Positions 1 to 64,000 of a DNA stretch of 64,000 bases are shown one piece after another; position 1 is the first letter of the stretch; every line of letters begins with the position of its first letter. Under the pieces are notes generated by a model. It had not been told where the DNA came from, did no database searches, and saw only the letters and a program-made list of their open reading frames with translations. Both the position numbers and the translations under genes were made by a program. This DNA comes from Phocaeicola plebeius DSM 17135 (GTDB taxonomy: Bacteria > Bacteroidota > Bacteroidia > Bacteroidales > Bacteroidaceae): positions 372,001-436,000 of the forward strand of contig NZ_DS990119.1 of the NCBI RefSeq assembly GCF_000187895.1, given 5' to 3'.

Positions 1-786
1 TCTGCCGAGGAACGCAATCCGTTAGTGGCCACCACCTACGGCGTAGGCGAACTCGTGGCACACGCCGTACGGCACGGATGCCGGCGCTTCCTCATCGGAC
101 TGGGCGGAAGCGGTACGAGCGATGCCGGAAAAGGCATGCTTCAGGGCCTCACCGATTCCCTGACTCCCGGCGGCACGATAGAAGACGTGTTGAACGATTC
201 CCTGTCCGACTGCCACTTCATTCTGGCCAGCGATGTACGCAATCCGCTCTACGGACCCGAAGGCGCCGCCCGCATCTTTGCCCCACAGAAAGGAGCCACT
301 CCCGCGATGGTGGAAGAACTGGACCGACGCGCCCGTCAGTTTGCCAAAGAATCTGCCCAACGCATGGGCAGAGACGCATCCTTCCAGCCTGGTGCCGGAG
401 CTGCCGGCGGACTGGGATACGCCTTCCTGCAATACCTTCAGGCCACCACCCAATCGGGTGCCGACCTCCTGCTCGACCTCTGCGAATTCGACACCCTCCT
501 GACACATACCGACCTCGTCATTACCGGCGAAGGACATGCCGACCGTCAGACACTCATGGGCAAGCTTCCCGAACGGGTGATGCGACGGGCACAGGCACAG
601 CATGTCCCTGTCTGGCTAGTAGCCGGAAAAGCCAGCGATGCCGAATCCTTGCTGAATGCCGGATTCAGTCGGGTAGACAGCCTTACGCCCGACGATATGC
701 CTCTTGCAGAAGCCATCCGTCCGGAAGTCGCCCGGGAGAATATCCGCCGGTGGATAGAAACCGTATGGAATCAGCTGAAAAAGTAG
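1..786 (+). CDS. Glycerate kinase, C-terminal part (5' end outside window)
   Basis: Phosphorylates glycerate to phosphoglycerate in the cytoplasm (GlxK/GarK-type family, known). The frame is open from base 1 and reads SAEERNPLVATTYGVGEL, a typical internal stretch of this family, so the gene starts upstream; the first possible start inside the window (GTG at 25) is not the real one. The Gly-rich segment GLGGSGTSDAGKGML, a later GAGAAGGLGYAFL loop and the C-terminal TGEGHADRQTLMGKLP stretch are characteristic. About 260 residues are visible of the usual 370-380. It is followed after 39 nt by a lipoprotein gene on the same strand; a near-match to the -7 element (TATCTTTA, 787-794) suggests the two are separately transcribed. 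Confidence 0.93.
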   Translation, partial: SAEERNPLVATTYGVGELVAHAVRHGCRRFLIGLGGSGTSDAGKGMLQGLTDSLTPGGTIEDVLNDSLSDCHFILASDVRNPLYGPEGAARIFAPQKGATPAMVEELDRRARQFAKESAQRMGRDASFQPGAGAAGGLGYAFLQYLQATTQSGADLLLDLCEFDTLLTHTDLVITGEGHADRQTLMGKLPERVMRRAQAQHVPVWLVAGKASDAESLLNAGFSRVDSLTPDDMPLAEAIRPEVARENIRRWIETVWNQLKK

Positions 787-825
787 TATCTTTATCCCCC
801 AAATACACACCCAACCCGTAAAAAC

Positions 826-1962
826 ATGAAAGCTTATTCATTACTATATCTGTCGCTGTTTTCCTTTGTAACAATCTCTGCATGCAAGCCATCCCGTACA
901 GCTCAGACGGAAAAAATGAAAGAAATGGAAAAGAAAGAGCTCAAAATGCTCGAGGATTCCCAGGCAAAATCAGAAGAGGAAGCCCTGGAAATTTCTTTCG
1001 GACCCTCCCATGAAGGCCTGGTCAACTGGGTACTTTCTGATACTGCCACCTTCTCCTATCCTTTCACCCGAAGTATCGAAAAGGAATACGTCACCATCGC
1101 CACTTCAGCCGACAAATGCCTGCGCATCTATTCATGGAATACGGGCGAAGGCGGAACCATGATCTGCTGGGGTAACCTCATCCAGTACAGAAGCGGAACG
1201 GAAATAAAAGCTGTCCACCAGTCGCTCGACATGCAGCTACACCCTAACGGCGAGCACGATGAAATGGACTACGGCAGCTACATCGACACCATCTATACCT
1301 ATCCTTGTACAGACGGCAGCAAACTGTACATCGCCGACGATTATTTCAGAATATCCGGTAACTATTCCACCAATTCCTTGGTAGCCATGCGGATAAAAGA
1401 CGGAAATCTCGTCAGCGCCCCTTGCTTCGTACGCCACGGTAAGCGTACAGACACCGTAGGTTTGGAACACACCGCAGCCGACTGGTACTTCCTTGCGAAT
1501 CTGGGCGAAGGATGGAACTGGCTCTTCCAATTCGACCCAAAAGCACAAAACCTGTATGTGGCCACTACAGACAGCATGAGCAGCATTACCGACCGATACG
1601 ACATCTACCATTTCAATGGCACAGACTTCGTCTATCAGAAAACCGGAGCTCCTTTCTGGCTGCATCCCCAGTTGCATCACTACCAGCGTCTGGAACTATT
1701 TTTCAGAACGAAAGATTACATCATCCGCATCGACAAGCTGGACGAAGAAACCATGCGATACGCTTCCTGGAAAAGCACACAGCAGATGTCAGATACTCCC
1801 GAACTGGTGCTTACCGGCAGCTATGTAGAAAAGGACAACACCTTCCTCTTCTCAAAAGGCAGCTACCGCTATGTGGTGACTATGGGTGATAAAGCCACCC
1901 TGAAAGTGCAGCACAACGGAAAAACGATTCTGCAACAAACGCAAGAAACGAAAGAGTTCTGA
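826..1962 (+). CDS. Uncharacterised lipoprotein, 378 aa
   Basis: A signal peptide runs from residue 1 to a lipobox ending in Cys20 (TISAC), so the protein should be exported and lipid-anchored. A short, highly charged Lys/Glu stretch (about residues 27-52) follows and could be a helical tether. The rest is rich in aromatic and beta-strand-like segments, and paired motifs such as DKCLRIYSWNTGEGG suggest a beta-rich binding fold. No catalytic motif is recognised and the family is unknown to me. It is convergent with the methyltransferase-HIT gene, whose 3' end lies 75 bp downstream. Confidence 0.85.
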   Translation: MKAYSLLYLSLFSFVTISACKPSRTAQTEKMKEMEKKELKMLEDSQAKSEEEALEISFGPSHEGLVNWVLSDTATFSYPFTRSIEKEYVTIATSADKCLRIYSWNTGEGGTMICWGNLIQYRSGTEIKAVHQSLDMQLHPNGEHDEMDYGSYIDTIYTYPCTDGSKLYIADDYFRISGNYSTNSLVAMRIKDGNLVSAPCFVRHGKRTDTVGLEHTAADWYFLANLGEGWNWLFQFDPKAQNLYVATTDSMSSITDRYDIYHFNGTDFVYQKTGAPFWLHPQLHHYQRLELFFRTKDYIIRIDKLDEETMRYASWKSTQQMSDTPELVLTGSYVEKDNTFLFSKGSYRYVVTMGDKATLKVQHNGKTILQQTQETKEF

Positions 1963-2037
1963 TACGCGAATATGAAGATAACGATTGCGCAAGTCCCATT
2001 GGTCTCCCAATAACAGATTCCAGAAAAAATCCCCAAA

Positions 2038-2946
2038 CTATTTACTCTCCAGCTGAGCAGGCGAAGAAAGCTTCTCGTTGGCATCATAACTCTGTTTTGA
2101 CGGAATCACACCTCTTACCCCACCTTTCGGATTAGGCACATCGCCCTTGTAGCGCGGAATCAAGTGCATATGTACGTGAAAGACCGACTGTCCAGCCGCC
2201 TCGTTCACATTAATACCCACATTGTATCCGTCAGGATGGTATCGCTCGTCTACCTTCTGCTTCACGTACTGAAGCACCACATTCATGGCCTCCCGTTCGT
2301 GATTAGTCAGGTCGAAGTAAGAAGCCACATGCCGCTTGGGGATAATCAGTGCATGACCTGGCGATACCGGATAACCGTCATAGAACGCCACACAAGTAGC
2401 CGTCTCACAAATAATTTCCACTCTTCGCGACAGACGGCAGAAAGGACAAACCTCCCCTTCCTTCCGGGGCAACTTATTGAAATGCTGATACTGATAAAGT
2501 TCATAGCTCGAATTACGTTCCAAACTCTGGAAAGGCAGTCGCACATTACACTGATAGGTGTACTGGCGATGAATGGCATGCAACCTGAATCCTTCTTCCG
2601 TCAGGTCACGACGGACGGCAAAAAAGGCCGTTCCCGTAGGAGCAAGAAGGTTCGTGACATTCATCATCACTTCCGCCTGTGCGTATGGTTCCAGGACATT
2701 CAGCACATAGTTGCACAGAATGGTATCAAACTTCCCGTCTGGATACTCAGAACGATAATAATAGTCGTACCCCGTGATGTCATACCCCTGACGTTTCAAC
2801 TCGTCTGTGTCAAAGCCATACCCACACCCAAAGTCCAGAATACGTCCTTTCAACAGATTATGTTGAAGCAGGTAACGGGTGGGTACAGAAAGACTCGTAC
2901 GCTTGATGGCGGTGAGGTAAGGATGGTTTATCTTTTCAGGTTCCAT
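2038..2946 (-). CDS. Bifunctional SAM-dependent methyltransferase / HIT-domain protein
   Basis: Two domains are fused. Residues about 15-145 form a class I methyltransferase: the SAM-binding motif I is DFGCGYG (38-44), followed by an acidic loop and NYVLNVL (about 79-85). Residues about 160-290 form a histidine-triad (HIT) domain: a CPFC zinc-binding pair (167, 170), PGHALIIPKRH, and the triad HVHMH (257-261) with the expected nucleophile His259. HIT proteins hydrolyse or transfer nucleotides; the methyl acceptor here is unknown. The start lies 5 nt after the stop of the HNH gene upstream on the same strand, so the two are likely cotranscribed. Its base composition resembles the flanking chromosome, whereas the HNH gene is A+T-rich. 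Confidence 0.9.
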   Translation of the reverse strand: MEPEKINHPYLTAIKRTSLSVPTRYLLQHNLLKGRILDFGCGYGFDTDELKRQGYDITGYDYYYRSEYPDGKFDTILCNYVLNVLEPYAQAEVMMNVTNLLAPTGTAFFAVRRDLTEEGFRLHAIHRQYTYQCNVRLPFQSLERNSSYELYQYQHFNKLPRKEGEVCPFCRLSRRVEIICETATCVAFYDGYPVSPGHALIIPKRHVASYFDLTNHEREAMNVVLQYVKQKVDERYHPDGYNVGINVNEAAGQSVFHVHMHLIPRYKGDVPNPKGGVRGVIPSKQSYDANEKLSSPAQLESK

Positions 2947-2951
2947 AATAT

Positions 2952-4022
2952 TTAGTATTTCCAGGTTTCAAATCCCATGTTCAAGGCTATTTGGTGCATT
3001 GGAGTAAAGGTCTGAAAGAAACAATCTAATAAATGTTCCTTATCCATATGCACAATATCTTGCACAGTGTATCCTAAAGAAAGATAATCTTCAAGTAACT
3101 TATTTTGTCTCCCTGTTTTCAGATAAATTCTCAAAGCCTCTTGATGTGCTTCGGCCAATTTGGGAAGATACAATTCCAAATCAGGCAATTTATTACTTTT
3201 CGAGCTATTGATACTTGGGTCTGATGGCATCAAATTCCAAAGCAAATCATGAGATACAAAACTCCACGGTATAAAATGATCCAAATCATACTTACGTATT
3301 TCCAGGTGCTTACTTGTATAAAGACATCTCACTTCCATACCTTGGTTTATTACCACATTCCAGAACTCATGCTGATTCGACAAGGAATTTCTCTCTTCTC
3401 TTTTTACCAATTTATTCGGTATATTGGGTACATTAGGATTCCTAACTTGAAGAAAATTAGTCAGTCCCCAATATGCAAAAGCACTTAGAATATCATAATT
3501 TTCTTTCAGATATGTCAACCAAACCGGATTCAATTCTATCCATAGTGAGCCATCTGTCTTCTCTAATTTGTAAAGGCATCCATTTTCAAATGCCTGAGAA
3601 CGAGCTACCATTTCTCGGTCATCCGAAGTATCAATCCACGGTCGTAGAAACCGGAAAGGTACATTCTTTTGAAGGAAATTCAACTGTTTCCGTATGTCAA
3701 ACTGCTGGATAAGTTTCTGTAACAAATCTGTCAGTTCCTTTACTCCCAAATTGATAGGAATATTGTTTTCCTTCTGTAAAGTTAGAATAGCATCATAAAG
3801 TGATTCCGATTTACCGAACGAAAGCCGGAAATAATTAACAGGATACCAAGCATTCGCAACCATTGTTACCATAATTTCCCAGACATTCATCCTTGTTTTC
3901 CCTTGTTTTACATATAAATCAAGTATGCCCAGAAACCAATAATATTTATAAGTCGCTACAGTCTTATCAAATACTCTATTAAGGTATCGGGTGGTAAGTA
4001 TTTGTGATTGTGGTATTTGCAT
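2952..4022 (-). CDS. HNH endonuclease domain protein, 356 aa
   Basis: A putative DNA or RNA nuclease. The C-terminal half carries an HNH signature: YDLDHFIPWSF (245-255) with Asp248-His249, then LLWNLMP with Asn263, then INSSKSNKLP with Asn272 and Lys275. The N-terminal ~240 residues are helical and aromatic-rich, and I do not recognise them as a named domain. ATG at 4022 is preceded by an A-rich leader and a -7 element at 4061-4068. It lies between the old end of the CRISPR array and the methyltransferase-HIT gene and reads into the latter. The context suggests defence, but the function is inferred; it could also be a selfish nuclease. Confidence 0.85.
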   Translation of the reverse strand: MQIPQSQILTTRYLNRVFDKTVATYKYYWFLGILDLYVKQGKTRMNVWEIMVTMVANAWYPVNYFRLSFGKSESLYDAILTLQKENNIPINLGVKELTDLLQKLIQQFDIRKQLNFLQKNVPFRFLRPWIDTSDDREMVARSQAFENGCLYKLEKTDGSLWIELNPVWLTYLKENYDILSAFAYWGLTNFLQVRNPNVPNIPNKLVKREERNSLSNQHEFWNVVINQGMEVRCLYTSKHLEIRKYDLDHFIPWSFVSHDLLWNLMPSDPSINSSKSNKLPDLELYLPKLAEAHQEALRIYLKTGRQNKLLEDYLSLGYTVQDIVHMDKEHLLDCFFQTFTPMHQIALNMGFETWKY

Positions 4023-4060
4023 AAAATTAAAGATTAATATCTAATAGAAATTTGCAAATA

Positions 4061-4068
4061 CAAAGATA
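4061..4068 (-). promoter_or_regulatory. Predicted -7 element for the HNH / methyltransferase-HIT operon
   Basis: TATCTTTG on the minus strand exactly fits the Bacteroides -7 consensus TAnnTTTG, 38 nt before the ATG of the HNH gene. No convincing -33 element was picked out. Confidence 0.55.
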
Positions 4069-4158
4069 AATTTTTTCATCAACTTTCATAATATATAGAA
4101 CTATAGAGTTTTCATATGTTATGCGCACCAAATATATTTCAGTCTTTTTCGTCGTACT

Positions 4159-4190
4159 GATAACCCGCATAGATATATACGGTGGTTATC
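4159..4190. other. Inverted repeat beyond the old end of the CRISPR array
   Basis: GATAACC (4159-4165) pairs with GGTTATC (4184-4190) across an 18-nt loop. It lies 60 bp past the last, degenerate repeat in the direction of array transcription and could end or stabilise the pre-crRNA, but there is no T-tract. Confidence 0.35.
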
Positions 4191-4249
4191 TTAGCTTTAA
4201 TCTGCACACTACTTAAAATGCAACTATGAACATGTATTACTTTAACTTC

Positions 4250-5209
<960 letters not shown>

Positions 5210-5375
5210 AGTAAACTCTTAATCGTCTTATATTCAGTCATATAAAAAGGGCTCTCTGAGAACCCATAACATACTACATTTTTTAAAACTTTTCAAAAAG
5301 AAAAAATAAATCTAAACATCTAGAAATCAATGCATGCGAACCAACCAGCTTTTATGCATCACTTTAGGTTCGCAT
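5210..5375 (-). promoter_or_regulatory. CRISPR leader, with an inverted repeat beside cas2
   Basis: This A+T-rich stretch between cas2 and the newest repeat should hold the array promoter and the integration signals used by Cas1-Cas2. It contains a perfect 9-bp inverted repeat, ATGCGAACC (5334-5342) and GGTTCGCAT (5367-5375), which abuts the cas2 stop. No T-tract follows it directly, so a terminator role is uncertain. Confidence 0.7.
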
Positions 5376-5666
5376 TCAAATTATTAAATCACCAGAAATA
5401 TCAAAAGACGTTATTTTTCCTATCTTTTCAATCCTTCTCTCCCAGTTTTTACCTAGAAAATAAAATCTAATACTATCTAATTCAATATTAATAATGGATT
5501 CTAGCCTAGCTCTCAGTATCAGAAACTGTGACTCAGTAAGAGAACACTCAAAAACAGAATTCTGCACTCTTTGTCCATAATCCTTACAAGCATTTGCTAC
5601 ATTACGTAATCTTTTCTTTCCAGAATTAGAAAGGGTATTCACATCGTATGTTATCAAAACCATCAT
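5376..5666 (-). CDS. cas2: CRISPR-associated endonuclease Cas2
   Basis: Small (96 aa) structural partner of Cas1 in the spacer-integration complex. The ferredoxin-like first strand VLITYDV carries the conserved Asp near residue 8, followed by the expected RLRNVANACKDYGQRVQNSVFEC helix and strand. The length is normal for the family. It starts 5 nt after the cas1 stop and is the last gene of the cas operon, just before the CRISPR leader. A start at the second Met is also possible and would change nothing important. Confidence 0.96.
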   Translation of the reverse strand: MMVLITYDVNTLSNSGKKRLRNVANACKDYGQRVQNSVFECSLTESQFLILRARLESIINIELDSIRFYFLGKNWERRIEKIGKITSFDISGDLII

Positions 5667-5671
5667 AACTC

Positions 5672-6694
5672 TTATTGAATTAAAAATACAGGATAATCAT
5701 CTATTTCACCTCGAATATAACGAGCCATAAGCATTGCCTGAGAATAAGGTAACAAGCCAATAGGAATTTTTTCACCTAAATAAGGATGAGTTATTAATTC
5801 CTTCTTTCTACTTTGCCAAGATGAAATTAAGATTTTCCGGCAACTATCAGTCATTAAAATACTTTCATCCCCTTGGCTAAAAAAGTCCTTCTCTGTAACC
5901 TGCTTCCTATTGATTAAAGATAAAACCAATCTATCACCTAAGTAAGCTCTCAACTCTTCCATCATATCAAGTGATAAAGACACCCTACCTGGACGAAGTA
6001 CATGAAGAAAACCCACATAAGGATCTAAGCCCACAGACTCTAAGGCGGATGCCATATCATTGGCTATTAATGTATAAACAAAGGATAGCATCGCATTTAC
6101 CGCATCTTTGGGAGGATGTCTGTTCCTACCATGAAACGGAAATTTTCCTCGTTGCTGTAAAATCAATTGAGAAAAAACAGAAAAATAAGCATTAGCTGCT
6201 TCCCCTTCAATTCCTCTTAACTCGTCAGGATTACTTGCGTCAAAAAGTCGCCTTTTAGCTGTATTTAAATGTAGAGCTACATTCTCAATCTCTACATTTG
6301 GGCCGTTATCTCGGAGAAAACGCCGTAAAATATTACGGTAATTCTGAATTTTTCCTCCAATAAATAATTTACTTAAGTGTAACGAGAAATCTTTGTCACT
6401 AGCAAGATTATATTGTCTTGTACGAAGCAAAACATTTCCTTTAGTAGCTCCTTGCACTCTACTAATAAATCTTCCCTGTGGAGTAAGAAATGTCAACGAA
6501 ACCTGATTATCTACACATAGCTTCATCAAACCTGGACTTGCTCCCATATAACCAAAAGTCACAATAGCCTCAATATTCAAGATTGGGATTCTGAACAGTT
6601 CATTGTGATGGTCAGATACAACCACATTGAGTCCATCCTTCGATAAATATGCATCAGGAGTCGTAACGTATAAAGTATTAAGTAGTTTCTTCAT
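5672..6694 (-). CDS. cas1: CRISPR-associated endonuclease Cas1, type I-C
   Basis: The integrase that inserts new spacers at the leader end. At 340 aa it has the full family length. The metal-binding residues are visible: Glu163 in GIEGEAA, His231 in FLHVLRPGR and Asp243 in SLDMMEELR. The LDPYVGFLH...RPGR block is typical of the type I-C branch. It overlaps the end of cas4 by 17 bp and is followed by cas2 after 5 nt, so translation of the three adaptation genes is likely coupled. It looks intact. Confidence 0.97.
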   Translation of the reverse strand: MKKLLNTLYVTTPDAYLSKDGLNVVVSDHHNELFRIPILNIEAIVTFGYMGASPGLMKLCVDNQVSLTFLTPQGRFISRVQGATKGNVLLRTRQYNLASDKDFSLHLSKLFIGGKIQNYRNILRRFLRDNGPNVEIENVALHLNTAKRRLFDASNPDELRGIEGEAANAYFSVFSQLILQQRGKFPFHGRNRHPPKDAVNAMLSFVYTLIANDMASALESVGLDPYVGFLHVLRPGRVSLSLDMMEELRAYLGDRLVLSLINRKQVTEKDFFSQGDESILMTDSCRKILISSWQSRKKELITHPYLGEKIPIGLLPYSQAMLMARYIRGEIDDYPVFLIQ

Positions 6695-7352
6695 ACAAGT
6701 ATTTTTTTAAATATGTTGATACTTGACTCTTTTTACACACCAACGGTAAACAAATGTCATAAAGTGAACATCTCTTACAATGGGGACTATAAACAGATTT
6801 TGGTATCTGCATAGATGAAAAAATATCATGCATCTTGTCTGCACATTTCTTGGTAAGCTCTCTTAATTCCTCATTAACATATATCACATCCCTACGACGA
6901 ACCTCATGATAATACAAGGCTCCATAATCCAACTGTATCTGATACATTTCTTCCAAGCACATTACTTGTGCAGCTAACTGAACTTCATCACAGCGGTTAG
7001 GCTTTTGTTTACCACGCTTATATTCTACGGGAAGAACATTCCAATATCCAGGATAATGTGGATGGCGAATCGTATTGATAGAAGAATCAGAAGGTGTCAA
7101 TTCTATCGCATCCGTGATTCCATATAACCCCAAAGAATGTGACGCAACATGAACAGATCGCAATGTAATGATATCACCATTTTTCTGTCGATAAAAAGGG
7201 TCGTCTACTCGCTTATGTAATAATTTTCCTTCTGTTGTAAGGCTGTTATCTTCCCATTCCTGTGACAAATGAATTAGCCCCCACTGTCTGGGACAAAACA
7301 TAAAATGCTGTATCCCAGACAACATGAGCATATTTTCATCATCATATTTCAT
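6678..7352 (-). CDS. cas4: CRISPR-associated exonuclease Cas4
   Basis: A RecB-like nuclease that trims prespacers and helps choose those beside a correct PAM. At 224 aa, it has Cys20 (HFMFCPRQWG) near the N-terminus and a Cys cluster HCKRCSLYDIC near the C-terminus, the four ligands of the expected iron-sulfur cluster. The PD-(D/E)XK core is visible as a GLYGITDAIE motif and LPVEYKRGK. It starts 11 nt after the cas7 stop and overlaps cas1 by 17 bp, the usual type I-C order. Confidence 0.95.
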   Translation of the reverse strand: MKYDDENMLMLSGIQHFMFCPRQWGLIHLSQEWEDNSLTTEGKLLHKRVDDPFYRQKNGDIITLRSVHVASHSLGLYGITDAIELTPSDSSINTIRHPHYPGYWNVLPVEYKRGKQKPNRCDEVQLAAQVMCLEEMYQIQLDYGALYYHEVRRRDVIYVNEELRELTKKCADKMHDIFSSMQIPKSVYSPHCKRCSLYDICLPLVCKKSQVSTYLKKYLYEETT

Positions 7353-7363
7353 GATAAGCTTTT

Positions 7364-8236
7364 TTATATCATTTCTTCCAAATGAACATGTTCCGGTAGT
7401 TTAGAAGTATCAACTGAAACTTCATAATCCGCAAAGCTACGGGCAACTCCTTCACATTTCTTCTTCACTGTAACCAAATCAAACAACTTGTTAGCAGGAG
7501 CATTCCCCAGTTCACTGTCATGACGGAATACAATAAGTTTCTGTGTGCTCATCAAACCTCGTGAAGCGGATCGATCACAATCAAACATATTCTTTAATGC
7601 TTCCCAAAATAATCTCAAATCTTCTTCAGAAAAACCTGTCTGTTTAGCCAAATTTGCAGATACAAAACCATGACATCTGTATAAGCCATATGGCACAGTC
7701 GATTTCCGTCCCATTGTATGATTATCACCGCCCTGCTTTTCTGCTTCCTTATCTGTTGTCACCGCTATACGTGTGATAGAATGCTCCATACTGACAATAG
7801 GCTCCACAGAGCGGGCAAAGGTCAGTTGAATCGGACCTCTTACCTGACCTGCATTTTTCCCTGTGGTCATCACTGCCCCAAATGTTCTAACGTCATAATA
7901 TTTTGCGCACATAAACTTACGGGCAGCATCAACCTGTTCTCCTGCTTTTTTTCCTTTCTTTTCTTTCTCTTTTACCGATTCATCTTCATAGGATTCATCA
8001 ATCAGATTATTCAAAATTGCTTTTTCTTTAATGAATATATCATATCCTATTTCTCCGGATTTTGCTATTTGCACATAATTGCGCACTTTGCGCTTCAGAC
8101 ATACATCCGACATCAAACCTTCTCCAGTTTCGGTATCCACTCTTGGCAGATTTCCGGCATCTGGGTCACCATTCGGATTACCATCCTGTACATCAACCAA
8201 CAACACAAAATCTATTTTATGATTCAATTCTTCCAT
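7364..8236 (-). CDS. cas7: Cascade backbone protein Cas7 (Csd2), type I-C
   Basis: Forms the filament along the crRNA spacer in the type I-C effector complex. The N-terminus LLVDVQDGNPNGDPDAGNLPR, with its Asn/Gly/Asp-rich loop, is a hallmark of Csd2. Later FGAVMTTGKNAGQVRGPIQL and SRGLMSTQKLIVF are also family-like. At 290 aa it is of normal length. It starts 14 nt after the cas8c stop and is followed by cas4 after 11 nt. Confidence 0.96.
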   Translation of the reverse strand: MEELNHKIDFVLLVDVQDGNPNGDPDAGNLPRVDTETGEGLMSDVCLKRKVRNYVQIAKSGEIGYDIFIKEKAILNNLIDESYEDESVKEKEKKGKKAGEQVDAARKFMCAKYYDVRTFGAVMTTGKNAGQVRGPIQLTFARSVEPIVSMEHSITRIAVTTDKEAEKQGGDNHTMGRKSTVPYGLYRCHGFVSANLAKQTGFSEEDLRLFWEALKNMFDCDRSASRGLMSTQKLIVFRHDSELGNAPANKLFDLVTVKKKCEGVARSFADYEVSVDTSKLPEHVHLEEMI

Positions 8237-8250
8237 GATTTTAATTTTAT

Positions 8251-10041
8251 TTATTCAACAATATCTTCATTTTTTTCACTAGCTTTATAGAATTCAGCCA
8301 TCTGATGATGGTACCCCACAAAGAAACGGCCCTGATCCTGTATATTCAAATGAGTCGGGAAACCTTCAGCTAAAAGCAAATCAATAATTTCATTCTTCAG
8401 CTTTCTAAAGAAAATAATCGAAGGACTGTTCAACTTTTCCTCGTGATGAACAGACAAATTCAGCAGGTTTCCAAAAACAGCAGCAGGTGTAGTCGAAGCC
8501 GCATTCAAATAACGCTGACGAATACTATCGATTCCATAGCTCTTCTTTTGTAAGTATTCCAGTGTGGCAAACAAACGACCACAAACATAACCTACATTAT
8601 TATTTGATTTATCTAACATAACGGTAAGTTTATGATAATTATTAGGTTGTCTATTTAAATAAGCTTTTATCAACGCGATACGAGTTTGTGTAAGCTTCTG
8701 TTCTGCACGGATTCTCCTGAGACAGGCCGAATATAGAGAATATGGATAAGGTAAATACTGGAAAATACTCTTGATGACAGCTTCCGGTAAATTGGGCTGA
8801 ACATCACCCACTTTTCCCTCTAAAGCCACTGCGGACAACATACTATAGACCCCTTTGTAAGGCCTCTTCTCCATACGGTAATCCACAATTTCCATATCCT
8901 CAAAATGCCTCAAAATATTTTCCGCAAAATCTTTTATAGGAATCTCTTTCCAATATACTACCGCCAGTCGTGCGGCATTTGGTGCCAGACCCAGAATGAA
9001 GAAGCAATCATTCGTCTGAGTTTTTATTTCACCCGAAAAAATAGATTTAAAGACCTTTTCAACTTGAATGACTCCTCTATCTGGATTATCCGTTTCATTT
9101 CCCTGTAAATTCATCAAGGAGAAAAAACAAGACTCAGCTTCCAGTCCAACCTCGGAAGCTACAGACGCCCAAAACACATAAGTTCTGGTAGCAACCCGGA
9201 ACATATTTCTTGAGTTTTTTCTTAACAGATGTGTTAATGCTGTAGTATAGGCAAATTCCGCCTCCCGAGAAATAGGTGCATTATACGCTTTTTCTTTACC
9301 ATAAGAATCATATCCCGAACCTACCTGAAAAGCAACCAGTTTAGCCGTTGCCTGACTACCCAAGATTGGTGTGGCAGTTGTCAATTCCACAAGAGGCCCT
9401 TCTTCACCTGTTATCAGACAAGTATGAGTCTGCCTGTCAGCATGACAAACAGACAGGCTATCTAAATAGAAGTTCACCACATCCTTGTCCTCAGGTATAA
9501 TAGTTAAGGCACCATTTATTCTAAAAGAAATATTACGAGTAAGATTCTTACACAACTCTCCCCAAAGCGGATCTTTTTGTAAAGCAGACAAAATAATCTC
9601 ATTCCCCTTACCATAGAAAAGATGCAATGCCATTAAAGGGATATTCCCTGGCAAAGCCCCATGCAGTTCCTCTACCTTATTACAGAAAGTGGTGTAATTT
9701 TTCCAATTCTTTTCCCTTTCTTTTTTCAAAGCCTCTTCTTTAGCTGCCAATTTCAGTGGATCGGCAGGTGGGTTCCTTAAAGGTAAGTTGGCCTCTGAAT
9801 AATTCAATACATAAGCACAATTATCCCAACAGATATTAGCAACAGGACTACTGCTTCGGCTTACAGCTTTCGGAAGCAGAAAAGATTTACAGCTCTTATC
9901 GTCAATCCGGCAATCTTCCAGACGCACAAAATTACCTTGTTCATCAATTACAATCAAGAAAGCCAGTTCTCTATATTCCATACCTGGCCGAGCCAATTCC
10001 TGGCTTCGATGATAATAATCATATAAAGCTTTCAATATCAT
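8251..10041 (-). CDS. cas8c: Cascade large subunit Cas8c (Csd1)
   Basis: Large subunit of the type I-C surveillance complex; it reads the PAM and bridges target strands, and in this subtype an internal start can also yield a small Cas11-like subunit (known for the family). At 596 aa it is of normal size. Family-like stretches are the N-terminal LKALYDYYHRSQELARPGMEY, ATPILGSQATAKLVAFQVGSG and NMFRVATRTYVFWA. It overlaps cas5 by 4 bp (ATGA type), which implies translational coupling. No internal start for a Cas11 product was assigned. Confidence 0.95.
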   Translation of the reverse strand: MILKALYDYYHRSQELARPGMEYRELAFLIVIDEQGNFVRLEDCRIDDKSCKSFLLPKAVSRSSSPVANICWDNCAYVLNYSEANLPLRNPPADPLKLAAKEEALKKEREKNWKNYTTFCNKVEELHGALPGNIPLMALHLFYGKGNEIILSALQKDPLWGELCKNLTRNISFRINGALTIIPEDKDVVNFYLDSLSVCHADRQTHTCLITGEEGPLVELTTATPILGSQATAKLVAFQVGSGYDSYGKEKAYNAPISREAEFAYTTALTHLLRKNSRNMFRVATRTYVFWASVASEVGLEAESCFFSLMNLQGNETDNPDRGVIQVEKVFKSIFSGEIKTQTNDCFFILGLAPNAARLAVVYWKEIPIKDFAENILRHFEDMEIVDYRMEKRPYKGVYSMLSAVALEGKVGDVQPNLPEAVIKSIFQYLPYPYSLYSACLRRIRAEQKLTQTRIALIKAYLNRQPNNYHKLTVMLDKSNNNVGYVCGRLFATLEYLQKKSYGIDSIRQRYLNAASTTPAAVFGNLLNLSVHHEEKLNSPSIIFFRKLKNEIIDLLLAEGFPTHLNIQDQGRFFVGYHHQMAEFYKASEKNEDIVE

Positions 10042-10709
10042 CGCAGAATCTCCTCACTGTTTCTAGGTGGAACATTAATAACTCCATCCTGCATTTTTGC
10101 ACGAAAAAACATCGCATTTACATTATCTGGATCCGAAAAATCCATGTCATAAAGCATAATACCTAAATCCCGATCTTGGGCCAATGGAGGAGATAAAGTT
10201 TCCCCCTCTTCCAACAAACGGAAATAAGCAGAAAACTCACGTACTCCCAAATAGGGCTGATTAAAACATTGACCTTTCGAAGCCCGGCGCTCAAACATCG
10301 CCTGGTACTTACCCGGATTTTCATCTTTAGTATCCCGCAACTGTCCGTTTGTCCTCTGATTAACTGGTATATACACCAACTTAGCATAAATCCGATAACG
10401 TACATTCTTCAACAGCAATGTATTTCTTTGCTGGCGTTTCTCTTCTATATAAATCTGTTGCGCACGTATACTTCCCACCGCTCCTACTTCATTTCTTCTT
10501 ACAGATGCCCACTGAATAGGACTCAGCACTTCTATCCGAGTCACCTCCCAACGAATAGCAGGTTTCCAAAATATGGCTTCAAAAATAGCGCGAGCTGCCG
10601 ATGGAGTAATCACATCATAACTGACACGTTCTACCTTCAGTTCCGGACGGGTAAAACAAGCCATATCTCCCCATACCTCTAAGCCATACTCCTTATCATA
10701 GTATTCCAT
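10038..10709 (-). CDS. cas5c: Cas5c (Csd5/Cas5d), pre-crRNA processing subunit
   Basis: In type I-C there is no Cas6; Cas5 cuts the repeat RNA and stays bound to the crRNA 5' handle (known). The 223-aa protein opens with YGLEVWGDMACFTRPELKV and continues with YDVITPSAARAIFEAIFWKP, both characteristic of this subfamily. It starts 9 nt after the cas3 stop and overlaps cas8c by 4 bp. It looks intact. Confidence 0.95.
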   Translation of the reverse strand: MEYYDKEYGLEVWGDMACFTRPELKVERVSYDVITPSAARAIFEAIFWKPAIRWEVTRIEVLSPIQWASVRRNEVGAVGSIRAQQIYIEEKRQQRNTLLLKNVRYRIYAKLVYIPVNQRTNGQLRDTKDENPGKYQAMFERRASKGQCFNQPYLGVREFSAYFRLLEEGETLSPPLAQDRDLGIMLYDMDFSDPDNVNAMFFRAKMQDGVINVPPRNSEEILR

Positions 10710-10718
10710 AAATAATAT

Positions 10719-12938
10719 TTATTGTATTAAAATTTCATCTAACCAGTGGTTATGGGTGGTTAACCCTGTTTCACTGGAATATTGTTCTCTATCAGGTAAT
10801 AAATATATTCCTTCAATGACTTCTTCCAGCAACCCTTGCTTCAATAAGGATTGGAAATCACGTTCATTGATATTGACCATAAAATTACCGATCTTTTTTG
10901 AAAGCTCGTATGAAAAACCATTTTTCTTGATTTTAGCTACAAATTCCAAACTATCCACATAATTTACAATTACATTTCGCCCTCTTTCTTCTATCAGTTT
11001 AAATGCTTGTGCTGCCTGCTCAAAATCCATCTCATTGATTCTCGAATTTTGCCTTAAAAGTCCTATTACTCCTTTCTCATCAAAGCTATTACAACGGCAA
11101 TATAACTGACGAAAATAAGTTGTCATCGCTTGCGGAGACAACCAATCGACAATCTTGCCCATACTTTTCCGAGCTTCATTCGCCTCACTTAAAGAACCCT
11201 TCGGCAAAGGTTTATCCAGATTGAAGACATAAGTATCTGCAATACCTAATCGTCCTTCACGGTTACACCTTCCAGCAGCTTGAAGTATGGAATCCAATCC
11301 TGCCTCCTGACGGAAGACTACCGGAAAGTCTATATCAACACCAGCCTCAATTAATTGCGTGGATATTACCCGAATAATCTTATTTGAGGTATCATTTAAC
11401 GCTTCCCGAATTCGTTCTATAGTCTGTCGTATATGTAAGGGACACATTCTGCGAGACAAATGAAAGACCAATCCTTCTTGTGGCATACGGCTAAATATTT
11501 CAAATGCATCATTGCGGGTATTTACAATACACAAGACTTTATCATACTGGGTTAGACGATGAACGATATCATCATAAAGACTACGAAAGTCATCAATATG
11601 AATATTAACACGACGCAATTTATCATGTAAATTCCAATTATTCGGAATAAGTTCTTCTACTTTCTTCAAACCATACAATTGAACTAGATTATTTGTTCCT
11701 TGATGATTGCCTGATAATATAGGCTGGCTTGCTGTAGTGAACAGGAAACTGACCCCAAACAAGCGTTGATAACTATCCATTGCATTTACAATAGGCTGCA
11801 AATACTCACGAGGTAAAGTTTGTATTTCATCTAAAATAACAACACTGTTTGCAATATTATGAAGTTTTCTGCACACTGATGGTTTATTCCCAAATAAAGA
11901 CTCAAAAAATTGAACATTGGTTGTCACAATAATCGGATAATCCCAATTCTCTGAAGCCAGACGTTGCTGTAACTCCAGTTGAGAACTATCCGGCTTATCT
12001 TTCCAAACTTCTTCAAAATCAAAAGATGAGTGATGTTCACATACATTCTCATCACCAAAAATCTTACGCAATATTGCTGCTGTTTGCACTATAATACTAG
12101 TATATGGAATGACGATTATAATTCTGTCTTTTCCATATTTTACAGCATGTTTTACAGCCCATAATAAAGATGACAATGTTTTACCTCCTCCAGTCGGCAC
12201 AGTTAAGGAGTAAAAACCAGGCTCTTTAATTGACTTTTCGCCACATAGATGCTGTATTTTTCTCCTTAGCTGATTCAATTCTGTCTGAGGGGAATTCTCA
12301 GACAATCCTGCTAAATAAGTTACCAATCGGGGCAATAACCCTGTCAAGGGAACGCCATTACCACGTTGGAAATAATTATTTTCATTCAAAAATCGCTCAG
12401 TATCAAGATAATCTGCATCAACCAAGCATGAAAATAACAAACGGATAAAATGATTTAAATCATCAGGTCCAAAACTCTTACCTGTGGGTATCAAATCTTT
12501 CTCAGTAAAATCAGGAACAGGAAATCTTACCCCGGAAGGAATATCATCATTCATCTTCGCATTAAAATCATAGCTATCGGATAAACCAGTATGATGTGAA
12601 GCTATCGGATATGATAAAAGTGGGAACAAATGGGGATAAAGCTTTCGTACTACAAGTGCACCGATAAATGCATGGGGAGTTCTACCCGCATATTTGAGAT
12701 CGGGCTTAAACCCTGAAACTTTCCGAATATATAACTGAAAAGAATCTTGTTCTTTTCCTATATCATGAAACTGCCCGATTATATATCCCATGCGGGCACA
12801 TCCAAAAGCTGAGGCAAACTTCTGCGTAAGCAAAGCTACTCCCTGTTGATGTACTTCATTAGACTGAAAGACCCACGAGTTGGCATCTCCGATATCTAAG
12901 CGTTTAAGGTGTGAAATATATTGAGGCTCTTGCATCAT
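10719..12938 (-). CDS. cas3: CRISPR-associated helicase-nuclease Cas3
   Basis: Recruited by Cascade to unwind and shred the target DNA. The 739-aa protein has an N-terminal HD nuclease domain (His58-Asp59 in GQFHDIGK, with later His residues in SHHTG), then an SF2 helicase: Walker A PTGGGKT (248-254), DEIQ box (370-373), and motif VI QAAGRCNREGR. The HD and helicase motifs look complete. It starts with two ATG codons in a row at 12938. The HU-like gene ends 18 nt upstream on the same strand, so cas3 is probably driven from the promoter before that gene. Confidence 0.97.
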   Translation of the reverse strand: MMQEPQYISHLKRLDIGDANSWVFQSNEVHQQGVALLTQKFASAFGCARMGYIIGQFHDIGKEQDSFQLYIRKVSGFKPDLKYAGRTPHAFIGALVVRKLYPHLFPLLSYPIASHHTGLSDSYDFNAKMNDDIPSGVRFPVPDFTEKDLIPTGKSFGPDDLNHFIRLLFSCLVDADYLDTERFLNENNYFQRGNGVPLTGLLPRLVTYLAGLSENSPQTELNQLRRKIQHLCGEKSIKEPGFYSLTVPTGGGKTLSSLLWAVKHAVKYGKDRIIIVIPYTSIIVQTAAILRKIFGDENVCEHHSSFDFEEVWKDKPDSSQLELQQRLASENWDYPIIVTTNVQFFESLFGNKPSVCRKLHNIANSVVILDEIQTLPREYLQPIVNAMDSYQRLFGVSFLFTTASQPILSGNHQGTNNLVQLYGLKKVEELIPNNWNLHDKLRRVNIHIDDFRSLYDDIVHRLTQYDKVLCIVNTRNDAFEIFSRMPQEGLVFHLSRRMCPLHIRQTIERIREALNDTSNKIIRVISTQLIEAGVDIDFPVVFRQEAGLDSILQAAGRCNREGRLGIADTYVFNLDKPLPKGSLSEANEARKSMGKIVDWLSPQAMTTYFRQLYCRCNSFDEKGVIGLLRQNSRINEMDFEQAAQAFKLIEERGRNVIVNYVDSLEFVAKIKKNGFSYELSKKIGNFMVNINERDFQSLLKQGLLEEVIEGIYLLPDREQYSSETGLTTHNHWLDEILIQ

Positions 12939-12956
12939 AATTAAACTTATTTTTAT

Positions 12957-13553
12957 CTACTCCTTTACCACATACACCGGCTGATACTTCGTCCCCGCAT
13001 TCTTCAACACCCCTTCCTTCATTAGCTCCCGAATCACCCGCGTAGACTTCGACGAATTAAACCCAGTGAGCCGTTCAAAGTCGCGGCGTTGCAGGAAAGA
13101 GTGAGTCTTGAAATACTCCGCTAATTTCTTTTTCACCTCTTCCTCATCCAGCTTAGTAGAATGATGCGCCTCGTCTACCTTGCGCTCCAGATACACACTC
13201 TGAAAGCGGTCAATCAAATCCTTGTCGGGCGTAAACTTGATGCTTCTCACCTGTACATCATCATCCTTAATATACTTCGGATTAATGTCTGGCGCACATT
13301 TCAGGCTCAGACTGAAATAGCCGATTCCTTCCAGATGCACCGCATATCCGTTGCTCAGGTTCTCATAAAGCTCATCGTTCAGGGCTGTGATGACAGCTGC
13401 CACATCGGCTGGAGAGGCGGTACATTTCTTGCGTATCGCTTCACGGATTTCACGGGTGGTCACCACGTCTTTGGTAATCACTTTTGCATGCAACTTCGGT
13501 ACAGAAACTCCCTCCTTTACCGGATTCTCAAACAGGTCAAATTTTATAGCCAT
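12957..13553 (-). CDS. HU-like DNA-binding protein with C-terminal winged helix
   Basis: Residues about 1-125 resemble the Bacteroidetes HU-like family (MAIKFDLFENPVKEG..., TREIREAIRKKCTASPADV..., and GYAVHLEGIGYFSLSL, the arm-proximal strand). Residues about 135-198 look like a winged helix: KLAEYFKTHSFLQRRDFERL followed by STRVIRELMKEGVLKNAG and a terminal YQPVYVV strand. It should bind and bend DNA and could act as a regulator. It is the first gene of the probable cas operon, 18 nt upstream of cas3, and lies just downstream of a phased palindrome array. Its composition matches the flanking chromosome rather than the A+T-rich cas genes. A cas-regulating role is inference from position. Confidence 0.85.
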   Translation of the reverse strand: MAIKFDLFENPVKEGVSVPKLHAKVITKDVVTTREIREAIRKKCTASPADVAAVITALNDELYENLSNGYAVHLEGIGYFSLSLKCAPDINPKYIKDDDVQVRSIKFTPDKDLIDRFQSVYLERKVDEAHHSTKLDEEEVKKKLAEYFKTHSFLQRRDFERLTGFNSSKSTRVIRELMKEGVLKNAGTKYQPVYVVKE

Positions 13554-13600
13554 AATCGTTTTAGTTATATTGTAATTATACTTCTTTCGAAACGCTTATA

Positions 13601-13608
13601 CAAAAATA
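13601..13608 (-). promoter_or_regulatory. Predicted -7 element for the HU-like / cas operon
   Basis: TATTTTTG on the minus strand fits TAnnTTTG. It lies 47 nt before the ATG of the HU-like gene, and its upstream base is the first base of the palindrome array, so a protein bound there would cover the -33 region. Confidence 0.5.
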
Positions 13609-13697
13609 CCTCGACACGTAGCTGTCAAGGTCGCGACACGAACGTGACGAGACATCAGCACGAACGTGTCAAGACCTCGTCACGTACGTGTCGAGGT
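13608..13697. repeat. Four palindromes phased at exactly 22 bp, probable operator
   Basis: Four 10-bp palindromic cores occur at 13615-13624 (CACGTAGCTG, imperfect), 13637-13646 (CACGAACGTG), 13659-13668 (CACGAACGTG) and 13681-13690 (CACGTACGTG, perfect). Their centres are 22 bp apart each time, about two helical turns, which places all sites on one face of the DNA. The outermost units form a perfect 13-bp inverted repeat (13608-13620 with 13685-13697). The array fills the space between the helicase 3' end and the HU-like/cas promoter. Confidence 0.85.
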
Positions 13698-13767
13698 AAA
13701 TTTAACTCATTTTTTAAGAAAAAGCAAGGATTTGCCTTCTAAATTTCAAGAAGCTCATTCCCTATTT

Positions 13768-16700
13768 TTATACCACTTTCAGGTATTGCGGCATCACTGG
13801 TTTCTCCAGTTTCCAGGTGATGTTCATGGGGAAATCACCATGCGAAGAAACATAGTCCACAAGGCCGAAACAATGGAAAGGACAAGTGTTTCCAAAACCG
13901 TCTTTCTTTTCCTCACGCACAAAGAGCACAATCTTGTTATGCCGCTGCGGTTGCTCAGTGTAAATCCGTCCTCCACGGTTGTGATGGGAGTCAGTATTCT
14001 TGGACTGCCAATGGAAGTAATCCTTATTGATGACATAATCATCGTATTGCGTAGAAGGTGAAAAATCTTTGTCGGATTTGTTCAGGGTGACAAAGAGCAA
14101 GGTGGCATCGTATTCTGGCAAATTGAACACACCAGACACCGAACCTGACATTCTTTTCTCTTCAGTTTGCCGTCCAACCAAAGTGAATATCTCCTCACGG
14201 GTATAGCATCCATAAAGTTCAATGCAAGGTAATACCTCAGGGCCAAGCGGTGTGGTGGTAATTTCCAAATGTGACAACAAGTAAGACACGATTTCAGCAG
14301 CTTCTTGCTTGAAATACCGATAACGGTCATCATGCAGTAAAGCCAACGCCTGATACATGCCCATTTCTTTCAGCTCGGTTTTGTCGATTCGCTCCTGATA
14401 GAGATTATAGTAAAGCATAGTGGCATACAGACGCTTGTCTTCGTCCATATAACGTTTACTGCCCGACAGGAAATCGGCCACGAAATGCAAGTAAGAGACG
14501 GTGTTATGATGTATCAGATTGCCCATGCCTTTCTCCAGGCGTCGGGTAATCGCATCATCGGTATAAGAGATACGCCCTGCGGCCCGTTTGAGGGAGGTCC
14601 AACAATTGTTACCCACATATACCACACGGATGTCTTGTCCATTATTCTCCAGGAATTGGGTAAGCGTGGGCAGCGTGGTGTAGGAATTGATTTCTTTCAC
14701 CAGGCGATTTTTGTTGTAGATGGCTTGCTGAATGTTCTCTAAGATGTATTGTCGGGCCTGCTTTTCCATAATAATGCTGCACCCAGTAGGCAAAAGGGTG
14801 AAACCGTTCGCTATCTGCTGGGCAATATTCTTTTCGGGACGCAGAGTAAGGGCACGAAATTTTGAAGCGAAATCATACTTCTTATGAGCTTGTGCCACAA
14901 AATCGAGGACGGTGAGTTCGGTCTTCCCTGGAGAAAGACGGAGACCACGGCCCAACTGTTGCAGGAAGATGGTCAAACTGTCTGTAGGACGGAGGAAAAG
15001 TACCGTATCTACTTCGGGTATATCAACTCCTTCATTGAAGATGTCGACCACACACAGGTAGTGCACCAGCCCGTTACGAAGGTCTTCTGCCAGTTGCTTA
15101 CGTTGCGGTTGCGGCGTATCGGAAGTCAGGCTTTTTGCATTGAATCCGTATTTCTGGAGCTGAAGGGCCATAAAGTCGGCATGTTTCTTATTGACGCAGA
15201 AGCACAGAGCACGACAGGTGTATTCATCGGCCAGGTAACGGTGTAAGGCATCTACGATGTGTTGTGCCCGTTCGGGTACGCACAGTTTGTCGGCCAGTCG
15301 GTCGATAACATAACGTTGTCCGTTCCAGAGGGAATCATCAGTCAGGTCAGTGTCATCGGTCACGCACAGGTATTGGAAGGGAGTCAGCAATCCGGCCTGA
15401 AGGGCTTGCGGAAGGCGTATCTCGGCACTGATGCGTCCGCCAAAATCCGGGCGAAGGTCTTTTCCGTCCATACGTTCCGGGGTGGCGGTAAGTCCAATCA
15501 ACAATTGAGGATGAAAATGCGAAAAGAGTTTCCGATAGCTGTCGGCCTGGCTATGATGAGCTTCGTCGATGACGATGTAGTCGTAATAATCGGCCGGGAG
15601 CTGCGAAAACAGGGCTTCAAACCGTGAGTTGAACATGGAGATAGAGACAAACAGATGGGCATAGTCGGCCTCGGTTTGAGGAGCTTCATTACCGACCCAC
15701 AACGTGCCGAAATTGGCGTCTTGCAACACGCTGCGGTAGGTGTGTAAGGACTGGCGAAGGATTTCTTCACGATGGGCGGTGAACAGGATGCGACTGGTCC
15801 GCCCTACTCCTGTCTGCTGTTGGCAGAAGGACTGATAATCGAAAGCGGAAATCACGGTCTTTCCCGTACCAGTGGCCGCCACAACCAGGTTACGGAAGTT
15901 GCCACACTCCTCACGCTCTACTTTCAGTTTATCTAAAATCTGCTTCTGGTGTGGGAGCAAAGAATAGCGTTGGTACACGAAAGTATCCGGTTTTCCTTTG
16001 AAGGTGTTGCGATGCAATTCCTGTTGGAACTTTTCAATGCCTCCTAGCCGGAAATCTTCAAAGTTCGGGCTGTTCCAGTACAAGTCGAAGGTGGCCAGCG
16101 CGGTCTTGATGATGTGCGGATTTTCTACACTCGTCACGCGCATGTTCCATTCCAATCCGTCGGTCTGTGCCGACTTAGACAGGTTGGACGAACCGATATA
16201 GGCAGTGTGCATGCCGGAATTACGCACAAAAATGTAAGCCTTGGCATGGAGACGTTCGATGTCGGTTTGATAAGAAATATGAATTTCCGTATGAGGTAGT
16301 TCGGCAAGTTGCTGCACGGCCTTAGTCTCGGTCGCCCCGCAATAAGTTGTGGTGATGATGCGTAAGCGGGTGCCTTCGCGTTGGCAGAACTTCTTCAAGT
16401 CATCCAACAGCAAGCGCACACCGGAGAGCTTCAGAAAAGAAACAATAAAATAAATCTCGTCGGCACTGGTAATTTCCCGTCGAATTTCCTCGCCCAATGA
16501 AAGGACACTGTTTCCACCCGTAAACAGGTTGCTCACCCGGAAACCGGATTGTGGGCGGACGGTTTCTGAACGACTGTGCTTTTGCAGGAGGTTCTTTTGC
16601 TGGGTCATCACCTCCATCAAGAGGTTGGAAGTGTCGGCTATCTGCACTTCTTCCACAAGCCCGTACTCGGCCAATATCCGGTTGACCAGTGTCATCCGGT

Positions 16701-16887
16701 CGTGCATATCTTCCGTGTCTTCCAGTTTCTGCCGGATGGCTTTTGCCAGATAATCCGCTAAAATCTTAGGGGATTCGGCCGCGTCTATTTGTTCGCGCAG
16801 GCAAACCAACTGCTGGGATTCAGCCTCCTGTATATCTCGTTCAACTTCCTGATTGATAATATTCTCGTAGATTCCTTTCTTTAACAT
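13768..16887 (-). CDS. PLD-like nuclease / SF2 helicase / DUF3427 protein
   Basis: A 1039-aa three-part protein. Residues about 115-260 contain a phospholipase-D-like site: HAKAYIF (His214, Lys216) with GSSNLS. Residues about 310-700 are an SF2 helicase: ATGTGKT Walker A (338-344), DEAH (441-444), a LIGLTATPERMDG motif III region and a QQLGRGLRL motif VI. The C-terminal ~300 residues resemble DUF3427. Such proteins are large DNA translocases or nucleases that often sit in defence islands. It is not close enough to share an operon with the cas genes: 214 bp holding the palindrome array lie between. The gene looks intact, and the ATG at 16887 gives a full N-terminal helical region. Confidence 0.9.
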   Translation of the reverse strand: MLKKGIYENIINQEVERDIQEAESQQLVCLREQIDAAESPKILADYLAKAIRQKLEDTEDMHDRMTLVNRILAEYGLVEEVQIADTSNLLMEVMTQQKNLLQKHSRSETVRPQSGFRVSNLFTGGNSVLSLGEEIRREITSADEIYFIVSFLKLSGVRLLLDDLKKFCQREGTRLRIITTTYCGATETKAVQQLAELPHTEIHISYQTDIERLHAKAYIFVRNSGMHTAYIGSSNLSKSAQTDGLEWNMRVTSVENPHIIKTALATFDLYWNSPNFEDFRLGGIEKFQQELHRNTFKGKPDTFVYQRYSLLPHQKQILDKLKVEREECGNFRNLVVAATGTGKTVISAFDYQSFCQQQTGVGRTSRILFTAHREEILRQSLHTYRSVLQDANFGTLWVGNEAPQTEADYAHLFVSISMFNSRFEALFSQLPADYYDYIVIDEAHHSQADSYRKLFSHFHPQLLIGLTATPERMDGKDLRPDFGGRISAEIRLPQALQAGLLTPFQYLCVTDDTDLTDDSLWNGQRYVIDRLADKLCVPERAQHIVDALHRYLADEYTCRALCFCVNKKHADFMALQLQKYGFNAKSLTSDTPQPQRKQLAEDLRNGLVHYLCVVDIFNEGVDIPEVDTVLFLRPTDSLTIFLQQLGRGLRLSPGKTELTVLDFVAQAHKKYDFASKFRALTLRPEKNIAQQIANGFTLLPTGCSIIMEKQARQYILENIQQAIYNKNRLVKEINSYTTLPTLTQFLENNGQDIRVVYVGNNCWTSLKRAAGRISYTDDAITRRLEKGMGNLIHHNTVSYLHFVADFLSGSKRYMDEDKRLYATMLYYNLYQERIDKTELKEMGMYQALALLHDDRYRYFKQEAAEIVSYLLSHLEITTTPLGPEVLPCIELYGCYTREEIFTLVGRQTEEKRMSGSVSGVFNLPEYDATLLFVTLNKSDKDFSPSTQYDDYVINKDYFHWQSKNTDSHHNRGGRIYTEQPQRHNKIVLFVREEKKDGFGNTCPFHCFGLVDYVSSHGDFPMNITWKLEKPVMPQYLKVV

Positions 16888-16974
16888 CGCTTGCTGATTT
16901 CAGAATTTCATGCTGAAAGTACAAAATAAAATGAAACTAACTGACATATTTTTAGAAAGAATCCCGAAAAACTT

Positions 16975-16982
16975 TATCTTTG
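16975..16982 (+). promoter_or_regulatory. Predicted -7 element for the DUF3784 gene
   Basis: TATCTTTG matches TAnnTTTG, 22 nt before the chosen ATG at 17005. Confidence 0.55.
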
Positions 16983-17004
16983 TGAATATAAATCATTGGA
17001 TATT

Positions 17005-17313
17005 ATGAACTCATTCATACCCATCTTTTCAGCCTTCTTCATCCTGCTCGGATTCCTCGTCTGGAGATTCCCCAAACTCATTGCAGGATACAACACCATG
17101 ACGCCCGAGCAACAGAAAAAAGTCGACGTCAAAGGGCTCAAAGCCTTCATGTGCCGTGTGTTCTGCGCAATCGGCGTACTAGTCTTCGTGAGCTACCTGC
17201 TTCTACGGCTGTTCATGGACGAAGCGTCGGCCATCAACATCAGCTCCATAGTAGTACCCATAATAGGGGTAATCTATCTGCTGGCCGGTGGCCAACGGTA
17301 CGACCACAACTAA
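17005..17313 (+). CDS. DUF3784-like small membrane protein, 102 aa
   Basis: Three hydrophobic segments (about residues 3-20, 48-68 and 78-94) indicate an inner-membrane protein. The cytoplasmic loop between the first two reads NTMTPEQQKKVDVKGLKAFM, the signature of the DUF3784 family. The ATG at 17005 is preferred over an in-frame TTG at 16996 because it has an A/T-rich leader and a -7 element 22 nt upstream. Function is unknown. The end overlaps the convergent MBL-Nudix gene by 4 bp. Confidence 0.85.
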   Translation: MNSFIPIFSAFFILLGFLVWRFPKLIAGYNTMTPEQQKKVDVKGLKAFMCRVFCAIGVLVFVSYLLLRLFMDEASAINISSIVVPIIGVIYLLAGGQRYDHN

Positions 17314-18452
17314 CGGGATGTCTGGGCGATAATCTCCTTCACCACCTCCACATCGGCTGGGAGCCACGCCACGCTGTCCAGTTCTTCCAGCCTCAGCCAG
17401 GCGGCACTCTCATGCTCTTTCAGCACCAGACTGCCGGAAACGACCGAACAGCGGTAGCAATGCATCGTGAGGTGGAACAACGGATACTCACAGTTTACCG
17501 TGGTGAGGAAGGCATCCACCCGGATGTCGGTGTCCAGTTCCTCGCGGATTTCACGCACCAGAGCCTCTTTCCTGCTCTCGCCCGGCTCTACCTTTCCGCC
17601 GGGAAATTCCCAATAGTCTTTGAACTCGCCATAGCCGCGCTGGGTGGCGAAGTACTTTCCGTCGCGCACCATCACTGCTGCCACTACCTCGATGTGTTTC
17701 TTTACTTCACAGCACTCTCCTTCCCGACAGATGCACCAGAACGGGACGGACTTGGCGTCGGTAAACTCTTTCATCCGCCAGGCTGATTCGAAACCGCTGG
17801 CCACGAAATGCATGGGCACGAACAGACCGGTACGGAACACGTCGAGGAACTGACGGGCTCCGCGGGTGTAGCCGTTGCCGATGCGCCCGTCTACGGGAAA
17901 CATCACCACGTCAAAACGGTCGGTGAGCTTGCGGATGTCTTTCAGCTCGCCCAGGAAACGCTTTTCTTCTTTGGCAGGGTCAATGTAGATGCCGAAGTCG
18001 GGGCTGTAGACCAGTCCCCCATGATAATCGTCGGTCAGGAAACGGGCGTACCAGTTGTTCAGGTCGCCGGCATGGAAGATACGCTTGCCGTCGGTCTCTA
18101 TCACCCACGACACACCGCTGTCGTTGCTTCCGGTGGCCGTCACGCGGAGGAGTTCGTCTTCCCACGTAGCACCTTTCCCCAGCCAGGCGTCGGCTTCTTC
18201 CTTCTGCGCCCGACGGTGTTTCAGGATGTCTTTCGAAAGGATGTAGCGCACGTTCGCTTTCCGGGTCCGCCAGGAGAAGATGTCGCGGTTGAAATGGTCT
18301 TCATGGAAATGACTGGAGAAGACGTACAAGGACTTGGGCGACTGCAACAGACGGGGCATCACGCCGGCAGGGTCCATCCAGTAGTCGAACACGAGGATGC
18401 AGCGGTCGGTTTCGAGGGAAAAGCCGCTATGGAAGATATAGGTGAGTTGCAT
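17310..18452 (-). CDS. Metallo-beta-lactamase-fold / Nudix hydrolase fusion
   Basis: Residues about 1-235 are an MBL-fold hydrolase (SSHFHEDHFNRD as the HxHxDH-like metal motif, plus FHAGDLNNW and FVPMHF). Residues about 250-380 are a MutT-like Nudix domain with a full Nudix box GGKVEPGESRKEALVREIRE followed by ELDTD, and an aromatic QRGYGEFKDYWEFPGG approach. The likely role is hydrolysis of damaged or modified nucleotides; the substrate of the MBL half is unknown. An in-frame TTG at 18476 would add 8 residues, but the promoter element at 18474-18481 overlaps it, so ATG 18452 is chosen. Convergent with the DUF3784 gene. Confidence 0.9.
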   Translation of the reverse strand: MQLTYIFHSGFSLETDRCILVFDYWMDPAGVMPRLLQSPKSLYVFSSHFHEDHFNRDIFSWRTRKANVRYILSKDILKHRRAQKEEADAWLGKGATWEDELLRVTATGSNDSGVSWVIETDGKRIFHAGDLNNWYARFLTDDYHGGLVYSPDFGIYIDPAKEEKRFLGELKDIRKLTDRFDVVMFPVDGRIGNGYTRGARQFLDVFRTGLFVPMHFVASGFESAWRMKEFTDAKSVPFWCICREGECCEVKKHIEVVAAVMVRDGKYFATQRGYGEFKDYWEFPGGKVEPGESRKEALVREIREELDTDIRVDAFLTTVNCEYPLFHLTMHCYRCSVVSGSLVLKEHESAAWLRLEELDSVAWLPADVEVVKEIIAQTSR

Positions 18453-18473
18453 AGGCTGCTTGAATAATTTGTG

Positions 18474-18481
18474 CAAAGATA
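18474..18481 (-). promoter_or_regulatory. Predicted -7 element for the MBL-Nudix gene
   Basis: TATCTTTG on the minus strand, 21 nt before ATG 18452. It forms a divergent pair with the element at 18545-18552. Confidence 0.55.
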
Positions 18482-18544
18482 GCGTTTTTGCCGGAAAGCA
18501 CGATATTACTTAAAAGGCAGAAAAAGACACGTCCAAAATATTCG

Positions 18545-18552
18545 TATCTTTG
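18545..18552 (+). promoter_or_regulatory. Predicted -7 element for the DUF4112 gene
   Basis: TATCTTTG on the plus strand, 18 nt before ATG 18571; it rules out an upstream in-frame start at 18550. Confidence 0.55.
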
Positions 18553-18570
18553 TGCCAAACAAGTTGCCGC

Positions 18571-19062
18571 ATGAAGAGTACGAAACAAGACATAAAACGC
18601 ATGCAGTGGGAAAACGACCCGCTTTACCGGCTGATAAGAACCATCAAGAATGTGATGGACCGATACTACCTCGACCCTCTCGTCGGACTGTTTTTTCCAA
18701 CGGCGGGCGACATTTTCTCTTCGGCCATGACACTGCCCTTTCTCACGGTGTCGCTGTTCAAAATCAAGTCCATTCCCCTCACCCTGGCCATCCTCTACAA
18801 TATGCTGGTGGACATGATGCTGGGTATCATTCCGCTCTGGATTGGCGACCTGCTGGATATTTTCAGCCGTTCGTACGCGAAAAACTACCGGTTGATTGTG
18901 GGTTTCGTGGAAGGTGACAAGGAGGTGATTCAGGAAGTGAACCGCAAGGCCATACTGACAGCCGCAGGCATCCTGGTGCTGTGCGTAATTATCTACTGGG
19001 TGGCCAGACTGGCGGTCTACCTGACTTCCGAACTGTGGGGATGGATTCAAGGATTATTCTAA
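18571..19062 (+). CDS. DUF4112 membrane protein, 163 aa
   Basis: Matches the DUF4112 pattern: an N-terminal basic segment, DRYYLDPLVGLFFPTAGDIFSS, then hydrophobic stretches, then IPLWIGDLLDIFSRSYAKNYRL, and a C-terminal transmembrane helix (about residues 126-150). It is probably an inner-membrane protein of unknown function. The start is set by the -7 element at 18545-18552, which overlaps the earlier candidate start. An RmlD-like reductase gene follows after 20 nt on the same strand, so the two may form an operon. Confidence 0.87.
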   Translation: MKSTKQDIKRMQWENDPLYRLIRTIKNVMDRYYLDPLVGLFFPTAGDIFSSAMTLPFLTVSLFKIKSIPLTLAILYNMLVDMMLGIIPLWIGDLLDIFSRSYAKNYRLIVGFVEGDKEVIQEVNRKAILTAAGILVLCVIIYWVARLAVYLTSELWGWIQGLF

Positions 19063-19082
19063 AAACAACTCATTCATAAGTC

Positions 19083-20000
19083 ATGAACAAGAAAATACTG
19101 ATTATAGGAGCCAACGGATTTACGGGGCGTCACCTGCTGCACGCTTTTGCCCCAAAGACCGACTGGCAGATTACCGGCTGCTCGTTGCATCCCGACATTT
19201 GTCCGCCTGCATGCGGATACCGTTTCATCCAAACGGACATTACCCATGAAGAAGAGGTAGAGAAACTGATGGAAGAAGTACAACCGGACGTCGTGGTCCA
19301 TACGGCGGCCATGTCGGCCACAGATTATGCGGAAACGCATCACGCCGAAGCTCAGGCCGTGAACGTAGAGGCAGTGAGATGGCTGGCGCAAAGCTGTGAG
19401 AAACATCATTGCCGGCTTATCCACCTTTCCACGGACTTCGTGTTTGGCGGAGATACCAGCCGGTTGTATACCGAAGCAGATACTCCCTCTCCCGTCAATT
19501 ATTACGGACGCACGAAATGGGAAAGCGAGAAGGTGGTGGCTTCTCTTTGCCGGGACTATGCCATTGCACGTATCGTGGTGGTGTATGGCGCTCCTTATCC
19601 GGGACAGCACGGCAACATCGTATCACTGGTCATCAACCGCCTGCAAAACCACCAGGAGATACGGGTAGCAGACGACCAGTGGCGCACGCCGACATACGTG
19701 GGGGATGTGGTGCAAGGCGTTGAGAAACTTATCGAACAACCGGTCTGCGGCATTTATCACATCTGTGGCGGAGAATGCATGACTGTGGCCGACATGGCAT
19801 TACGCACAGCCGACACATTGGGGCTGGACCGTTCGCTTATCCTTCCGGTACACACGGCAGCGATGCAGGAAAAGACACCTCGTCCCCGGTTCAGCGGACT
19901 GAGTATTGAAAAGGCCCGAAGGGAACTGGGTTACCGTCCGCTTACTTTCGAAGAAGGTGTCAGAAGCATGCTACAGGACGATTCCTCACGAAAGAGATAG
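19083..20000 (+). CDS. RmlD-like NAD(P)-dependent sugar-nucleotide reductase
   Basis: A short-chain-type Rossmann enzyme: GANGFTG (9-15) binds NAD(P), HLSTDFVFGG is the catalytic Thr/Asp region and YGRTK (141-145) the Tyr-x3-Lys pair. It resembles dTDP-4-dehydrorhamnose reductase at 305 aa. No other rml gene is nearby, so it may act on another nucleotide sugar or be a general SDR. The ATG lies 20 nt after the DUF4112 stop. Confidence 0.87.
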   Translation: MNKKILIIGANGFTGRHLLHAFAPKTDWQITGCSLHPDICPPACGYRFIQTDITHEEEVEKLMEEVQPDVVVHTAAMSATDYAETHHAEAQAVNVEAVRWLAQSCEKHHCRLIHLSTDFVFGGDTSRLYTEADTPSPVNYYGRTKWESEKVVASLCRDYAIARIVVVYGAPYPGQHGNIVSLVINRLQNHQEIRVADDQWRTPTYVGDVVQGVEKLIEQPVCGIYHICGGECMTVADMALRTADTLGLDRSLILPVHTAAMQEKTPRPRFSGLSIEKARRELGYRPLTFEEGVRSMLQDDSSRKR

Positions 20001-20045
20001 AATGGTTTCCGGAAAATACGTACCTTTACGCCAAAATCATTCATC

Positions 20046-20444
20046 ATGGGAAAGAAAGAATACATGCAGGCCAACAAGGACTGGCTGGCCGAAAAGGCAA
20101 AGGAAGAGGGAGTAATGCCGCTCCCGAAGGGTATTTATTACAAGGTGCTGGCATCGGGCAAGAACGACGGCAAGCATCCCACACCGCGGAGTATCGTCAC
20201 CGCGCACTACACGGGATGGACCATCAACGGCAAGAAGTTTGACAGCAGCCGCAGCGGTGCGCCTGTAGCCTTCCGCCTGAGCGACCTGATTGAGGGATGG
20301 ATTATCGCCATGCAGCAGATGTGTGTGGGCGACAAATGGGAGGTGTACATCCCGTCGGAAATGGGATACGGAAAGTTCTCACAGCCCGGCATCCCCGGCG
20401 GCTCCACCCTGATTTTTGAGATTGAATTGTTTGGAATAGCCTGA
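20046..20444 (+). CDS. FKBP-type peptidyl-prolyl isomerase, 132 aa
   Basis: A single FKBP domain: VTAHYTGWTINGKKFDSS, LIEGWIIAMQQMCVGDKWEVYIPSEMGYG and GGSTLIFEIEL are the canonical strands around the active site. It has no signal peptide, so it probably acts in the cytoplasm, unlike the many exported Bacteroides FKBPs. The N-terminal ~40 residues are a short charged extension. A near-match -7 element (TACCTTTA, 20021-20028) precedes it, and a hairpin overlaps its stop codon. Confidence 0.92.
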   Translation: MGKKEYMQANKDWLAEKAKEEGVMPLPKGIYYKVLASGKNDGKHPTPRSIVTAHYTGWTINGKKFDSSRSGAPVAFRLSDLIEGWIIAMQQMCVGDKWEVYIPSEMGYGKFSQPGIPGGSTLIFEIELFGIA

Positions 20445-20458
20445 GTGCAGGCTATTCC
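20433..20458 (+). terminator. Hairpin overlapping the FKBP stop codon
   Basis: An 11-bp perfect stem GGAATAGCCTG / CAGGCTATTCC with a 4-nt loop. The T-tract is weak, so it could work as a terminator in both directions between the convergent genes or only protect the mRNA end. Confidence 0.55.
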
Positions 20459-20472
20459 GAATTATCTTTATC

Positions 20473-21642
20473 TTACAATGCAGCTTTCAGAATAGAAAGA
20501 ATGTCCTGTTCGTCCAGCGGAGCAAACGTGCCCGGTGCGTCCAGTCCCTCATTCACGGCAATGTGGTGTGCCATTTCTTCCAGACGGGAATCGTCAATGC
20601 CTACCTCACGCAGGGTCATCGGCATGCCCAGACTCTTGAAAAATTGTGCGGTACGTGCGATGGTCTGCTCGGCAATTTCCGACGGAGCCTGATCGGCTGC
20701 CAGTCCGAACACGTTCACACCAAATTTCACGATGCGTTCCTGTGTGCGCTCGTTGAGTACGTGGCGCATCCAGTGCGGTGTGATGATGGCCAGACCTTCT
20801 CCGTGCGTAATGTCATAATATCCCGACAGGGCATGTTCGATGCCGTGCATAGGCCAGGGAGAGCCGCCGGTACCGAGGGCCAGCAGGCCGTTGCAGCCAA
20901 AGGTGCAGGCATACATGATTTCAGCACGTGCTTCGTAATCGTCCGGTTTCTCTAGTGCAATCGGAGCATATTTCATCAGAGTCTTTACCAATGTTTCACA
21001 GAAACCGTCGGCCACGGAATTGGAGGCATGAGTGAAATACTGTTCCATCACATGATTGATGGCATCGGCCACTCCTGCTGCCGTATGCTTGGCATTGACC
21101 GTGAAGGTATAGGTCGGGTCAAGGAAAGAGCAGGCCGGGAACAGATGCGGGTCGATATAGGCCACCTTGTCGTTGGTCTCCGTACGGGAGATAACTCCTC
21201 CGGCATCGTACTCACTGCCCGTAGCGGCCAGGGTAAGGATGTCCACAATCGGCAGTGCAGCCAGTGTAGGAGCCTTTCCGATAATCAGGTCCCAGGTCTC
21301 GCCGTCGTATTTGGCACCTCCGGCAATGGCTTTCGAACAGTCGAGTACCGAACCGCCACCCACAGAAAGAATCACGTCAATCTGCTGTTCCTTGCAGATG
21401 CGTACGCCTTCCACTACACTGGTAGAGTATTTGGGGTTCGGCTCGATGCCACCCAGTTCAAAGATTTCAAAGTCTTTCAACAGTTCTTTCACGCGGTCGT
21501 ACAGGCCGATACGCTTGATGCTTCCGCCACCGTATGTCAACAGGATGCGACGTCCGAACGGGCGCATCACCTCTGGCAGTCCAGCCACTACATCCCGGCC
21601 AAAAATCAGACGGGTCGGGGTTTGATAGTCAAAGTTCTTCAT
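20473..21642 (-). CDS. Iron-containing alcohol dehydrogenase (group III), 389 aa
   Basis: Oxidoreductase of the Fe-ADH family, similar to butanol dehydrogenases. It has the N-terminal FDYQTPTRLIFGRDVV, the NAD(P)-binding Gly-rich VGGGSVLDCSKAIAG, and metal-ligand His residues in HEYF/GIEHALSGYYDITHGEGL. It makes or removes alcohols and aldehydes during fermentation. A -7 element lies at 21680-21687 on the minus strand. It converges with the FKBP gene. Confidence 0.93.
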   Translation of the reverse strand: MKNFDYQTPTRLIFGRDVVAGLPEVMRPFGRRILLTYGGGSIKRIGLYDRVKELLKDFEIFELGGIEPNPKYSTSVVEGVRICKEQQIDVILSVGGGSVLDCSKAIAGGAKYDGETWDLIIGKAPTLAALPIVDILTLAATGSEYDAGGVISRTETNDKVAYIDPHLFPACSFLDPTYTFTVNAKHTAAGVADAINHVMEQYFTHASNSVADGFCETLVKTLMKYAPIALEKPDDYEARAEIMYACTFGCNGLLALGTGGSPWPMHGIEHALSGYYDITHGEGLAIITPHWMRHVLNERTQERIVKFGVNVFGLAADQAPSEIAEQTIARTAQFFKSLGMPMTLREVGIDDSRLEEMAHHIAVNEGLDAPGTFAPLDEQDILSILKAAL

Positions 21643-21679
21643 TGTTTGTTCCTTTTTGTCATTTTAATTATGGATGTGG

Positions 21680-21687
21680 CAAAATTA
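21680..21687 (-). promoter_or_regulatory. Predicted -7 element for the iron alcohol dehydrogenase gene
   Basis: TAATTTTG on the minus strand, 37 nt before the ATG at 21642. Confidence 0.5.
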
Positions 21688-21769
21688 CGCAAAAGAAACC
21701 ATAGACAATGATACAAATTACCGATGTTTCTACCCCAATGCTCGATTTATCTCTTTTTCATAAGTCCCA

Positions 21770-22546
21770 TCATTGTATGTTTACACTATTTTCCGATTCT
21801 TCCGGTTCGCCGCTCTCCTCTCCTTCTTCTGTGGAGGAAGTGTAGTAATAGCCCTTATCCTCCCAGGTCACCAGTCTTCCCCCGGGAGCATACCATTGCC
21901 AGCGAAGCCGTACATAAACCTTCTCCTTTGTGGTCTCGCCCACCACGTTCTCCAGATTGAAAGAAGCAGTCGCCGTGCCTATCTCCGTCCGGACGGTATC
22001 GGCAAAAGCATTGTGTCTCAAAGTCAGGTAAAGGGTATCGGACGTACTTTTCACATCATCATAGACCATGTTTATCAGATGTGAAGTACCGGATGACGGA
22101 TTATACTCCAGCCCAAGACGCACGTTGAGATACCCTCCGCCAAACCAGGCTGCCTTGACTTCTACCGGGTCGTTTCCCAGTTCTTCGTCGTCCGAGACAG
22201 AAGCACGTACCATCTCTTTCGTCAGCAACTGGTAATACTTGTTGATTCTGACACGGTAAGTATGCTCATCTTCCCGTTCCAGCACGCTGCAATTGACAAA
22301 CACCCGCTCCCCGTCCGTCAGGTCGTGCCCCACGGAAGACTCGTCGGGAACCAGCACATTTCCCTTGTCGGTCATGATGTTTCCATCACTGGCTTCTCCC
22401 ATGCTGACCGCATACGATACATGAGGAGAATAGACATACACTTTTTTCTCATCGTCCGAGCAGGAGAACAAGGCAAACGATAAACATGCCAGAAGTGTCA
22501 TGCCGGACTTCCACATTTTTTTTTGATCCTTACAGTCCATAATCAT
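21770..22546 (-). CDS. NigD-like lipoprotein, 258 aa
   Basis: The signal peptide ends in a lipobox (FALFSC) followed by SDDE, a pattern linked to surface export of Bacteroides lipoproteins. The body has two beta-rich halves: an OB-like N-terminal domain and a C-terminal beta-sandwich ending KVYVRLRWQWYAP, as in the NigD-like family. Function is not established. ATG 22546 is chosen over an in-frame TTG 18 nt upstream; ATG 22540 is also possible. The C-terminus is very acidic (EEGEESGEPEESE). Confidence 0.82.
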   Translation of the reverse strand: MIMDCKDQKKMWKSGMTLLACLSFALFSCSDDEKKVYVYSPHVSYAVSMGEASDGNIMTDKGNVLVPDESSVGHDLTDGERVFVNCSVLEREDEHTYRVRINKYYQLLTKEMVRASVSDDEELGNDPVEVKAAWFGGGYLNVRLGLEYNPSSGTSHLINMVYDDVKSTSDTLYLTLRHNAFADTVRTEIGTATASFNLENVVGETTKEKVYVRLRWQWYAPGGRLVTWEDKGYYYTSSTEEGEESGEPEESENSVNIQ

Positions 22547-22612
22547 TCCGGTTAAATTATACAAATGAAGTTCCTTAAAATTTTCCGTTTATTCCTCCCT
22601 CGCAAACACTAT

Positions 22613-23230
22613 TTACACTGCCGGCTGCAATTCGCCCGATGCGGTCATGCGGTGTAGCTCCTTTCTTCCTTCGGCGGTACAAACGCCCGCCAGATAGGTC
22701 AGCACGGCATTGCTATACGTAAGGGCACGCTTCGGTTCCTCATAAGGGGCAAAAAGTGCATAAAGCAAGGTGTTTTCAAAAAACATGAAAGCCAGCTCAA
22801 AATTGCTTTCCGGCTGTATCAGTTTTTTCTGCTGGGCTTCACGGAACAGGCTGGCACACTTCTCATGCAGAGGTTCACGGTATTCCCGGCTGAAAAGTGC
22901 CAGGGCTTCCGGGTATTTCACAATCTCCCGGCAAAAATCGGCCGACAAGATTCCCGAAAGGGCATACGTCTGATAGTTCAGATAGACAATGGCCTCCAGA
23001 CAATTCAGCGTGCGGCATTTCTCTTCTATCTGCTTTCTGCTTTTTTCTATCTGAAAAGACACACAGGCTTCCAGCAGTTCACTCTTGCTCAAGAATACCT
23101 GATAAAGCGTCCGTTTGGAAATGTGCAGCGCTTCGGATATGCTGTTCATGGAAGTGGCCTTTATTCCGTTCTTGTGGAAGCAGCCTGAGGCTGTCCGGAT
23201 AATCTTTCTTCTCAACACTCGTGGGTCCAT
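22613..23230 (-). CDS. TetR/AcrR-family transcriptional regulator, 205 aa
   Basis: The N-terminal ~50 residues form a TetR helix-turn-helix (IIRTASGCFHKNGIKATSMNSI followed by HISKRTLYQVFLSKSEL). The remaining all-helical part is a ligand-binding domain of unknown specificity. ATG 23230 fits the usual short TetR N-terminus better than an in-frame TTG at 23254. It is on the same strand as, and 67 bp upstream of, the NigD-like lipoprotein gene, which may be a target. Confidence 0.88.
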   Translation of the reverse strand: MDPRVLRRKIIRTASGCFHKNGIKATSMNSISEALHISKRTLYQVFLSKSELLEACVSFQIEKSRKQIEEKCRTLNCLEAIVYLNYQTYALSGILSADFCREIVKYPEALALFSREYREPLHEKCASLFREAQQKKLIQPESNFELAFMFFENTLLYALFAPYEEPKRALTYSNAVLTYLAGVCTAEGRKELHRMTASGELQPAV

Positions 23231-23414
23231 AATTTCTTGTTTTCGTTTGGACAAATATCACGGGATTTTGCAGAAACTCGTTTGTTCCATACCGTTTTTC
23301 TTTTGTCACCTTCACGGCCCGGACAAGCGTTTAAACTTTTTTTGAATACGCCTTCCGGTTTGTTCACATTCCTTGAATCTGCCACACGCTGTAGGTATTC
23401 CCGAGAATAAGTAT

Positions 23415-23422
23415 TACATTTG
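23415..23422 (+). promoter_or_regulatory. Predicted -7 element for the AraC regulator
   Basis: TACATTTG, 20 nt before the ATG at 23443. Confidence 0.5.
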
Positions 23423-23442
23423 CCTGAAAATAAAATTGACCG

Positions 23443-24351
23443 ATGATGAAAGAAGAAGTGATAGAACTGGATACAGTGGATAAATACAACAAATTCTTCA
23501 AAGTGGAGACGTATCATCCCATGGTTACCGTGGTAGACCTTTCAAAGATTACTCAGCCTGCACAGCCATTTACCATAAATTATGGCATCTATGCCTTGTT
23601 TCTGAAAGATACGCTCTGCGGAGACATTACCTACGGCCGACAGCCTTACGACTACCAGGAAGGAACCATTGTCTGTTTTGCACCGGGACAAGTGGCTTCC
23701 ATCCACGCACAGGAAGGAACGCGTCCCACCGGATACGGACTGCTCTTCCATCCGGATTTTATTCGCGGTACCCAACTGGGACACGACATCCGGAATTATT
23801 CTTTCTTCTCTTACGAAGCCCGCGAAGCCTTGCACCTCTCGGAAGAAGAACGGCACACGGTAATAGACTGCCTGCATAAAATCGATACGGAGCTGAGACG
23901 TCCTGCCGACAAGCACAGCCGGCGGCTGATTACGGCCAACATCGGACTGCTGCTGGATTACTGCATGCGTTTCTATGAGCGGCAGTTCACCACACGCGAA
24001 GCCTCCAACAAGGACATCATCGTACGCTTTGAGCAGCTGTTGGATGAGTACTTCGACGGACAGACACCTCAGGAAGAAGGATTGCCTACGGTGAAATATT
24101 TTGCTGAACGGGTATTCCTCTCGCCTAACTATTTCGGCGACATGATCAGTAAGCAGACGGGTAAGACGGCTTCCGAATACATCCAGTCAAAGGTAGTGGA
24201 AAGAGCCAAGGACATGCTGCTTTCTACCACCAAGCCCATGAGTGAGATTGCCTACAGTCTGGGCTTCCAGTATCCGCAGCACATGAGCCGCATGTTCAAG
24301 CGGGTGGTAGGTCACAGCCCCAATGAATACAGAACGCTGCAAAGGGGCTGA
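23443..24351 (+). CDS. AraC-family transcriptional regulator, 302 aa
   Basis: The N-terminal ~180 residues form a cupin-like sensing region (GTIVCFAPGQVASIHAQEG is typical of the family's beta-barrel). The C-terminal ~100 residues are a double helix-turn-helix: VKYFAERVFLSPNYFGDMISKQTGKTASEYI and MSEIAYSLGFQYPQHMSRMFKRVVGHSPNEYR. The ligand is unknown. It is convergent with the hybrid sensor gene, whose 3' end lies 9 bp away, so it may belong to another regulon. Starts at ATG 23443 or 23446. Confidence 0.9.
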   Translation: MMKEEVIELDTVDKYNKFFKVETYHPMVTVVDLSKITQPAQPFTINYGIYALFLKDTLCGDITYGRQPYDYQEGTIVCFAPGQVASIHAQEGTRPTGYGLLFHPDFIRGTQLGHDIRNYSFFSYEAREALHLSEEERHTVIDCLHKIDTELRRPADKHSRRLITANIGLLLDYCMRFYERQFTTREASNKDIIVRFEQLLDEYFDGQTPQEEGLPTVKYFAERVFLSPNYFGDMISKQTGKTASEYIQSKVVERAKDMLLSTTKPMSEIAYSLGFQYPQHMSRMFKRVVGHSPNEYRTLQRG

Positions 24352-24360
24352 ACCGTCTTT

Positions 24361-27300
24361 TTACTTGTTCTTCTGATTATCTTCCGCATACTTGGAAGGA
24401 GACACGCCGAACATGTCCGTGAAATGCTTGCGGAACGTGGGCAGGTCATTGAAGCCCACGCGCTCGGCTACCTCCGTGACCGGGAGACTGGTTTCCATCA
24501 GCAGGAATGCGGCCTGCGTCATGCGGATGTGGCGAATCAGTTCCACAGCCGACAGGTCGGTGTGCTGCTTCAGTTTGCGGTAGAGCGTAGCCTGACTCAT
24601 GTGGAGTTCTCCGGCCAGCACCTTGACATTGAACTCCGGATTGCTGGCATGGCCCTCGATGCACGACAGCACCTGTTGCATGAACTCACTTTCGGTGCCT
24701 TCAGGCTTCTCTGCCGATACGGAAGAAGCATGTAGCAGCGTACGGGTGTAAATCTGCTTCAGGCGACGGCGCATGTCGAGCAGATGGGCCACCTTGGCCA
24801 GCAGCACCTCCGGATTGAACGGTTTACGCACATAGTCGTCAGCTCCACGATAAGAAGCTTCCACACTGTCCTTATCTTCTGCTTTGGCCGTAAGCAGCAG
24901 AATGGGAATGTGAGCCGTTTCCTTCCGCTTGCGCAGCTCGGCACAGCAGGTAAAGCCATCCATCACCGGCATCATCACATCCGACAGTACCAGGTCGGGC
25001 ACCTGTTCCACGGCCACCTTCACTCCCTCTTCTCCGTTCTCCGCTTCCAGTACCCGATAGTGTTTCTTCATCAGGTCGCGCAGGTAACGGCGCATGTCGG
25101 TATTGTCTTCTATGATAAGCACCGTCTGACGGGCGGCGGTACGTTCTTCCTCCGTTTTCTGTGAGGTCTCTTCCGCTTCCGGCAACAGCATCAGGTCTGA
25201 GATACTTTCTCTTCCCTTTTCTTTATCATCCGTGTCCGGAGTTTCATCCCACGTGCAGTCGTCTTCTTCGAAATGCGATTTTCCTTCGGGCAGGTACACA
25301 GCGAACGATGTTCCTTTTCCCGGTTCACTCTCCACGTTCACTCGTCCGTGATGCATTTCCACGATGTGCTTCACGATTTTCAGTCCCACTCCCATGCGGG
25401 TAGAAACTGCCGGATCTGCATCACCGGTTACGAAAGGCTCAAAAATGTGTTGCAACAATCTGGCATCTATTCCCTTTCCGGTGTCCGTCACCGAAATGCA
25501 GCAGAAAGGTTTCTGGTCGAACTCCTTCCGTTCTACCGAAAGGCTGATTTTTCCTCCTTCGGGTGTGTATTTAAAGGCATTCGAAATCAGGTTCTGGATG
25601 ACTGATGAAAGTTTCTCCCGGTCGGCCCATATTGTGACATGTTCCGCCCCCTGCACCCATGCATACGTTATCCGGCGTTCGGCTGCCAGCGGCTGAAAAC
25701 CTTCTGCCACATCCCTCATCAAGGATAGCACGTCTACCGCAGACAGACGCAACTTCACCATGCCCGCTTCTGCTTTCTGGATATACAGCAAACGGTCGGT
25801 AAGGGTATGCAGTCCTTCGGCATACTTGAACATGACGGACAGACGACTATAAAACGGATGTGCGGGTGTAATTTTGGAGAGCAATTCACGCAGCGGAGAC
25901 AAGATAAGGGTAAGCGGAGTGCGCAGTTCATGGGCTGCCATCGTGAAGAAAGCCTCACGCTCCTTGCGAAGTTCCACTTCCTTGTTACGTTCCATATTGA
26001 CCGTAAACAGTTCGTGTTCTAGACGCAGTTCGTATTGTATCCGCTTTTGCTTCAACCGCACACGATGCAGGTAAATCAGCACGATACTAATCAGGCCAGC
26101 CGCCACAAGCAGACGGAACCAGAGGGTTTCGCTCCAGTGAGGAGCAATCACCACTTTCAGGCTACTGACATCCCCTTCACTCTGGTCCTGGAAAATGGTC
26201 TTCACCTGAAAGGTATAGGTACCGGCCGGCAGACGGTCGTACGAAATTTTTTCTCCTTCATCGGCCATAATCCAATCCTCCTGATAAGGATACAGGCGGA
26301 AAAGGTATTTCTGGAGTTTGGTCAGATAGAGCAGATTGGTAAACAACAGAGAGAAACTGCGGTTTTCATGCGTCAGGTGCAGTTCGGAGGTATAAAGGAG
26401 CGACTGAGGCAACACCACCTGCCCGTTGACCTTCTGCCCGATTTGCACGGGGGTGTGGTTCACTTCCAGGTCGGTAAAAATCACCCGTCCCTTTTCCTTC
26501 GGATAATTAAAGCGAAGGTCGGAAGGACGAAAATAGGTCAGCATGCTGTGGTTTCCCCAGAAAAGGAAGTCCTTGCCGAAAAAGACAGAGCGGTTGCTTC
26601 CCGAAATATAATAGTTATAGAATGACTGCAAGTGACGGCTCAGACGGGAAATGCCGGAGTTGGAACCTACCCAAAGAGAGTAGTCGTTGTCTTCGGCCAG
26701 CGTGGTCACAAAATTGCTGCACAAACCCTGGGCGGTGGTATAGCGGGTCAGGATGCTGTCTCCTTCCGGCGAACAGGCCACCAGACCGCTTCCGGCGTAT
26801 CCCGCCCACAGTTTCTTGTCTGTCCCATACAGCAAGGCACGGACTTCGATTTCCGTATCCGGCATACCGGCTCTGGCTTCGTATCCGGCATGTGTCCGCA
26901 GCACCTTGGTTCCACTCATCCACAGCCGAAGCAAACCTCTTCCGGTTCCCAGCCATAAAGTCTGATTATCACCGGCTGCCAACGCACGTATATGGATATG
27001 ATCCGGAATTTGCGGATTATTCCAGCTGACGCGCGTTGAAGTTCCCTGCTGAAAGTCCACCCAGTATAACCCGTCGCTGGTACCCGCCCAGCACTGTTCG
27101 TCCGAAACCATAAGCAGGCTCCATACCACCGGAGAAGGCTGTCCAGGAGTGCCAATCCGCATGTCATCCCATTTCCGGTCTTTTCCGTAACGAAGCACCC
27201 GTCCGTCCTGCGTGCCGAACCAGAAACCTCCATTCTTGTCCGACGAACTACAAAGCACGGTTTTCAGGCCGGGAATACCGGTATCAAATGATTCAAACGA

Positions 27301-28482
27301 CAGCGAATGCGATACGTCAAAAGGCTGCGTGCTCCGCAACACGCCCTTATGAAACGTAGCCAGCCAGACGTAACCTTCTTCATCCATCTGGATGCCACAG
27401 ATCTCATTGGAACGTGTCTGTGCATACTGGTGATAAAACAGCTGGCGCAGGTCGGAAAACAGCACCCCTCCTCCTTCGGTGCCAATCCACAGCAATCCTT
27501 CCTCGTCGTAATAGCCCGAAATCATGCGTGTTTCGAAATATTGTTTCCCGTTATGAAGGAAAGACTGAAAATCGCGCAACTTGATTTCCCGTTCCGGCGT
27601 AAGGCTCAACAAAGTATATCCGTTCCAGGTCACGGCCAGGTACCGGGAATTTCCTATCGGGAGCAAACGAAAGACATCGTTATGCGACAGCTGCTCCCCC
27701 ATTCTTTCTGAAATATACTGCCAGTGATGCAACTTTCCGTTTGTCAGATCATAACCATACAACCCGTCACCCACAGTAGAAATCCAGATAAACGAATCAT
27801 CGTTCAGTACAGAGGAAACCCACTTACTAGACGACAACTGCCCGTCACAAACTTTCTTCAACTGCTTTTGCCCGGGGGTAAAACGATAGACCGTTCCATT
27901 CCGGCTTGCACAATATAACGCTTTACCATCTTCTGCCATACACAGTACCACAAACGGATCGCTTTGTAAATTGTTCACCACATGACGCACAGAAACAAAC
28001 GCTGTGTCCTGCACATAGGAGGACGGAAAAGTCACCTCCGACAATTCGCTGGAAGATACGCCCCAGCAGCTGCCCCCAGAACCGGCTACAAAGTCGGCAA
28101 ACATCACTGGCTGTTTGCTCACCGAATCGCATACGGGAAGAAAGCGTTCGTATTTCTTGTCGAACAAAAACAAGTTCTGTTCCGAACGAAGAAGCAGGTA
28201 ATCCGTATCCAGCGATACCACCCTGTCAATTCTCCGGTAAAAAATTCCCGGCATCCGGAACACTTTGAAGGTACGTCCGTCGTAACGGTTCAGTCCGCTT
28301 CCGGTTCCGAACCACATGAATCCTTCCGTATCCTTTGCCACGGAATGAATGTCGTTGTCCGACAATCCATCGTTCATGTTCAGTACCTGAAAATCCTTCT
28401 CGGAAAGTGTCTGTGCACCCGCCGGAAGAAGCGAGAAAATACAAAGGAAAGATACAATGAGCAGGCAGTATATATTTTTCAT
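24361..28482 (-). CDS. Hybrid two-component system sensor-regulator
   Basis: A 1373-aa one-protein signalling system for glycan sensing. It has a signal peptide (1-23), a periplasmic region of about 780 residues with repeated two-component-regulator propeller motifs (GLSDNDIHSVAKDTEGFMWFGT and similar), and a Y_Y_Y strand domain near residue 740. One transmembrane helix follows (about 795-815), then HisKA (AAHELRTPLTLI), HATPase, a receiver (VLIIEDN with SDVMMPVMDG) and a C-terminal AraC DNA-binding domain (about the last 105 residues). It sits divergent to susC/susD, which it should activate on sensing a released saccharide. The gene looks intact. Confidence 0.96.
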   Translation of the reverse strand: MKNIYCLLIVSFLCIFSLLPAGAQTLSEKDFQVLNMNDGLSDNDIHSVAKDTEGFMWFGTGSGLNRYDGRTFKVFRMPGIFYRRIDRVVSLDTDYLLLRSEQNLFLFDKKYERFLPVCDSVSKQPVMFADFVAGSGGSCWGVSSSELSEVTFPSSYVQDTAFVSVRHVVNNLQSDPFVVLCMAEDGKALYCASRNGTVYRFTPGQKQLKKVCDGQLSSSKWVSSVLNDDSFIWISTVGDGLYGYDLTNGKLHHWQYISERMGEQLSHNDVFRLLPIGNSRYLAVTWNGYTLLSLTPEREIKLRDFQSFLHNGKQYFETRMISGYYDEEGLLWIGTEGGGVLFSDLRQLFYHQYAQTRSNEICGIQMDEEGYVWLATFHKGVLRSTQPFDVSHSLSFESFDTGIPGLKTVLCSSSDKNGGFWFGTQDGRVLRYGKDRKWDDMRIGTPGQPSPVVWSLLMVSDEQCWAGTSDGLYWVDFQQGTSTRVSWNNPQIPDHIHIRALAAGDNQTLWLGTGRGLLRLWMSGTKVLRTHAGYEARAGMPDTEIEVRALLYGTDKKLWAGYAGSGLVACSPEGDSILTRYTTAQGLCSNFVTTLAEDNDYSLWVGSNSGISRLSRHLQSFYNYYISGSNRSVFFGKDFLFWGNHSMLTYFRPSDLRFNYPKEKGRVIFTDLEVNHTPVQIGQKVNGQVVLPQSLLYTSELHLTHENRSFSLLFTNLLYLTKLQKYLFRLYPYQEDWIMADEGEKISYDRLPAGTYTFQVKTIFQDQSEGDVSSLKVVIAPHWSETLWFRLLVAAGLISIVLIYLHRVRLKQKRIQYELRLEHELFTVNMERNKEVELRKEREAFFTMAAHELRTPLTLILSPLRELLSKITPAHPFYSRLSVMFKYAEGLHTLTDRLLYIQKAEAGMVKLRLSAVDVLSLMRDVAEGFQPLAAERRITYAWVQGAEHVTIWADREKLSSVIQNLISNAFKYTPEGGKISLSVERKEFDQKPFCCISVTDTGKGIDARLLQHIFEPFVTGDADPAVSTRMGVGLKIVKHIVEMHHGRVNVESEPGKGTSFAVYLPEGKSHFEEDDCTWDETPDTDDKEKGRESISDLMLLPEAEETSQKTEEERTAARQTVLIIEDNTDMRRYLRDLMKKHYRVLEAENGEEGVKVAVEQVPDLVLSDVMMPVMDGFTCCAELRKRKETAHIPILLLTAKAEDKDSVEASYRGADDYVRKPFNPEVLLAKVAHLLDMRRRLKQIYTRTLLHASSVSAEKPEGTESEFMQQVLSCIEGHASNPEFNVKVLAGELHMSQATLYRKLKQHTDLSAVELIRHIRMTQAAFLLMETSLPVTEVAERVGFNDLPTFRKHFTDMFGVSPSKYAEDNQKNK

Positions 28483-28549
28483 TTCTCAGATTAAGCTATA
28501 TAATGGTTACGCAAAGAAACAAAAATCTTGTCTAAAAAGTCAGAATACC

Positions 28550-28570
28550 GGTAAAAAAACAGTTTTTACC
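28550..28570. promoter_or_regulatory. Palindrome in the sensor-susC divergent promoter region
   Basis: GGTAAAAA (28550-28557) and TTTTTACC (28563-28570) form a perfect 8-bp inverted repeat with a 5-nt spacer, 143 bp before the susC start and 68 bp before the sensor start. A regulator site is plausible; no -7 consensus was convincing here. Confidence 0.35.
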
Positions 28571-28712
28571 CCCATAAAAACGCAGATAAGAAGAATACCG
28601 ACTGTTAATGCAACGTTTACCCGCTGCCCTTACACCATTTATTTCGGAGATTTGCGACAGGAAACCTGCCAACTTGTTTAACCATCTATATATAAACTTT
28701 AATCTTAAAACC

Positions 28713-31700
28713 ATGAGTCACATGAAAACACAATTCATCTCTCTGCTCATAGCCTTGCTGGCAGGACTATTACCACTGCAAGCGCAACAGGTGAGCATCT
28801 CCGGAATTGTTACAGACAAAAAACTGAACGAGCCTATCATCGGAGCTTCAGTAGTAGTTAAAGGTACAAGCAACGGTTGTATCACCGACCTGGACGGAAA
28901 CTTCCAGCTGAACAACGTTGCCTCAGGAAGTACATTAGTAGTTTCCTACATCGGTTATCAAACCCAGGAAATCCCCGTACAAAAAGGAAAGACTTCTTAT
29001 CAGGTAACTTTGTCGGAAGATACTCAGACACTCGATGAAGTGGTAGTAGTAGGTTTCGGTACACAGAAGAAAGTGAACCTGACCGGGGCCGTGGCTTCGG
29101 TAGACAACAAGAAACTGGAATCTCGTCCGGTAACGTCTGTAGGTCAGGCTTTGCAGGGTGTCGTTCCGGGCTTGAATGTAAGCATACCTGATGCCGGTGG
29201 TAAACTGGATGCCAATCCTTCTTTCAACATCCGCGGTACAGGTAACTTGGGAACAGGTTCCAGCGCTTCTCCTCTCGTGCTGATTGACGGTGTAGCAGGC
29301 GACCTGAACCAGTTGAACCCGCAGGACATCGACAACATCTCGGTATTGATGGATGCGGCTTCTGCTGCCATCTACGGTTCTCGTGCTCCGTTCGGTGTAA
29401 TCCTGGTTACGACCAAGAAAGGAAAGCAGGGTAAGACAAGCATCTCGTACTCTAACAACCTGCGCTGGTCTCGTCCGACCAACATCCCCGACATGCTCGA
29501 CGCTTACACTTTTGCACAGTACTTCAACCGTGCCATCGACAACACAGGTTCCGGTGAAGCACACTTCTTCTCGGACATCACAATGGATCGTATCCAGCAG
29601 TACATGCGCGGTGAGATTACTACCACTGCCGATCCGTCTCTTTCACAGAACGGAAACTGCTTTGCTTTCAACCAGAACTCCAATGACAACCAGAACTGGC
29701 CACGTAACTTCATCGACAAGACCGCTTTCGGACAAGAGCATAACGTAAGCTTGTCGGGTGGTAATGAAAAAATACAATACTACGTGTCAGGTGCATTCCT
29801 GAGCCAGGACGGACAGATGAACTACGCAAACGACAACAAGAAACGTTACAATGCCAGTGCCCGCATCAGTGCAGAAATCACCAAATGGATGCGTCTGGAA
29901 TTCAACAGCCGTTTCATTCGTGAAGACATCGGTATGCCGACCTTCCTGAAACTGTACGGTGACCGTTTCTTTGCTGAAACAACCAAGCTGCACCCCAACA
30001 TGCCGCTTTACGACAACAACGGTCACTATACCCGTAACCCGAAACTGATGCAGCTGACTTCAGGCGGACGTTCCAATACGCAAGATGATACCTACTTCAC
30101 ACAGGGTAGCCTGATTCTGACCCCGATGAAGGGACTGACCATTCACGGTGACCTGGCTCTGCGTACAGGCAGCTTCGAACACCTTTATAATGTAGCCAGA
30201 GTATATCTCTATGACAAAGACAACAATCCTATTCCAGAACAGTGGCTGGGTGGTGATGCCGACCTGGCAGCCGGTAAGACATGGGCTTACAGCGAACAGC
30301 AGCGTGAAACAATGATTACCACTTCACTTTATGCCGACTATAGTCTCAATTTCCTCGAAAAACATAATTTGAAGGTAATGCTCGGTATGAACAGCGAAAG
30401 CTACCGTTACAACAACGTATGGGCAAAACGTTCAGATGTAATGAACGACAACAATCCGGATGTCAATACGTCTACGGGTACACAGAGCAACGGTGCTTAC
30501 CGCGGTGAATGGTCTTCTTTAGGTTATTTCGGCCGCTTGAACTACGACTTTGACGGACGTTATCTGTTTGAGTTCAACATCCGCCGTGACGGTTCTTCCC
30601 GTTTCCAGGCAGATAGCCGCTGGGCTACATTCCCGTCTGTATCTATCGGTTGGAACGTTGCACGCGAGTCCTTCTGGGAACCGCTGAGCAAATGGGTCAA
30701 CACATTGAAACCCCGTTTCTCTTACGGTAGCCTCGGTAACCAGAACACAGATTCTTACTATCCTACTTATGCTATTCAGAATGTAACAGTAGGTAGTCCT
30801 GACGCAGGCGGGCGCTGGTTGCTGGATGCCGCAAACAAATCAAACATTGCAGGTGCACCGGGACTGGTAAGCTCCTTGCTGACCTGGGAACGTGTATACA
30901 GCTATAACTACGGTGTAGACTTTGGTGCTTTCAACAACCGTCTGAGCGGTTACTTCAACTACTTTATCCGTGACACGAAAGACATGGTAGGACCGGCACA
31001 GGAAATCTCTCCGATTGTAGGTGCAGAAGCTCCTAAACGCAACAATACTTCTTTGCGGACCAAAGGATGGGAATTCCAGCTCAACTGGCAGGACCGCATC
31101 GGTGAACTAAACTACAACATAGCATTCAACCTTTCTGATTCACGTACCAAGATTACAGAATACCCTAATGCCAGCAAATCACTTTCCACTTATTACACCG
31201 GACAGTATTTAGGAGAAATCTGGGGATATGAATCTGTAGGTATGGCCAAGACTGACGAAGAAATGGCAGCACATTTGGAAAAGGTAGACCAGAACACCAT
31301 TCCGGGTGTCACACTGGCTGCTTCAGGATGGAAAGCCGGTGACATGATGTATGCCGACCTCGACGGTGACGGAAAAATCACCAACGGTGAGAATACAGTA
31401 GACAACCCGGGCGACCGCAAAGTGATTGGTAACGACACACCGCGCTTCCGTTTCGGTTTGAACATCGGTGCTGAATGGAAAGGTTTCGACCTGAGCATCT
31501 TCTTCCAGGGTGTAGCTAAGCGTGATTATTTATTGAGTGGTATGGTATTCTGGGGTGTAGACGGCGACGCATGGTCTTCTACCGGATACAAAGAACACTG
31601 GGATTTCTTCCGTCCGGAAGGCGACCCGTTGGGTGCAAATGTCAATGCCTACTATCCGCGTCCTCTGTGGAAATCTAACCAGAACCGTCAGAGCCAGTCA

Positions 31701-31937
31701 CAGTTCGTACAGAATGCAGCCTATATCCGTCTGAAGAACCTGCAAATCGGTTATACCTTGCCGAAAGCCTGGGTTCACAAAATCGGACTGGAACGCGTCA
31801 GAGTATTCTTCTCAGGCGACAACTTATGGACAGGTACTTCCATCAACAAGAACTTCGACCCGGAAGCATTGTATCAGAACGGTATGACTTATCCGCTGAG
31901 CCGTACACTCTCTTGTGGCGTAAACGTAACCTTATAA
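28713..31937 (+). CDS. SusC-like TonB-dependent outer-membrane transporter
   Basis: A 1074-aa beta-barrel importer for oligosaccharides. The signal peptide ends near QAQQ. A carboxypeptidase-regulatory-like N-terminal domain (VSISGIVTDKKLNEPIIGASV...) and then the TonB-box/plug entry TLDEVVVVGFGTQKK and NIRGTGNLG...LVLIDGV are all standard. It works with the SusD lipoprotein encoded 15 nt downstream. The ATG at 28713 was chosen because the frame upstream (from 28608) does not look like a signal peptide; ATG 28722 is an alternative. The pair is the first unit of the locus controlled by the adjacent hybrid sensor. Confidence 0.95.
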   Translation: MSHMKTQFISLLIALLAGLLPLQAQQVSISGIVTDKKLNEPIIGASVVVKGTSNGCITDLDGNFQLNNVASGSTLVVSYIGYQTQEIPVQKGKTSYQVTLSEDTQTLDEVVVVGFGTQKKVNLTGAVASVDNKKLESRPVTSVGQALQGVVPGLNVSIPDAGGKLDANPSFNIRGTGNLGTGSSASPLVLIDGVAGDLNQLNPQDIDNISVLMDAASAAIYGSRAPFGVILVTTKKGKQGKTSISYSNNLRWSRPTNIPDMLDAYTFAQYFNRAIDNTGSGEAHFFSDITMDRIQQYMRGEITTTADPSLSQNGNCFAFNQNSNDNQNWPRNFIDKTAFGQEHNVSLSGGNEKIQYYVSGAFLSQDGQMNYANDNKKRYNASARISAEITKWMRLEFNSRFIREDIGMPTFLKLYGDRFFAETTKLHPNMPLYDNNGHYTRNPKLMQLTSGGRSNTQDDTYFTQGSLILTPMKGLTIHGDLALRTGSFEHLYNVARVYLYDKDNNPIPEQWLGGDADLAAGKTWAYSEQQRETMITTSLYADYSLNFLEKHNLKVMLGMNSESYRYNNVWAKRSDVMNDNNPDVNTSTGTQSNGAYRGEWSSLGYFGRLNYDFDGRYLFEFNIRRDGSSRFQADSRWATFPSVSIGWNVARESFWEPLSKWVNTLKPRFSYGSLGNQNTDSYYPTYAIQNVTVGSPDAGGRWLLDAANKSNIAGAPGLVSSLLTWERVYSYNYGVDFGAFNNRLSGYFNYFIRDTKDMVGPAQEISPIVGAEAPKRNNTSLRTKGWEFQLNWQDRIGELNYNIAFNLSDSRTKITEYPNASKSLSTYYTGQYLGEIWGYESVGMAKTDEEMAAHLEKVDQNTIPGVTLAASGWKAGDMMYADLDGDGKITNGENTVDNPGDRKVIGNDTPRFRFGLNIGAEWKGFDLSIFFQGVAKRDYLLSGMVFWGVDGDAWSSTGYKEHWDFFRPEGDPLGANVNAYYPRPLWKSNQNRQSQSQFVQNAAYIRLKNLQIGYTLPKAWVHKIGLERVRVFFSGDNLWTGTSINKNFDPEALYQNGMTYPLSRTLSCGVNVTL

Positions 31938-31952
31938 CCAATTAAAGCATCT

Positions 31953-33905
31953 ATGATTATGAAACTGAAATATATATTTTTATTTTCGGCTACTTTGCTG
32001 GTAGGAACCTCCTGCTCAGACTTCTTGGATAAAGAACCTATTTCAGACAATGTAGACGGCAACTTCTTCACTGCCGAAAACCAGTTGGAGCCTTATTGTA
32101 ACAACATGTACGGCTTGCTGCCCGATCACGGCACAGGTACGGGTACTTTCGGGTACTTCACTACGGATAACAACAGTGATGACATGACGACAGTGGATCA
32201 GGTGGATAATTTCCTTCCTCAGCGTATTCAAGTACCTTCTACGGGTAGCTATGACGGATTCAGCAACATTCGTAACTGCAACCTTTTCCTGGAACGCACA
32301 GAAGAAAACATAAAAAAAGGCACATTGAGTTTAAGCGACAACGTGAAGCATTACATCGGTGAAATGTATTTCTTCCGTGCCTATGCTTACTTCAACTTAT
32401 TGAAGGCTTATGGTGACCTGCCCATCTTGACTCAAGTATTAAATGATGGGGACTATGCAGCCAACGTAGAAGCCAACAAACGTAAGCCACGTAACGAAGT
32501 AGCCCGCTTTATCCTGAGCGACCTGGACAATGCCAGTGAACGGATGTACTCCAAATCAAACAGCTTTACAGCTCATCGCCTGAACCGTGAATGTGCTTTA
32601 CTGTTCAAGTCACGCGTGGCTTTGTACGAAGCTACATGGGAAAAATATCATGCAGGTACGGCACGTGTTCCGGGTGGACCGGGATGGCCGGGTGATGCCG
32701 CTTCCTTCCATACTGACATGAACAAGGAAATTGAATTCTTCCTGGACGAAGCCATCAAGTCTGCCAAGGAAGTAGGTCTTGCATCTTCCTTATCACCGGA
32801 TTATGCAAGCCTGTACAACCAGACCGACCTTTCAGGACAACGCGATGAAGTACTGCTGTGGCGTATGTACAGCGAAGATGCCAAAGTACAGAATCAGGTA
32901 GTGGGCGCTACTCACGGATACGGTGCCATTGAAGTCGGTACAGACACTTACATATTTGTTCACGGTGACAACACCGGATTTACCCGCTCACTGGTCGACA
33001 GTTACCTGATGAAAAACGGTCTGCCTATTTATGCAGACGGTAGTCTGTATCAAGGTGACAAGAGTCTGGAAAGCACTATGGAGAACCGCGACCCGCGCCT
33101 GGTAAGCTCTGTAGCAAAACCAGGTGACAAACTCATCACTTCCAATGGGAAAGACATCATGTACGGCTATCCCGGATTGATTGCTGCCAGTGGTATCCGC
33201 GTAACCAGCACGGGTTATATTCCTCGCAAAGGCTGGGTAGACAACGATGTAACCTACAACAGCGCTTATCCTTTGGCTCTGCCTATTTTCCGTGCAGCCG
33301 AAGCTTATCTGAACTATATCGAAGCTTACTATCTGAGATATAATACACTGGAAGATGAAACGCTCAAAAATTTCTGGACAGAACTGCGTACCCGTGCAGG
33401 TGTAGATACAGATTACAAGAAAACCATTGCAGCTACCGATCTGACTAAGGAAATCGACCTGGCCCGTTACTCAGGCTCCGAACTGGTGGACGCAACACTT
33501 TACAACATCCGTCGTGAACGCCGTAGCGAACTGATTGCAGAAGGTATGCGTAAGGATGACCTGTACCGCTGGCGTGCACTCGACAAGATGCAGAACTACT
33601 GGGTAGAAGGTATGAACTACTGGGACGAATTCCACACAGGTTTCGAAGCTGCTTGCACAGCCTGCAAACTTGACTATACAGCTCCTAACGAAGCATCTGT
33701 CAGCAAATACCTGCGTCCGCAAGGCAAGAACGAACTCGTAAACAAGTACAACGGCTATTGTTTCGAACAAGCCAACTACCTCTCTCCGTTGTCGTACGAT
33801 GTATTCCGCATGTCAACTCCTGAAGAAGGTGGCGACGTTTCTACGTCGGTTGTTTATCAGAATCCGGGATGGCCTGTAAAAGCTGGTAGCTTTGCCAACC
33901 AGTAA
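31953..33905 (+). CDS. SusD/RagB-family glycan-binding lipoprotein
   Basis: Surface lid of the SusC transporter that captures glycan. The signal peptide ends at a lipobox (VGTSC, Cys21 from the first Met) followed by SDFLDKEP, a typical SusD start. Helical TPR-like repeats are visible, for example MYFFRAYAYFNLLKAYGDLPIL, with the C-terminal NIRRERRSELIAEGMRKDDLYRWR typical of the family. At 650 aa it is slightly longer than average. It sits 15 nt after susC and is followed by a strong hairpin that may separate it from the enzyme genes. Confidence 0.95.
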   Translation: MIMKLKYIFLFSATLLVGTSCSDFLDKEPISDNVDGNFFTAENQLEPYCNNMYGLLPDHGTGTGTFGYFTTDNNSDDMTTVDQVDNFLPQRIQVPSTGSYDGFSNIRNCNLFLERTEENIKKGTLSLSDNVKHYIGEMYFFRAYAYFNLLKAYGDLPILTQVLNDGDYAANVEANKRKPRNEVARFILSDLDNASERMYSKSNSFTAHRLNRECALLFKSRVALYEATWEKYHAGTARVPGGPGWPGDAASFHTDMNKEIEFFLDEAIKSAKEVGLASSLSPDYASLYNQTDLSGQRDEVLLWRMYSEDAKVQNQVVGATHGYGAIEVGTDTYIFVHGDNTGFTRSLVDSYLMKNGLPIYADGSLYQGDKSLESTMENRDPRLVSSVAKPGDKLITSNGKDIMYGYPGLIAASGIRVTSTGYIPRKGWVDNDVTYNSAYPLALPIFRAAEAYLNYIEAYYLRYNTLEDETLKNFWTELRTRAGVDTDYKKTIAATDLTKEIDLARYSGSELVDATLYNIRRERRSELIAEGMRKDDLYRWRALDKMQNYWVEGMNYWDEFHTGFEAACTACKLDYTAPNEASVSKYLRPQGKNELVNKYNGYCFEQANYLSPLSYDVFRMSTPEEGGDVSTSVVYQNPGWPVKAGSFANQ

Positions 33906-33936
33906 TGATAGAACTCTTTTAAATCTATTATAAATT

Positions 33937-33981
33937 AGGCGTGCCAAGGATTAAACATTTATTCCTATCTTTGGCACGCCT
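33937..33981 (+). terminator. Terminator hairpin after susD
   Basis: A perfect 11-bp stem AGGCGTGCCAA / TTGGCACGCCT with a 23-nt loop, followed by ATTTATCT. Its 3' arm contains a -7 element for the next gene. Confidence 0.65.
33966..33973 (+). promoter_or_regulatory. Predicted -7 element inside the terminator stem
   Basis: TATCTTTG lies across the loop and 3' arm of the hairpin, 69 nt before the sulfatase ATG, so the enzyme genes may have their own promoter in addition to read-through from susD. Confidence 0.45.
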
Positions 33982-34042
33982 ATTTATCTAACTGAGACTT
34001 AAAATCACAATTACCTGAACTGAAGCTTGTTTTATTCCTGAT

Positions 34043-35506
34043 ATGAAACTGACACTACTCGTTTATACCTCTGCCTTAGGCGTCGTGCTTCCGTTCTCGG
34101 CATGTTCCCGCCCGGAATCCAAGCCCTCGCGTCCCAACCTGGTCTTCATCATGGCCGACCAGTTCAGGGGCGATGCCATGGGATGCATGGGAAAGGAACC
34201 CGTACAGACTCCGAACCTCGACCGTCTGGCTTCCGAAGGAATCCTCTTTACCGATGCCGTGAGCAGCTATCCGGTATCATCGCCCGCACGGGCCATGCTG
34301 ATGACAGGGATGTATCCGGCAGCCAACGGGGTGACGGGCAACTGCAACTCGCAGAATACCCCCTACGGCGTGGAGCTTTCGGAGGAGGCTGTATGCTGGA
34401 GCGACGTGCTGAAGAAAGAAGGGTATCGCACGGCCTACATCGGCAAGTGGCACCTCGATGCCCCGTACCGCCCCTACGTGGATACGTACAACAACAAGGG
34501 AGAAGTGGCCTGGAACGAATGGTGTCCGCCTGAACGTCGCCACGGGTTCGACAAGTGGATTGCTTACGGCACGTACGACAATCACCTGAAACCGATGTAC
34601 TGGGATACGAAATCCGGACGGGAGGAGTTCTACTACGTCAACCAGTGGGGACCAGCCTACGAGGCCGACCGCGCCATCGAGTTCATCCGTACGGAAGGCA
34701 CAAAGACTGACCGTCCCTTTGCCATGGTGGTGTCTATGAATCCTCCGCATACGGGCTACGAACTGGTGCCCGAAACCTACACGCGGCTGTACGACTCGCT
34801 CGATGTGGAAGCCCTGGCCCGACAGTTGCCCTACATTTCGGAAAAGGGCACTCCTGAAGGCGACTACTTCCGCGAAAACATCCGCAACTACTACGCCTGC
34901 ATCACCGGAGTGGACGAGCATGTGGGACGCATCATCCAGGCTTTGAAAGACTGCGGCGTGTACGACAATACCCTCATCGTCTTCACCTCCGACCACGGCG
35001 TCTGCATGGGCGGACACGGAGTGGAAGGCAAGAACGTGTTCTACGAAGAATCCATGCGTATCCCCATGATTTGCTGCTGGAAGGGCAAGCTGCATCCGCA
35101 GAAAAGTGACCTGCCCATGGCGTTTGCCGACCTGTATCCTACCCTGCTCTCGCTCATGGGAATGGAAGCACAGATACCGGCATCCGTACAGACACACAAC
35201 TGGGGACCACTGCTGCTGAACGAGGAAATACAAACGCCCGAAGAGGCTTTCCAGCCTTATTATTTCTGCGTACCTTCGGATTCTACTTCCGGCCGACGCG
35301 GCATCCGCACCGCACGCTACACGTATGTGACAGAGGTGGAAGAAGGCCAGCCCACGCACGTATGGCTGTACGACCGGCTTCACGACCCGAACCAGCTGCA
35401 CAACCTTGCGGAAAGTCAGCCAGCTCTTTGTGATTCACTGAAACGAACTCTTTCTTCATGGCTCGAACAGACCCATGACCCATTTGAAAAATACTTGAAA
35501 CCATGA
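34043..35506 (+). CDS. S-type sulfatase lipoprotein, 487 aa
   Basis: Removes sulfate from a glycan. The motif S-x-P-x-R is at 79-83 (SSPAR); Ser79 should be converted to formylglycine by an anaerobic sulfatase-maturating enzyme. Metal ligands include Asp39 (FIMADQFRG) and the later TSDHG. The signal peptide ends in a lipobox (FSAC, Cys21), so it is probably surface-lipidated. Its stop overlaps the fucosidase start (ATGA), implying coupling. The sulfated sugar is not shown by the sequence. Confidence 0.94.
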   Translation: MKLTLLVYTSALGVVLPFSACSRPESKPSRPNLVFIMADQFRGDAMGCMGKEPVQTPNLDRLASEGILFTDAVSSYPVSSPARAMLMTGMYPAANGVTGNCNSQNTPYGVELSEEAVCWSDVLKKEGYRTAYIGKWHLDAPYRPYVDTYNNKGEVAWNEWCPPERRHGFDKWIAYGTYDNHLKPMYWDTKSGREEFYYVNQWGPAYEADRAIEFIRTEGTKTDRPFAMVVSMNPPHTGYELVPETYTRLYDSLDVEALARQLPYISEKGTPEGDYFRENIRNYYACITGVDEHVGRIIQALKDCGVYDNTLIVFTSDHGVCMGGHGVEGKNVFYEESMRIPMICCWKGKLHPQKSDLPMAFADLYPTLLSLMGMEAQIPASVQTHNWGPLLLNEEIQTPEEAFQPYYFCVPSDSTSGRRGIRTARYTYVTEVEEGQPTHVWLYDRLHDPNQLHNLAESQPALCDSLKRTLSSWLEQTHDPFEKYLKP

Positions 35507-36912
35507 ATATGAAAAAGACATTACTGACACTACTGACACTGTTCGCCCTCTGCGCGACCACTACCGCAGCCCGTAATACCGACTACGAAGGTCCCCGCCC
35601 GGCTCCTCACCAACTTAAATGGCACGAAGCCGAACTGGGCGTGGTGTTCCACTACGACCTGCACGTGTTCGACGGACTGGTGTACGGACAAGGCAACAAC
35701 CGCATTAACCCGATTGAGGACTATAACATTTTCCATCCCGACCAGCTCGACACCGACCAGTGGATTCAGTCGGCCAAAGCTGCCGGAGCCAAGTTTGCCA
35801 TCCTCACTGCCACCCACGAAACCGGTTTCGGACTGTGGCAGAGCGACGTGAATCCTTACTGCATGAAGGCCCTGAAATGGCGCGACGGAAAGGGTGACAT
35901 CGTGCGCGACTTCGTGAACTCCTGCCGCAAGTACGGTGTGCAGCCGGGCATCTACATCGGCATCCGCTGGAACTCCCTGCTGGGTATCCACAACTTCAAG
36001 GCAGAAGGCGAAGGCGAGTTTGCCCGCAACCGCCAGGAGTGGTACAAGCGCCTGTGCGAAAAGATGGTGACGGAACTCTGCACCCGCTACGGCGAACTCT
36101 TCATGATCTGGTTTGACGGCGGTGCCGACGATCCGAAAGGTCTGGGCCCCGACGTGGAACCCATCGTGAACAAGTACCAGCCCAACTGCCTGTTCTATCA
36201 CAACGTGAACCGTGCCGACCTGCGCTGGGGCGGTTCGGAAAGCGGTACCGTAGGCTACCCCTGCTGGTCGAGTTTCCCCTACCCGTACAGCCACAGCAAC
36301 GCTACCGACGGAGTAACCGACCACAACAAGCTGCTGGCACACGGCGACCCCAACGGCAAGTTCTGGGTACCTGCCATGGCCGACACGCCTCTGCGCGGAT
36401 ACAACGGGCGCCACGAGTGGTTCTGGGAACCGGGTGACGACGACAAGGCCGTCTATCCGTTAGCCAACCTGATGGAGATGTACGAAAAGTCAGTCGGCCG
36501 CAACGCCACGCTGATGGTGGGACTCACTCCCAACCCCGACGGACTGATTCCGGAAGGTGACGTACGCCGCCTGCAGGAATGGGGTGCCGAAATCAACCGC
36601 CGCTTCGGTCAGCCGCTGGCAGCAACTTCGGCCACCGGCAAGAAGAAAGTATCGCTCTCGCTCGGCAAGGTACAGCCCGTCAACTATTACCAGATTCAGG
36701 AAGACATTACCGGCGGCGAACGCATCCGTGCCTACCGGGTAGAAGCCCAGGTGAACGGCAAGTGGACTACCGTGGCCAAAGGTACTTCCGTGGGGCACAA
36801 GCGCATTGAATCCTTCCCTGCCGTAGAGGCTAAATCCTTCCGTCTGGTAGTAGAAGAATGCACGGCTGAACCCCTCATCCGAAACTTTAGTGTTTATCAC
36901 GTAAACCCTTAA
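35503..36912 (+). CDS. GH29 alpha-L-fucosidase with C-terminal beta domain
   Basis: Cleaves terminal alpha-linked L-fucose. The nucleophile is Asp205 in MIWFDGGAD. The N-terminal strand AELGVVFHYDLHVF replaces the family's FGxFIHWG block, and the catalytic-domain stretches ILTATHETGFGLWQS and GIYIGIRWNS fit the GH29 fold. The last ~90 residues form a beta-sandwich of the F5/8-type kind. A cleavable signal peptide (1-22) suggests periplasmic action. It overlaps the upstream sulfatase by 4 bp and precedes a second sulfatase by 16 nt, so desulfation and defucosylation are coupled. Subfamily and linkage cannot be assigned by eye. Confidence 0.93.
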   Translation: MNMKKTLLTLLTLFALCATTTAARNTDYEGPRPAPHQLKWHEAELGVVFHYDLHVFDGLVYGQGNNRINPIEDYNIFHPDQLDTDQWIQSAKAAGAKFAILTATHETGFGLWQSDVNPYCMKALKWRDGKGDIVRDFVNSCRKYGVQPGIYIGIRWNSLLGIHNFKAEGEGEFARNRQEWYKRLCEKMVTELCTRYGELFMIWFDGGADDPKGLGPDVEPIVNKYQPNCLFYHNVNRADLRWGGSESGTVGYPCWSSFPYPYSHSNATDGVTDHNKLLAHGDPNGKFWVPAMADTPLRGYNGRHEWFWEPGDDDKAVYPLANLMEMYEKSVGRNATLMVGLTPNPDGLIPEGDVRRLQEWGAEINRRFGQPLAATSATGKKKVSLSLGKVQPVNYYQIQEDITGGERIRAYRVEAQVNGKWTTVAKGTSVGHKRIESFPAVEAKSFRLVVEECTAEPLIRNFSVYHVNP

Positions 36913-36928
36913 TCTAAAGAAAGATATT

Positions 36929-38470
36929 ATGAACAAAAATCTTTTAGCACTTCTCGGGATAGCCCCAGTGCTTTCCCCGTTGCATACCCTGGCCAACGAC
37001 CGTCCCGACCCACGTCCGAACATCATTTTCTTCCTGGTGGACGACATGGGATGGCAGGACACTTCACTGCCTTTCTGGACAGAGAAGACCATGTACAACG
37101 AACGTTACGAAACCCCTAACATGGAGCGTCTGGCCCGTCAGGGAATGATGTTCACGCAGGCCTACGCCTCGAGCATCAGCTCGCCCACCCGCTGCAGTCT
37201 GATGACCGGAGCCAACGCCGCCCGCCACCGGGTGACCAACTGGACCTTGCAGAAGAACAAGACCACCGATGCCCAAAGCGAGGTGCTGCAACTTCCCGAC
37301 TGGAACTACAACGGCATTGCGCAGGTGGAAGGCACGAACCACACCTTCGTGGCCAAATCGTTCGTGCAATACCTGAAAGACAGCGGCTACCACACCATCC
37401 ATTGCGGAAAGGCACACTGGGGAGCCATCGACACTCCGGGAGAGAACCCCTGCCACTTCGGCTTTGAAACGAACATTGCCGGCCATGCGGCAGGCGGACT
37501 GGCTACCTACCTGAGTGAACTGAACTACGGACACGACGAGAAAGGTAACCCCACCTCGCTCATGTCGATTCCGGGACTGGAGAAATACTGGAAAACAGGT
37601 ACCTTTGTCACCGAGGCCCTGACCCAGGAAGCCCTGAAAGCCCTCGACAAGGCCAAGGAATACAACCAGCCGTTCTACCTCTACATGTCGCATTATGCCA
37701 TCCACATCCCTATCGACAAGGATATGCGCTTCTATGACAAGTACAAGAAGAAAGGCATGTCGGACAAAGAAGCGGCCTATGCCTCCCTCATCGAAGGCAT
37801 GGACAAGAGTCTGGGCGACATCATGGACTGGCTGGAAAAGAACGGAGAAGCCGACAATACCATCATCCTGTTCTGTGGTGACAACGGAGGATATGCCACC
37901 GGTGCCGGATGGAGAGATGAGCCGCTCTACACGCAGAATGCTCCCCTAAACTGCGGAAAAGGCTCTGCCTACGAAGGCGGTATCCGCGAACCGATGATTG
38001 TGAGCTGGCCGGGCGTGACTCAACCCAATACCCGCTGCGACAAGTATGTCATCGTGGAAGATTATTTCCCCAGCATCCTCGAAATGGCCGGCATTACCGA
38101 CTGGAAGGCACCGCAGACCGTGGACGGCGTGAGCTTCGTGCCCCTGCTCAAGCAGACCGGCGACCCGTCGGAAGGCAGAAGCCTTTACTGGAACTGTCCG
38201 AACCTGTGGGGCGAACAAGGCCCGGGCATCGGTGCTACCTGTACCGTACGTCAGGGAAAATGGAAACTGATTTATTTCTACGAAACGGGCAAGAAGGAAC
38301 TGTATGACATTCCAGCCGACATCAGCGAGAAGCACAACCTGGCCGAACGCTATCCGGACGTAGTGAAATCGCTCTCGGCCAACCTCGGCGAGTTCCTCCG
38401 CAGTTCCGGCGCACAGCGTCCGTCGTTCAAAAAGACCGGAAAACCCTGCCCGTGGCCGGATGAAATCTGA
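36929..38470 (+). CDS. S-type sulfatase, periplasmic, 513 aa
   Basis: The motif S-x-P-x-R is at 84-88 (SSPTR), with Ser84 as the formylglycine precursor, and the paired DD at 38-39 (FLVDDMGW) as metal ligands. Further family motifs are HCGKAHWG and LFCGDNGGY. A signal peptide without lipobox suggests the periplasm, unlike the first sulfatase of the locus. It is the last gene of the locus and is followed by three hairpins. Sequence similarity to the first sulfatase is limited to the family core, so they probably hit different sulfate positions. Confidence 0.94.
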   Translation: MNKNLLALLGIAPVLSPLHTLANDRPDPRPNIIFFLVDDMGWQDTSLPFWTEKTMYNERYETPNMERLARQGMMFTQAYASSISSPTRCSLMTGANAARHRVTNWTLQKNKTTDAQSEVLQLPDWNYNGIAQVEGTNHTFVAKSFVQYLKDSGYHTIHCGKAHWGAIDTPGENPCHFGFETNIAGHAAGGLATYLSELNYGHDEKGNPTSLMSIPGLEKYWKTGTFVTEALTQEALKALDKAKEYNQPFYLYMSHYAIHIPIDKDMRFYDKYKKKGMSDKEAAYASLIEGMDKSLGDIMDWLEKNGEADNTIILFCGDNGGYATGAGWRDEPLYTQNAPLNCGKGSAYEGGIREPMIVSWPGVTQPNTRCDKYVIVEDYFPSILEMAGITDWKAPQTVDGVSFVPLLKQTGDPSEGRSLYWNCPNLWGEQGPGIGATCTVRQGKWKLIYFYETGKKELYDIPADISEKHNLAERYPDVVKSLSANLGEFLRSSGAQRPSFKKTGKPCPWPDEI

Positions 38471-38482
38471 CCCTCGAAAACA

Positions 38483-38608
38483 CACTTTTGCGTTTCAGTA
38501 AAAACGCAAGTGCATTTCATACAAAACGTCCTTGCGTCTGAATTGAAACGCAAGGACGTTTTACTGAAAACTCCTTTACGTTTTTTTCAAGCGTAAAGGA
38601 GTTTTTTT
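38483..38608. terminator. Three tandem hairpins ending the sugar locus
   Basis: Hairpin A pairs 38483-38495 with 38502-38512 (2-nt bulge). Hairpin B pairs 38523-38537 with 38548-38562 (perfect 15 bp). Hairpin C pairs 38568-38580 with 38592-38604 (13 bp) and ends in T7, making it a classical terminator. A and B share the GCGTTT/AAACGC core. The array lies between convergent genes, so it should work in both directions. Confidence 0.8.
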
Positions 38609-38630
38609 CGGAGTATAAACCCCGTATTTT

Positions 38631-39440
38631 TCAATGGTTCTCACCGCATCGTAACTCCCAGAAAGCTACAGCCGAAGCGGCTGCCACATTGAGCGAATCC
38701 ACTCCGTGTGCCATAGGAATGCGCACCACATAGTCCGCTCCCTCGATGGCTGCTTCCGGCAGTCCGTCACCTTCGGTACCCATCACCAGGGCCAGCCGCG
38801 GTTCCTCCTTCAGCGGCGGATAATCCAGTGGCACGGAACGGTCGGTCAGTGCCATGGCTGCCGTGCGGAACCCCAGTTCCTTCAACTGCTCCAGCGGACG
38901 GTCTACCCACGTCCAGGGCACCAGGAACACCGAACCCATCGACACCCGCACTGCCCGACGGTTCAGCGGGTCGCACGAATCCGTGGTAAGCAATACGGCA
39001 TCGATACCCAGTGCGGCTGCCGAACGGAAGATGGCCCCGATGTTGGTGGTATCCACCACCCCATGAATGACCACTACCCTGCGTGCCCCACGGCATACTT
39101 CCTCTACCGGACGCGGAGCCGGACGCCGCATGGCACACAGCACACCCCGTGTCAGCGTATAGCCGGTGAGCCGGGCCAGCAGTTCCCGGTCGCCCGTATA
39201 GACCGGCAGATGCGCCATGCGCTGCACAATGTCCGCCGCATCACCCGTAAGATGCTTCCGCTCACAGAGCAAGGACACAGGTTCATAGCCGGCCTCCAGC
39301 GCCACCCGAATCACTTTCGGGCTTTCGGCGATAAAGATGCCCCGCTGCGGGTCAATGCGGTTGCGCAACTGGGCTTCGGTCAGGGTGCTGAACACTTCCA
39401 CTCCGGGGTGCTCTAGCGAGGTGATTTCGATAACGGGCAT
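38631..39440 (-). CDS. SpoU/TrmH-family RNA 2'-O-methyltransferase
   Basis: Methylates a ribose in rRNA or tRNA. The C-terminal domain carries the SPOUT knot motifs: HGVVDTTNIGAIFRSA, ALVMGTEGDGLPEAAIEGADY and VRIPMAHGVDSLNVAAASAV. The N-terminal ~100 residues are the substrate-binding domain. The ATG at 39440 is used because a -7 element lies at 39465-39472, which makes the earlier in-frame start at 39494 unlikely; the protein is then 269 aa. It is a single-gene unit convergent with the sulfatase gene. Confidence 0.93.
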   Translation of the reverse strand: MPVIEITSLEHPGVEVFSTLTEAQLRNRIDPQRGIFIAESPKVIRVALEAGYEPVSLLCERKHLTGDAADIVQRMAHLPVYTGDRELLARLTGYTLTRGVLCAMRRPAPRPVEEVCRGARRVVVIHGVVDTTNIGAIFRSAAALGIDAVLLTTDSCDPLNRRAVRVSMGSVFLVPWTWVDRPLEQLKELGFRTAAMALTDRSVPLDYPPLKEEPRLALVMGTEGDGLPEAAIEGADYVVRIPMAHGVDSLNVAAASAVAFWELRCGENH

Positions 39441-39464
39441 AACGTAAACTTTTTGAATGAACCG

Positions 39465-39472
39465 CAAAGTTA
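39465..39472 (-). promoter_or_regulatory. Predicted -7 element for the RNA methyltransferase gene
   Basis: TAACTTTG on the minus strand, 24 nt before ATG 39440. Confidence 0.5.
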
Positions 39473-39526
39473 CGACATCTGCCGCACATTCCAAGAATCA
39501 CCCCACGGGAAAATCAGGTATCCCAT

Positions 39527-40141
39527 TCACTCGGCTGCCGTATCGAGCAACGGAGCTTCCTCTTCCTCCGGTCCGCGAGGTCCCGGCCCCGGTCTCTCGC
39601 CTTCTGGCATCGGAGGCAACACCTGCGGCTGCGGTTTCACGGTCTGCCAGGTGGCATACTGTTCCTCGGTAAGAATCTTGCGGATTTTCTTCTCCCGCTT
39701 TTCCTGCTCCTTCTGCATTTTCTCGGCATGCTCCTTCATCAGTTCTTCCGGATTCATACCCTCCGGAGCTCCTCCCATTCCGGGGAATCCTCCACCCTGC
39801 GGCGGCATTCCACCTCCCATCGGAGGGCGTCCTCCACCCATCGGGGGTCTTCCTCCCATGGGAGGCTGTCCGTTCATTCCTCCCGGATGACGCTGCATCA
39901 TGTTTTCCACTTTTTCCTTTTCTTCCTTCAGGAACAACTTGTAAATCTTCTTGTACTGCTTCTCCGTCAGGTTCAGTGCCTTATCCATCTCGTCGGTCCG
40001 TCGCTGGGCCGCCTTCTCCGGATTGGGCACTTCTTTCTTCTGCACTTTCTCCTGCGGGTCATCGTAGCGGATATTCGCACTTGCACTCAAAGGTGCACAC
40101 ATCAAGGCCATTCCGCAGGCCATCCACACAATTTTCTTCAT
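39527..40141 (-). CDS. Exported Pro/Gly/Met-rich protein (DUF4890-like)
   Basis: A cleavable signal peptide (about 1-22) is followed by a helical segment ALNLTEKQYKKIYKLFLKEEKEK and then low-complexity repeats of PPMGG(G/R) around residues 92-120, then a second helix MKEHAEKMQKEQEKREKKIRKILTEEQYATW. The two helices with an LTEKQ / LTEEQ pattern recall Spy/CpxP-type periplasmic chaperones and the Bacteroides DUF4890 family. Many Met residues in the linker might bind a metal, but that is speculation. It lies 32 bp from the RNA methyltransferase promoter on the same strand. Confidence 0.82.
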   Translation of the reverse strand: MKKIVWMACGMALMCAPLSASANIRYDDPQEKVQKKEVPNPEKAAQRRTDEMDKALNLTEKQYKKIYKLFLKEEKEKVENMMQRHPGGMNGQPPMGGRPPMGGGRPPMGGGMPPQGGGFPGMGGAPEGMNPEELMKEHAEKMQKEQEKREKKIRKILTEEQYATWQTVKPQPQVLPPMPEGERPGPGPRGPEEEEAPLLDTAAE

Positions 40142-40258
40142 CTTACTTACAATTTTAAATGAAAACTAATCGGAAACAAATGTAGAAGTCGCCTGCAATT
40201 TTTAAAAATAGAATCCACCAAATGCGGTTTTCTATCTACCAATTGGAAAGAAATCTCG

Positions 40259-40266
40259 TATCTTTG
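40259..40266 (+). promoter_or_regulatory. Predicted -7 element for the DUF1847 gene
   Basis: TATCTTTG, 30 nt before the ATG at 40297. Confidence 0.55.
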
Positions 40267-40296
40267 CCCTCAGTTTAACCAATTACACACGCCTTT

Positions 40297-40935
40297 ATGG
40301 AAAAAGAAACAATACCTACCTGTGTGGACTGCGGCACACAGAACTGCAAATACAAAGACCGCACCTACCCTGATTTCTGTCCTACAGATAACCTGAAAGA
40401 GGAAGACCGCCAATGGGCACTGGAGCGTTACGACGAGGGACGCAACCGCGAGATTATGATTGCCAGTGCGGAAGTGGAATACGAAGGCTACTGCCAGTGG
40501 ACCCGCGTGCAGGAAATCATGGAGTTTGCCCGGAAAATAGGTGCACACCGCATCGGCATTGCCAACTGCATCGGCCTCATCCGCGAAGCCCGTATCTTTG
40601 CCCGCATCCTCCGTGCCAACGGCTTCGAAGCTTACTCGGTCATCTGCAAGGTAGCCGGTCAGCCTAAAACGTCGATGGGCATCCCCGCACAATGTGAAAG
40701 TATCGGTGCCGCCATGTGCAACCCGATTCTGCAAGCCCGTCTGCTGAACGAAGCACATACCGACCTGAACGTGGTAATCGGTCTCTGCGTGGGACACGAC
40801 AGCCTGTTCTACAAATACTCGGATGCTTACGTCACTACCCTCGTAACCAAGGACCGTGTGACAGGCAATAACCCGACGGCAGCGCTGTATACGGCAGATT
40901 CTTATTACCGGAAGAAGTTTTTTGGAGGGAAATAA
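40297..40935 (+). CDS. DUF1847 metal-binding protein, 212 aa
   Basis: Has the Cys-rich N-terminus CVDCGTQNCKYKD...FCP and a core MEFARKIGAHRIGIANCIGLIREA, both characteristic of DUF1847. Further Cys (YSVICKV, AQCESIG, AMCNP, GLCVGHD) could bind metal. A cytoplasmic protein of unknown reaction. It is convergent with the AAA/PD-(D/E)XK gene, with a 22-bp gap. Confidence 0.9.
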   Translation: MEKETIPTCVDCGTQNCKYKDRTYPDFCPTDNLKEEDRQWALERYDEGRNREIMIASAEVEYEGYCQWTRVQEIMEFARKIGAHRIGIANCIGLIREARIFARILRANGFEAYSVICKVAGQPKTSMGIPAQCESIGAAMCNPILQARLLNEAHTDLNVVIGLCVGHDSLFYKYSDAYVTTLVTKDRVTGNNPTAALYTADSYYRKKFFGGK

Positions 40936-40957
40936 AATTTAATGATATTCTGCTTTA

Positions 40958-42505
40958 TCACGCTACAATCCACCGCTCAATGCTTCGTGTCTCGTCACTG
41001 AAGTTTACTCCCACCTTTATCACCTTCCGCCCATCGGAAGCAAAGGCTGAGGCATACCCTTTCTCATCTATCTGCTGCATGGCTTCTTCGGCGGTACCGT
41101 TCAACTTGAACTCCATCACGTAGATGTAGTCGGACGTCTTCAGCACCAGGTCTACCCGGCCACGCGATGTGCGGTATTCCACCTCGGTGTGGAAACCCAT
41201 CAACTTGAACACGATGTAAAGAATGTTCTGGTAATGCACCTCACGGTCACGGGCCAATTCGTAGGGAGTATCATCGAAGAAGGTCTGCAAACGACTCAGG
41301 AAACCATCCACATCACCCTTGCGTACCTCACCCACAAAGCACTGGATTTCATAAGGGGACTTGCTCACGCTCACCGACGCATAGTGAGGAAGCAGGAAAC
41401 GGAGAAAACCCTGCTCCACCTCCCGGTTCGGGAAACCGAGGGTATAGTTCTCAAACTCCGCGTTATAGTCCTTGATGGTCAGATAACCGCTTTGATAGAT
41501 GACCGGTACCGGATCGGTAGAAGCCGCATCGATAGAATCCAGCACCGGACCGCTGGTCACGATATGCTCAATCTCTTCCACCGGATAATGGTGAAGCTTC
41601 ATCAGCTCTACCAGGTAAGTCGGGGTACCCGTTTCAAACCAATAGCTGCCTATCTGCATATTGGCAAAAGTACTCAGCAGGCTGAAAGGATTGTACATGC
41701 CGACTGAATTATAACAGAAATGATAACCGTCATAGTTTTCCTTCAGCAATCCACAAGCTTTGGTATAATCTATGCTCAGTTTATCGGCAAGCGAATGAAT
41801 GTCCTCGTCAAAGTACTGGTGAAGCTCCGCATCACTGATACCACAAATTTCTGAATATTGATTCACCATGGATATATCACGCAGGTTATTCAAATCACTG
41901 AATACGCTCACCTTGCTGAACTTCGTCACGCCCGTCAGCATAGCAAAATGAATAGAACCGTCGCACGACTTGAGGGCACCGTAAAAAGCTTTGAGTGTGT
42001 TACGGAATTTTGTCTGCAATTCCGGATTTGTAATGGCCTGAAGCATGGGCTTGTCGTACTCATCAATCAGAATCACCACCTTTTGCCCCATTTTCTTCGC
42101 AGCCCGACGAATAACTCCTTCGAAACGGGTCGCCACAGAATACTCATCCGGGTTATGACCATACTCTGCTTCCCACTGCTTCAGCGTCAGTTCCAGCTTA
42201 TTTTCCAGATTTGCTTCCGTATCATACTTTTCCGTATTCAAATCCATGTGAAGCACCGGATGCACCGTCCAGTCCTTTTCCAGACTTTCCATAGCAAGCC
42301 CCTTGAACAACTCACGCTTTCCCATAAAATAAGCTTCCAATGTAGAAATCATCAGGCTCTTACCGAACCGTCGGGGACGGCTCAGGAAATAATACTTCCC
42401 TGTCTGTACCAGGTTATATAAAAGCGAAGTTTTGTCTACATAAATATATCCCCTGCTGCGGAGATCTTCGAAATTCTGTATGCCTACCGGATAAAGTCTG
42501 TTCAT
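40958..42505 (-). CDS. AAA-ATPase-like / PD-(D/E)XK nuclease protein, copy 1
   Basis: A 515-aa protein of the AAA-ATPase-like plus PD-(D/E)XK (DUF1703-type) family that is multicopy in Bacteroides. The N-terminal half has a P-loop variant SRPRRFGKSL after YVDKTSLLYNL, and the Walker B VVILIDEYDKPM. The C-terminal nuclease core reads GRVDLVL...YVMEFKLNG (Asp, then Glu-x-Lys). The biological role is unknown; a nucleic-acid or mobile-element function is often suggested. It is closely related to the intact copy at 53203-54759, and a small relic lies at 57416-57541. Confidence 0.9.
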   Translation of the reverse strand: MNRLYPVGIQNFEDLRSRGYIYVDKTSLLYNLVQTGKYYFLSRPRRFGKSLMISTLEAYFMGKRELFKGLAMESLEKDWTVHPVLHMDLNTEKYDTEANLENKLELTLKQWEAEYGHNPDEYSVATRFEGVIRRAAKKMGQKVVILIDEYDKPMLQAITNPELQTKFRNTLKAFYGALKSCDGSIHFAMLTGVTKFSKVSVFSDLNNLRDISMVNQYSEICGISDAELHQYFDEDIHSLADKLSIDYTKACGLLKENYDGYHFCYNSVGMYNPFSLLSTFANMQIGSYWFETGTPTYLVELMKLHHYPVEEIEHIVTSGPVLDSIDAASTDPVPVIYQSGYLTIKDYNAEFENYTLGFPNREVEQGFLRFLLPHYASVSVSKSPYEIQCFVGEVRKGDVDGFLSRLQTFFDDTPYELARDREVHYQNILYIVFKLMGFHTEVEYRTSRGRVDLVLKTSDYIYVMEFKLNGTAEEAMQQIDEKGYASAFASDGRKVIKVGVNFSDETRSIERWIVA

Positions 42506-42636
42506 GGCCGTGTCGTTTTAATCCTTTCGTACACACAAAGGTAAGATTTATCTCCCGCAATTCCTAATCTGGCAGGCTGAAATCAAGGCGGCAATAGATT
42601 CCGGATAAGATTTATAGTCCCAAACAAAAAATTCCT

Positions 42637-42644
42637 TACCTTTG
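42637..42644 (+). promoter_or_regulatory. Predicted -7 element for the TlpA-like gene
   Basis: TACCTTTG, 44 nt before the ATG at 42689. Confidence 0.5.
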
Positions 42645-42688
42645 GACTAAACAACATAATATGTCATAAAACTTAAACTCTATAGTAT

Positions 42689-44152
42689 ATGAAAGCCAAA
42701 CACATCGCATTCCTTTCACTCAGTGTGCTTGCAGGAACATTTGCTTCATGCACCGGCTCACACGAAATAAAGATTACAGGCTCAGCAAAAAATTTAGACG
42801 GAGGCACAATTATCTATCAGAAATCCATCGACGGAATGTTTAATTCCCAATCTCAGGATACATTGAAACTGAATACGGACAGCACGTTCAGTCTCACACT
42901 CCCCAGCAACGGGTACGAACAGATACGCCTGTTCCTGTGGGGAAAGCGTTACTTAGGTTCCTTCATTGCCGACGGCGGAAACTATCGTCTGCAAATTGAT
43001 GCCGTAGCCACGCATCCCATCTCCATTCTGGAAGGCAAGAATGAAAAGAACATGGAGGTATCAAGGCTAATGGATGAACTGGGACAGGACGTGTTTGATG
43101 TACTTTCAAGAAAAGGCGACAAGTGGGGTATTACCCAGGACACCATAGCCACGTCAGTCAGCAAAAAGTTGCAGGATGCGGTATTAGCCTTAGATGAAAA
43201 GATGAAAGGTGTAGATAAAGATTTATATGAAAAAGCCTGCCAGAATACACGCATACAGACAATGTGGGCCTTCCAGAACCAGCTTTTCGGCATTGCCTAC
43301 CGCTATTCCGAAGCCACCAAGCAAAGCTGGCTCAAGGAATGGGAGAAGATGATGGAATTCTGTCGGGTAAATCACCCGGCCAGCACTTTCTCGCCCGCTT
43401 TCCATGAAGTAGTCTATAACAATGCCGGTATTACCTACTACACTAAAGAAGAACCGGTAAACGAAGACTTGAAGAAAAATCCCAATAAGTTGATTTTCCA
43501 TTACATCGAAAAGAACCTTACGGGGCAGGCGCAGGAATCGGCCATGGCACTGCTTTTCCTGAGGGATACAAACGAGGAAAAATACGACCCAGAAATACTT
43601 CCGCTGGAAGAACGATTCAAGCAACTGTATCCACAAAGCAAATGGCAACCGCTGATAGATGAGGCCATTGCCAAGAACAAGGCTTTCAATCAAGCTAAAA
43701 CACCCGACTACATCCACTTTCCTGATGTAGACAACGCCAAGACATTCAAAGACATTACCGACTTATATAAAGGAAAGGTTATCTTCATGGATATATGGGC
43801 AACCTGGTGCGGTCCTTGTCGTGCCTCTTTCGCCTATGTAAAACCCTTACAGGAGTATGCCAAAGCGAACGACATCGTACTGCTGTATCTCTCCATCGAC
43901 CGCCCGGAAGAAGATGCCAAATGGCGCAAGATGGCAGCACATTATGACCTGATGGGCGAGCATGTACGCGTGCAGGAAGCGTTTAAGGATGAAATATACA
44001 CAACCTTCGGCAACGCACAAAAAGCACTTTCCATTCCTCATTGCGTGATTATCGGAAAGGATGGAGAAATCAAGTTCAAATCGGCTGCTTCTCCAGAAGA
44101 TATGGAAAAACTAAAATCTCAATTGAAAGAGGCAGCGCAGGCAGAAGCATAA
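42689..44152 (+). CDS. TlpA-like thioredoxin-domain lipoprotein, 487 aa
   Basis: The signal peptide ends in a lipobox (TFASC, Cys21). An N-terminal DUF4369-like beta domain (about 25-130) and a helical middle part are followed by a thioredoxin-like domain with the redox motif W373-C374-G-P-C377 (DIWATWCGPCRASF) and a cis-Pro region SIPHCVI. It should act as a thiol-disulfide oxidoreductase or sensor at the cell envelope. A strong hairpin follows at 44188-44223. No cytochrome-maturation genes are near. Confidence 0.92.
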   Translation: MKAKHIAFLSLSVLAGTFASCTGSHEIKITGSAKNLDGGTIIYQKSIDGMFNSQSQDTLKLNTDSTFSLTLPSNGYEQIRLFLWGKRYLGSFIADGGNYRLQIDAVATHPISILEGKNEKNMEVSRLMDELGQDVFDVLSRKGDKWGITQDTIATSVSKKLQDAVLALDEKMKGVDKDLYEKACQNTRIQTMWAFQNQLFGIAYRYSEATKQSWLKEWEKMMEFCRVNHPASTFSPAFHEVVYNNAGITYYTKEEPVNEDLKKNPNKLIFHYIEKNLTGQAQESAMALLFLRDTNEEKYDPEILPLEERFKQLYPQSKWQPLIDEAIAKNKAFNQAKTPDYIHFPDVDNAKTFKDITDLYKGKVIFMDIWATWCGPCRASFAYVKPLQEYAKANDIVLLYLSIDRPEEDAKWRKMAAHYDLMGEHVRVQEAFKDEIYTTFGNAQKALSIPHCVIIGKDGEIKFKSAASPEDMEKLKSQLKEAAQAEA

Positions 44153-44187
44153 CCCCTATTGCTACTGAAACTCCTAATACACAGAAA

Positions 44188-44223
44188 AGCCGCCACGTAT
44201 CCCTTCCAAGATGCGTGGCGGCT
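44188..44223. terminator. Bidirectional terminator hairpin
   Basis: A 10-bp perfect stem AGCCGCCACG (44188-44197) / CGTGGCGGCT (44214-44223), between the convergent TlpA-like and flavin-reductase genes, followed by ATGTTTT. Confidence 0.7.
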
Positions 44224-44228
44224 ATGTT

Positions 44229-44789
44229 TTACTTCAATGCTTTCCCGTCGGAAAAGGCATTACCCGCCTTCTCTCCTATCACCAGATAGTGATGATGAAT
44301 CGGGTCATACGTAATCGGTTTCAGACGGGCAGGGTCAATCTGTCCGTTTTCATCCAGAATATTTTCCGCTGCTGACACGTTGACAATACGGCCTACCAGA
44401 TGATTGCTCTCCTGATCGTATGAAACCAGCTCACATTCCAGTGTCATAGGCAGTTCCTCAATGACCGGCGCATTCACAAACTCCGATTTTACGGCATGGA
44501 AACCGGCTTTGGCAAATTTGTCCGGCTCCTTCTTTCCTGAGACAAGGCCCACATAATCGCAGGCTACCACATGGTCGGCTGTAGCCATGCTCACGGTAAA
44601 GGCCTTCGTGCCCAGAATATTCTGGGTCGTCTTGTGTCCTTCGGCCAGGCAGATGCCCACCATGTCATCCGTATAGATTCCTCCCCACGCCGCATTCATG
44701 GCGTTGGGGTTTCCATTCTCGTCGTACGCTGCCACAATAAATACGGGCATCGGGTACAACCATGTTTTTACTCCAAAATTCTTTCGCAT
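44229..44789 (-). CDS. Flavin reductase-like domain protein, 186 aa
   Basis: Binds FMN and is a likely flavin or diflavin reductase of the split-barrel fold. Family stretches are YPMPVFIVAAYDENGNPNAMNAAWGG, HKTTQNILGTKAFTVSMAT and a terminal HHHYLVIGEKAG. Cytoplasmic, no signal peptide. A zinc alcohol dehydrogenase gene lies 30 bp upstream on the same strand, so the two may be cotranscribed. The electron partner is not visible. Confidence 0.91.
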   Translation of the reverse strand: MRKNFGVKTWLYPMPVFIVAAYDENGNPNAMNAAWGGIYTDDMVGICLAEGHKTTQNILGTKAFTVSMATADHVVACDYVGLVSGKKEPDKFAKAGFHAVKSEFVNAPVIEELPMTLECELVSYDQESNHLVGRIVNVSAAENILDENGQIDPARLKPITYDPIHHHYLVIGEKAGNAFSDGKALK

Positions 44790-44819
44790 AGTCTGTATAT
44801 TTTTAGTTGCAGTATCGAA

Positions 44820-45866
44820 TCATTTGTCATTTCGAGGACTCACCGCCACCTTAATCACCCCATCCAGACGATTCTCGAAGATGCGGTAGGCTTCTTCTAT
44901 TTCATTAAGCGGGAAGCGGTGTGTAATGAGCGGCGTAGTGTCAAGCTTTCCCTCCGCTATCAACCGGAGGATTTCGGCACAGTCACAACCATCTACTCCG
45001 CCTGTCTTGAAAGTGAGGTTCTTACCGTACATGTCGGGCAAAGGAAGCACCTGCGGACGGTCGTACAAAGCCACGACGGTCACAATGGCATTCGGACGAG
45101 CGCACTCCCAAGCCAGCCGGAAGGTATCATCAGCTCCGGCCACTTCAATGACTACGTCGGCTCCTCCATGCGCACTGTGGGCTTTCACAAACTCCTGACA
45201 CTGTTCCGGTGTAGTGACCAGAACTTCGGGATAATGGGTCTGTACAAAACGGATACGTTCTTCCGATTTCTCACATACAATGAGACGGCGCGGATGTTTC
45301 AGCCGGGCACAGAGCAACGTACAGATTCCCGTAGGTCCGGCTCCAATCAGCAGCACCGTATCTTCGGGTGTGATTTCCGAGATACGGGCAGCCCAGAAAC
45401 CAGTGGCCAGAATGTCACCCACGAAAAGTGCCTGCTCATCCGTCACTCCATCGGGAATGCGGTTCAATCCCTGATCGGCATGCGGCACCCGCACGTATTC
45501 CGCCTGTCCGCCGTCGATACGGCAACCCAATGCCCATCCTCCGTCGGGGTCCTCACAATTGTTTACATATCCGTGCTGGCAGAAGAAACATTCTCCGCAG
45601 AAGGTCTCCACGTTGACCGTTACCCGGTCACCCGGCTTCACGGTAGTGACTTCTGAACCGACCTTTTCCACGATGCCCACCATCTCATGCCCCACCGTAA
45701 TACCCGGTACAGCACGCGGCACACTGCCGTGCTTGATGTGCAAATCACTGGTGCAGATACTTCCCAACGTGACGCGCACCAGGGCGTCCTTCGGGTCTTT
45801 CAGTTCGGGCACAGGCTTCTCTATCAGTGAGAAACGACCATGCTCCATATACGTATAAGCTAACAT
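44820..45866 (-). CDS. Zinc-dependent alcohol dehydrogenase, 348 aa
   Basis: Medium-chain dehydrogenase. It has catalytic Zn ligands in CTSDLHI (Cys) and GHEMVGIVEKVG (His-Glu), and the structural Zn cluster CGECFFCQHGYVNNC. The NAD(P)-binding Gly motif LLIGAGPTGICTL follows. The order of motifs is complete. It precedes the flavin reductase gene by 30 nt and follows the DUF1810 gene by 11 nt, so the three may form one operon. Substrate is not known; the general class oxidises primary or secondary alcohols. Confidence 0.93.
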   Translation of the reverse strand: MLAYTYMEHGRFSLIEKPVPELKDPKDALVRVTLGSICTSDLHIKHGSVPRAVPGITVGHEMVGIVEKVGSEVTTVKPGDRVTVNVETFCGECFFCQHGYVNNCEDPDGGWALGCRIDGGQAEYVRVPHADQGLNRIPDGVTDEQALFVGDILATGFWAARISEITPEDTVLLIGAGPTGICTLLCARLKHPRRLIVCEKSEERIRFVQTHYPEVLVTTPEQCQEFVKAHSAHGGADVVIEVAGADDTFRLAWECARPNAIVTVVALYDRPQVLPLPDMYGKNLTFKTGGVDGCDCAEILRLIAEGKLDTTPLITHRFPLNEIEEAYRIFENRLDGVIKVAVSPRNDK

Positions 45867-45877
45867 ACTCTTAAATT

Positions 45878-46270
45878 TTAATGAAAATACGCCTTCAACA
45901 CTTCTCCGAACACCTCTCCCGGTGCTATCTTATCAAACAATTTCATCGAGGTATGCAGTTTCAGCACGTCCACCTCCGACCCCATCAGTTCCCGTACCGT
46001 GCGATGGCCACGATGACCTAACAAGGCATGGGAGATTTCCCGCAGGCGGGCACCCAATACAGGATGTGCCAGATAAGCCCGGGCCTCTTCTTCCCCGTCC
46101 AGTCCATAAAACTCCGAGTTATAACTATAGCCTAACCCCTTCTGCTGAGGGAAGATATACCAAATCCAATGGCTGCGCTTACCTCCATTCCTGATTTCCT
46201 TCAATGCCACAGGATACACGCCTTCCTGCGCATCCAGAAACCGTTGCAGATTAAAATTCGTGTGCGACAT
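45878..46270 (-). CDS. DUF1810 protein, 130 aa
   Basis: Short cytoplasmic family protein with the typical NLQRFLDAQEGVYPVALKEIRNGGKRSHWIWYIFPQQKGLG opening region and the terminal DVLKLHTSMKLFDKIAP segment. The function is unknown (related to an ADP-ribosylation-linked fold in some reports, not verified here). The ATG at 46270 is chosen because a -7 element at 46295-46302 overlaps the in-frame start at 46297. First gene of a possible three-gene operon with the alcohol dehydrogenase and flavin reductase. Confidence 0.88.
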   Translation of the reverse strand: MSHTNFNLQRFLDAQEGVYPVALKEIRNGGKRSHWIWYIFPQQKGLGYSYNSEFYGLDGEEEARAYLAHPVLGARLREISHALLGHRGHRTVRELMGSEVDVLKLHTSMKLFDKIAPGEVFGEVLKAYFH

Positions 46271-46294
46271 ATTCCTTCGTTTTTTATCTTTACT

Positions 46295-46302
46295 CAAATG
46301 TA
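46295..46302 (-). promoter_or_regulatory. Predicted -7 element for the DUF1810 gene
   Basis: TACATTTG on the minus strand, 24 nt before ATG 46270. Confidence 0.5.
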
Positions 46303-46401
46303 AGGATAATCCCTTAATGAGCCAACGGTCGCGAGGAGAATTATTTTTGTCACAAGTATGATTTTCCTCCCTAATTCTTCGTTTATTAAAGAGTTATGCT
46401 T

Positions 46402-46409
46402 ATATTTGT
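46402..46409 (+). promoter_or_regulatory. Predicted -7 element for the structured leader
   Basis: TATATTTG, a good match to TAnnTTTG, about 315 nt upstream of the AAA ATPase ATG; it places an unusually long 5' leader before that gene. Confidence 0.5.
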
Positions 46410-46414
46410 TCCGA

Positions 46415-46723
46415 AAATCCGCACAAGGCGGTTTTCATCGCACATTGATTTCTAGATACAACAAATGATCGTTAAAGATGTCACACAAAGTTTTCGTTAC
46501 GTTCCGCTGAGGTCCTGACCGGATTTTTCTCAGCATAGGAATCGAATGAATTATTGCTTCCGACAAGGAGGCCGGGATTGTTGTGCTCTTTGACGTACTA
46601 GCCGCACACCTCTCTTTCGATGGGGAAACGAGAGGGAATCTACGCTGCTACGGACCTTTAGTGTCCGTAAGCTTCTATCTTTATCTATTTCTATTTTCTC
46701 ATTTTAAAATTCGTTTGTTGTAT
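46415..46723 (+). ncRNA. Candidate structured 5' leader or small RNA
   Basis: Stretch without a plausible start before 46724, but rich in pairing. Examples are CCGC/GCGG early on (about 46419-46434), CTGAG / CTCAG around an inner GGTC/GACC hairpin (about 46508-46535), GTCA + CACAA pairing with TTGTG + TGAC (about 46480 and 46580), CCTCTC / GAGAGG (about 46608-46636), and a perfect 7-bp hairpin TACGGAC / GTCCGTA (46649-46669), followed by a pyrimidine-rich run. It does not fit any RNA family I know. It could be a cis-regulatory leader of the ATPase or a separate sRNA ending at the last hairpin. Confidence 0.4.
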
Positions 46724-48610
46724 ATGAAAAATGTCATGTTACGTGCTACACGCACCTTTATTGAAGATCTCTGTGCTCCCGAATATGCTCACAACCACCT
46801 CGCCGTGGAAATCTCTCATCCCGATGGTTTTACTGATGCCCAGGAACTCTCTATCCGGGTATATTCCAGCGAATACCGCCTGCTGGGCTGTGACACCCGT
46901 TCACTGAAAGGAAAAAGGCCCCGAAAAGTACGGTTCGACATTCTCTCTGAAGAAGAATGGGAAGCCGGACTCTACCGTATCTACGTCTACCGCAACGGAC
47001 GCCCGATGGGATGGACGCTCCTGGAGCTCTATTCCGGCTATGAATGCTGGGACAGGACCGAAGTGGAGGATTTCCAGACCCGCCCTGAAGAAAAATACTT
47101 TGCCGAGACTTTCTGCTTCCTGCCCCTGTTCTCCTGGATGCACCAAGAACAGTGTGACTCGAACCTCATCCGGCAGTTCCTCGAAACATTGTATGCGCTC
47201 GACAGCCATCAGCTTGCCGTGCCTCACCTGCTCGTTTCAGGCAATCAGGCCCGTAAATATGCCGCCCGCCTGCTGGCCCTCCATTTCTGTGAAAAGCAGA
47301 CTGCTCTCTGCAGCCATTTCTCCCTACAGGAATTGCTGGAGGGTTCCCTGCAATGGAAAGTCCTGCAAGAGAAGATGGATACTCGAAAAGTGGTGCTGGT
47401 GGAAGTGCCCTACATGGACTACTCCCGGCAGGAATCCAACCTGCTCGACCTGTTAGGAAACCTGATGGAACAGAAAACTTCTTCCGGTCCTATCTTCATC
47501 TTCTACGGTACGATGGACAGTACCTATCAGTTGCGCAGATGCAGCACAGCGATGAGCCGCATCTTCACCGAAGAGAACACCATCTATACGCCCGACAAGG
47601 CAGAAAACGACAACTCGGATAAAGACTTTCCGGCAAATGATCTTCCCTTGCCATTTGATGAAGAACAGCCGCTTTCGCATACCGAAGAAGATAATCCCTT
47701 GCCCGAAGACGACACGCCATCGGATGCCGAACAGGCCTTGCAGGAGATGGTGGGACTGACCCGCCTGAAGGAAGACTTGCGGGAGGCCCGGATGCTGGCC
47801 ACCTTCATGAAGCGGCGTATGGAATTAGGCCTCGACACGGAACTGGACAACCGCCACCACATGCTGTTCTTAGGCAATCCCGGTACAGGAAAGACGATGG
47901 TGGCCAAACTCATCGGACAGCTGTATCACCAGATGGGACTGCTTTCCAGCGGACATACCATAGAGACATGCCGCACAAAGCTGGTGGGCGAATACATCGG
48001 TGAGACAGAAAAGCACATCAGGCAAGCCATTGAGGAGGCCCGGGGAGGCGTACTCTTCATCGACGAAGCCTACACCCTGATTACCACGAAACAAGAAACG
48101 AAAGATTTCGGAAAAGAGGTGATTCACGCCCTGCTCACCGTGCTCTCGGAACCCAATCCCGACATGATTATCATCCTGGCCGGCTACGAGGACAAAATGC
48201 AGCAGATGCTCCGTACCAATCCCGGCTTGCAGGAGCGTTTCCCTCTCCAGTTCTACTTTGACGATTACAATGCAGACGAACTGATGGAAATGGCACACCG
48301 TCTCTTGCAGAAACGCAATTTCCAGCTTACTCCTGAAGCGGACAAGGAACTGTACGCTCTGATTACGGAAGCCACTGCCCAGCGTGACGAGCATTTCGGC
48401 AACGGACGCTGGCTGCACAACCTGATTGAGCAGGGCATCATCAAGTGCATGGCCCAGCGTATCATGTCGCAACCTTCCATCCCCGACAATACCTTCCTGT
48501 TCCGTACCATCACCCAGGAAGATGTCGTGAAGGCAGGTAATCGTCTCCGCGGCAAGCAGGTGGTGAAACTGGAACCGCAGCCCATCCGTCGCATCGGGTT
48601 CAGGGCCTGA
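46724..48610 (+). CDS. AAA ATPase (CbbX/SpoVK-like) with degenerate N-terminal module
   Basis: A 628-aa protein. Residues about 1-115 form a beta-rich domain of unknown type. Residues about 130-290 look like a decayed AAA module: LLVSGNQARKYAARLLALHF at the P-loop position and VVLVEVPYMD at Walker B, both lacking key residues. An acidic linker (about 310-345) leads to a complete CbbX-like AAA domain: GNPGTGKT, then GEYIGETEKHIRQAIEEARGGVLFIDEAYTL, then NPGLQERFPLQF. It could be an unfoldase or remodeller. ATG 46724 fits an A-rich leader; an in-frame upstream start is not supported. A hairpin terminator follows. Confidence 0.88.
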   Translation: MKNVMLRATRTFIEDLCAPEYAHNHLAVEISHPDGFTDAQELSIRVYSSEYRLLGCDTRSLKGKRPRKVRFDILSEEEWEAGLYRIYVYRNGRPMGWTLLELYSGYECWDRTEVEDFQTRPEEKYFAETFCFLPLFSWMHQEQCDSNLIRQFLETLYALDSHQLAVPHLLVSGNQARKYAARLLALHFCEKQTALCSHFSLQELLEGSLQWKVLQEKMDTRKVVLVEVPYMDYSRQESNLLDLLGNLMEQKTSSGPIFIFYGTMDSTYQLRRCSTAMSRIFTEENTIYTPDKAENDNSDKDFPANDLPLPFDEEQPLSHTEEDNPLPEDDTPSDAEQALQEMVGLTRLKEDLREARMLATFMKRRMELGLDTELDNRHHMLFLGNPGTGKTMVAKLIGQLYHQMGLLSSGHTIETCRTKLVGEYIGETEKHIRQAIEEARGGVLFIDEAYTLITTKQETKDFGKEVIHALLTVLSEPNPDMIIILAGYEDKMQQMLRTNPGLQERFPLQFYFDDYNADELMEMAHRLLQKRNFQLTPEADKELYALITEATAQRDEHFGNGRWLHNLIEQGIIKCMAQRIMSQPSIPDNTFLFRTITQEDVVKAGNRLRGKQVVKLEPQPIRRIGFRA

Positions 48611-48634
48611 GAAAATTACCGACCAATCGCTAAA

Positions 48635-48673
48635 AATCCCCCTGCTTTCGCTGCAAAGTGAAGCAGAGGGATT
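48635..48673. terminator. Terminator between AAA ATPase and lipocalin genes
   Basis: Stem AATCCC(C)CTGCTT (48635-48647) / AAGCAG(A)GGGATT (48661-48673), then TCCTTTATTTCC. Convergent genes flank it. Confidence 0.7.
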
Positions 48674-48693
48674 CCTTTATTTCCAATATTCTC

Positions 48694-49206
48694 TCATTTG
48701 TTGAACACCAGTCTTTCCGTATCATATCCGCGCTTCCGAAGTTTATCCAAGAGTTCCTGAAGCACCCCGTCGGGCAAGGTTTCCTCGCGGCTCATAATCC
48801 AAAGATACTTGTCACTGCTACTGCCTATCAGCACGTAGCGGTAATCCGGGTCAATATCGAGCACATAATAGTCGGCATAGAACCACAGGAAGAACGATAC
48901 TTTCAGTTTGCCGGGGTCGTTCGGATCGGGCTGTTTGGCCTTTCCCTTGATTTCCTTGTACTTCCCATCTTTGTATCCCGCGTTCAGCACCTCAATGCGC
49001 CCGTTGGGAAGCAAGGTATAAGTGGCCGTTACACGGGTCATGCCCTTTTCAAAGCGGTGGTCGTAACGGGCTATTTCATGCCACTTCCCCATAAAACGCG
49101 GCACGTCGAATGTCTGCACCGTCCGGTTGTCTATCTCAGTAGTGTTACTGCTTTGGCAACTGCCAAGCCCTAACAGGGCACACAGAAGAATCAGGATGTG
49201 TTTCAT
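48694..49206 (-). CDS. blc: Lipocalin-family lipoprotein (Blc-like)
   Basis: A 170-aa outer-membrane lipoprotein that binds hydrophobic ligands. The lipobox is LGLGSC (Cys17). The lipocalin motif 1 is FMGKWHEIARYDHRFEKGMTR, followed by the strands TATYTLLPNGRIEVLNAGY, KLKVSFFLWFYADYYVLDID and YRYVLIGSSSDKYLWIMSRE as in bacterial Blc proteins. Function in stress or lipid handling is inferred from the family. A -7 element lies at 49244-49251. Confidence 0.93.
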   Translation of the reverse strand: MKHILILLCALLGLGSCQSSNTTEIDNRTVQTFDVPRFMGKWHEIARYDHRFEKGMTRVTATYTLLPNGRIEVLNAGYKDGKYKEIKGKAKQPDPNDPGKLKVSFFLWFYADYYVLDIDPDYRYVLIGSSSDKYLWIMSREETLPDGVLQELLDKLRKRGYDTERLVFNK

Positions 49207-49243
49207 AACGTGTATTTTTTAAGTTCAAAGGTTGTATCTCCCA

Positions 49244-49251
49244 CAAATATA
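49244..49251 (-). promoter_or_regulatory. Predicted -7 element for the lipocalin gene
   Basis: TATATTTG on the minus strand, 37 nt before the ATG at 49206. Confidence 0.5.
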
Positions 49252-49373
49252 CCAAAACCTGACCAATTACGGAGGCATTTATCAAAAATAAATCCCTCAA
49301 TCGTTAGGTCAGCTACATAAGAATGCATACCTTTAAGACCGTTATTTTTTACCAGGCAATCTATCAGAAAAAT

Positions 49374-51344
49374 ATGAAAAAGACAAAACTATTTTTTGTA
49401 GGTGCTGCCGTCCTGATATGGGGAGGAACGGCCGTACATGCCCAGTCGTGGAGAAACGGCGGGGCAGTTTCTTTGGATAAGCAGTATGCCGATTATCCTT
49501 GTGTAAATTTACTGGACAGTACCAGTGTGACAGTGGAACCTACCGGACAAGGCTCGTTTGCGGTCTGCCGGGCCGTACGGGTGCAGACAACTGTCGGAGC
49601 CTTGCAGCAACGGGTACTGAAATACGATTACGACCCGCTGACGGCAGCCGCCATCTTCAAGCGAGTGACCATCTACCATGCCGACGGAACATATACATCG
49701 GTTGATGTGAGCAAGGCGTGCGACTATGCCGCTCCGGCCAGAGCCATCTACTGGGGAGCCCGCCAGATTATGCTGGAACTGGGCGCATTGCAACCGGGCG
49801 ACATCATCGATTATGAAATCGACAAGAAAGGATTCACGTACGCCTTGCTGGGTGATGCACCCCAGACAGGAGACGACTCCCGCTTTATCCCGCCCATGCG
49901 CGGACAGTTCTACGACATCGTGCCCTTCTGGTCGGCCGATCCCACCCTGCGCAAAGTGTACCGCGTCAGTCTGCCGGCCGAAAAAGAAATGCAATTCCAG
50001 TTCTATCAGGGCAGCTGCGCTTCCTCCATGCGCTATGAAGACGGACGGAAAGTCTATACCTTCGCCAAAGATGCCATCCTGCCCTTCCGTCGGGAACCGA
50101 ATATGGTCGATTTCTATGATGCCGCACCGAAGCTGATGATGTCTACCACCGCCGACTGGAAAGAAAAGTCACGCTGGTTCTACGGAGTCAACGAAGACTA
50201 CGGCAGTTTCACCGCCATTCCAGAGGCCCAGAAGAAAGTAGACGAGCTCATTCGGGGTAAAAAGACCGAACTGGAGAAAGTGGCAGTACTCACCCACTGG
50301 GTAGCCGACAACATCCGTTATGCAGGTATCTCCATGGGCAAGGGAGAAGGATTCACCCTGCACAACCTGAAAATGAACTACACCGACCGCTGCGGGGTGT
50401 GCAAAGACATTGCCGGCACGCTGATTGCATTCCTGCGGATGGCAGGATTCGAAGCCTTTCCGGCCATGACCATGGCAGGCAGCCGGGTGGAGACCATTCC
50501 GGCCGACCATTTCAATCACTGCGTGGCTGTGGTGAAACTCAGTGACGGCACGATGATGCCGCTCGACCCCACGTGGGTACCTTTCTGCCGGGAATTGTGG
50601 AGTAGTGCCGAACAGCAGCAGAATTACCTGCCGGGCACACCGGAAGGCACCGACCTGTGCCTGACTCCCATCTCCGACCCGGAAAACCATTACGTACGCA
50701 TCAAAGCACAGAACACCCTCGATGAAAAAGGCACGCTGAAAGGCACCTTTACCATCGAAGCAGAAGGACAGAGCGACAGTAACATCCGCCGCATCTTCAC
50801 CACCGGATTCCAAAGCGAATGGGCACATACCATGGAACGCCAGTTGCTGAACGTATCGCCCAAAGCCCGATTGAAAAGTGTGGACTACGGACGAACACCG
50901 AAAGACTACCAGCGCGCCCCCATCCGGATTACGTTCCGCTACGAAATTCCGGAATATGCACTGAAGGGCGACCAGGGAGAAATGTTTTTCAAACCCTTCG
51001 TGCTGAACAACCTCTACACGCAAGTACTCTCCTACCTGCGGATAGATACCAGCCTGGAGAAACGGGCCTACGGCTTCAAGGACGGCTGCTCCCGTCTGGT
51101 GGAAATGGAAGAAAACCTGAAACTTCCTGCCGGATACGAATGGCAAGGAAAGGAGAAACGCGACCAGATGGACGGCTCCGGAGCCGGATTCACCGGATAC
51201 ATGGGCCAAAACGGCAACCAGTTGCAGGTGAAAACATCCTTACGCCTGAAAAAACGGGTCTACGAAGCTTCCGACTGGGAAAGTTTCCGAAACGCAGTGA
51301 ACACAGCCAAGGGATATGGAGAATATATTGTGGTAAAGAAATAA
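49374..51344 (+). CDS. DUF3857 / transglutaminase-like exported protein
   Basis: A 656-aa protein with a signal peptide (about 1-22, ending VHAQ). An N-terminal DUF3857 beta domain (about 40-240) is followed by a transglutaminase-like domain with all three catalytic residues: Cys343 (RCGVCKD), His382 (HFNHCVAV) and Asp398 (LDPTW). A C-terminal DUF2569-like beta region follows. It likely acts in the periplasm as a peptidase, cross-linker or sugar-peptide hydrolase; the substrate is unknown. ATG 49374 gives the signal peptide; an in-frame ATG at 49323 is not supported. A DUF3857 gene without the triad follows after 36 nt. Confidence 0.9.
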   Translation: MKKTKLFFVGAAVLIWGGTAVHAQSWRNGGAVSLDKQYADYPCVNLLDSTSVTVEPTGQGSFAVCRAVRVQTTVGALQQRVLKYDYDPLTAAAIFKRVTIYHADGTYTSVDVSKACDYAAPARAIYWGARQIMLELGALQPGDIIDYEIDKKGFTYALLGDAPQTGDDSRFIPPMRGQFYDIVPFWSADPTLRKVYRVSLPAEKEMQFQFYQGSCASSMRYEDGRKVYTFAKDAILPFRREPNMVDFYDAAPKLMMSTTADWKEKSRWFYGVNEDYGSFTAIPEAQKKVDELIRGKKTELEKVAVLTHWVADNIRYAGISMGKGEGFTLHNLKMNYTDRCGVCKDIAGTLIAFLRMAGFEAFPAMTMAGSRVETIPADHFNHCVAVVKLSDGTMMPLDPTWVPFCRELWSSAEQQQNYLPGTPEGTDLCLTPISDPENHYVRIKAQNTLDEKGTLKGTFTIEAEGQSDSNIRRIFTTGFQSEWAHTMERQLLNVSPKARLKSVDYGRTPKDYQRAPIRITFRYEIPEYALKGDQGEMFFKPFVLNNLYTQVLSYLRIDTSLEKRAYGFKDGCSRLVEMEENLKLPAGYEWQGKEKRDQMDGSGAGFTGYMGQNGNQLQVKTSLRLKKRVYEASDWESFRNAVNTAKGYGEYIVVKK

Positions 51345-51380
51345 CCACTCATTCGAGGATTTAACAAGAAACGAAGCGTA

Positions 51381-53018
51381 ATGAAAACATTATCAATCTA
51401 CATAGGAATCATAGGAATGCTTTTGCTGGCAGTGCTGCCGGCCAGAGCCGCATCGGAAGCGGAATTCCGCAAACTTTCGAAAACGTACACCCTGCGTGCC
51501 GACGGCAGCCAGGAGATGCGGGTACAAAAGGAACTGACCCTGTTCACCCATGCCGCCATGAACGGCTTGTACGGAGAAACATTTATCGTGTATAACCCCG
51601 ATTTTCAGAAGCTGGAGATTCACGCGTCTTACACCCGCCAAAAAGATGGCACCGTGGTTCAGACACCCGCCAATGCCTTTGTAGAGGTGTTGCCTGCCGC
51701 AGCTACTAACGCACCGGCCTACAACCAGTTGAAAGAGATGGTTGTGGTGCACACCGGACTTGAGTTAGGTGCCACCATCGTGCTGGACTACTCCATTGTG
51801 AGCAAAGCCGGTTACCTGCCGGAACTCGATGTCTGCTGTCCGGTCAAGGAACTCTCTCCCATCAAGGAATTTACCTTCCGCCTGAACGTACCAGCCGGAA
51901 AATCTGTACACTATGAACTGCTGAACGCCTCTGCCCAGCCGTCCATTGCCCAAAGAGACGGAATGAAATCCTTCACCTGGACACTGAAGGAAGTAAAACC
52001 CCGCCCTTACGCCTATCCTTCTACAAGAGAAAGCATAGGACAAGCACAAGCAGTAGCCAGCGGCATGATGCCCGTATTCATGGCCTCAACCTGGTCACGG
52101 TACGATGAAGCCCTGAAAAGCCTGAAAGCACAGTTCCAGCCCGGCAACCGTTCCGTTATTGAAGCAAAGGTAGCCGAACTAACCCGAGGCATCCAAGACA
52201 ATCCACAGGCAGTCCGCAACGCCATCGCCCACTACATGACTGAACTGTATCAATTGGGCCGTTGCGGTGTATCACTGCAGGATGCCGGCTATCGTTTGCG
52301 TCCGGCATCGGAAGTCATCCGTTCGGCTTACGGCACCCAGGCAGAATTAGCGAACCTGGATGTTACCCTGCAGCAGGCAGCCGGACTGGAAGCGGAAGTA
52401 GCCGTATGTGCCTTGCGTCCGTCGAAAGCAGAAAACCAAGGTTTGTCTACCATCGTATCGCTGGTAGCCCAAAGCAAGCTGATGCCCGAAAAAGTCGCCC
52501 TGACAGGCACCGAAGAAGCCAACCTGCAACCCTTCCTGGCGGTGACCAGTCTGGATGGAAAACCACTGACAATGGAAGCTTACTTAGGAGCCAAGGAAAT
52601 GCAGCAGACCGACACCCTGAAAGTGGACGAAAAGAAGTTGCAGCAGCCCGCCGAAGGATGGGGAATCGTGACACTGAACGACCCTACACCGGCCCGCACG
52701 CTCTATGCGTATGCTGCCAATACAACCATTCCCGAGAATATCCTTCTGCCGAGAACGGTGAACTGCACACTGGAGACCATTGTCTGCCTGCCGGAAGGTA
52801 TGAAAGTGACTCCCCGCGCCAACAAGGAAATCAGTAATGCCTGCGGAAAAGTAGTATTCAGCTACCAGCCCACGAAAGAAGGCATGAAAGTAACCCGCAG
52901 CCTGCGCATCAGCCGCCAGTTACAGACTCCGTCGAGCTACAAAGAACTGTATGCCCTTCTGGCAGAATGGAGAGATACCCATAACCATACGCTGGTGGTG
53001 AAGAAAGTAGCAGAATAA
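51381..53018 (+). CDS. DUF3857 exported protein lacking the transglutaminase triad
   Basis: A 545-aa protein with a signal peptide (about 1-23). The N-terminal half resembles DUF3857 (LSKTYTLRADGSQEMRVQKELTL...). The middle region matches the shape of the transglutaminase-like domain of the gene before it, with a CGVSLQDAGYRLRPASEV segment that keeps a Cys but not the RCGVCKD signature, and no clear His-Asp pair. It is probably non-enzymatic, or has a different active site. It lies 36 nt after its partner, so they form an operon. Confidence 0.85.
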   Translation: MKTLSIYIGIIGMLLLAVLPARAASEAEFRKLSKTYTLRADGSQEMRVQKELTLFTHAAMNGLYGETFIVYNPDFQKLEIHASYTRQKDGTVVQTPANAFVEVLPAAATNAPAYNQLKEMVVVHTGLELGATIVLDYSIVSKAGYLPELDVCCPVKELSPIKEFTFRLNVPAGKSVHYELLNASAQPSIAQRDGMKSFTWTLKEVKPRPYAYPSTRESIGQAQAVASGMMPVFMASTWSRYDEALKSLKAQFQPGNRSVIEAKVAELTRGIQDNPQAVRNAIAHYMTELYQLGRCGVSLQDAGYRLRPASEVIRSAYGTQAELANLDVTLQQAAGLEAEVAVCALRPSKAENQGLSTIVSLVAQSKLMPEKVALTGTEEANLQPFLAVTSLDGKPLTMEAYLGAKEMQQTDTLKVDEKKLQQPAEGWGIVTLNDPTPARTLYAYAANTTIPENILLPRTVNCTLETIVCLPEGMKVTPRANKEISNACGKVVFSYQPTKEGMKVTRSLRISRQLQTPSSYKELYALLAEWRDTHNHTLVVKKVAE

Positions 53019-53038
53019 ACTGAAAAATAAATCTCACC

Positions 53039-53079
53039 AAAAAGGAATCGCCTCTTAGATGGGTCGGTTCCTTTTCTTT
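53039..53079 (+). terminator. Terminator after the DUF3857 pair
   Basis: Stem AAAAGGAA(T)CG / CGGTTCCTTTT with a 13-nt loop, followed by CTTTTTTC. Confidence 0.65.
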
Positions 53080-53202
53080 TTTCCCGAAGTCGATGCCACA
53101 CCCAGCAACATTTCCGGCCAACTTTTCCGTTTCCTGTTTCTGGCCTGTTTGAATGTTCGCTGAAAATTACTACATTCGCAGTAGAATCAAAATCCAGTGG
53201 TT

Positions 53203-54759
53203 ATGAGCAAGCTATATCCGGTAGGAGTACAGAACTTTGAGAAAGTGATATTAGGTGGTTATGAATACGTCGATAAGACCACCTTGATTTATCAGTTGTT
53301 CAATACAGGAAGTTACTATTTTCTGAGCCGTCCGCGACGCTTCGGAAAAAGCCTGCTATTGTCGACCCTTGAAGCCTACGCACAAGGAAAGAAAGAGCTT
53401 TTCAAGGGACTGGCACTGGAAAAGCTGGAGAAGGACTGGACAGTATATCCGGTGCTGCACCTGGATTTGAATACGCAGAAATACGATACGCCGGAATCGC
53501 TGACCAGTATTTTGAATGATAATCTATGTATTTGGGAAAGTCGATACGGCGCACGGGAAAGTGAGACAAGTCTTTCCCTTCGTTTTCAGGGCATCATCCG
53601 TCGTGCATGCGAGCAGACAGGCCGCCGGGTGGTGATTCTCATTGATGAATACGACAAACCCATGCTCCAGGCCATCGGCAATGAAGCCTTGCAGAACGAA
53701 TACCGCAGCACCCTGAAAGCCTTCTACGGGGCATTGAAATCCATGGACGGGTGCATCCGCTTTGCCCTGCTCACGGGAGTGACCAAGTTTGGCAAGGTCA
53801 GCGTGTTCAGCGATTTGAATAACCTGCGTGACATTTCTATGATTGATCAGTATGCCGAAATCTGCGGTATCAGTGAGAAAGAAATTTATACCTATTTTGA
53901 AGAGGATATTCACGAATTAGCCGCAGCTACAGGCATGAGCTATGAGGAAGCTTGTGCGGAACTGAAAACAAACTACGACGGGTATCATTTCACGGAAAAT
54001 GCCATCGGTATGTACAATCCGTTCAGCCTGCTGAATACCTTTGCCAACCGGCGGTTCGGCAGCTACTGGTTTGAGACAGGCACACCGACTTACCTTGTCG
54101 AACTGCTCAAGCTCCATCACTATCCGATAGAAGAACTGGAACACATCGTCACCAGCCAGCCGGTGCTGGACAGTATTGATACGGCCTCTACCGACCCGAT
54201 TCCAGTCATCTACCAGAGCGGCTACCTCACCATCAAGGGCTATAACAAGATGTTTGAGAACTACACGCTGGGGTTCCCCAACCGCGAGGTGGAACAGGGG
54301 TTCTTCAAGTTCCTGCTGCCCAACTACGCGTCGGTGAGCGTAAGCAAGTCACCCTATCAGATTCAGTGCTTTGTGGAGGAAGTAATGGCGGGCAAGGTGG
54401 ACGATTTTTTCGAACGGTTGAAGACCATGTTTGCCGACATTCCTTACGAGCTGGCGCGCGACCGTGAAGTGCATTACCAGAATATTCTCTACATCATTTT
54501 CAAGCTGATGGGTTTCTATGTGCAGGTGGAATACCACACCAGCCGCGGTCGGATTGACCTGGTGCTCCAGACGCAGGACTACGTGTACATCATGGAATTC
54601 AAGTTGAACGGCAGCGCGGACGAAGCTTTGGCCCAGATTCGGGAGAAAGGCTATGCCGCACCTTTTGCCAAGGACAGCCGTACGGTCTACAAGATTGGTG
54701 TCAACTTCAGTGATGAGCTTCGGAACATTCAGGAAGTGAAGGTGGAAGTGGAGTCTTAA
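53203..54759 (+). CDS. AAA-ATPase-like / PD-(D/E)XK nuclease protein, copy 2
   Basis: A 518-aa paralogue of the gene at 40958-42505. It carries the same P-loop variant SRPRRFGKSL, Walker B VVILIDEYDKPM and nuclease core GRIDLVL...YIMEFKLNG. ATG 53203 is chosen over an in-frame GTG 6 nt upstream. The 40 bp upstream and about 20 bp downstream recur next to the relic at 57416-57541. Protein-level similarity between the two intact copies is high by eye; the strands are opposite and 11 kb apart. Confidence 0.9.
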   Translation: MSKLYPVGVQNFEKVILGGYEYVDKTTLIYQLFNTGSYYFLSRPRRFGKSLLLSTLEAYAQGKKELFKGLALEKLEKDWTVYPVLHLDLNTQKYDTPESLTSILNDNLCIWESRYGARESETSLSLRFQGIIRRACEQTGRRVVILIDEYDKPMLQAIGNEALQNEYRSTLKAFYGALKSMDGCIRFALLTGVTKFGKVSVFSDLNNLRDISMIDQYAEICGISEKEIYTYFEEDIHELAAATGMSYEEACAELKTNYDGYHFTENAIGMYNPFSLLNTFANRRFGSYWFETGTPTYLVELLKLHHYPIEELEHIVTSQPVLDSIDTASTDPIPVIYQSGYLTIKGYNKMFENYTLGFPNREVEQGFFKFLLPNYASVSVSKSPYQIQCFVEEVMAGKVDDFFERLKTMFADIPYELARDREVHYQNILYIIFKLMGFYVQVEYHTSRGRIDLVLQTQDYVYIMEFKLNGSADEALAQIREKGYAAPFAKDSRTVYKIGVNFSDELRNIQEVKVEVES

Positions 54760-54990
54760 GCATCGTGTCAGTTTATTTCAACTCATAAAAGAAACAATAT
54801 CACATAGAAATGTCAGATGATAATTATTATATTGACATATTGATATATAAATCATAGATAAAATTCTTGACTTTATCATATTTTTGACAGATTGGTTCGG
54901 TTGATATTTATGTCAACAAATAGCGATTTAACCTTTTGTATATTACCCGATATAAAACAATTATTATGATATCAATAATCAAAAATAGAT

Positions 54991-55190
54991 ATGAAACGGA
55001 GTTACATTTTATTTCAAGTCATTCTTATTGTTGTAGGGCTGACTTTTTGTAGTTGCAATGTAGAAAAAATGCCCAACGTAATGGAGTGAAAATAGATAAG
55101 GTCGTGGAACCATCAGCCGAAGAGGTGATGCGTGGAATGGATGTACAGCTGCAAGCTGCGATTGACTATCTGCAAGGAGTTAACATCTGA
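54991..55190 (+). pseudogene. Frameshifted mini-lipoprotein gene
   Basis: From ATG 54991 a signal peptide and lipobox-like LTFCSC are read for 32 codons to a stop at 55087-55089. One frame over, an open stretch (AQRNGVKIDKVVEPSAEEVMRG...) runs to TGA 55188-55190. Gain of one base in the A6 run at 55064-55069 would join them into a 66-aa lipoprotein. The downstream gene starts 17 bp later. A real mutation, programmed slippage or a sequencing error are all possible. Confidence 0.5.
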
Positions 55191-55207
55191 TTTCAAAAAC
55201 AGTTTTT

Positions 55208-55900
55208 ATGAAACAAATATTCATATTCATTCTGCTTGTATTAAGCACATACCTGAAAGCACAAAGCATTCAGAAAATTGACTCATTATTGTTGGTGGCC
55301 TATGAAAATGACCAGAAAGTCAGAACGGAGTCCATGATTCTAATGAATAAGCTGAACAGCACAGGAGCTAATGACGTTCCAGTCTTTGTAATAGATTCTC
55401 TTATGCTGCTTCAGGAACAAACACAGGCCATCGACAAGGAAAACCAGATTCTTGTTACTTCAATATTGAAGAAGGGACTGCCTGAAGGTTTGTCCCAGCA
55501 ATCCTATAAGACTATATGGTTGATTGTAGATCATGCTGATTTGAAATTCCAGAAAAAGCATCTTCCTATAATGGAAGAAGCAGTGCAGAAAGAACTTGTA
55601 AGTGCCGGCGATTTTGCTGTTTTGACAGATAGAATCAGAATGAGGGAATGTAAGCCGCAGAAATATGGCACACAATCTTATACCATCACGGTGGACGGCA
55701 GGCAGGTTATATATATCTGGCCTATAGAAGATGCCAAAATGCTGAATGAACTTCGAAATAAAATCGGCGTCGGTGATATTGAAACATATATCCAGGTCCT
55801 TAAGGCAACGGCAGGCTGTGAGGTGATCTACGATCCGGAACTGACAGTTCATCAAATGAAAAAGATGGGACTACTGAAAAATAAAAAAGGGAGAATCTGA
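55208..55900 (+). CDS. DUF6624-like exported protein, 230 aa
   Basis: A signal peptide (about 1-18, ending KAQS) suggests export. The body matches the DUF6624 pattern: a DQKVRTESM opening, SYKTIWLIVDHADLKFQKKHLPIMEEAV, then FAVLTDRIRMRECKPQKYGTQSY. The Asp/His-containing DHAD and TDR motifs are conserved and could be functional. Role unknown. It is in the A+T-rich variable region and is followed by a bidirectional terminator. Confidence 0.82.
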   Translation: MKQIFIFILLVLSTYLKAQSIQKIDSLLLVAYENDQKVRTESMILMNKLNSTGANDVPVFVIDSLMLLQEQTQAIDKENQILVTSILKKGLPEGLSQQSYKTIWLIVDHADLKFQKKHLPIMEEAVQKELVSAGDFAVLTDRIRMRECKPQKYGTQSYTITVDGRQVIYIWPIEDAKMLNELRNKIGVGDIETYIQVLKATAGCEVIYDPELTVHQMKKMGLLKNKKGRI

Positions 55901-55929
55901 CGGTTCGAAGCTGAAGATTCTCCCTTTTT
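55884..55929. terminator. Bidirectional terminator hairpin
   Basis: Perfect 15-bp stem AAAAAGGGAGAATCT (55884-55898) / AGATTCTCCCTTTTT (55915-55929). The A and T ends give a T-tract on both strands, between convergent genes. Confidence 0.85.
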
Positions 55930-55951
55930 ATTCTATCATAATACCATCCGT

Positions 55952-57298
55952 TTATTGTTTCTCTGCATAAGGAATAGCCTCCATATACATATCCTTCAAG
56001 TTGATAATCACTTTAGAGAACTTTTCCAGTGCATTCAAGCCGAGTACCCCATCTTCTGTACCGTGGGATTTCATCTGTCCCGTATGCAAATCAATCCCGG
56101 TATTTACTTTGACCGAATCAATCGTCGCGGTACCATTTCCTATATGGAATTTCATTTGCGGCAACCTGTAGGTACGGGTAATTGACACACCCCCTATTCC
56201 AGCCATGCGAAGCGAATCGGGTACTCCTGCTGAATTCACCTCTTTTTGGTGACGATTGTACCAGGCGGGCTGCATATAAGTGTAATAAGAGCCTGTATCA
56301 AAATGAAGATAGACAGGATGCCCGGTATCAACTGTCGTCTTTAACTGCAATCCTTCTGTATCCGTGCGCAGAAGGTTACTTTTGCCCCACGGAGATGATG
56401 TCTGTATGGTTGGGATAATGAGTTCACGGTGTTCAAAATCCAACTGAATTTCCTGCATACAAAACATGACAGGGAGTCCGATGACAGGAGGAAGCTGAAA
56501 TTTTTCACTGAACTTATCTGCTTCATCATGTCCCGTCCGGGTATCAATTACGGCAAAAGGCACATTCACCCAGGTCATTTCCCCGATACGCAACGTGTCT
56601 GCAATAGCATAGTCTCCCTGTTTCAGTCCTCCAACACCTCCCACGGTGATATCTGCATCCAAAGAACGCAAACCATATTTCTTTGCCAATTCTGGGGTTA
56701 TCAGGTTTCCTCCGGCTCCAGTATCGAACAGAAAACGTCCTTCTCTCCCATTGATGCTTCCATCCATTTCAATGGAGTGCTGCCCGCCTTTATCATCAAT
56801 CACCATCGGAATGCGGTATTCATCCGATTTATGAAGCGGTCTATAGAGGGTGCCACAGGCAGCCAGAGCCCGATATTGCTGTGCCTGATCGCGATATGCC
56901 ACGGTCAGGGTGCTGTCCGTACCCAAAGCAGTCAGTTGGTCATAGAGACTCTGAAGCAGTCCGGCTGCATCATTGTAATGACCGGTTCTAGCCAGATTGG
57001 TACTCAACAGGATAACCATATTCATGGTGTGATCGCCCAGTTCTTGCTGATGATTGCCCAGCAAATCAGAAAGAACGACACATGCTGAGTCTGGACGGTT
57101 GAAATAATGATGCGTCATGGCTGTAGCCAACTGCCGCAAAAATGGTGATATGGAATTAGCAGGAGTTTCTTTCAACGCTTGTTCCAACTCAAACCAGTTG
57201 CTTTGATTAATGAGCGAGGCGATTCGCCCGTCGACATTCTGGGCTTGTATGCTCATTGAAACGAACAAGCTGAATATGGCAAAAAGTTTTTTCCACAT
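55952..57298 (-). CDS. Exported protein with two retropepsin-like aspartyl domains
   Basis: A 448-aa protein with a signal peptide (about 1-19). The N-terminal ~150 residues are helical (TPR-like). Two aspartyl-protease-like half sites follow: FLFDTGAGGNLI with Asp192 and YLHFDTGSYYTYM with Asp334, as in the Bacteroides retropepsin-like family. Each half alone resembles a retroviral-type monomer. A putative periplasmic protease; substrates unknown. It lies in the A+T-rich variable region and converges on the DUF6624 gene. Confidence 0.87.
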   Translation of the reverse strand: MWKKLFAIFSLFVSMSIQAQNVDGRIASLINQSNWFELEQALKETPANSISPFLRQLATAMTHHYFNRPDSACVVLSDLLGNHQQELGDHTMNMVILLSTNLARTGHYNDAAGLLQSLYDQLTALGTDSTLTVAYRDQAQQYRALAACGTLYRPLHKSDEYRIPMVIDDKGGQHSIEMDGSINGREGRFLFDTGAGGNLITPELAKKYGLRSLDADITVGGVGGLKQGDYAIADTLRIGEMTWVNVPFAVIDTRTGHDEADKFSEKFQLPPVIGLPVMFCMQEIQLDFEHRELIIPTIQTSSPWGKSNLLRTDTEGLQLKTTVDTGHPVYLHFDTGSYYTYMQPAWYNRHQKEVNSAGVPDSLRMAGIGGVSITRTYRLPQMKFHIGNGTATIDSVKVNTGIDLHTGQMKSHGTEDGVLGLNALEKFSKVIINLKDMYMEAIPYAEKQ

Positions 57299-57415
57299 AA
57301 TCTTATCTGTTTATATACTCATAATTTGTTCATAGTTTATCCATCTTCCTTCTTACACCTTTCCAATATATTTTCGTCATAAAGTGCCCTCCTCTAAGAT
57401 AAGCAACAATCAATG

Positions 57416-57541
57416 ATGTTGAAAACTACATTCACAGTAGAATCTAACTGTGGACAGATTGACCTGGTGTTCCAGATACAGGACTACGTGTACATCATGG
57501 AATTCAAGCTGAACGATTGTCAGTTTATTTCAATGGCATAA
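57416..57541 (+). pseudogene. 41-codon relic of the AAA/PD-(D/E)XK gene
   Basis: Three separate pieces of the 53.2-kb copy are joined: about 25 bp of its upstream region (57421-57445), 60 bp of its nuclease core (57456-57515, about 55 of 60 matching 54551-54610) and the start of its 3' flank (57518-57533, matching 54766-54781). It still reads as one frame, ATG 57416 to TAA 57539-57541, with IDLVFQIQDYVYIMEFKLN. It overlaps the 3' end of the lipoprotein gene on the other strand by 22 bp. A deletion relic is the simplest view. Confidence 0.75.
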
Positions 57542-58410
57542 GAAACTACAACCGCTTTTATTGCTGCTTGCGGATATTTGTTTTTGTAGTATTCCGTTAA
57601 GTCTTTATATAGACACACTGTATTGGGAGCAGGATTGAAAGTTCTTGATTTGGTTGAACGACTTGCAAATACGTCAAACGAAGGATAGTTTGTTTCATTT
57701 CCTTCTTCGTCCAAGAATTGCCACCCCATAAATCCATAAACATTTCCTTCCCAAGGTAGTAATTTGTAGGATTCAGGCATTTTCTCCGGATCTTTGTTTT
57801 CGCTTTTTATAATACACGGCCCAAGAGTATTACTATCATCTTTTATCGCAATCCATCTTAAAGAACTGTCTTCTCCTCGATAAAGCATATAATGATAGTC
57901 CAATGGCAGAATAGAATTAGTCCTTAAATCCTCTTCTATTACTTCTTTGTTGTCGGCTTCAACGGCATATTGATACTTAGGTAAAACATGTTCTTCATAA
58001 AACCATTCAGGTATGAAATGCAACGGCAGACCTTCCGAATCTTTTTTTTCTTTTGACAGAACGTCAAGCAACTCATGTTCCGTCCAGGCAGGTTGCCCCA
58101 TACTATAATCCAGGTAACTTGTTTCGCTGATTTTTATTTTATATTCATATCCTTTTTCAAATTCAAACCCATCAATATACCCCATAGCTTCCCAGTCTTC
58201 GGTATTTTCTTTTTTTACAGGATACACATCATTAAGATAATTATACCCATCTGACGACATTACACCTGGTTTCATTTCCGATGCAACTGTTAAAACATAC
58301 TCTTTGTAGTCAGTAATTTTTCTACCTTCTTCATCTTCTTTATCACAACTGATAAAGGCAAATGTAAACAGGAATAGCATCAGTATTCCAAATAAATTCT
58401 TTGTTTTCAT
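57520..58410 (-). CDS. Uncharacterised lipoprotein, 296 aa
   Basis: The signal peptide ends in a lipobox (FAFISC) and is followed by DKEDEEG, a start seen in surface lipoproteins. The body is acidic and aromatic-rich with no recognised motif. Its first 14 codons and upstream DNA (58371-58423) are nearly the same as those of the gene at 59374-59940, while the mature parts are unrelated. The 3' end overlaps the nuclease relic. Confidence 0.78.
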   Translation of the reverse strand: MKTKNLFGILMLFLFTFAFISCDKEDEEGRKITDYKEYVLTVASEMKPGVMSSDGYNYLNDVYPVKKENTEDWEAMGYIDGFEFEKGYEYKIKISETSYLDYSMGQPAWTEHELLDVLSKEKKDSEGLPLHFIPEWFYEEHVLPKYQYAVEADNKEVIEEDLRTNSILPLDYHYMLYRGEDSSLRWIAIKDDSNTLGPCIIKSENKDPEKMPESYKLLPWEGNVYGFMGWQFLDEEGNETNYPSFDVFASRSTKSRTFNPAPNTVCLYKDLTEYYKNKYPQAAIKAVVVSYAIEIN

Positions 58411-58423
58411 ATTACTTTGATTA
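58371..58423. repeat. Signal-peptide DNA repeat, copy A
   Basis: 53 bp that match 59901-59953 at about 49 positions. They cover the first codons of both lipoprotein genes and about 13 bp before each ATG. Confidence 0.85.
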
Positions 58424-58450
58424 TAGGAGTTTATAGTTTGGCAATAACTC

Positions 58451-59332
58451 TTATTTTCTACACTGTTTATCGGTTACCTTAGTTGTTTTAGTTGTCATTT
58501 TTGATGACTGTATATAACTACGTAAAATTAGGTATAGACCTAATACAATAAAAGGGATACTCAAAATTTGTCCCATATTAAAAAACATCGAATCTTCGAA
58601 ACCTTTTTGATTTTCCTTTGTGTATTCTAAAAGGAATCGCATGAGAAAAATGGCAAAAATACTAAAGCCAAAATAGAAATAACTTCCGACTTTAAACAAC
58701 TGTCTTTTATATTTATATAGAGAATAAGCAATCAGGAAAATAATAAAATAGCTTATTGACTCATAAAGCTGTGAAGGATGTCTTGGTAAATCATCAACGT
58801 ACCTGAATATAAAAGCCCAAGGCAAATCTGTCGGACGTCCAATAATTTCAGAGTTCATTAAATTTGAGATTCTTATAAACGCTCCCCCTAATGGAGCCAA
58901 AATAGCTATGATATCTATTATCTTCGGGAATGGAATGTGAACTTTCCGTGAGTATAACAACATGGCAATAAACAAACCAATCGCTCCACCATGGCTTGCC
59001 AATCCTTTGTATCCTATAAACTCGTAAACACCATTAGCATTTTCTCTAAAAGGAATGAATATTTCAATTATATGAGAAGAAAAATATTCAAAATCATAAA
59101 ATAGACAATGCCCCAATCTTGCTCCCCCGAAAATACCAATAACAGCATATATGAAAAGTTTCTCCATTGCATTTGGAGTATAAATCTTCTCCTTCTTGTA
59201 TATGTGCCCAATTATGTAGTAACACAAGGCAAGTCCAGTAACAAAAATCAAGCCATAATATTGAATCTTAACTGGACCAAGACTAAATATTACAGGATCT
59301 ATATCCCAATTTATGTATAATATTGGATTCAT
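58451..59332 (-). CDS. lgt: Prolipoprotein diacylglyceryl transferase
   Basis: Attaches the diacylglycerol to the lipobox Cys of prolipoproteins in the inner membrane. The 293-aa protein has about seven hydrophobic segments. Family motifs are visible: SHGGAIGLF (His114-Gly-Gly) and the signature-like GGAFIRISNLMNSEIIG (149-165, with Arg154, Asn157, Asn160 and Glu162), then PRHPSQLYE. It is placed between two lipoprotein genes in an A+T-rich region, so it may be a second, accessory copy; whether the genome has another lgt cannot be seen from this window. Confidence 0.9.
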   Translation of the reverse strand: MNPILYINWDIDPVIFSLGPVKIQYYGLIFVTGLALCYYIIGHIYKKEKIYTPNAMEKLFIYAVIGIFGGARLGHCLFYDFEYFSSHIIEIFIPFRENANGVYEFIGYKGLASHGGAIGLFIAMLLYSRKVHIPFPKIIDIIAILAPLGGAFIRISNLMNSEIIGRPTDLPWAFIFRYVDDLPRHPSQLYESISYFIIFLIAYSLYKYKRQLFKVGSYFYFGFSIFAIFLMRFLLEYTKENQKGFEDSMFFNMGQILSIPFIVLGLYLILRSYIQSSKMTTKTTKVTDKQCRK

Positions 59333-59373
59333 TGTATTTGAAATTTATAATTCTGTATTTACATGACTTTTTA

Positions 59374-59940
59374 TTATTCATAATTACCTCTAAAGTGGTA
59401 AACTAAACGCGGAAAATCTTCATATTTCTTACCATTAACCCATAATTCCAAAGGAGAGATATTAAACATTATGAAATTATTTCCTACTTCAGCGTCTCCA
59501 CCAAAAGTCTGAGCAAAAACAATCCGAATAGAAGAAGGTGCTCCATAACCGCCTAATACGTCGACATCCTTAGGCCGCAATCCAAAATTTATATTCCTAC
59601 CGTCACTCTGATGAAAATCATAACCAGCAACAACTTCCACCTCTCCAATTTCACGCAGGCGCTCCGACAGGCCTTCATCTGAAATCAGTTCTACATATGG
59701 CAGTAATGACATATTGAATTTGAGTGAATCGCGTGAAACAGCTATTGCATTCTGAAGTTCTGTTATACTTGCACCGTGATAATAGTCTACTTGTACAGTG
59801 CCATGATAGGTTCCTTTCATGTCGAATAGCATCTGTTGTATTTCTTCTTTAGAAAACCCCTCTTCGTCTTTGTTGCAACTTGTAAGGCTAAGAGCACTAA
59901 GGAATAATATTAGTATTCCGAATAAATTCTTTGTTTTCAT
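59374..59940 (-). CDS. DUF4840-like lipoprotein, 188 aa
   Basis: The signal peptide ends in LSLTSC followed by NKDEEG. The mature part opens FSKEEIQQMLFDMKGTYHGTVQVDYYHG, typical of the DUF4840 family, and is mostly beta-strand. Function unknown. It starts with almost the same 14 codons as the 57520-58410 gene. Confidence 0.82.
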   Translation of the reverse strand: MKTKNLFGILILFLSALSLTSCNKDEEGFSKEEIQQMLFDMKGTYHGTVQVDYYHGASITELQNAIAVSRDSLKFNMSLLPYVELISDEGLSERLREIGEVEVVAGYDFHQSDGRNINFGLRPKDVDVLGGYGAPSSIRIVFAQTFGGDAEVGNNFIMFNISPLELWVNGKKYEDFPRLVYHFRGNYE

Positions 59941-59953
59941 ATTACTTTGATTA
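59901..59953. repeat. Signal-peptide DNA repeat, copy B
   Basis: Partner of 58371-58423; about 4 mismatches in 53 bp, same orientation. Confidence 0.85.
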
Positions 59954-60045
59954 ACATTTATGAATTAACTCATATATTCTGCACTTGATTATCATTCGAA
60001 ACTGCGAATATCACAATATAGTATTTATTATTGAATATACTTCTT

Positions 60046-61143
60046 TTATTTAAGTACATCCAATCTTTCATTTTCCTTTTGGCTATATTCTCTGAAGAAC
60101 CTTATTACATTCGGATAGAAATTCTCAAAACTACCATACTTTGTTTGTTTCTTTTCGTACTTTCTCAGCAGACTCACCAGTTCCGGCGTCCATCTGAAAT
60201 TTCGTTGCACCTGCTCCAACAGTTCATTTTTTATTTCTTCCGGCTTGTAGTCTTTGTCCAGCATATAACAGATAACAGCCGCACGGACAAGTGATTCGTT
60301 TATCACGGTCTTCCAATTGCCATACGCCTGTTTCGCCATACTCCAACGTGAAGAATTAAACAAATCCGTGGCAGCCGGTTCCAGTTCTTTTACATAATCT
60401 GGATATTTGTTTTCATCCAAAAAATGATTGATAAAAGAATGATTAAATTCATGAATCAGCGTTGGCAGATATTCCTTGCTATACATGGGCATATCTTCTT
60501 TATTCACGTAATACCCCACAATGGCAAAAACCTCCTTCTTGTGTCCTTTTATTTGCCGGTCTGCTCCATAGTTTCCACCTCCATTGCAGAAACCGATGAT
60601 TACAGAAAAAGTTTCCTGAGGTTCATTGCCATAGAAATCAGCATACCAGTCCACATCAAAATGATTGATGACATTATCCTGATAAGACCTGATGCCCCTT
60701 TCATAAAGGGCTTTATGGGCCAGGAAAAATTCATTGAATTTTGTATCCTTATAAAAGCTGCTGAGATAAGACAGAAATTCATCCTTATCCACCTTCTTCC
60801 ATCTTTTCTCTAAGGTAGAAACTTCTTCCTCTATCAATGAAAAAACACCGTTCCGGTTATCCAGATGTACAGCCATTGACATGACGGCATCATAAGCTAT
60901 GCCATACTTGTTCCTAAGTCCTTTCATATACTGCACGGCCGGATGGTCAGTACTCTCCTTAAAATAGCTGTCCATATCCTTTATGTATTGGCCCGCCATA
61001 TCCATGTGATATTCCGGAAAACCGGCCATACGCGACAAGATACTCATAAGCTCCACGTTTTCATTTACCTGTGGAATAATAGACTGTGCCTTTACACAAA
61101 AAGCTGCGATGAACAGGACTAAAAATATCACGTATTTTTTCAT
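60046..61143 (-). CDS. DUF4932 putative exported metalloprotease, 365 aa
   Basis: A signal peptide (about 1-20, ending VKAQ) and a gluzincin-like zinc site HEFNH (231-235), with downstream FLDENKYPDYVKELEPAA holding a possible third ligand. Length and the N-terminal NVELMSILSRMAG are typical for DUF4932. A periplasmic or surface protease is plausible but not proven. It is in the A+T-rich variable region. Confidence 0.85.
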   Translation of the reverse strand: MKKYVIFLVLFIAAFCVKAQSIIPQVNENVELMSILSRMAGFPEYHMDMAGQYIKDMDSYFKESTDHPAVQYMKGLRNKYGIAYDAVMSMAVHLDNRNGVFSLIEEEVSTLEKRWKKVDKDEFLSYLSSFYKDTKFNEFFLAHKALYERGIRSYQDNVINHFDVDWYADFYGNEPQETFSVIIGFCNGGGNYGADRQIKGHKKEVFAIVGYYVNKEDMPMYSKEYLPTLIHEFNHSFINHFLDENKYPDYVKELEPAATDLFNSSRWSMAKQAYGNWKTVINESLVRAAVICYMLDKDYKPEEIKNELLEQVQRNFRWTPELVSLLRKYEKKQTKYGSFENFYPNVIRFFREYSQKENERLDVLK

Positions 61144-61253
61144 ATCGTAAACTGTTGGTTATTCATAAAACTTAGCGAAAGTGATATAATAATTCAGGCA
61201 GTTACCCTTAGTCAATACACTAAATAAACCAGAAATACATCTACATTTCAGAG

Positions 61254-61532
61254 TCATTTTTGCTCTATATAATTGGTCTTTTCGAGATAGTATACACTTA
61301 TGTTGTTATATCTTCCCTTTGGTATATCTATTTGATATTTCCCTTTCTCGTCAGTTTTTGTTTCATACAGGACATCAAAATTTGAATTTTGAAACATAAC
61401 AGAACAATTATCAATAGGATTTCCTTTATAGTCAGAAACTCTTCCTGTTATTGTTACCAAGTCTTTTTGTATTTGTGCATACACATTTGAATTTAAATAA
61501 AAAAACAGAGCTAGAATACTTAATAATTTCAT
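61254..61532 (-). CDS. Carboxypeptidase-regulatory-like (CnaB) small exported protein
   Basis: A 92-aa protein with a signal peptide (about 1-19, ending VYAQ) and a single beta-sandwich repeat: VTITGRVSDYKGNPIDNCSVMFQN...TDEKGKYQIDIPKGRYNNISVYY. Such domains usually form the N-terminus of longer proteins, so this may be a truncated relic. ATG 61532 is chosen because the longer in-frame start at 61586 would put the signal peptide 18 residues inside. Confidence 0.7.
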   Translation of the reverse strand: MKLLSILALFFYLNSNVYAQIQKDLVTITGRVSDYKGNPIDNCSVMFQNSNFDVLYETKTDEKGKYQIDIPKGRYNNISVYYLEKTNYIEQK

Positions 61533-61586
61533 ACTGTATATTTTAGGGTTTAATAAATTAGTCCTTACATTTAATTTTTCTATCAT

Positions 61587-61922
61587 TTTCTCTATACAAC
61601 AAATAAGTGCAACTGAATAATATAAAGCATATTGATATTATCCATAAAAATACTACATAATGATTATAAAGATAGCATATATCTAAAAATGAAGATAAGA
61701 AACTATATGATTTTTTGAAAATCATCAATAACTTATTGCATAAATCGAATATTTTAACCGTTCATTTTACGAGAATGACATCATCAATAAAGATAAACTT
61801 CTTCAGGACATCTACCTTGAGGAAATAAAAAACCAACCTAAAAAAATAGGGATAAAGATTTAGAGATAAATCTTGTTTTTTCATATAAATATCAGTATAT
61901 TGGCATAAAAGTAAATTCTAAT
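61587..61922. other. A+T-rich stretch without a gene; possible coding relic
   Basis: The plus strand reads open from 61744 to a TAG at 61861-61863 as ...YENDIINKDKLLQDIYLEEIK..., which looks like real protein but has no start; it may be the 3' end of a lost gene. Nothing else was recognised here. Confidence 0.3.
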
Positions 61923-62420
61923 ATGAAGGAAAGACTTCTTATAAAATGTGATACTACTATTTATGCAGATGAGATTACAAATCAGCTCATTGAAAATAAC
62001 ATTGTTTCTCGCCAGCATGATGAGGGGCAAGACCAAAATCCAGGTGCTTATGGTGCTATCACAGGTATTGCGATATATGTTTTCGAGAAAGATTATGAAA
62101 AAGCTGTTGAGATAATAAATCCTATTGTTGACAGTAGAAATAAATCTCATGTCTGGTGCCCTAAATGTGGAAGTTACAATGTGTCAGCCATAGCCGTAAG
62201 TAATAAATACGGAACTGCTATAGCATTATGGTGCATCTTTCTTTTTCTTATTCCGGGGCTTTATCTTGTTTGGGCAAATGATTTGGGTATCAGATCAACT
62301 ATTGCCGATTATATAGCATTGTCTATGTTTATTTCGTTTTTTATAGTTGCATTCTTGGGAAAAATTTCTAATGCCAATTATATATGTAAAGACTGTAATA
62401 AAAGGTTCCACCATAAATGA
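61923..62420 (+). CDS. DUF2007-like membrane protein with zinc-ribbon motifs
   Basis: 165 aa. The N-terminal ~70 residues resemble the DUF2007 signal-transducing domain (LLIKCDTTIYADEITNQLIENNI...). Two CxxC pairs (WCPKCGS and CKDCNKR) flank two transmembrane helices (about residues 100-118 and 128-146). Function unknown. Start ATG 61923; an alternative start is not needed. Confidence 0.8.
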   Translation: MKERLLIKCDTTIYADEITNQLIENNIVSRQHDEGQDQNPGAYGAITGIAIYVFEKDYEKAVEIINPIVDSRNKSHVWCPKCGSYNVSAIAVSNKYGTAIALWCIFLFLIPGLYLVWANDLGIRSTIADYIALSMFISFFIVAFLGKISNANYICKDCNKRFHHK

Positions 62421-62486
62421 CTTTCTGCAGTAAGCTCCACCGAGTTTAAAGTAATATACTATATCCGCTTCGTTATTCAGCAAAAT

Positions 62487-64000
62487 TTAAAAAGACTTCA
62501 GCAGCGAACTGTTCACCGACCTATCGACCTCTCGTCTGACTTTTTTCGTTTTGTAACCAAAGTCGAAGGTATAAGCTAATTTGATGTGGCAGTACTGACC
62601 GTTTGTCCTGAAATCTTCGTCCGAATCATATGCATAGAGGTCATGCTGGAACGTTTTTCGGAACTTCCGGTCGGTAAACGGAGACACGACATTGACTTCC
62701 GCAAAAAAGTTTCCCTTGCCGTAAGTACACTCCAGACCGTAGTTGACGGGAGTCTCTTCTATTCCCAGGGAAGTGGTGTTGACAATCTTGTTTCTGAAAT
62801 TGACGTAAGGCGAAAGACTGAAATCACCCAGGTAAACATTGGCATTGAGGTTGCCGGTCAGATTTCTGTTGCCGAAACCACACACGGAGTGAACAGACGT
62901 ATAATTGTATCTTATATCGCCCGACAGGCTGAACATCCGGTTGAACGAGTGCGAAGCCGCCAGTATGGCAGCATAGTAATGAATGTTTCCACGGTTAATG
63001 AACGACCTGACGAGGTAAGTATCCTGAACATAATAGTCATGAACCACCGGATTATGCTCCAGCTTGTACTGGAGAATGGCCGAAAGTTCGGTTTTCTTTA
63101 TCTTACCGGAATAATACAGGAACGAATTGAATGAACATCCACTCTTCAGGTTCGGATTGCCAGTCTGTACCAGATAAGGATTGAGTCCGATGCGTGCCTG
63201 ATTGATGAGGTCCATGCCGTAATTATAATTGTTATAGGAGGAGGACCATAACAGCATCCCCCCTTTCAGCTGATATTGAAGGTTCAGATTGACACGCGGC
63301 GACAGCTTGCTGAATTTTTCGCTGCCGTGAAGCCGGTACTGAAGCCAGTCCACTCCCACCCTTGACCGTAGTGACAGTTTCGGGCTAAAAGCATAATTAT
63401 AGGAAAGGAAAGCCAGCGACTCATTTTTCCATAGTGACTGCCTCAGCGGATGGCTGCCCTCATATTGCGCATTCCACACATGATGAAAATCGAACAGCTC
63501 GGCCGAAAATGAATGCTTTCCTTTGGACAGGTTATAGATGGCCGACAACTGAAATCCTCCGGCATTTTCCGATTCATAGGAACCCGTCTCATAGTCCTGT
63601 TCAGAGTAAGTACGGTTGTACAAGTTACGAGAATAAATGCCATGCAATCCAAAAGTAAAATCCTGTGTCTTCGATATAGAGATAGTACCCGTCAGATCTA
63701 ATTTAGGAGAAAAGCTCTTCTGGTCAGTATACATCGCAAAATTAGAAGTATTACCCACCGACTCTACCGTGCCGGCCATATTCTCACGAGGAGTATTTTT
63801 GTGTATAAACGACAGTTTCCCGACGACGTACCGACCTGCCTTCTGATGCTGAAGACGGAACTGTACATACTCACTGTGCCGGGAATAATCTTCATCGGAT
63901 GTACTAAAACGCTCGACGGACTGCCCGGGTAATGCATAGGATTCAGCCATGTGGTTATGATTATCCTTCACATTAAAGTAATCACTTCCAGCAAACAAGG
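62487..64000 (-). CDS. TonB-dependent-receptor-like outer-membrane barrel, C-terminal part
   Basis: The last ~500 residues of a large outer-membrane beta-barrel; the frame is open to the window edge, so the start lies beyond 64000. Alternating aromatic strands (for example FSAELFDFHHVWNAQYEGSHPL, LSLRSRVGVDWLQYRLHG) and a C-terminal region of the OMP_b-brl_3 type are visible. It may be a transporter or regulator-linked receptor. The N-terminal plug and any TonB box are outside the window. Confidence 0.8.
   Translation of the reverse strand, partial: LFAGSDYFNVKDNHNHMAESYALPGQSVERFSTSDEDYSRHSEYVQFRLQHQKAGRYVVGKLSFIHKNTPRENMAGTVESVGNTSNFAMYTDQKSFSPKLDLTGTISISKTQDFTFGLHGIYSRNLYNRTYSEQDYETGSYESENAGGFQLSAIYNLSKGKHSFSAELFDFHHVWNAQYEGSHPLRQSLWKNESLAFLSYNYAFSPKLSLRSRVGVDWLQYRLHGSEKFSKLSPRVNLNLQYQLKGGMLLWSSSYNNYNYGMDLINQARIGLNPYLVQTGNPNLKSGCSFNSFLYYSGKIKKTELSAILQYKLEHNPVVHDYYVQDTYLVRSFINRGNIHYYAAILAASHSFNRMFSLSGDIRYNYTSVHSVCGFGNRNLTGNLNANVYLGDFSLSPYVNFRNKIVNTTSLGIEETPVNYGLECTYGKGNFFAEVNVVSPFTDRKFRKTFQHDLYAYDSDEDFRTNGQYCHIKLAYTFDFGYKTKKVRREVDRSVNSSLLKSF

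Follow-up and report, generated by a model that had tools for sequence, protein, structure and literature searches.

The window analysed here, a stretch of 64,000 nucleotides from the genome of Phocaeicola plebeius DSM 17135 (contig NZ_DS990119.1), contains a gene for an HU-like protein with a C-terminal winged helix (here HU-wHTH), a type I-C cas3 gene behind it and an array of four palindromes in front of it. The following features were assigned:

10719-12938, minus strand: cas3 (type I-C), possibly co-transcribed with the HU gene (Cas3c model, 2.3e-197; ORF coordinates)
12957-13553, minus strand: HU-wHTH protein of 198 amino acids, proposed binder of the array (PF18291 HU-HIG, 111.8 bits; Pfam cut-off, 26.2)
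about 13590-13718, no strand: whole dispersed element, i.e. array plus conserved arms (aligned array ends and arm consensus; limits approximate)
13590-13614: arm facing the HU gene
13601-13608, minus strand: TATTTTTG, which fits the Bacteroides -7 promoter element and points towards the HU gene (sequence)
13615-13624, no strand: dyad unit 1, degenerate core CACGTAGCTG, closest to the HU gene (sequence and 22-bp register)
13637-13646, no strand: dyad unit 2, core CACGAACGTG (sequence)
13659-13668, no strand: dyad unit 3, core CACGAACGTG (sequence)
13681-13690, no strand: dyad unit 4, core CACGTACGTG (sequence)
13691-13718: arm on the other side

Direct reading of positions 13608 to 13697 places the dyad centres at 13619.5, 13641.5, 13663.5 and 13685.5, i.e. 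at a spacing of exactly 22 bp, as given in a preliminary description of the locus. The perfect inverted repeat of the outer units, described there as 13 bp long, in fact comprises 14 bp (13607-13620 and 13685-13698), and the conserved arms enlarge the element beyond the earlier claim to about 130 bp. The octamer touching the array, TATTTTTG, fits TAnnTTTG, the Bacteroides -7 consensus, in agreement with its earlier assignment. Since an exact -33 TTTG is absent at the usual distance (CTTG is found 17 bases upstream), the octamer is regarded as a putative promoter element only.

The core CACGnnCGTG occurs three times in the window, always within the array, with 0.54 occurrences expected (three were reached by 1 of 100 shuffles). 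Genome-wide, single cores are only in mild excess (52 versus 40 for the reversed pattern), whereas core pairs in 22-bp phase, allowing three mismatches, number 22 versus 0. The special feature of the array is the 22-bp phase rather than the single core.

The HU-wHTH protein consists of an HU domain (residues 1 to about 124) and a C-terminal winged helix (about 137 to 198). Its AlphaFold model has three helices and two strands at residues 137 to 196, with a mean pLDDT of 78 to 87 per 10-residue block from residue 141 on, and low confidence in the HU part. The best PDB sequence matches are IHF/HU, the match to NCBIfam TIGR01201 stays below threshold (62.2 versus 68.6 bits), and a fold search with the whole model returned wHTH regulators among its matches, none with E below 0.001. 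The C-terminal part can be aligned across homologues. The start codon of the gene lies 61 bp from the nearest array core, and cas3 begins 18 bp behind its stop codon (ORF coordinates), so shared transcription of both genes is likely in this genome. The gene upstream of the array (13768-16887, minus strand) matches a type IV methyl-directed restriction enzyme in PADLOC (9e-199); HU gene, array and cas genes thus sit among defence genes.

Phased arrays upstream of HU-wHTH genes

The two-turn spacing had been taken as a hint at cooperative binding by an oligomer, possibly the adjacent HU-like protein, which predicts phased sites upstream of homologous genes as well. In a protein search of 60 genomes, ten homologues stand out with 49% identity or more (E up to 1e-66), and after a sharp gap the next proteins have 40% and lower. 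All ten are encoded, one or two each, in the six genomes with 15 or more array pairs, and G015, G018, G022 and G028 have two apiece. In G018 and G028, an array with GAG-type spacers lies upstream of one HU gene and an array with ACG-type spacers upstream of the other. Upstream of more distant homologues, too, arrays with roughly four 22-bp-phased units were recognised by eye, with different cores, e.g. ATCACNNNNGTGAT, TGACCTNNGTCA and TTTCACNNNAGTGAAA.

When repeat lags of the upstream regions were compared with 50 to 60 dinucleotide shuffles per gene, 23 of 29 genes beat all shuffles (21 at lag 22, two at lag 21; L235, which has no open frame, was dropped from this set). A second set of homologues gave 32 of 38 (25 at lag 22, six at 21, one at 23), counting L308, which is the same gene as L241 of the first set. 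From public Bacteroides, Parabacteroides, Phocaeicola and phage records, nine of ten genes beat all shuffles, with all ten at 22. L371 and L372 of P. massiliensis appear to represent the same genes as L223 and L280. A significant array was absent from 6/29, 6/38 and 1/10 homologues, and the top lags included 22 in 4 of 31 downstream control regions. An array of this kind is therefore present upstream of the gene in most tested HU-wHTH homologues, and the conserved phasing agrees with the proposed tie between the sites and the adjacent gene. Neither of two further HU-HIG genes in this genome showed a significant 22-bp array in the same test: L019 repeats at 14 bp, and the 22-bp lag of L020 was reached by 10 of 60 shuffles.

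An independent test that scored palindromes only (27 periods, 30 shuffles, L308 left out) ranked 22 bp first as dyad period in 45 of 76 upstream regions and joint first in nine more. All 30 shuffles were beaten by 34 regions, 30 of them at 22 bp; in the window's own region, a period of 15 bp (score 21) came out marginally above 22 bp (20). A -7-like octamer adjoins the array at the HU promoter, and in several homologues the array lies just downstream of such an octamer (by eye). At L087 of B. caecigallinarum (about 1655-2250), an HU-wHTH copy has no ORF of 150 amino acids, its later part being covered only by a 144-amino-acid ORF, and the array is kept.

Array similarity tracks protein similarity, with r = 0.70 for the HU domain and 0.65 for the wHTH (23 of 31 aligned proteins used); the latter value was reached by none of 2,000 permutations. 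As readers of the array, wHTH and HU domain are not separable (partial r of 0.14 and 0.39; 0.14 was reached by 50 of 2,000 permutations). Pairs of the ATCAC type were detected in eight of ten searched genomes (none in G000, i.e. this genome, and G034; reversed control zero in all), in seven of the eight at least in part away from the HU gene and in G005 at the HU gene only. The 20 to 21 forward matches in G011 and G020 form seven four-unit arrays each, including that of the HU gene, and both genomes also carry arrays of a second type. On G011:C1 (5,163,189 bp), all seven ATCAC-type arrays lie between 0.78 and 2.91 Mb. TGACC-type pairs were found in three of eight genomes (G013, G014 and G019), each time also away from the HU gene, and not in G000, G003, G008, G009 or G012 (reversed control, 0 to 1 per strand). 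Dispersal thus extends to two other core types, in genomes where HU genes carry an array of the matching type. In G025, both dispersed arrays look by eye like the one upstream of that genome's own homologue (L273). G007 has a few CACG-type arrays and no close homologue in the 60-genome protein search.

Genes seen behind HU genes elsewhere are DNA methyltransferase-like (in G023, for example), small lipoprotein or umuC-like genes, all named by eye. In the ORF lists of ten other HU loci, covering 0.75 to 2.6 kb behind the HU gene, no cas3 was seen beside it (names by eye), and blastn of the array flanks matched the window locus to seven places in other genomes via the HU gene only. In public Bacteroides records (L367 to L369 and L375), HU-wHTH genes stand divergently beside genes of the BT4734/BF3469 family, DUF3874 or VapE-domain genes.

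Dispersed copies of the array and their turnover

The 22 core pairs of this genome make up seven four-unit arrays (C3:73230, C3:313756, C3:431036, C5:79472, C6:266552, C9:52071 and C16:385615, the last being the window copy), with one pair being a run-on past the last unit at C9. Conserved arms extend about 25 to 28 bp past the outer cores. The array ends resemble TACCTCGACACG...CGTGTCGAGGTA with small deviations, and the C5 array has no such sequence at one end. Neighbouring genes are unrelated, e.g. lysS-like and parC-like genes (by eye) and the tmRNA gene.

Core pairs at 22 bp with at most one mismatch occur in nine of 60 genomes, all of the same genus: 15 in this genome, 39 in G015, 41 in G018, 18 in G022, 19 in G023 and 37 in G028, with low counts in G007 (7), G025 (2) and G016 (1). 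The reversed control gave none in all 60 genomes at one mismatch. Four-unit arrays with up to three mismatches number 17 in G018, 14 in G028 (three of which overlap within one longer array), 10 in G022, 8 in G023, 2 in G025 and 1 in G007, a count that did not include G015. A three-unit pattern scan of an 84,980-species genome collection returned 85 stretches; the 80 listed titles name Phocaeicola, 'Bacteroides' caecigallinarum or mediterraneensis, Prevotella-like and other Bacteroidales, and one chance match in Streptomyces. Scan loci, loci of the 60-genome search and six loci of this genome together gave 97 distinct arrays, with four units in 83, five in 8, three in 4 and six in 2 (Streptomyces L128 was included here and omitted afterwards; L013 was not included). 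IMG/VR, searched with the exact two-unit pattern, plasmids and phages contained no match to the array, and a phage or plasmid origin was rejected. Six phage records and 17 'plasmid' records contain HU-wHTH homologues; one or more of the 'plasmids' carries ribosomal-protein and mutL genes and is thus apparently a piece of chromosome.

Among the CACGnnCGTG cores of the 97 arrays (own genome and L041 to L140), the central dinucleotide is TT in 146, TA in 125, AA in 121 and another in four cases. Central AT, which the search pattern allowed and which would create GATC, was never seen. Five loci of the CAMVIB Prevotellaceae MAG (L058, L059, L064, L071 and L080) have extra tandem repeats of about ATCCCCTAGGCGATGAAGGTGA outside the four CACG units, seemingly in the same 22-bp phase by eye. 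In the six-unit array L088/L193 (G028:C232), a block of two units is exactly duplicated, a possible snapshot of unit gain.

Eleven sites were queried in four genomes for their state in relatives, and for four of them a relative aligned without the array and some tens of surrounding bases. For L178 and L182, a relative appears to have a gap of array size. The empty sites show no clean target duplication and are too diverged for a duplication to show. At 18 sites shared between close species (13 of the CACG type and five of the ATCAC type, in this order below), the fixed core positions are identical in 392/416 and 188/200 cases (94%), the spacers in 303/468 and 85/120 (65 to 71%), the core centres in 65/104 and 43/80 and the flanks in 1689/2392 and 783/958. 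Array contents thus change faster than their surroundings and the read-out positions are kept, the core figure being partly a selection of cases because the arrays were found by their cores.

At 14 of these 18 sites, an array from elsewhere is closer in sequence than the one at the corresponding position, a result that is the best of many comparisons. In-place inversion was rejected as a general cause of differing contents, since the inverted alignment was better in only three of the 18 pairs. At variable positions, the window array is 0.94, 0.91 and 0.86 identical to three other arrays of this genome and 0.86 identical to its positional counterpart in G023, which suggests that contents may have been copied or converted between sites. 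Ranked as a hub of similarity among the arrays of its genome (L201 left out), the HU-linked array is 1 of 7 in G000, 1 of 17 in G018, 1 of 8 in G023, 9 of 11 in G028, 4 of 7 in G011 and 2 of 7 in G020. With first rank in just three of six genomes, its role as a master copy is only suggestive.

Possible function of the arrays

We consider it probable (roughly 0.6) that the array is a private platform of the HU-wHTH protein, on which four dimers would assemble along one face of the DNA and control their own gene, and that the dispersed copies would serve as chromosomal anchors. One dimer per 22-bp dyad would be natural because an HU-type dimer carries two winged helices; these would read the half-sites CACG and CGTG, and the HU bodies would bend the DNA between them. 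Four dyads of two turns each would place four dimers side by side on one face. The position of the array beside or just downstream of a -7-like octamer fits autorepression, in that the complex, lying over or beside the promoter, would limit expression of the HU-wHTH gene itself. At the dispersed arrays, the same protein may shape or link the chromosome. In favour of this reading are the seven arrays of this genome, the restriction of close homologues to the array-rich genomes, the phased repeats upstream of most homologues, the match between dispersed types and resident HU genes, the correlation of array with protein similarity, the conserved core positions and the modelled wHTH. Against it speak the arrays of G007, which lacks a close homologue, the homologues and the two other HU-HIG genes with no significant 22-bp array, the ATCAC-type matches of G005 at the HU gene only, the inseparability of wHTH and HU domain as readers, the palindrome scores (34 of 76 regions above all shuffles, and 15 bp marginally ahead in the window's region), the low model confidence in the HU part and the fold search with no match below E 0.001. 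The cas operon directly behind the HU gene would share the promoter control as a by-product, and control of the cas genes by the array is possible in this one genome.

Alternatively, the dispersed arrays could be REP/BIME- or MITE-like mobile or parasitic repeats derived from the HU operator, bound incidentally and useless to the cell, which we regard as unlikely. The arrays are extragenic, multi-copy and palindromic, and only 3 of 44 are overlapped by an ORF of our own calling (L201, L204 and L207, the last antisense to the HU gene). Array-less sites in close relatives (four of 11 queried), positions in gaps of every gene orientation, the high identities of the window array to three arrays of the same genome (0.94, 0.91 and 0.86), the top hub rank of the HU-linked array in three of six genomes, the faster turnover of array contents than of flanks and the closer likeness to another array at 14 of 18 shared sites, a best-of-many comparison, would all agree with mobility. 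However, Y1 (RAYT-type, PF01797) transposases are absent from this genome and the seven others with CACG-type arrays (G007, G015, G018, G022, G023, G025 and G028) as well as from G011 and G020, and a REP/RAYT system was rejected as the cognate enzyme. Among 21 genomes, with G013, G014 and G019 outside the test, such a transposase was found only in G017 and G002, which has one ATCAC-type place. The consensus ends are TCGAGGTA or TAACGCTTTC, with no GTAG-like foot beside a single hairpin. No clean target duplication was seen at the diverged empty sites, the arms of the GAG type are conserved yet do not pair up as inverted copies at the same locus, and the 94% identity of core positions also argues against useless repeats, though finding arrays by their cores favours such a figure.

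That the HU-wHTH protein is a transcription factor of a classical regulon, with the arrays as operators of 7 to 17 target genes including the cas operon, appears improbable. Some arrays do lie upstream of genes (in the window, in a lysS-like/nitrilase-like gap and at a parC-like gene, names by eye), and the array in front of the HU gene abuts a -7 element. Arrays, however, have no bias to promoters. By our own ORF picks, 44 arrays in four genomes lie in 24 tandem, 10 convergent and only five divergent gaps, with five undetermined. In a second set of named loci, with gene calls likewise our own, 50 array gaps comprise 21 tandem, 16 divergent and 13 convergent cases, and 91 other gaps of at least 150 bp comprise 46, 33 and 12; the share of convergent gaps (13/50 versus 12/91) is thus the reverse of an operator bias. 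Because the dispersed arrays are free of promoter bias, an architectural role as chromosomal anchors would be more likely for them than membership in a regulon.

It is very improbable that the array works as RNA, i.e. as a terminator or structured hairpins, instead of duplex DNA. Hairpins could form from the palindromes, and within-locus arm identity slightly exceeds permutation for the ATCAC type (reached by 74 of 2,000) and the ACG type (161 of 2,000), but GAG-type arms lack a within-locus match (1,959 of 2,000 permutations reach the observed value), and both the helical phase of 22 bp and the independence of orientation are as expected of duplex DNA. Rfam, run on seven loci, gave the tmRNA beside one array and three non-credible matches, and an RNA element was rejected.

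An operator specific to type I-C cas genes, as the preliminary description had considered, can be dismissed almost outright: the array does lie one gene upstream of cas3, and cas3 18 bp behind the HU stop codon, but cas3 was not seen adjoining the HU gene at ten other listed HU loci, and six copies of the array exist at other places in the genome, with no adjacent cas gene recognised. Of the earlier suggestion that the array governs the HU-like gene and possibly the cas genes, the tie to the HU gene is supported and a general link to cas is not.

Extending the platform reading to the whole family, we tentatively propose that the Bacteroidales may have a large family of HU-wHTH proteins that each own a private four-dyad 'address', which would have been copied from the promoter to intergenic sites, with contents rewritten time and again and read-out positions kept; such a self-spreading, multi-specific chromosome-addressing system would have captured a CRISPR operon here. 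Classical HU bends DNA with little sequence specificity. In gut Bacteroidales, the HU branch described here seems to have gained several distinct specificities, each legible at its own promoter, and protein-to-site assignments would be predictable from sequence alone. If true, this would provide specific, mappable sites for chromosome organisation in Bacteroidota and a clear example of a DNA-binding protein that diversified together with its sites. The genome G011 is complete and has seven arrays of a single type, among them the array of its HU gene.

Relation to known systems

The adjacent protein is a member of the HU-HIG family (PF18291), which combines an HU domain with a wHTH, an Ig or a glycine-rich part, and it has the wHTH form. 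Clades of HU-HIG proteins were reportedly defined by Burroughs in 2017. Private phased operator arrays for this family were not described in the literature searched, which had subscription papers mostly outside its range and included the accessible portions of PMC3733652, PMC6006769 and PMC3969353; the phased arrays of HU-wHTH genes thus appear undescribed within that literature. According to PMC3969353, the HU protein PG0121 of P. gingivalis is linked to a 77-bp inverted repeat upstream of an operon. It is comparable in its Bacteroidales origin and in its link to such a large repeat, and differs in its size of about 10 kDa (PMC3969353), which is too small for an added wHTH.

REP/BIME elements with their RAYT (TnpA-REP) proteins are alike in being short extragenic palindromic repeats that are type-matched to a resident protein gene carrying copies. 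Their Bacteroidetes subclass 2.6 has 'atypical' flanking structures, yet is defined by its transposase, as far as the available text of PMC6006769 goes. The arrays reported here differ by the absence of a Y1 transposase (in the genomes with CACG-type arrays), by four units at 22 bp and by an HU-fusion partner.

MatP/matS, Noc/NBS and ParB/parS are site-specific chromosome organisers. Like the system proposed here, they comprise a DNA-binding protein and its specific sites, from a handful to dozens, scattered over one chromosome, whereas here the fold is unrelated, the sites form four-site arrays that are present or absent between close species, and one protein family would have several private specificities.
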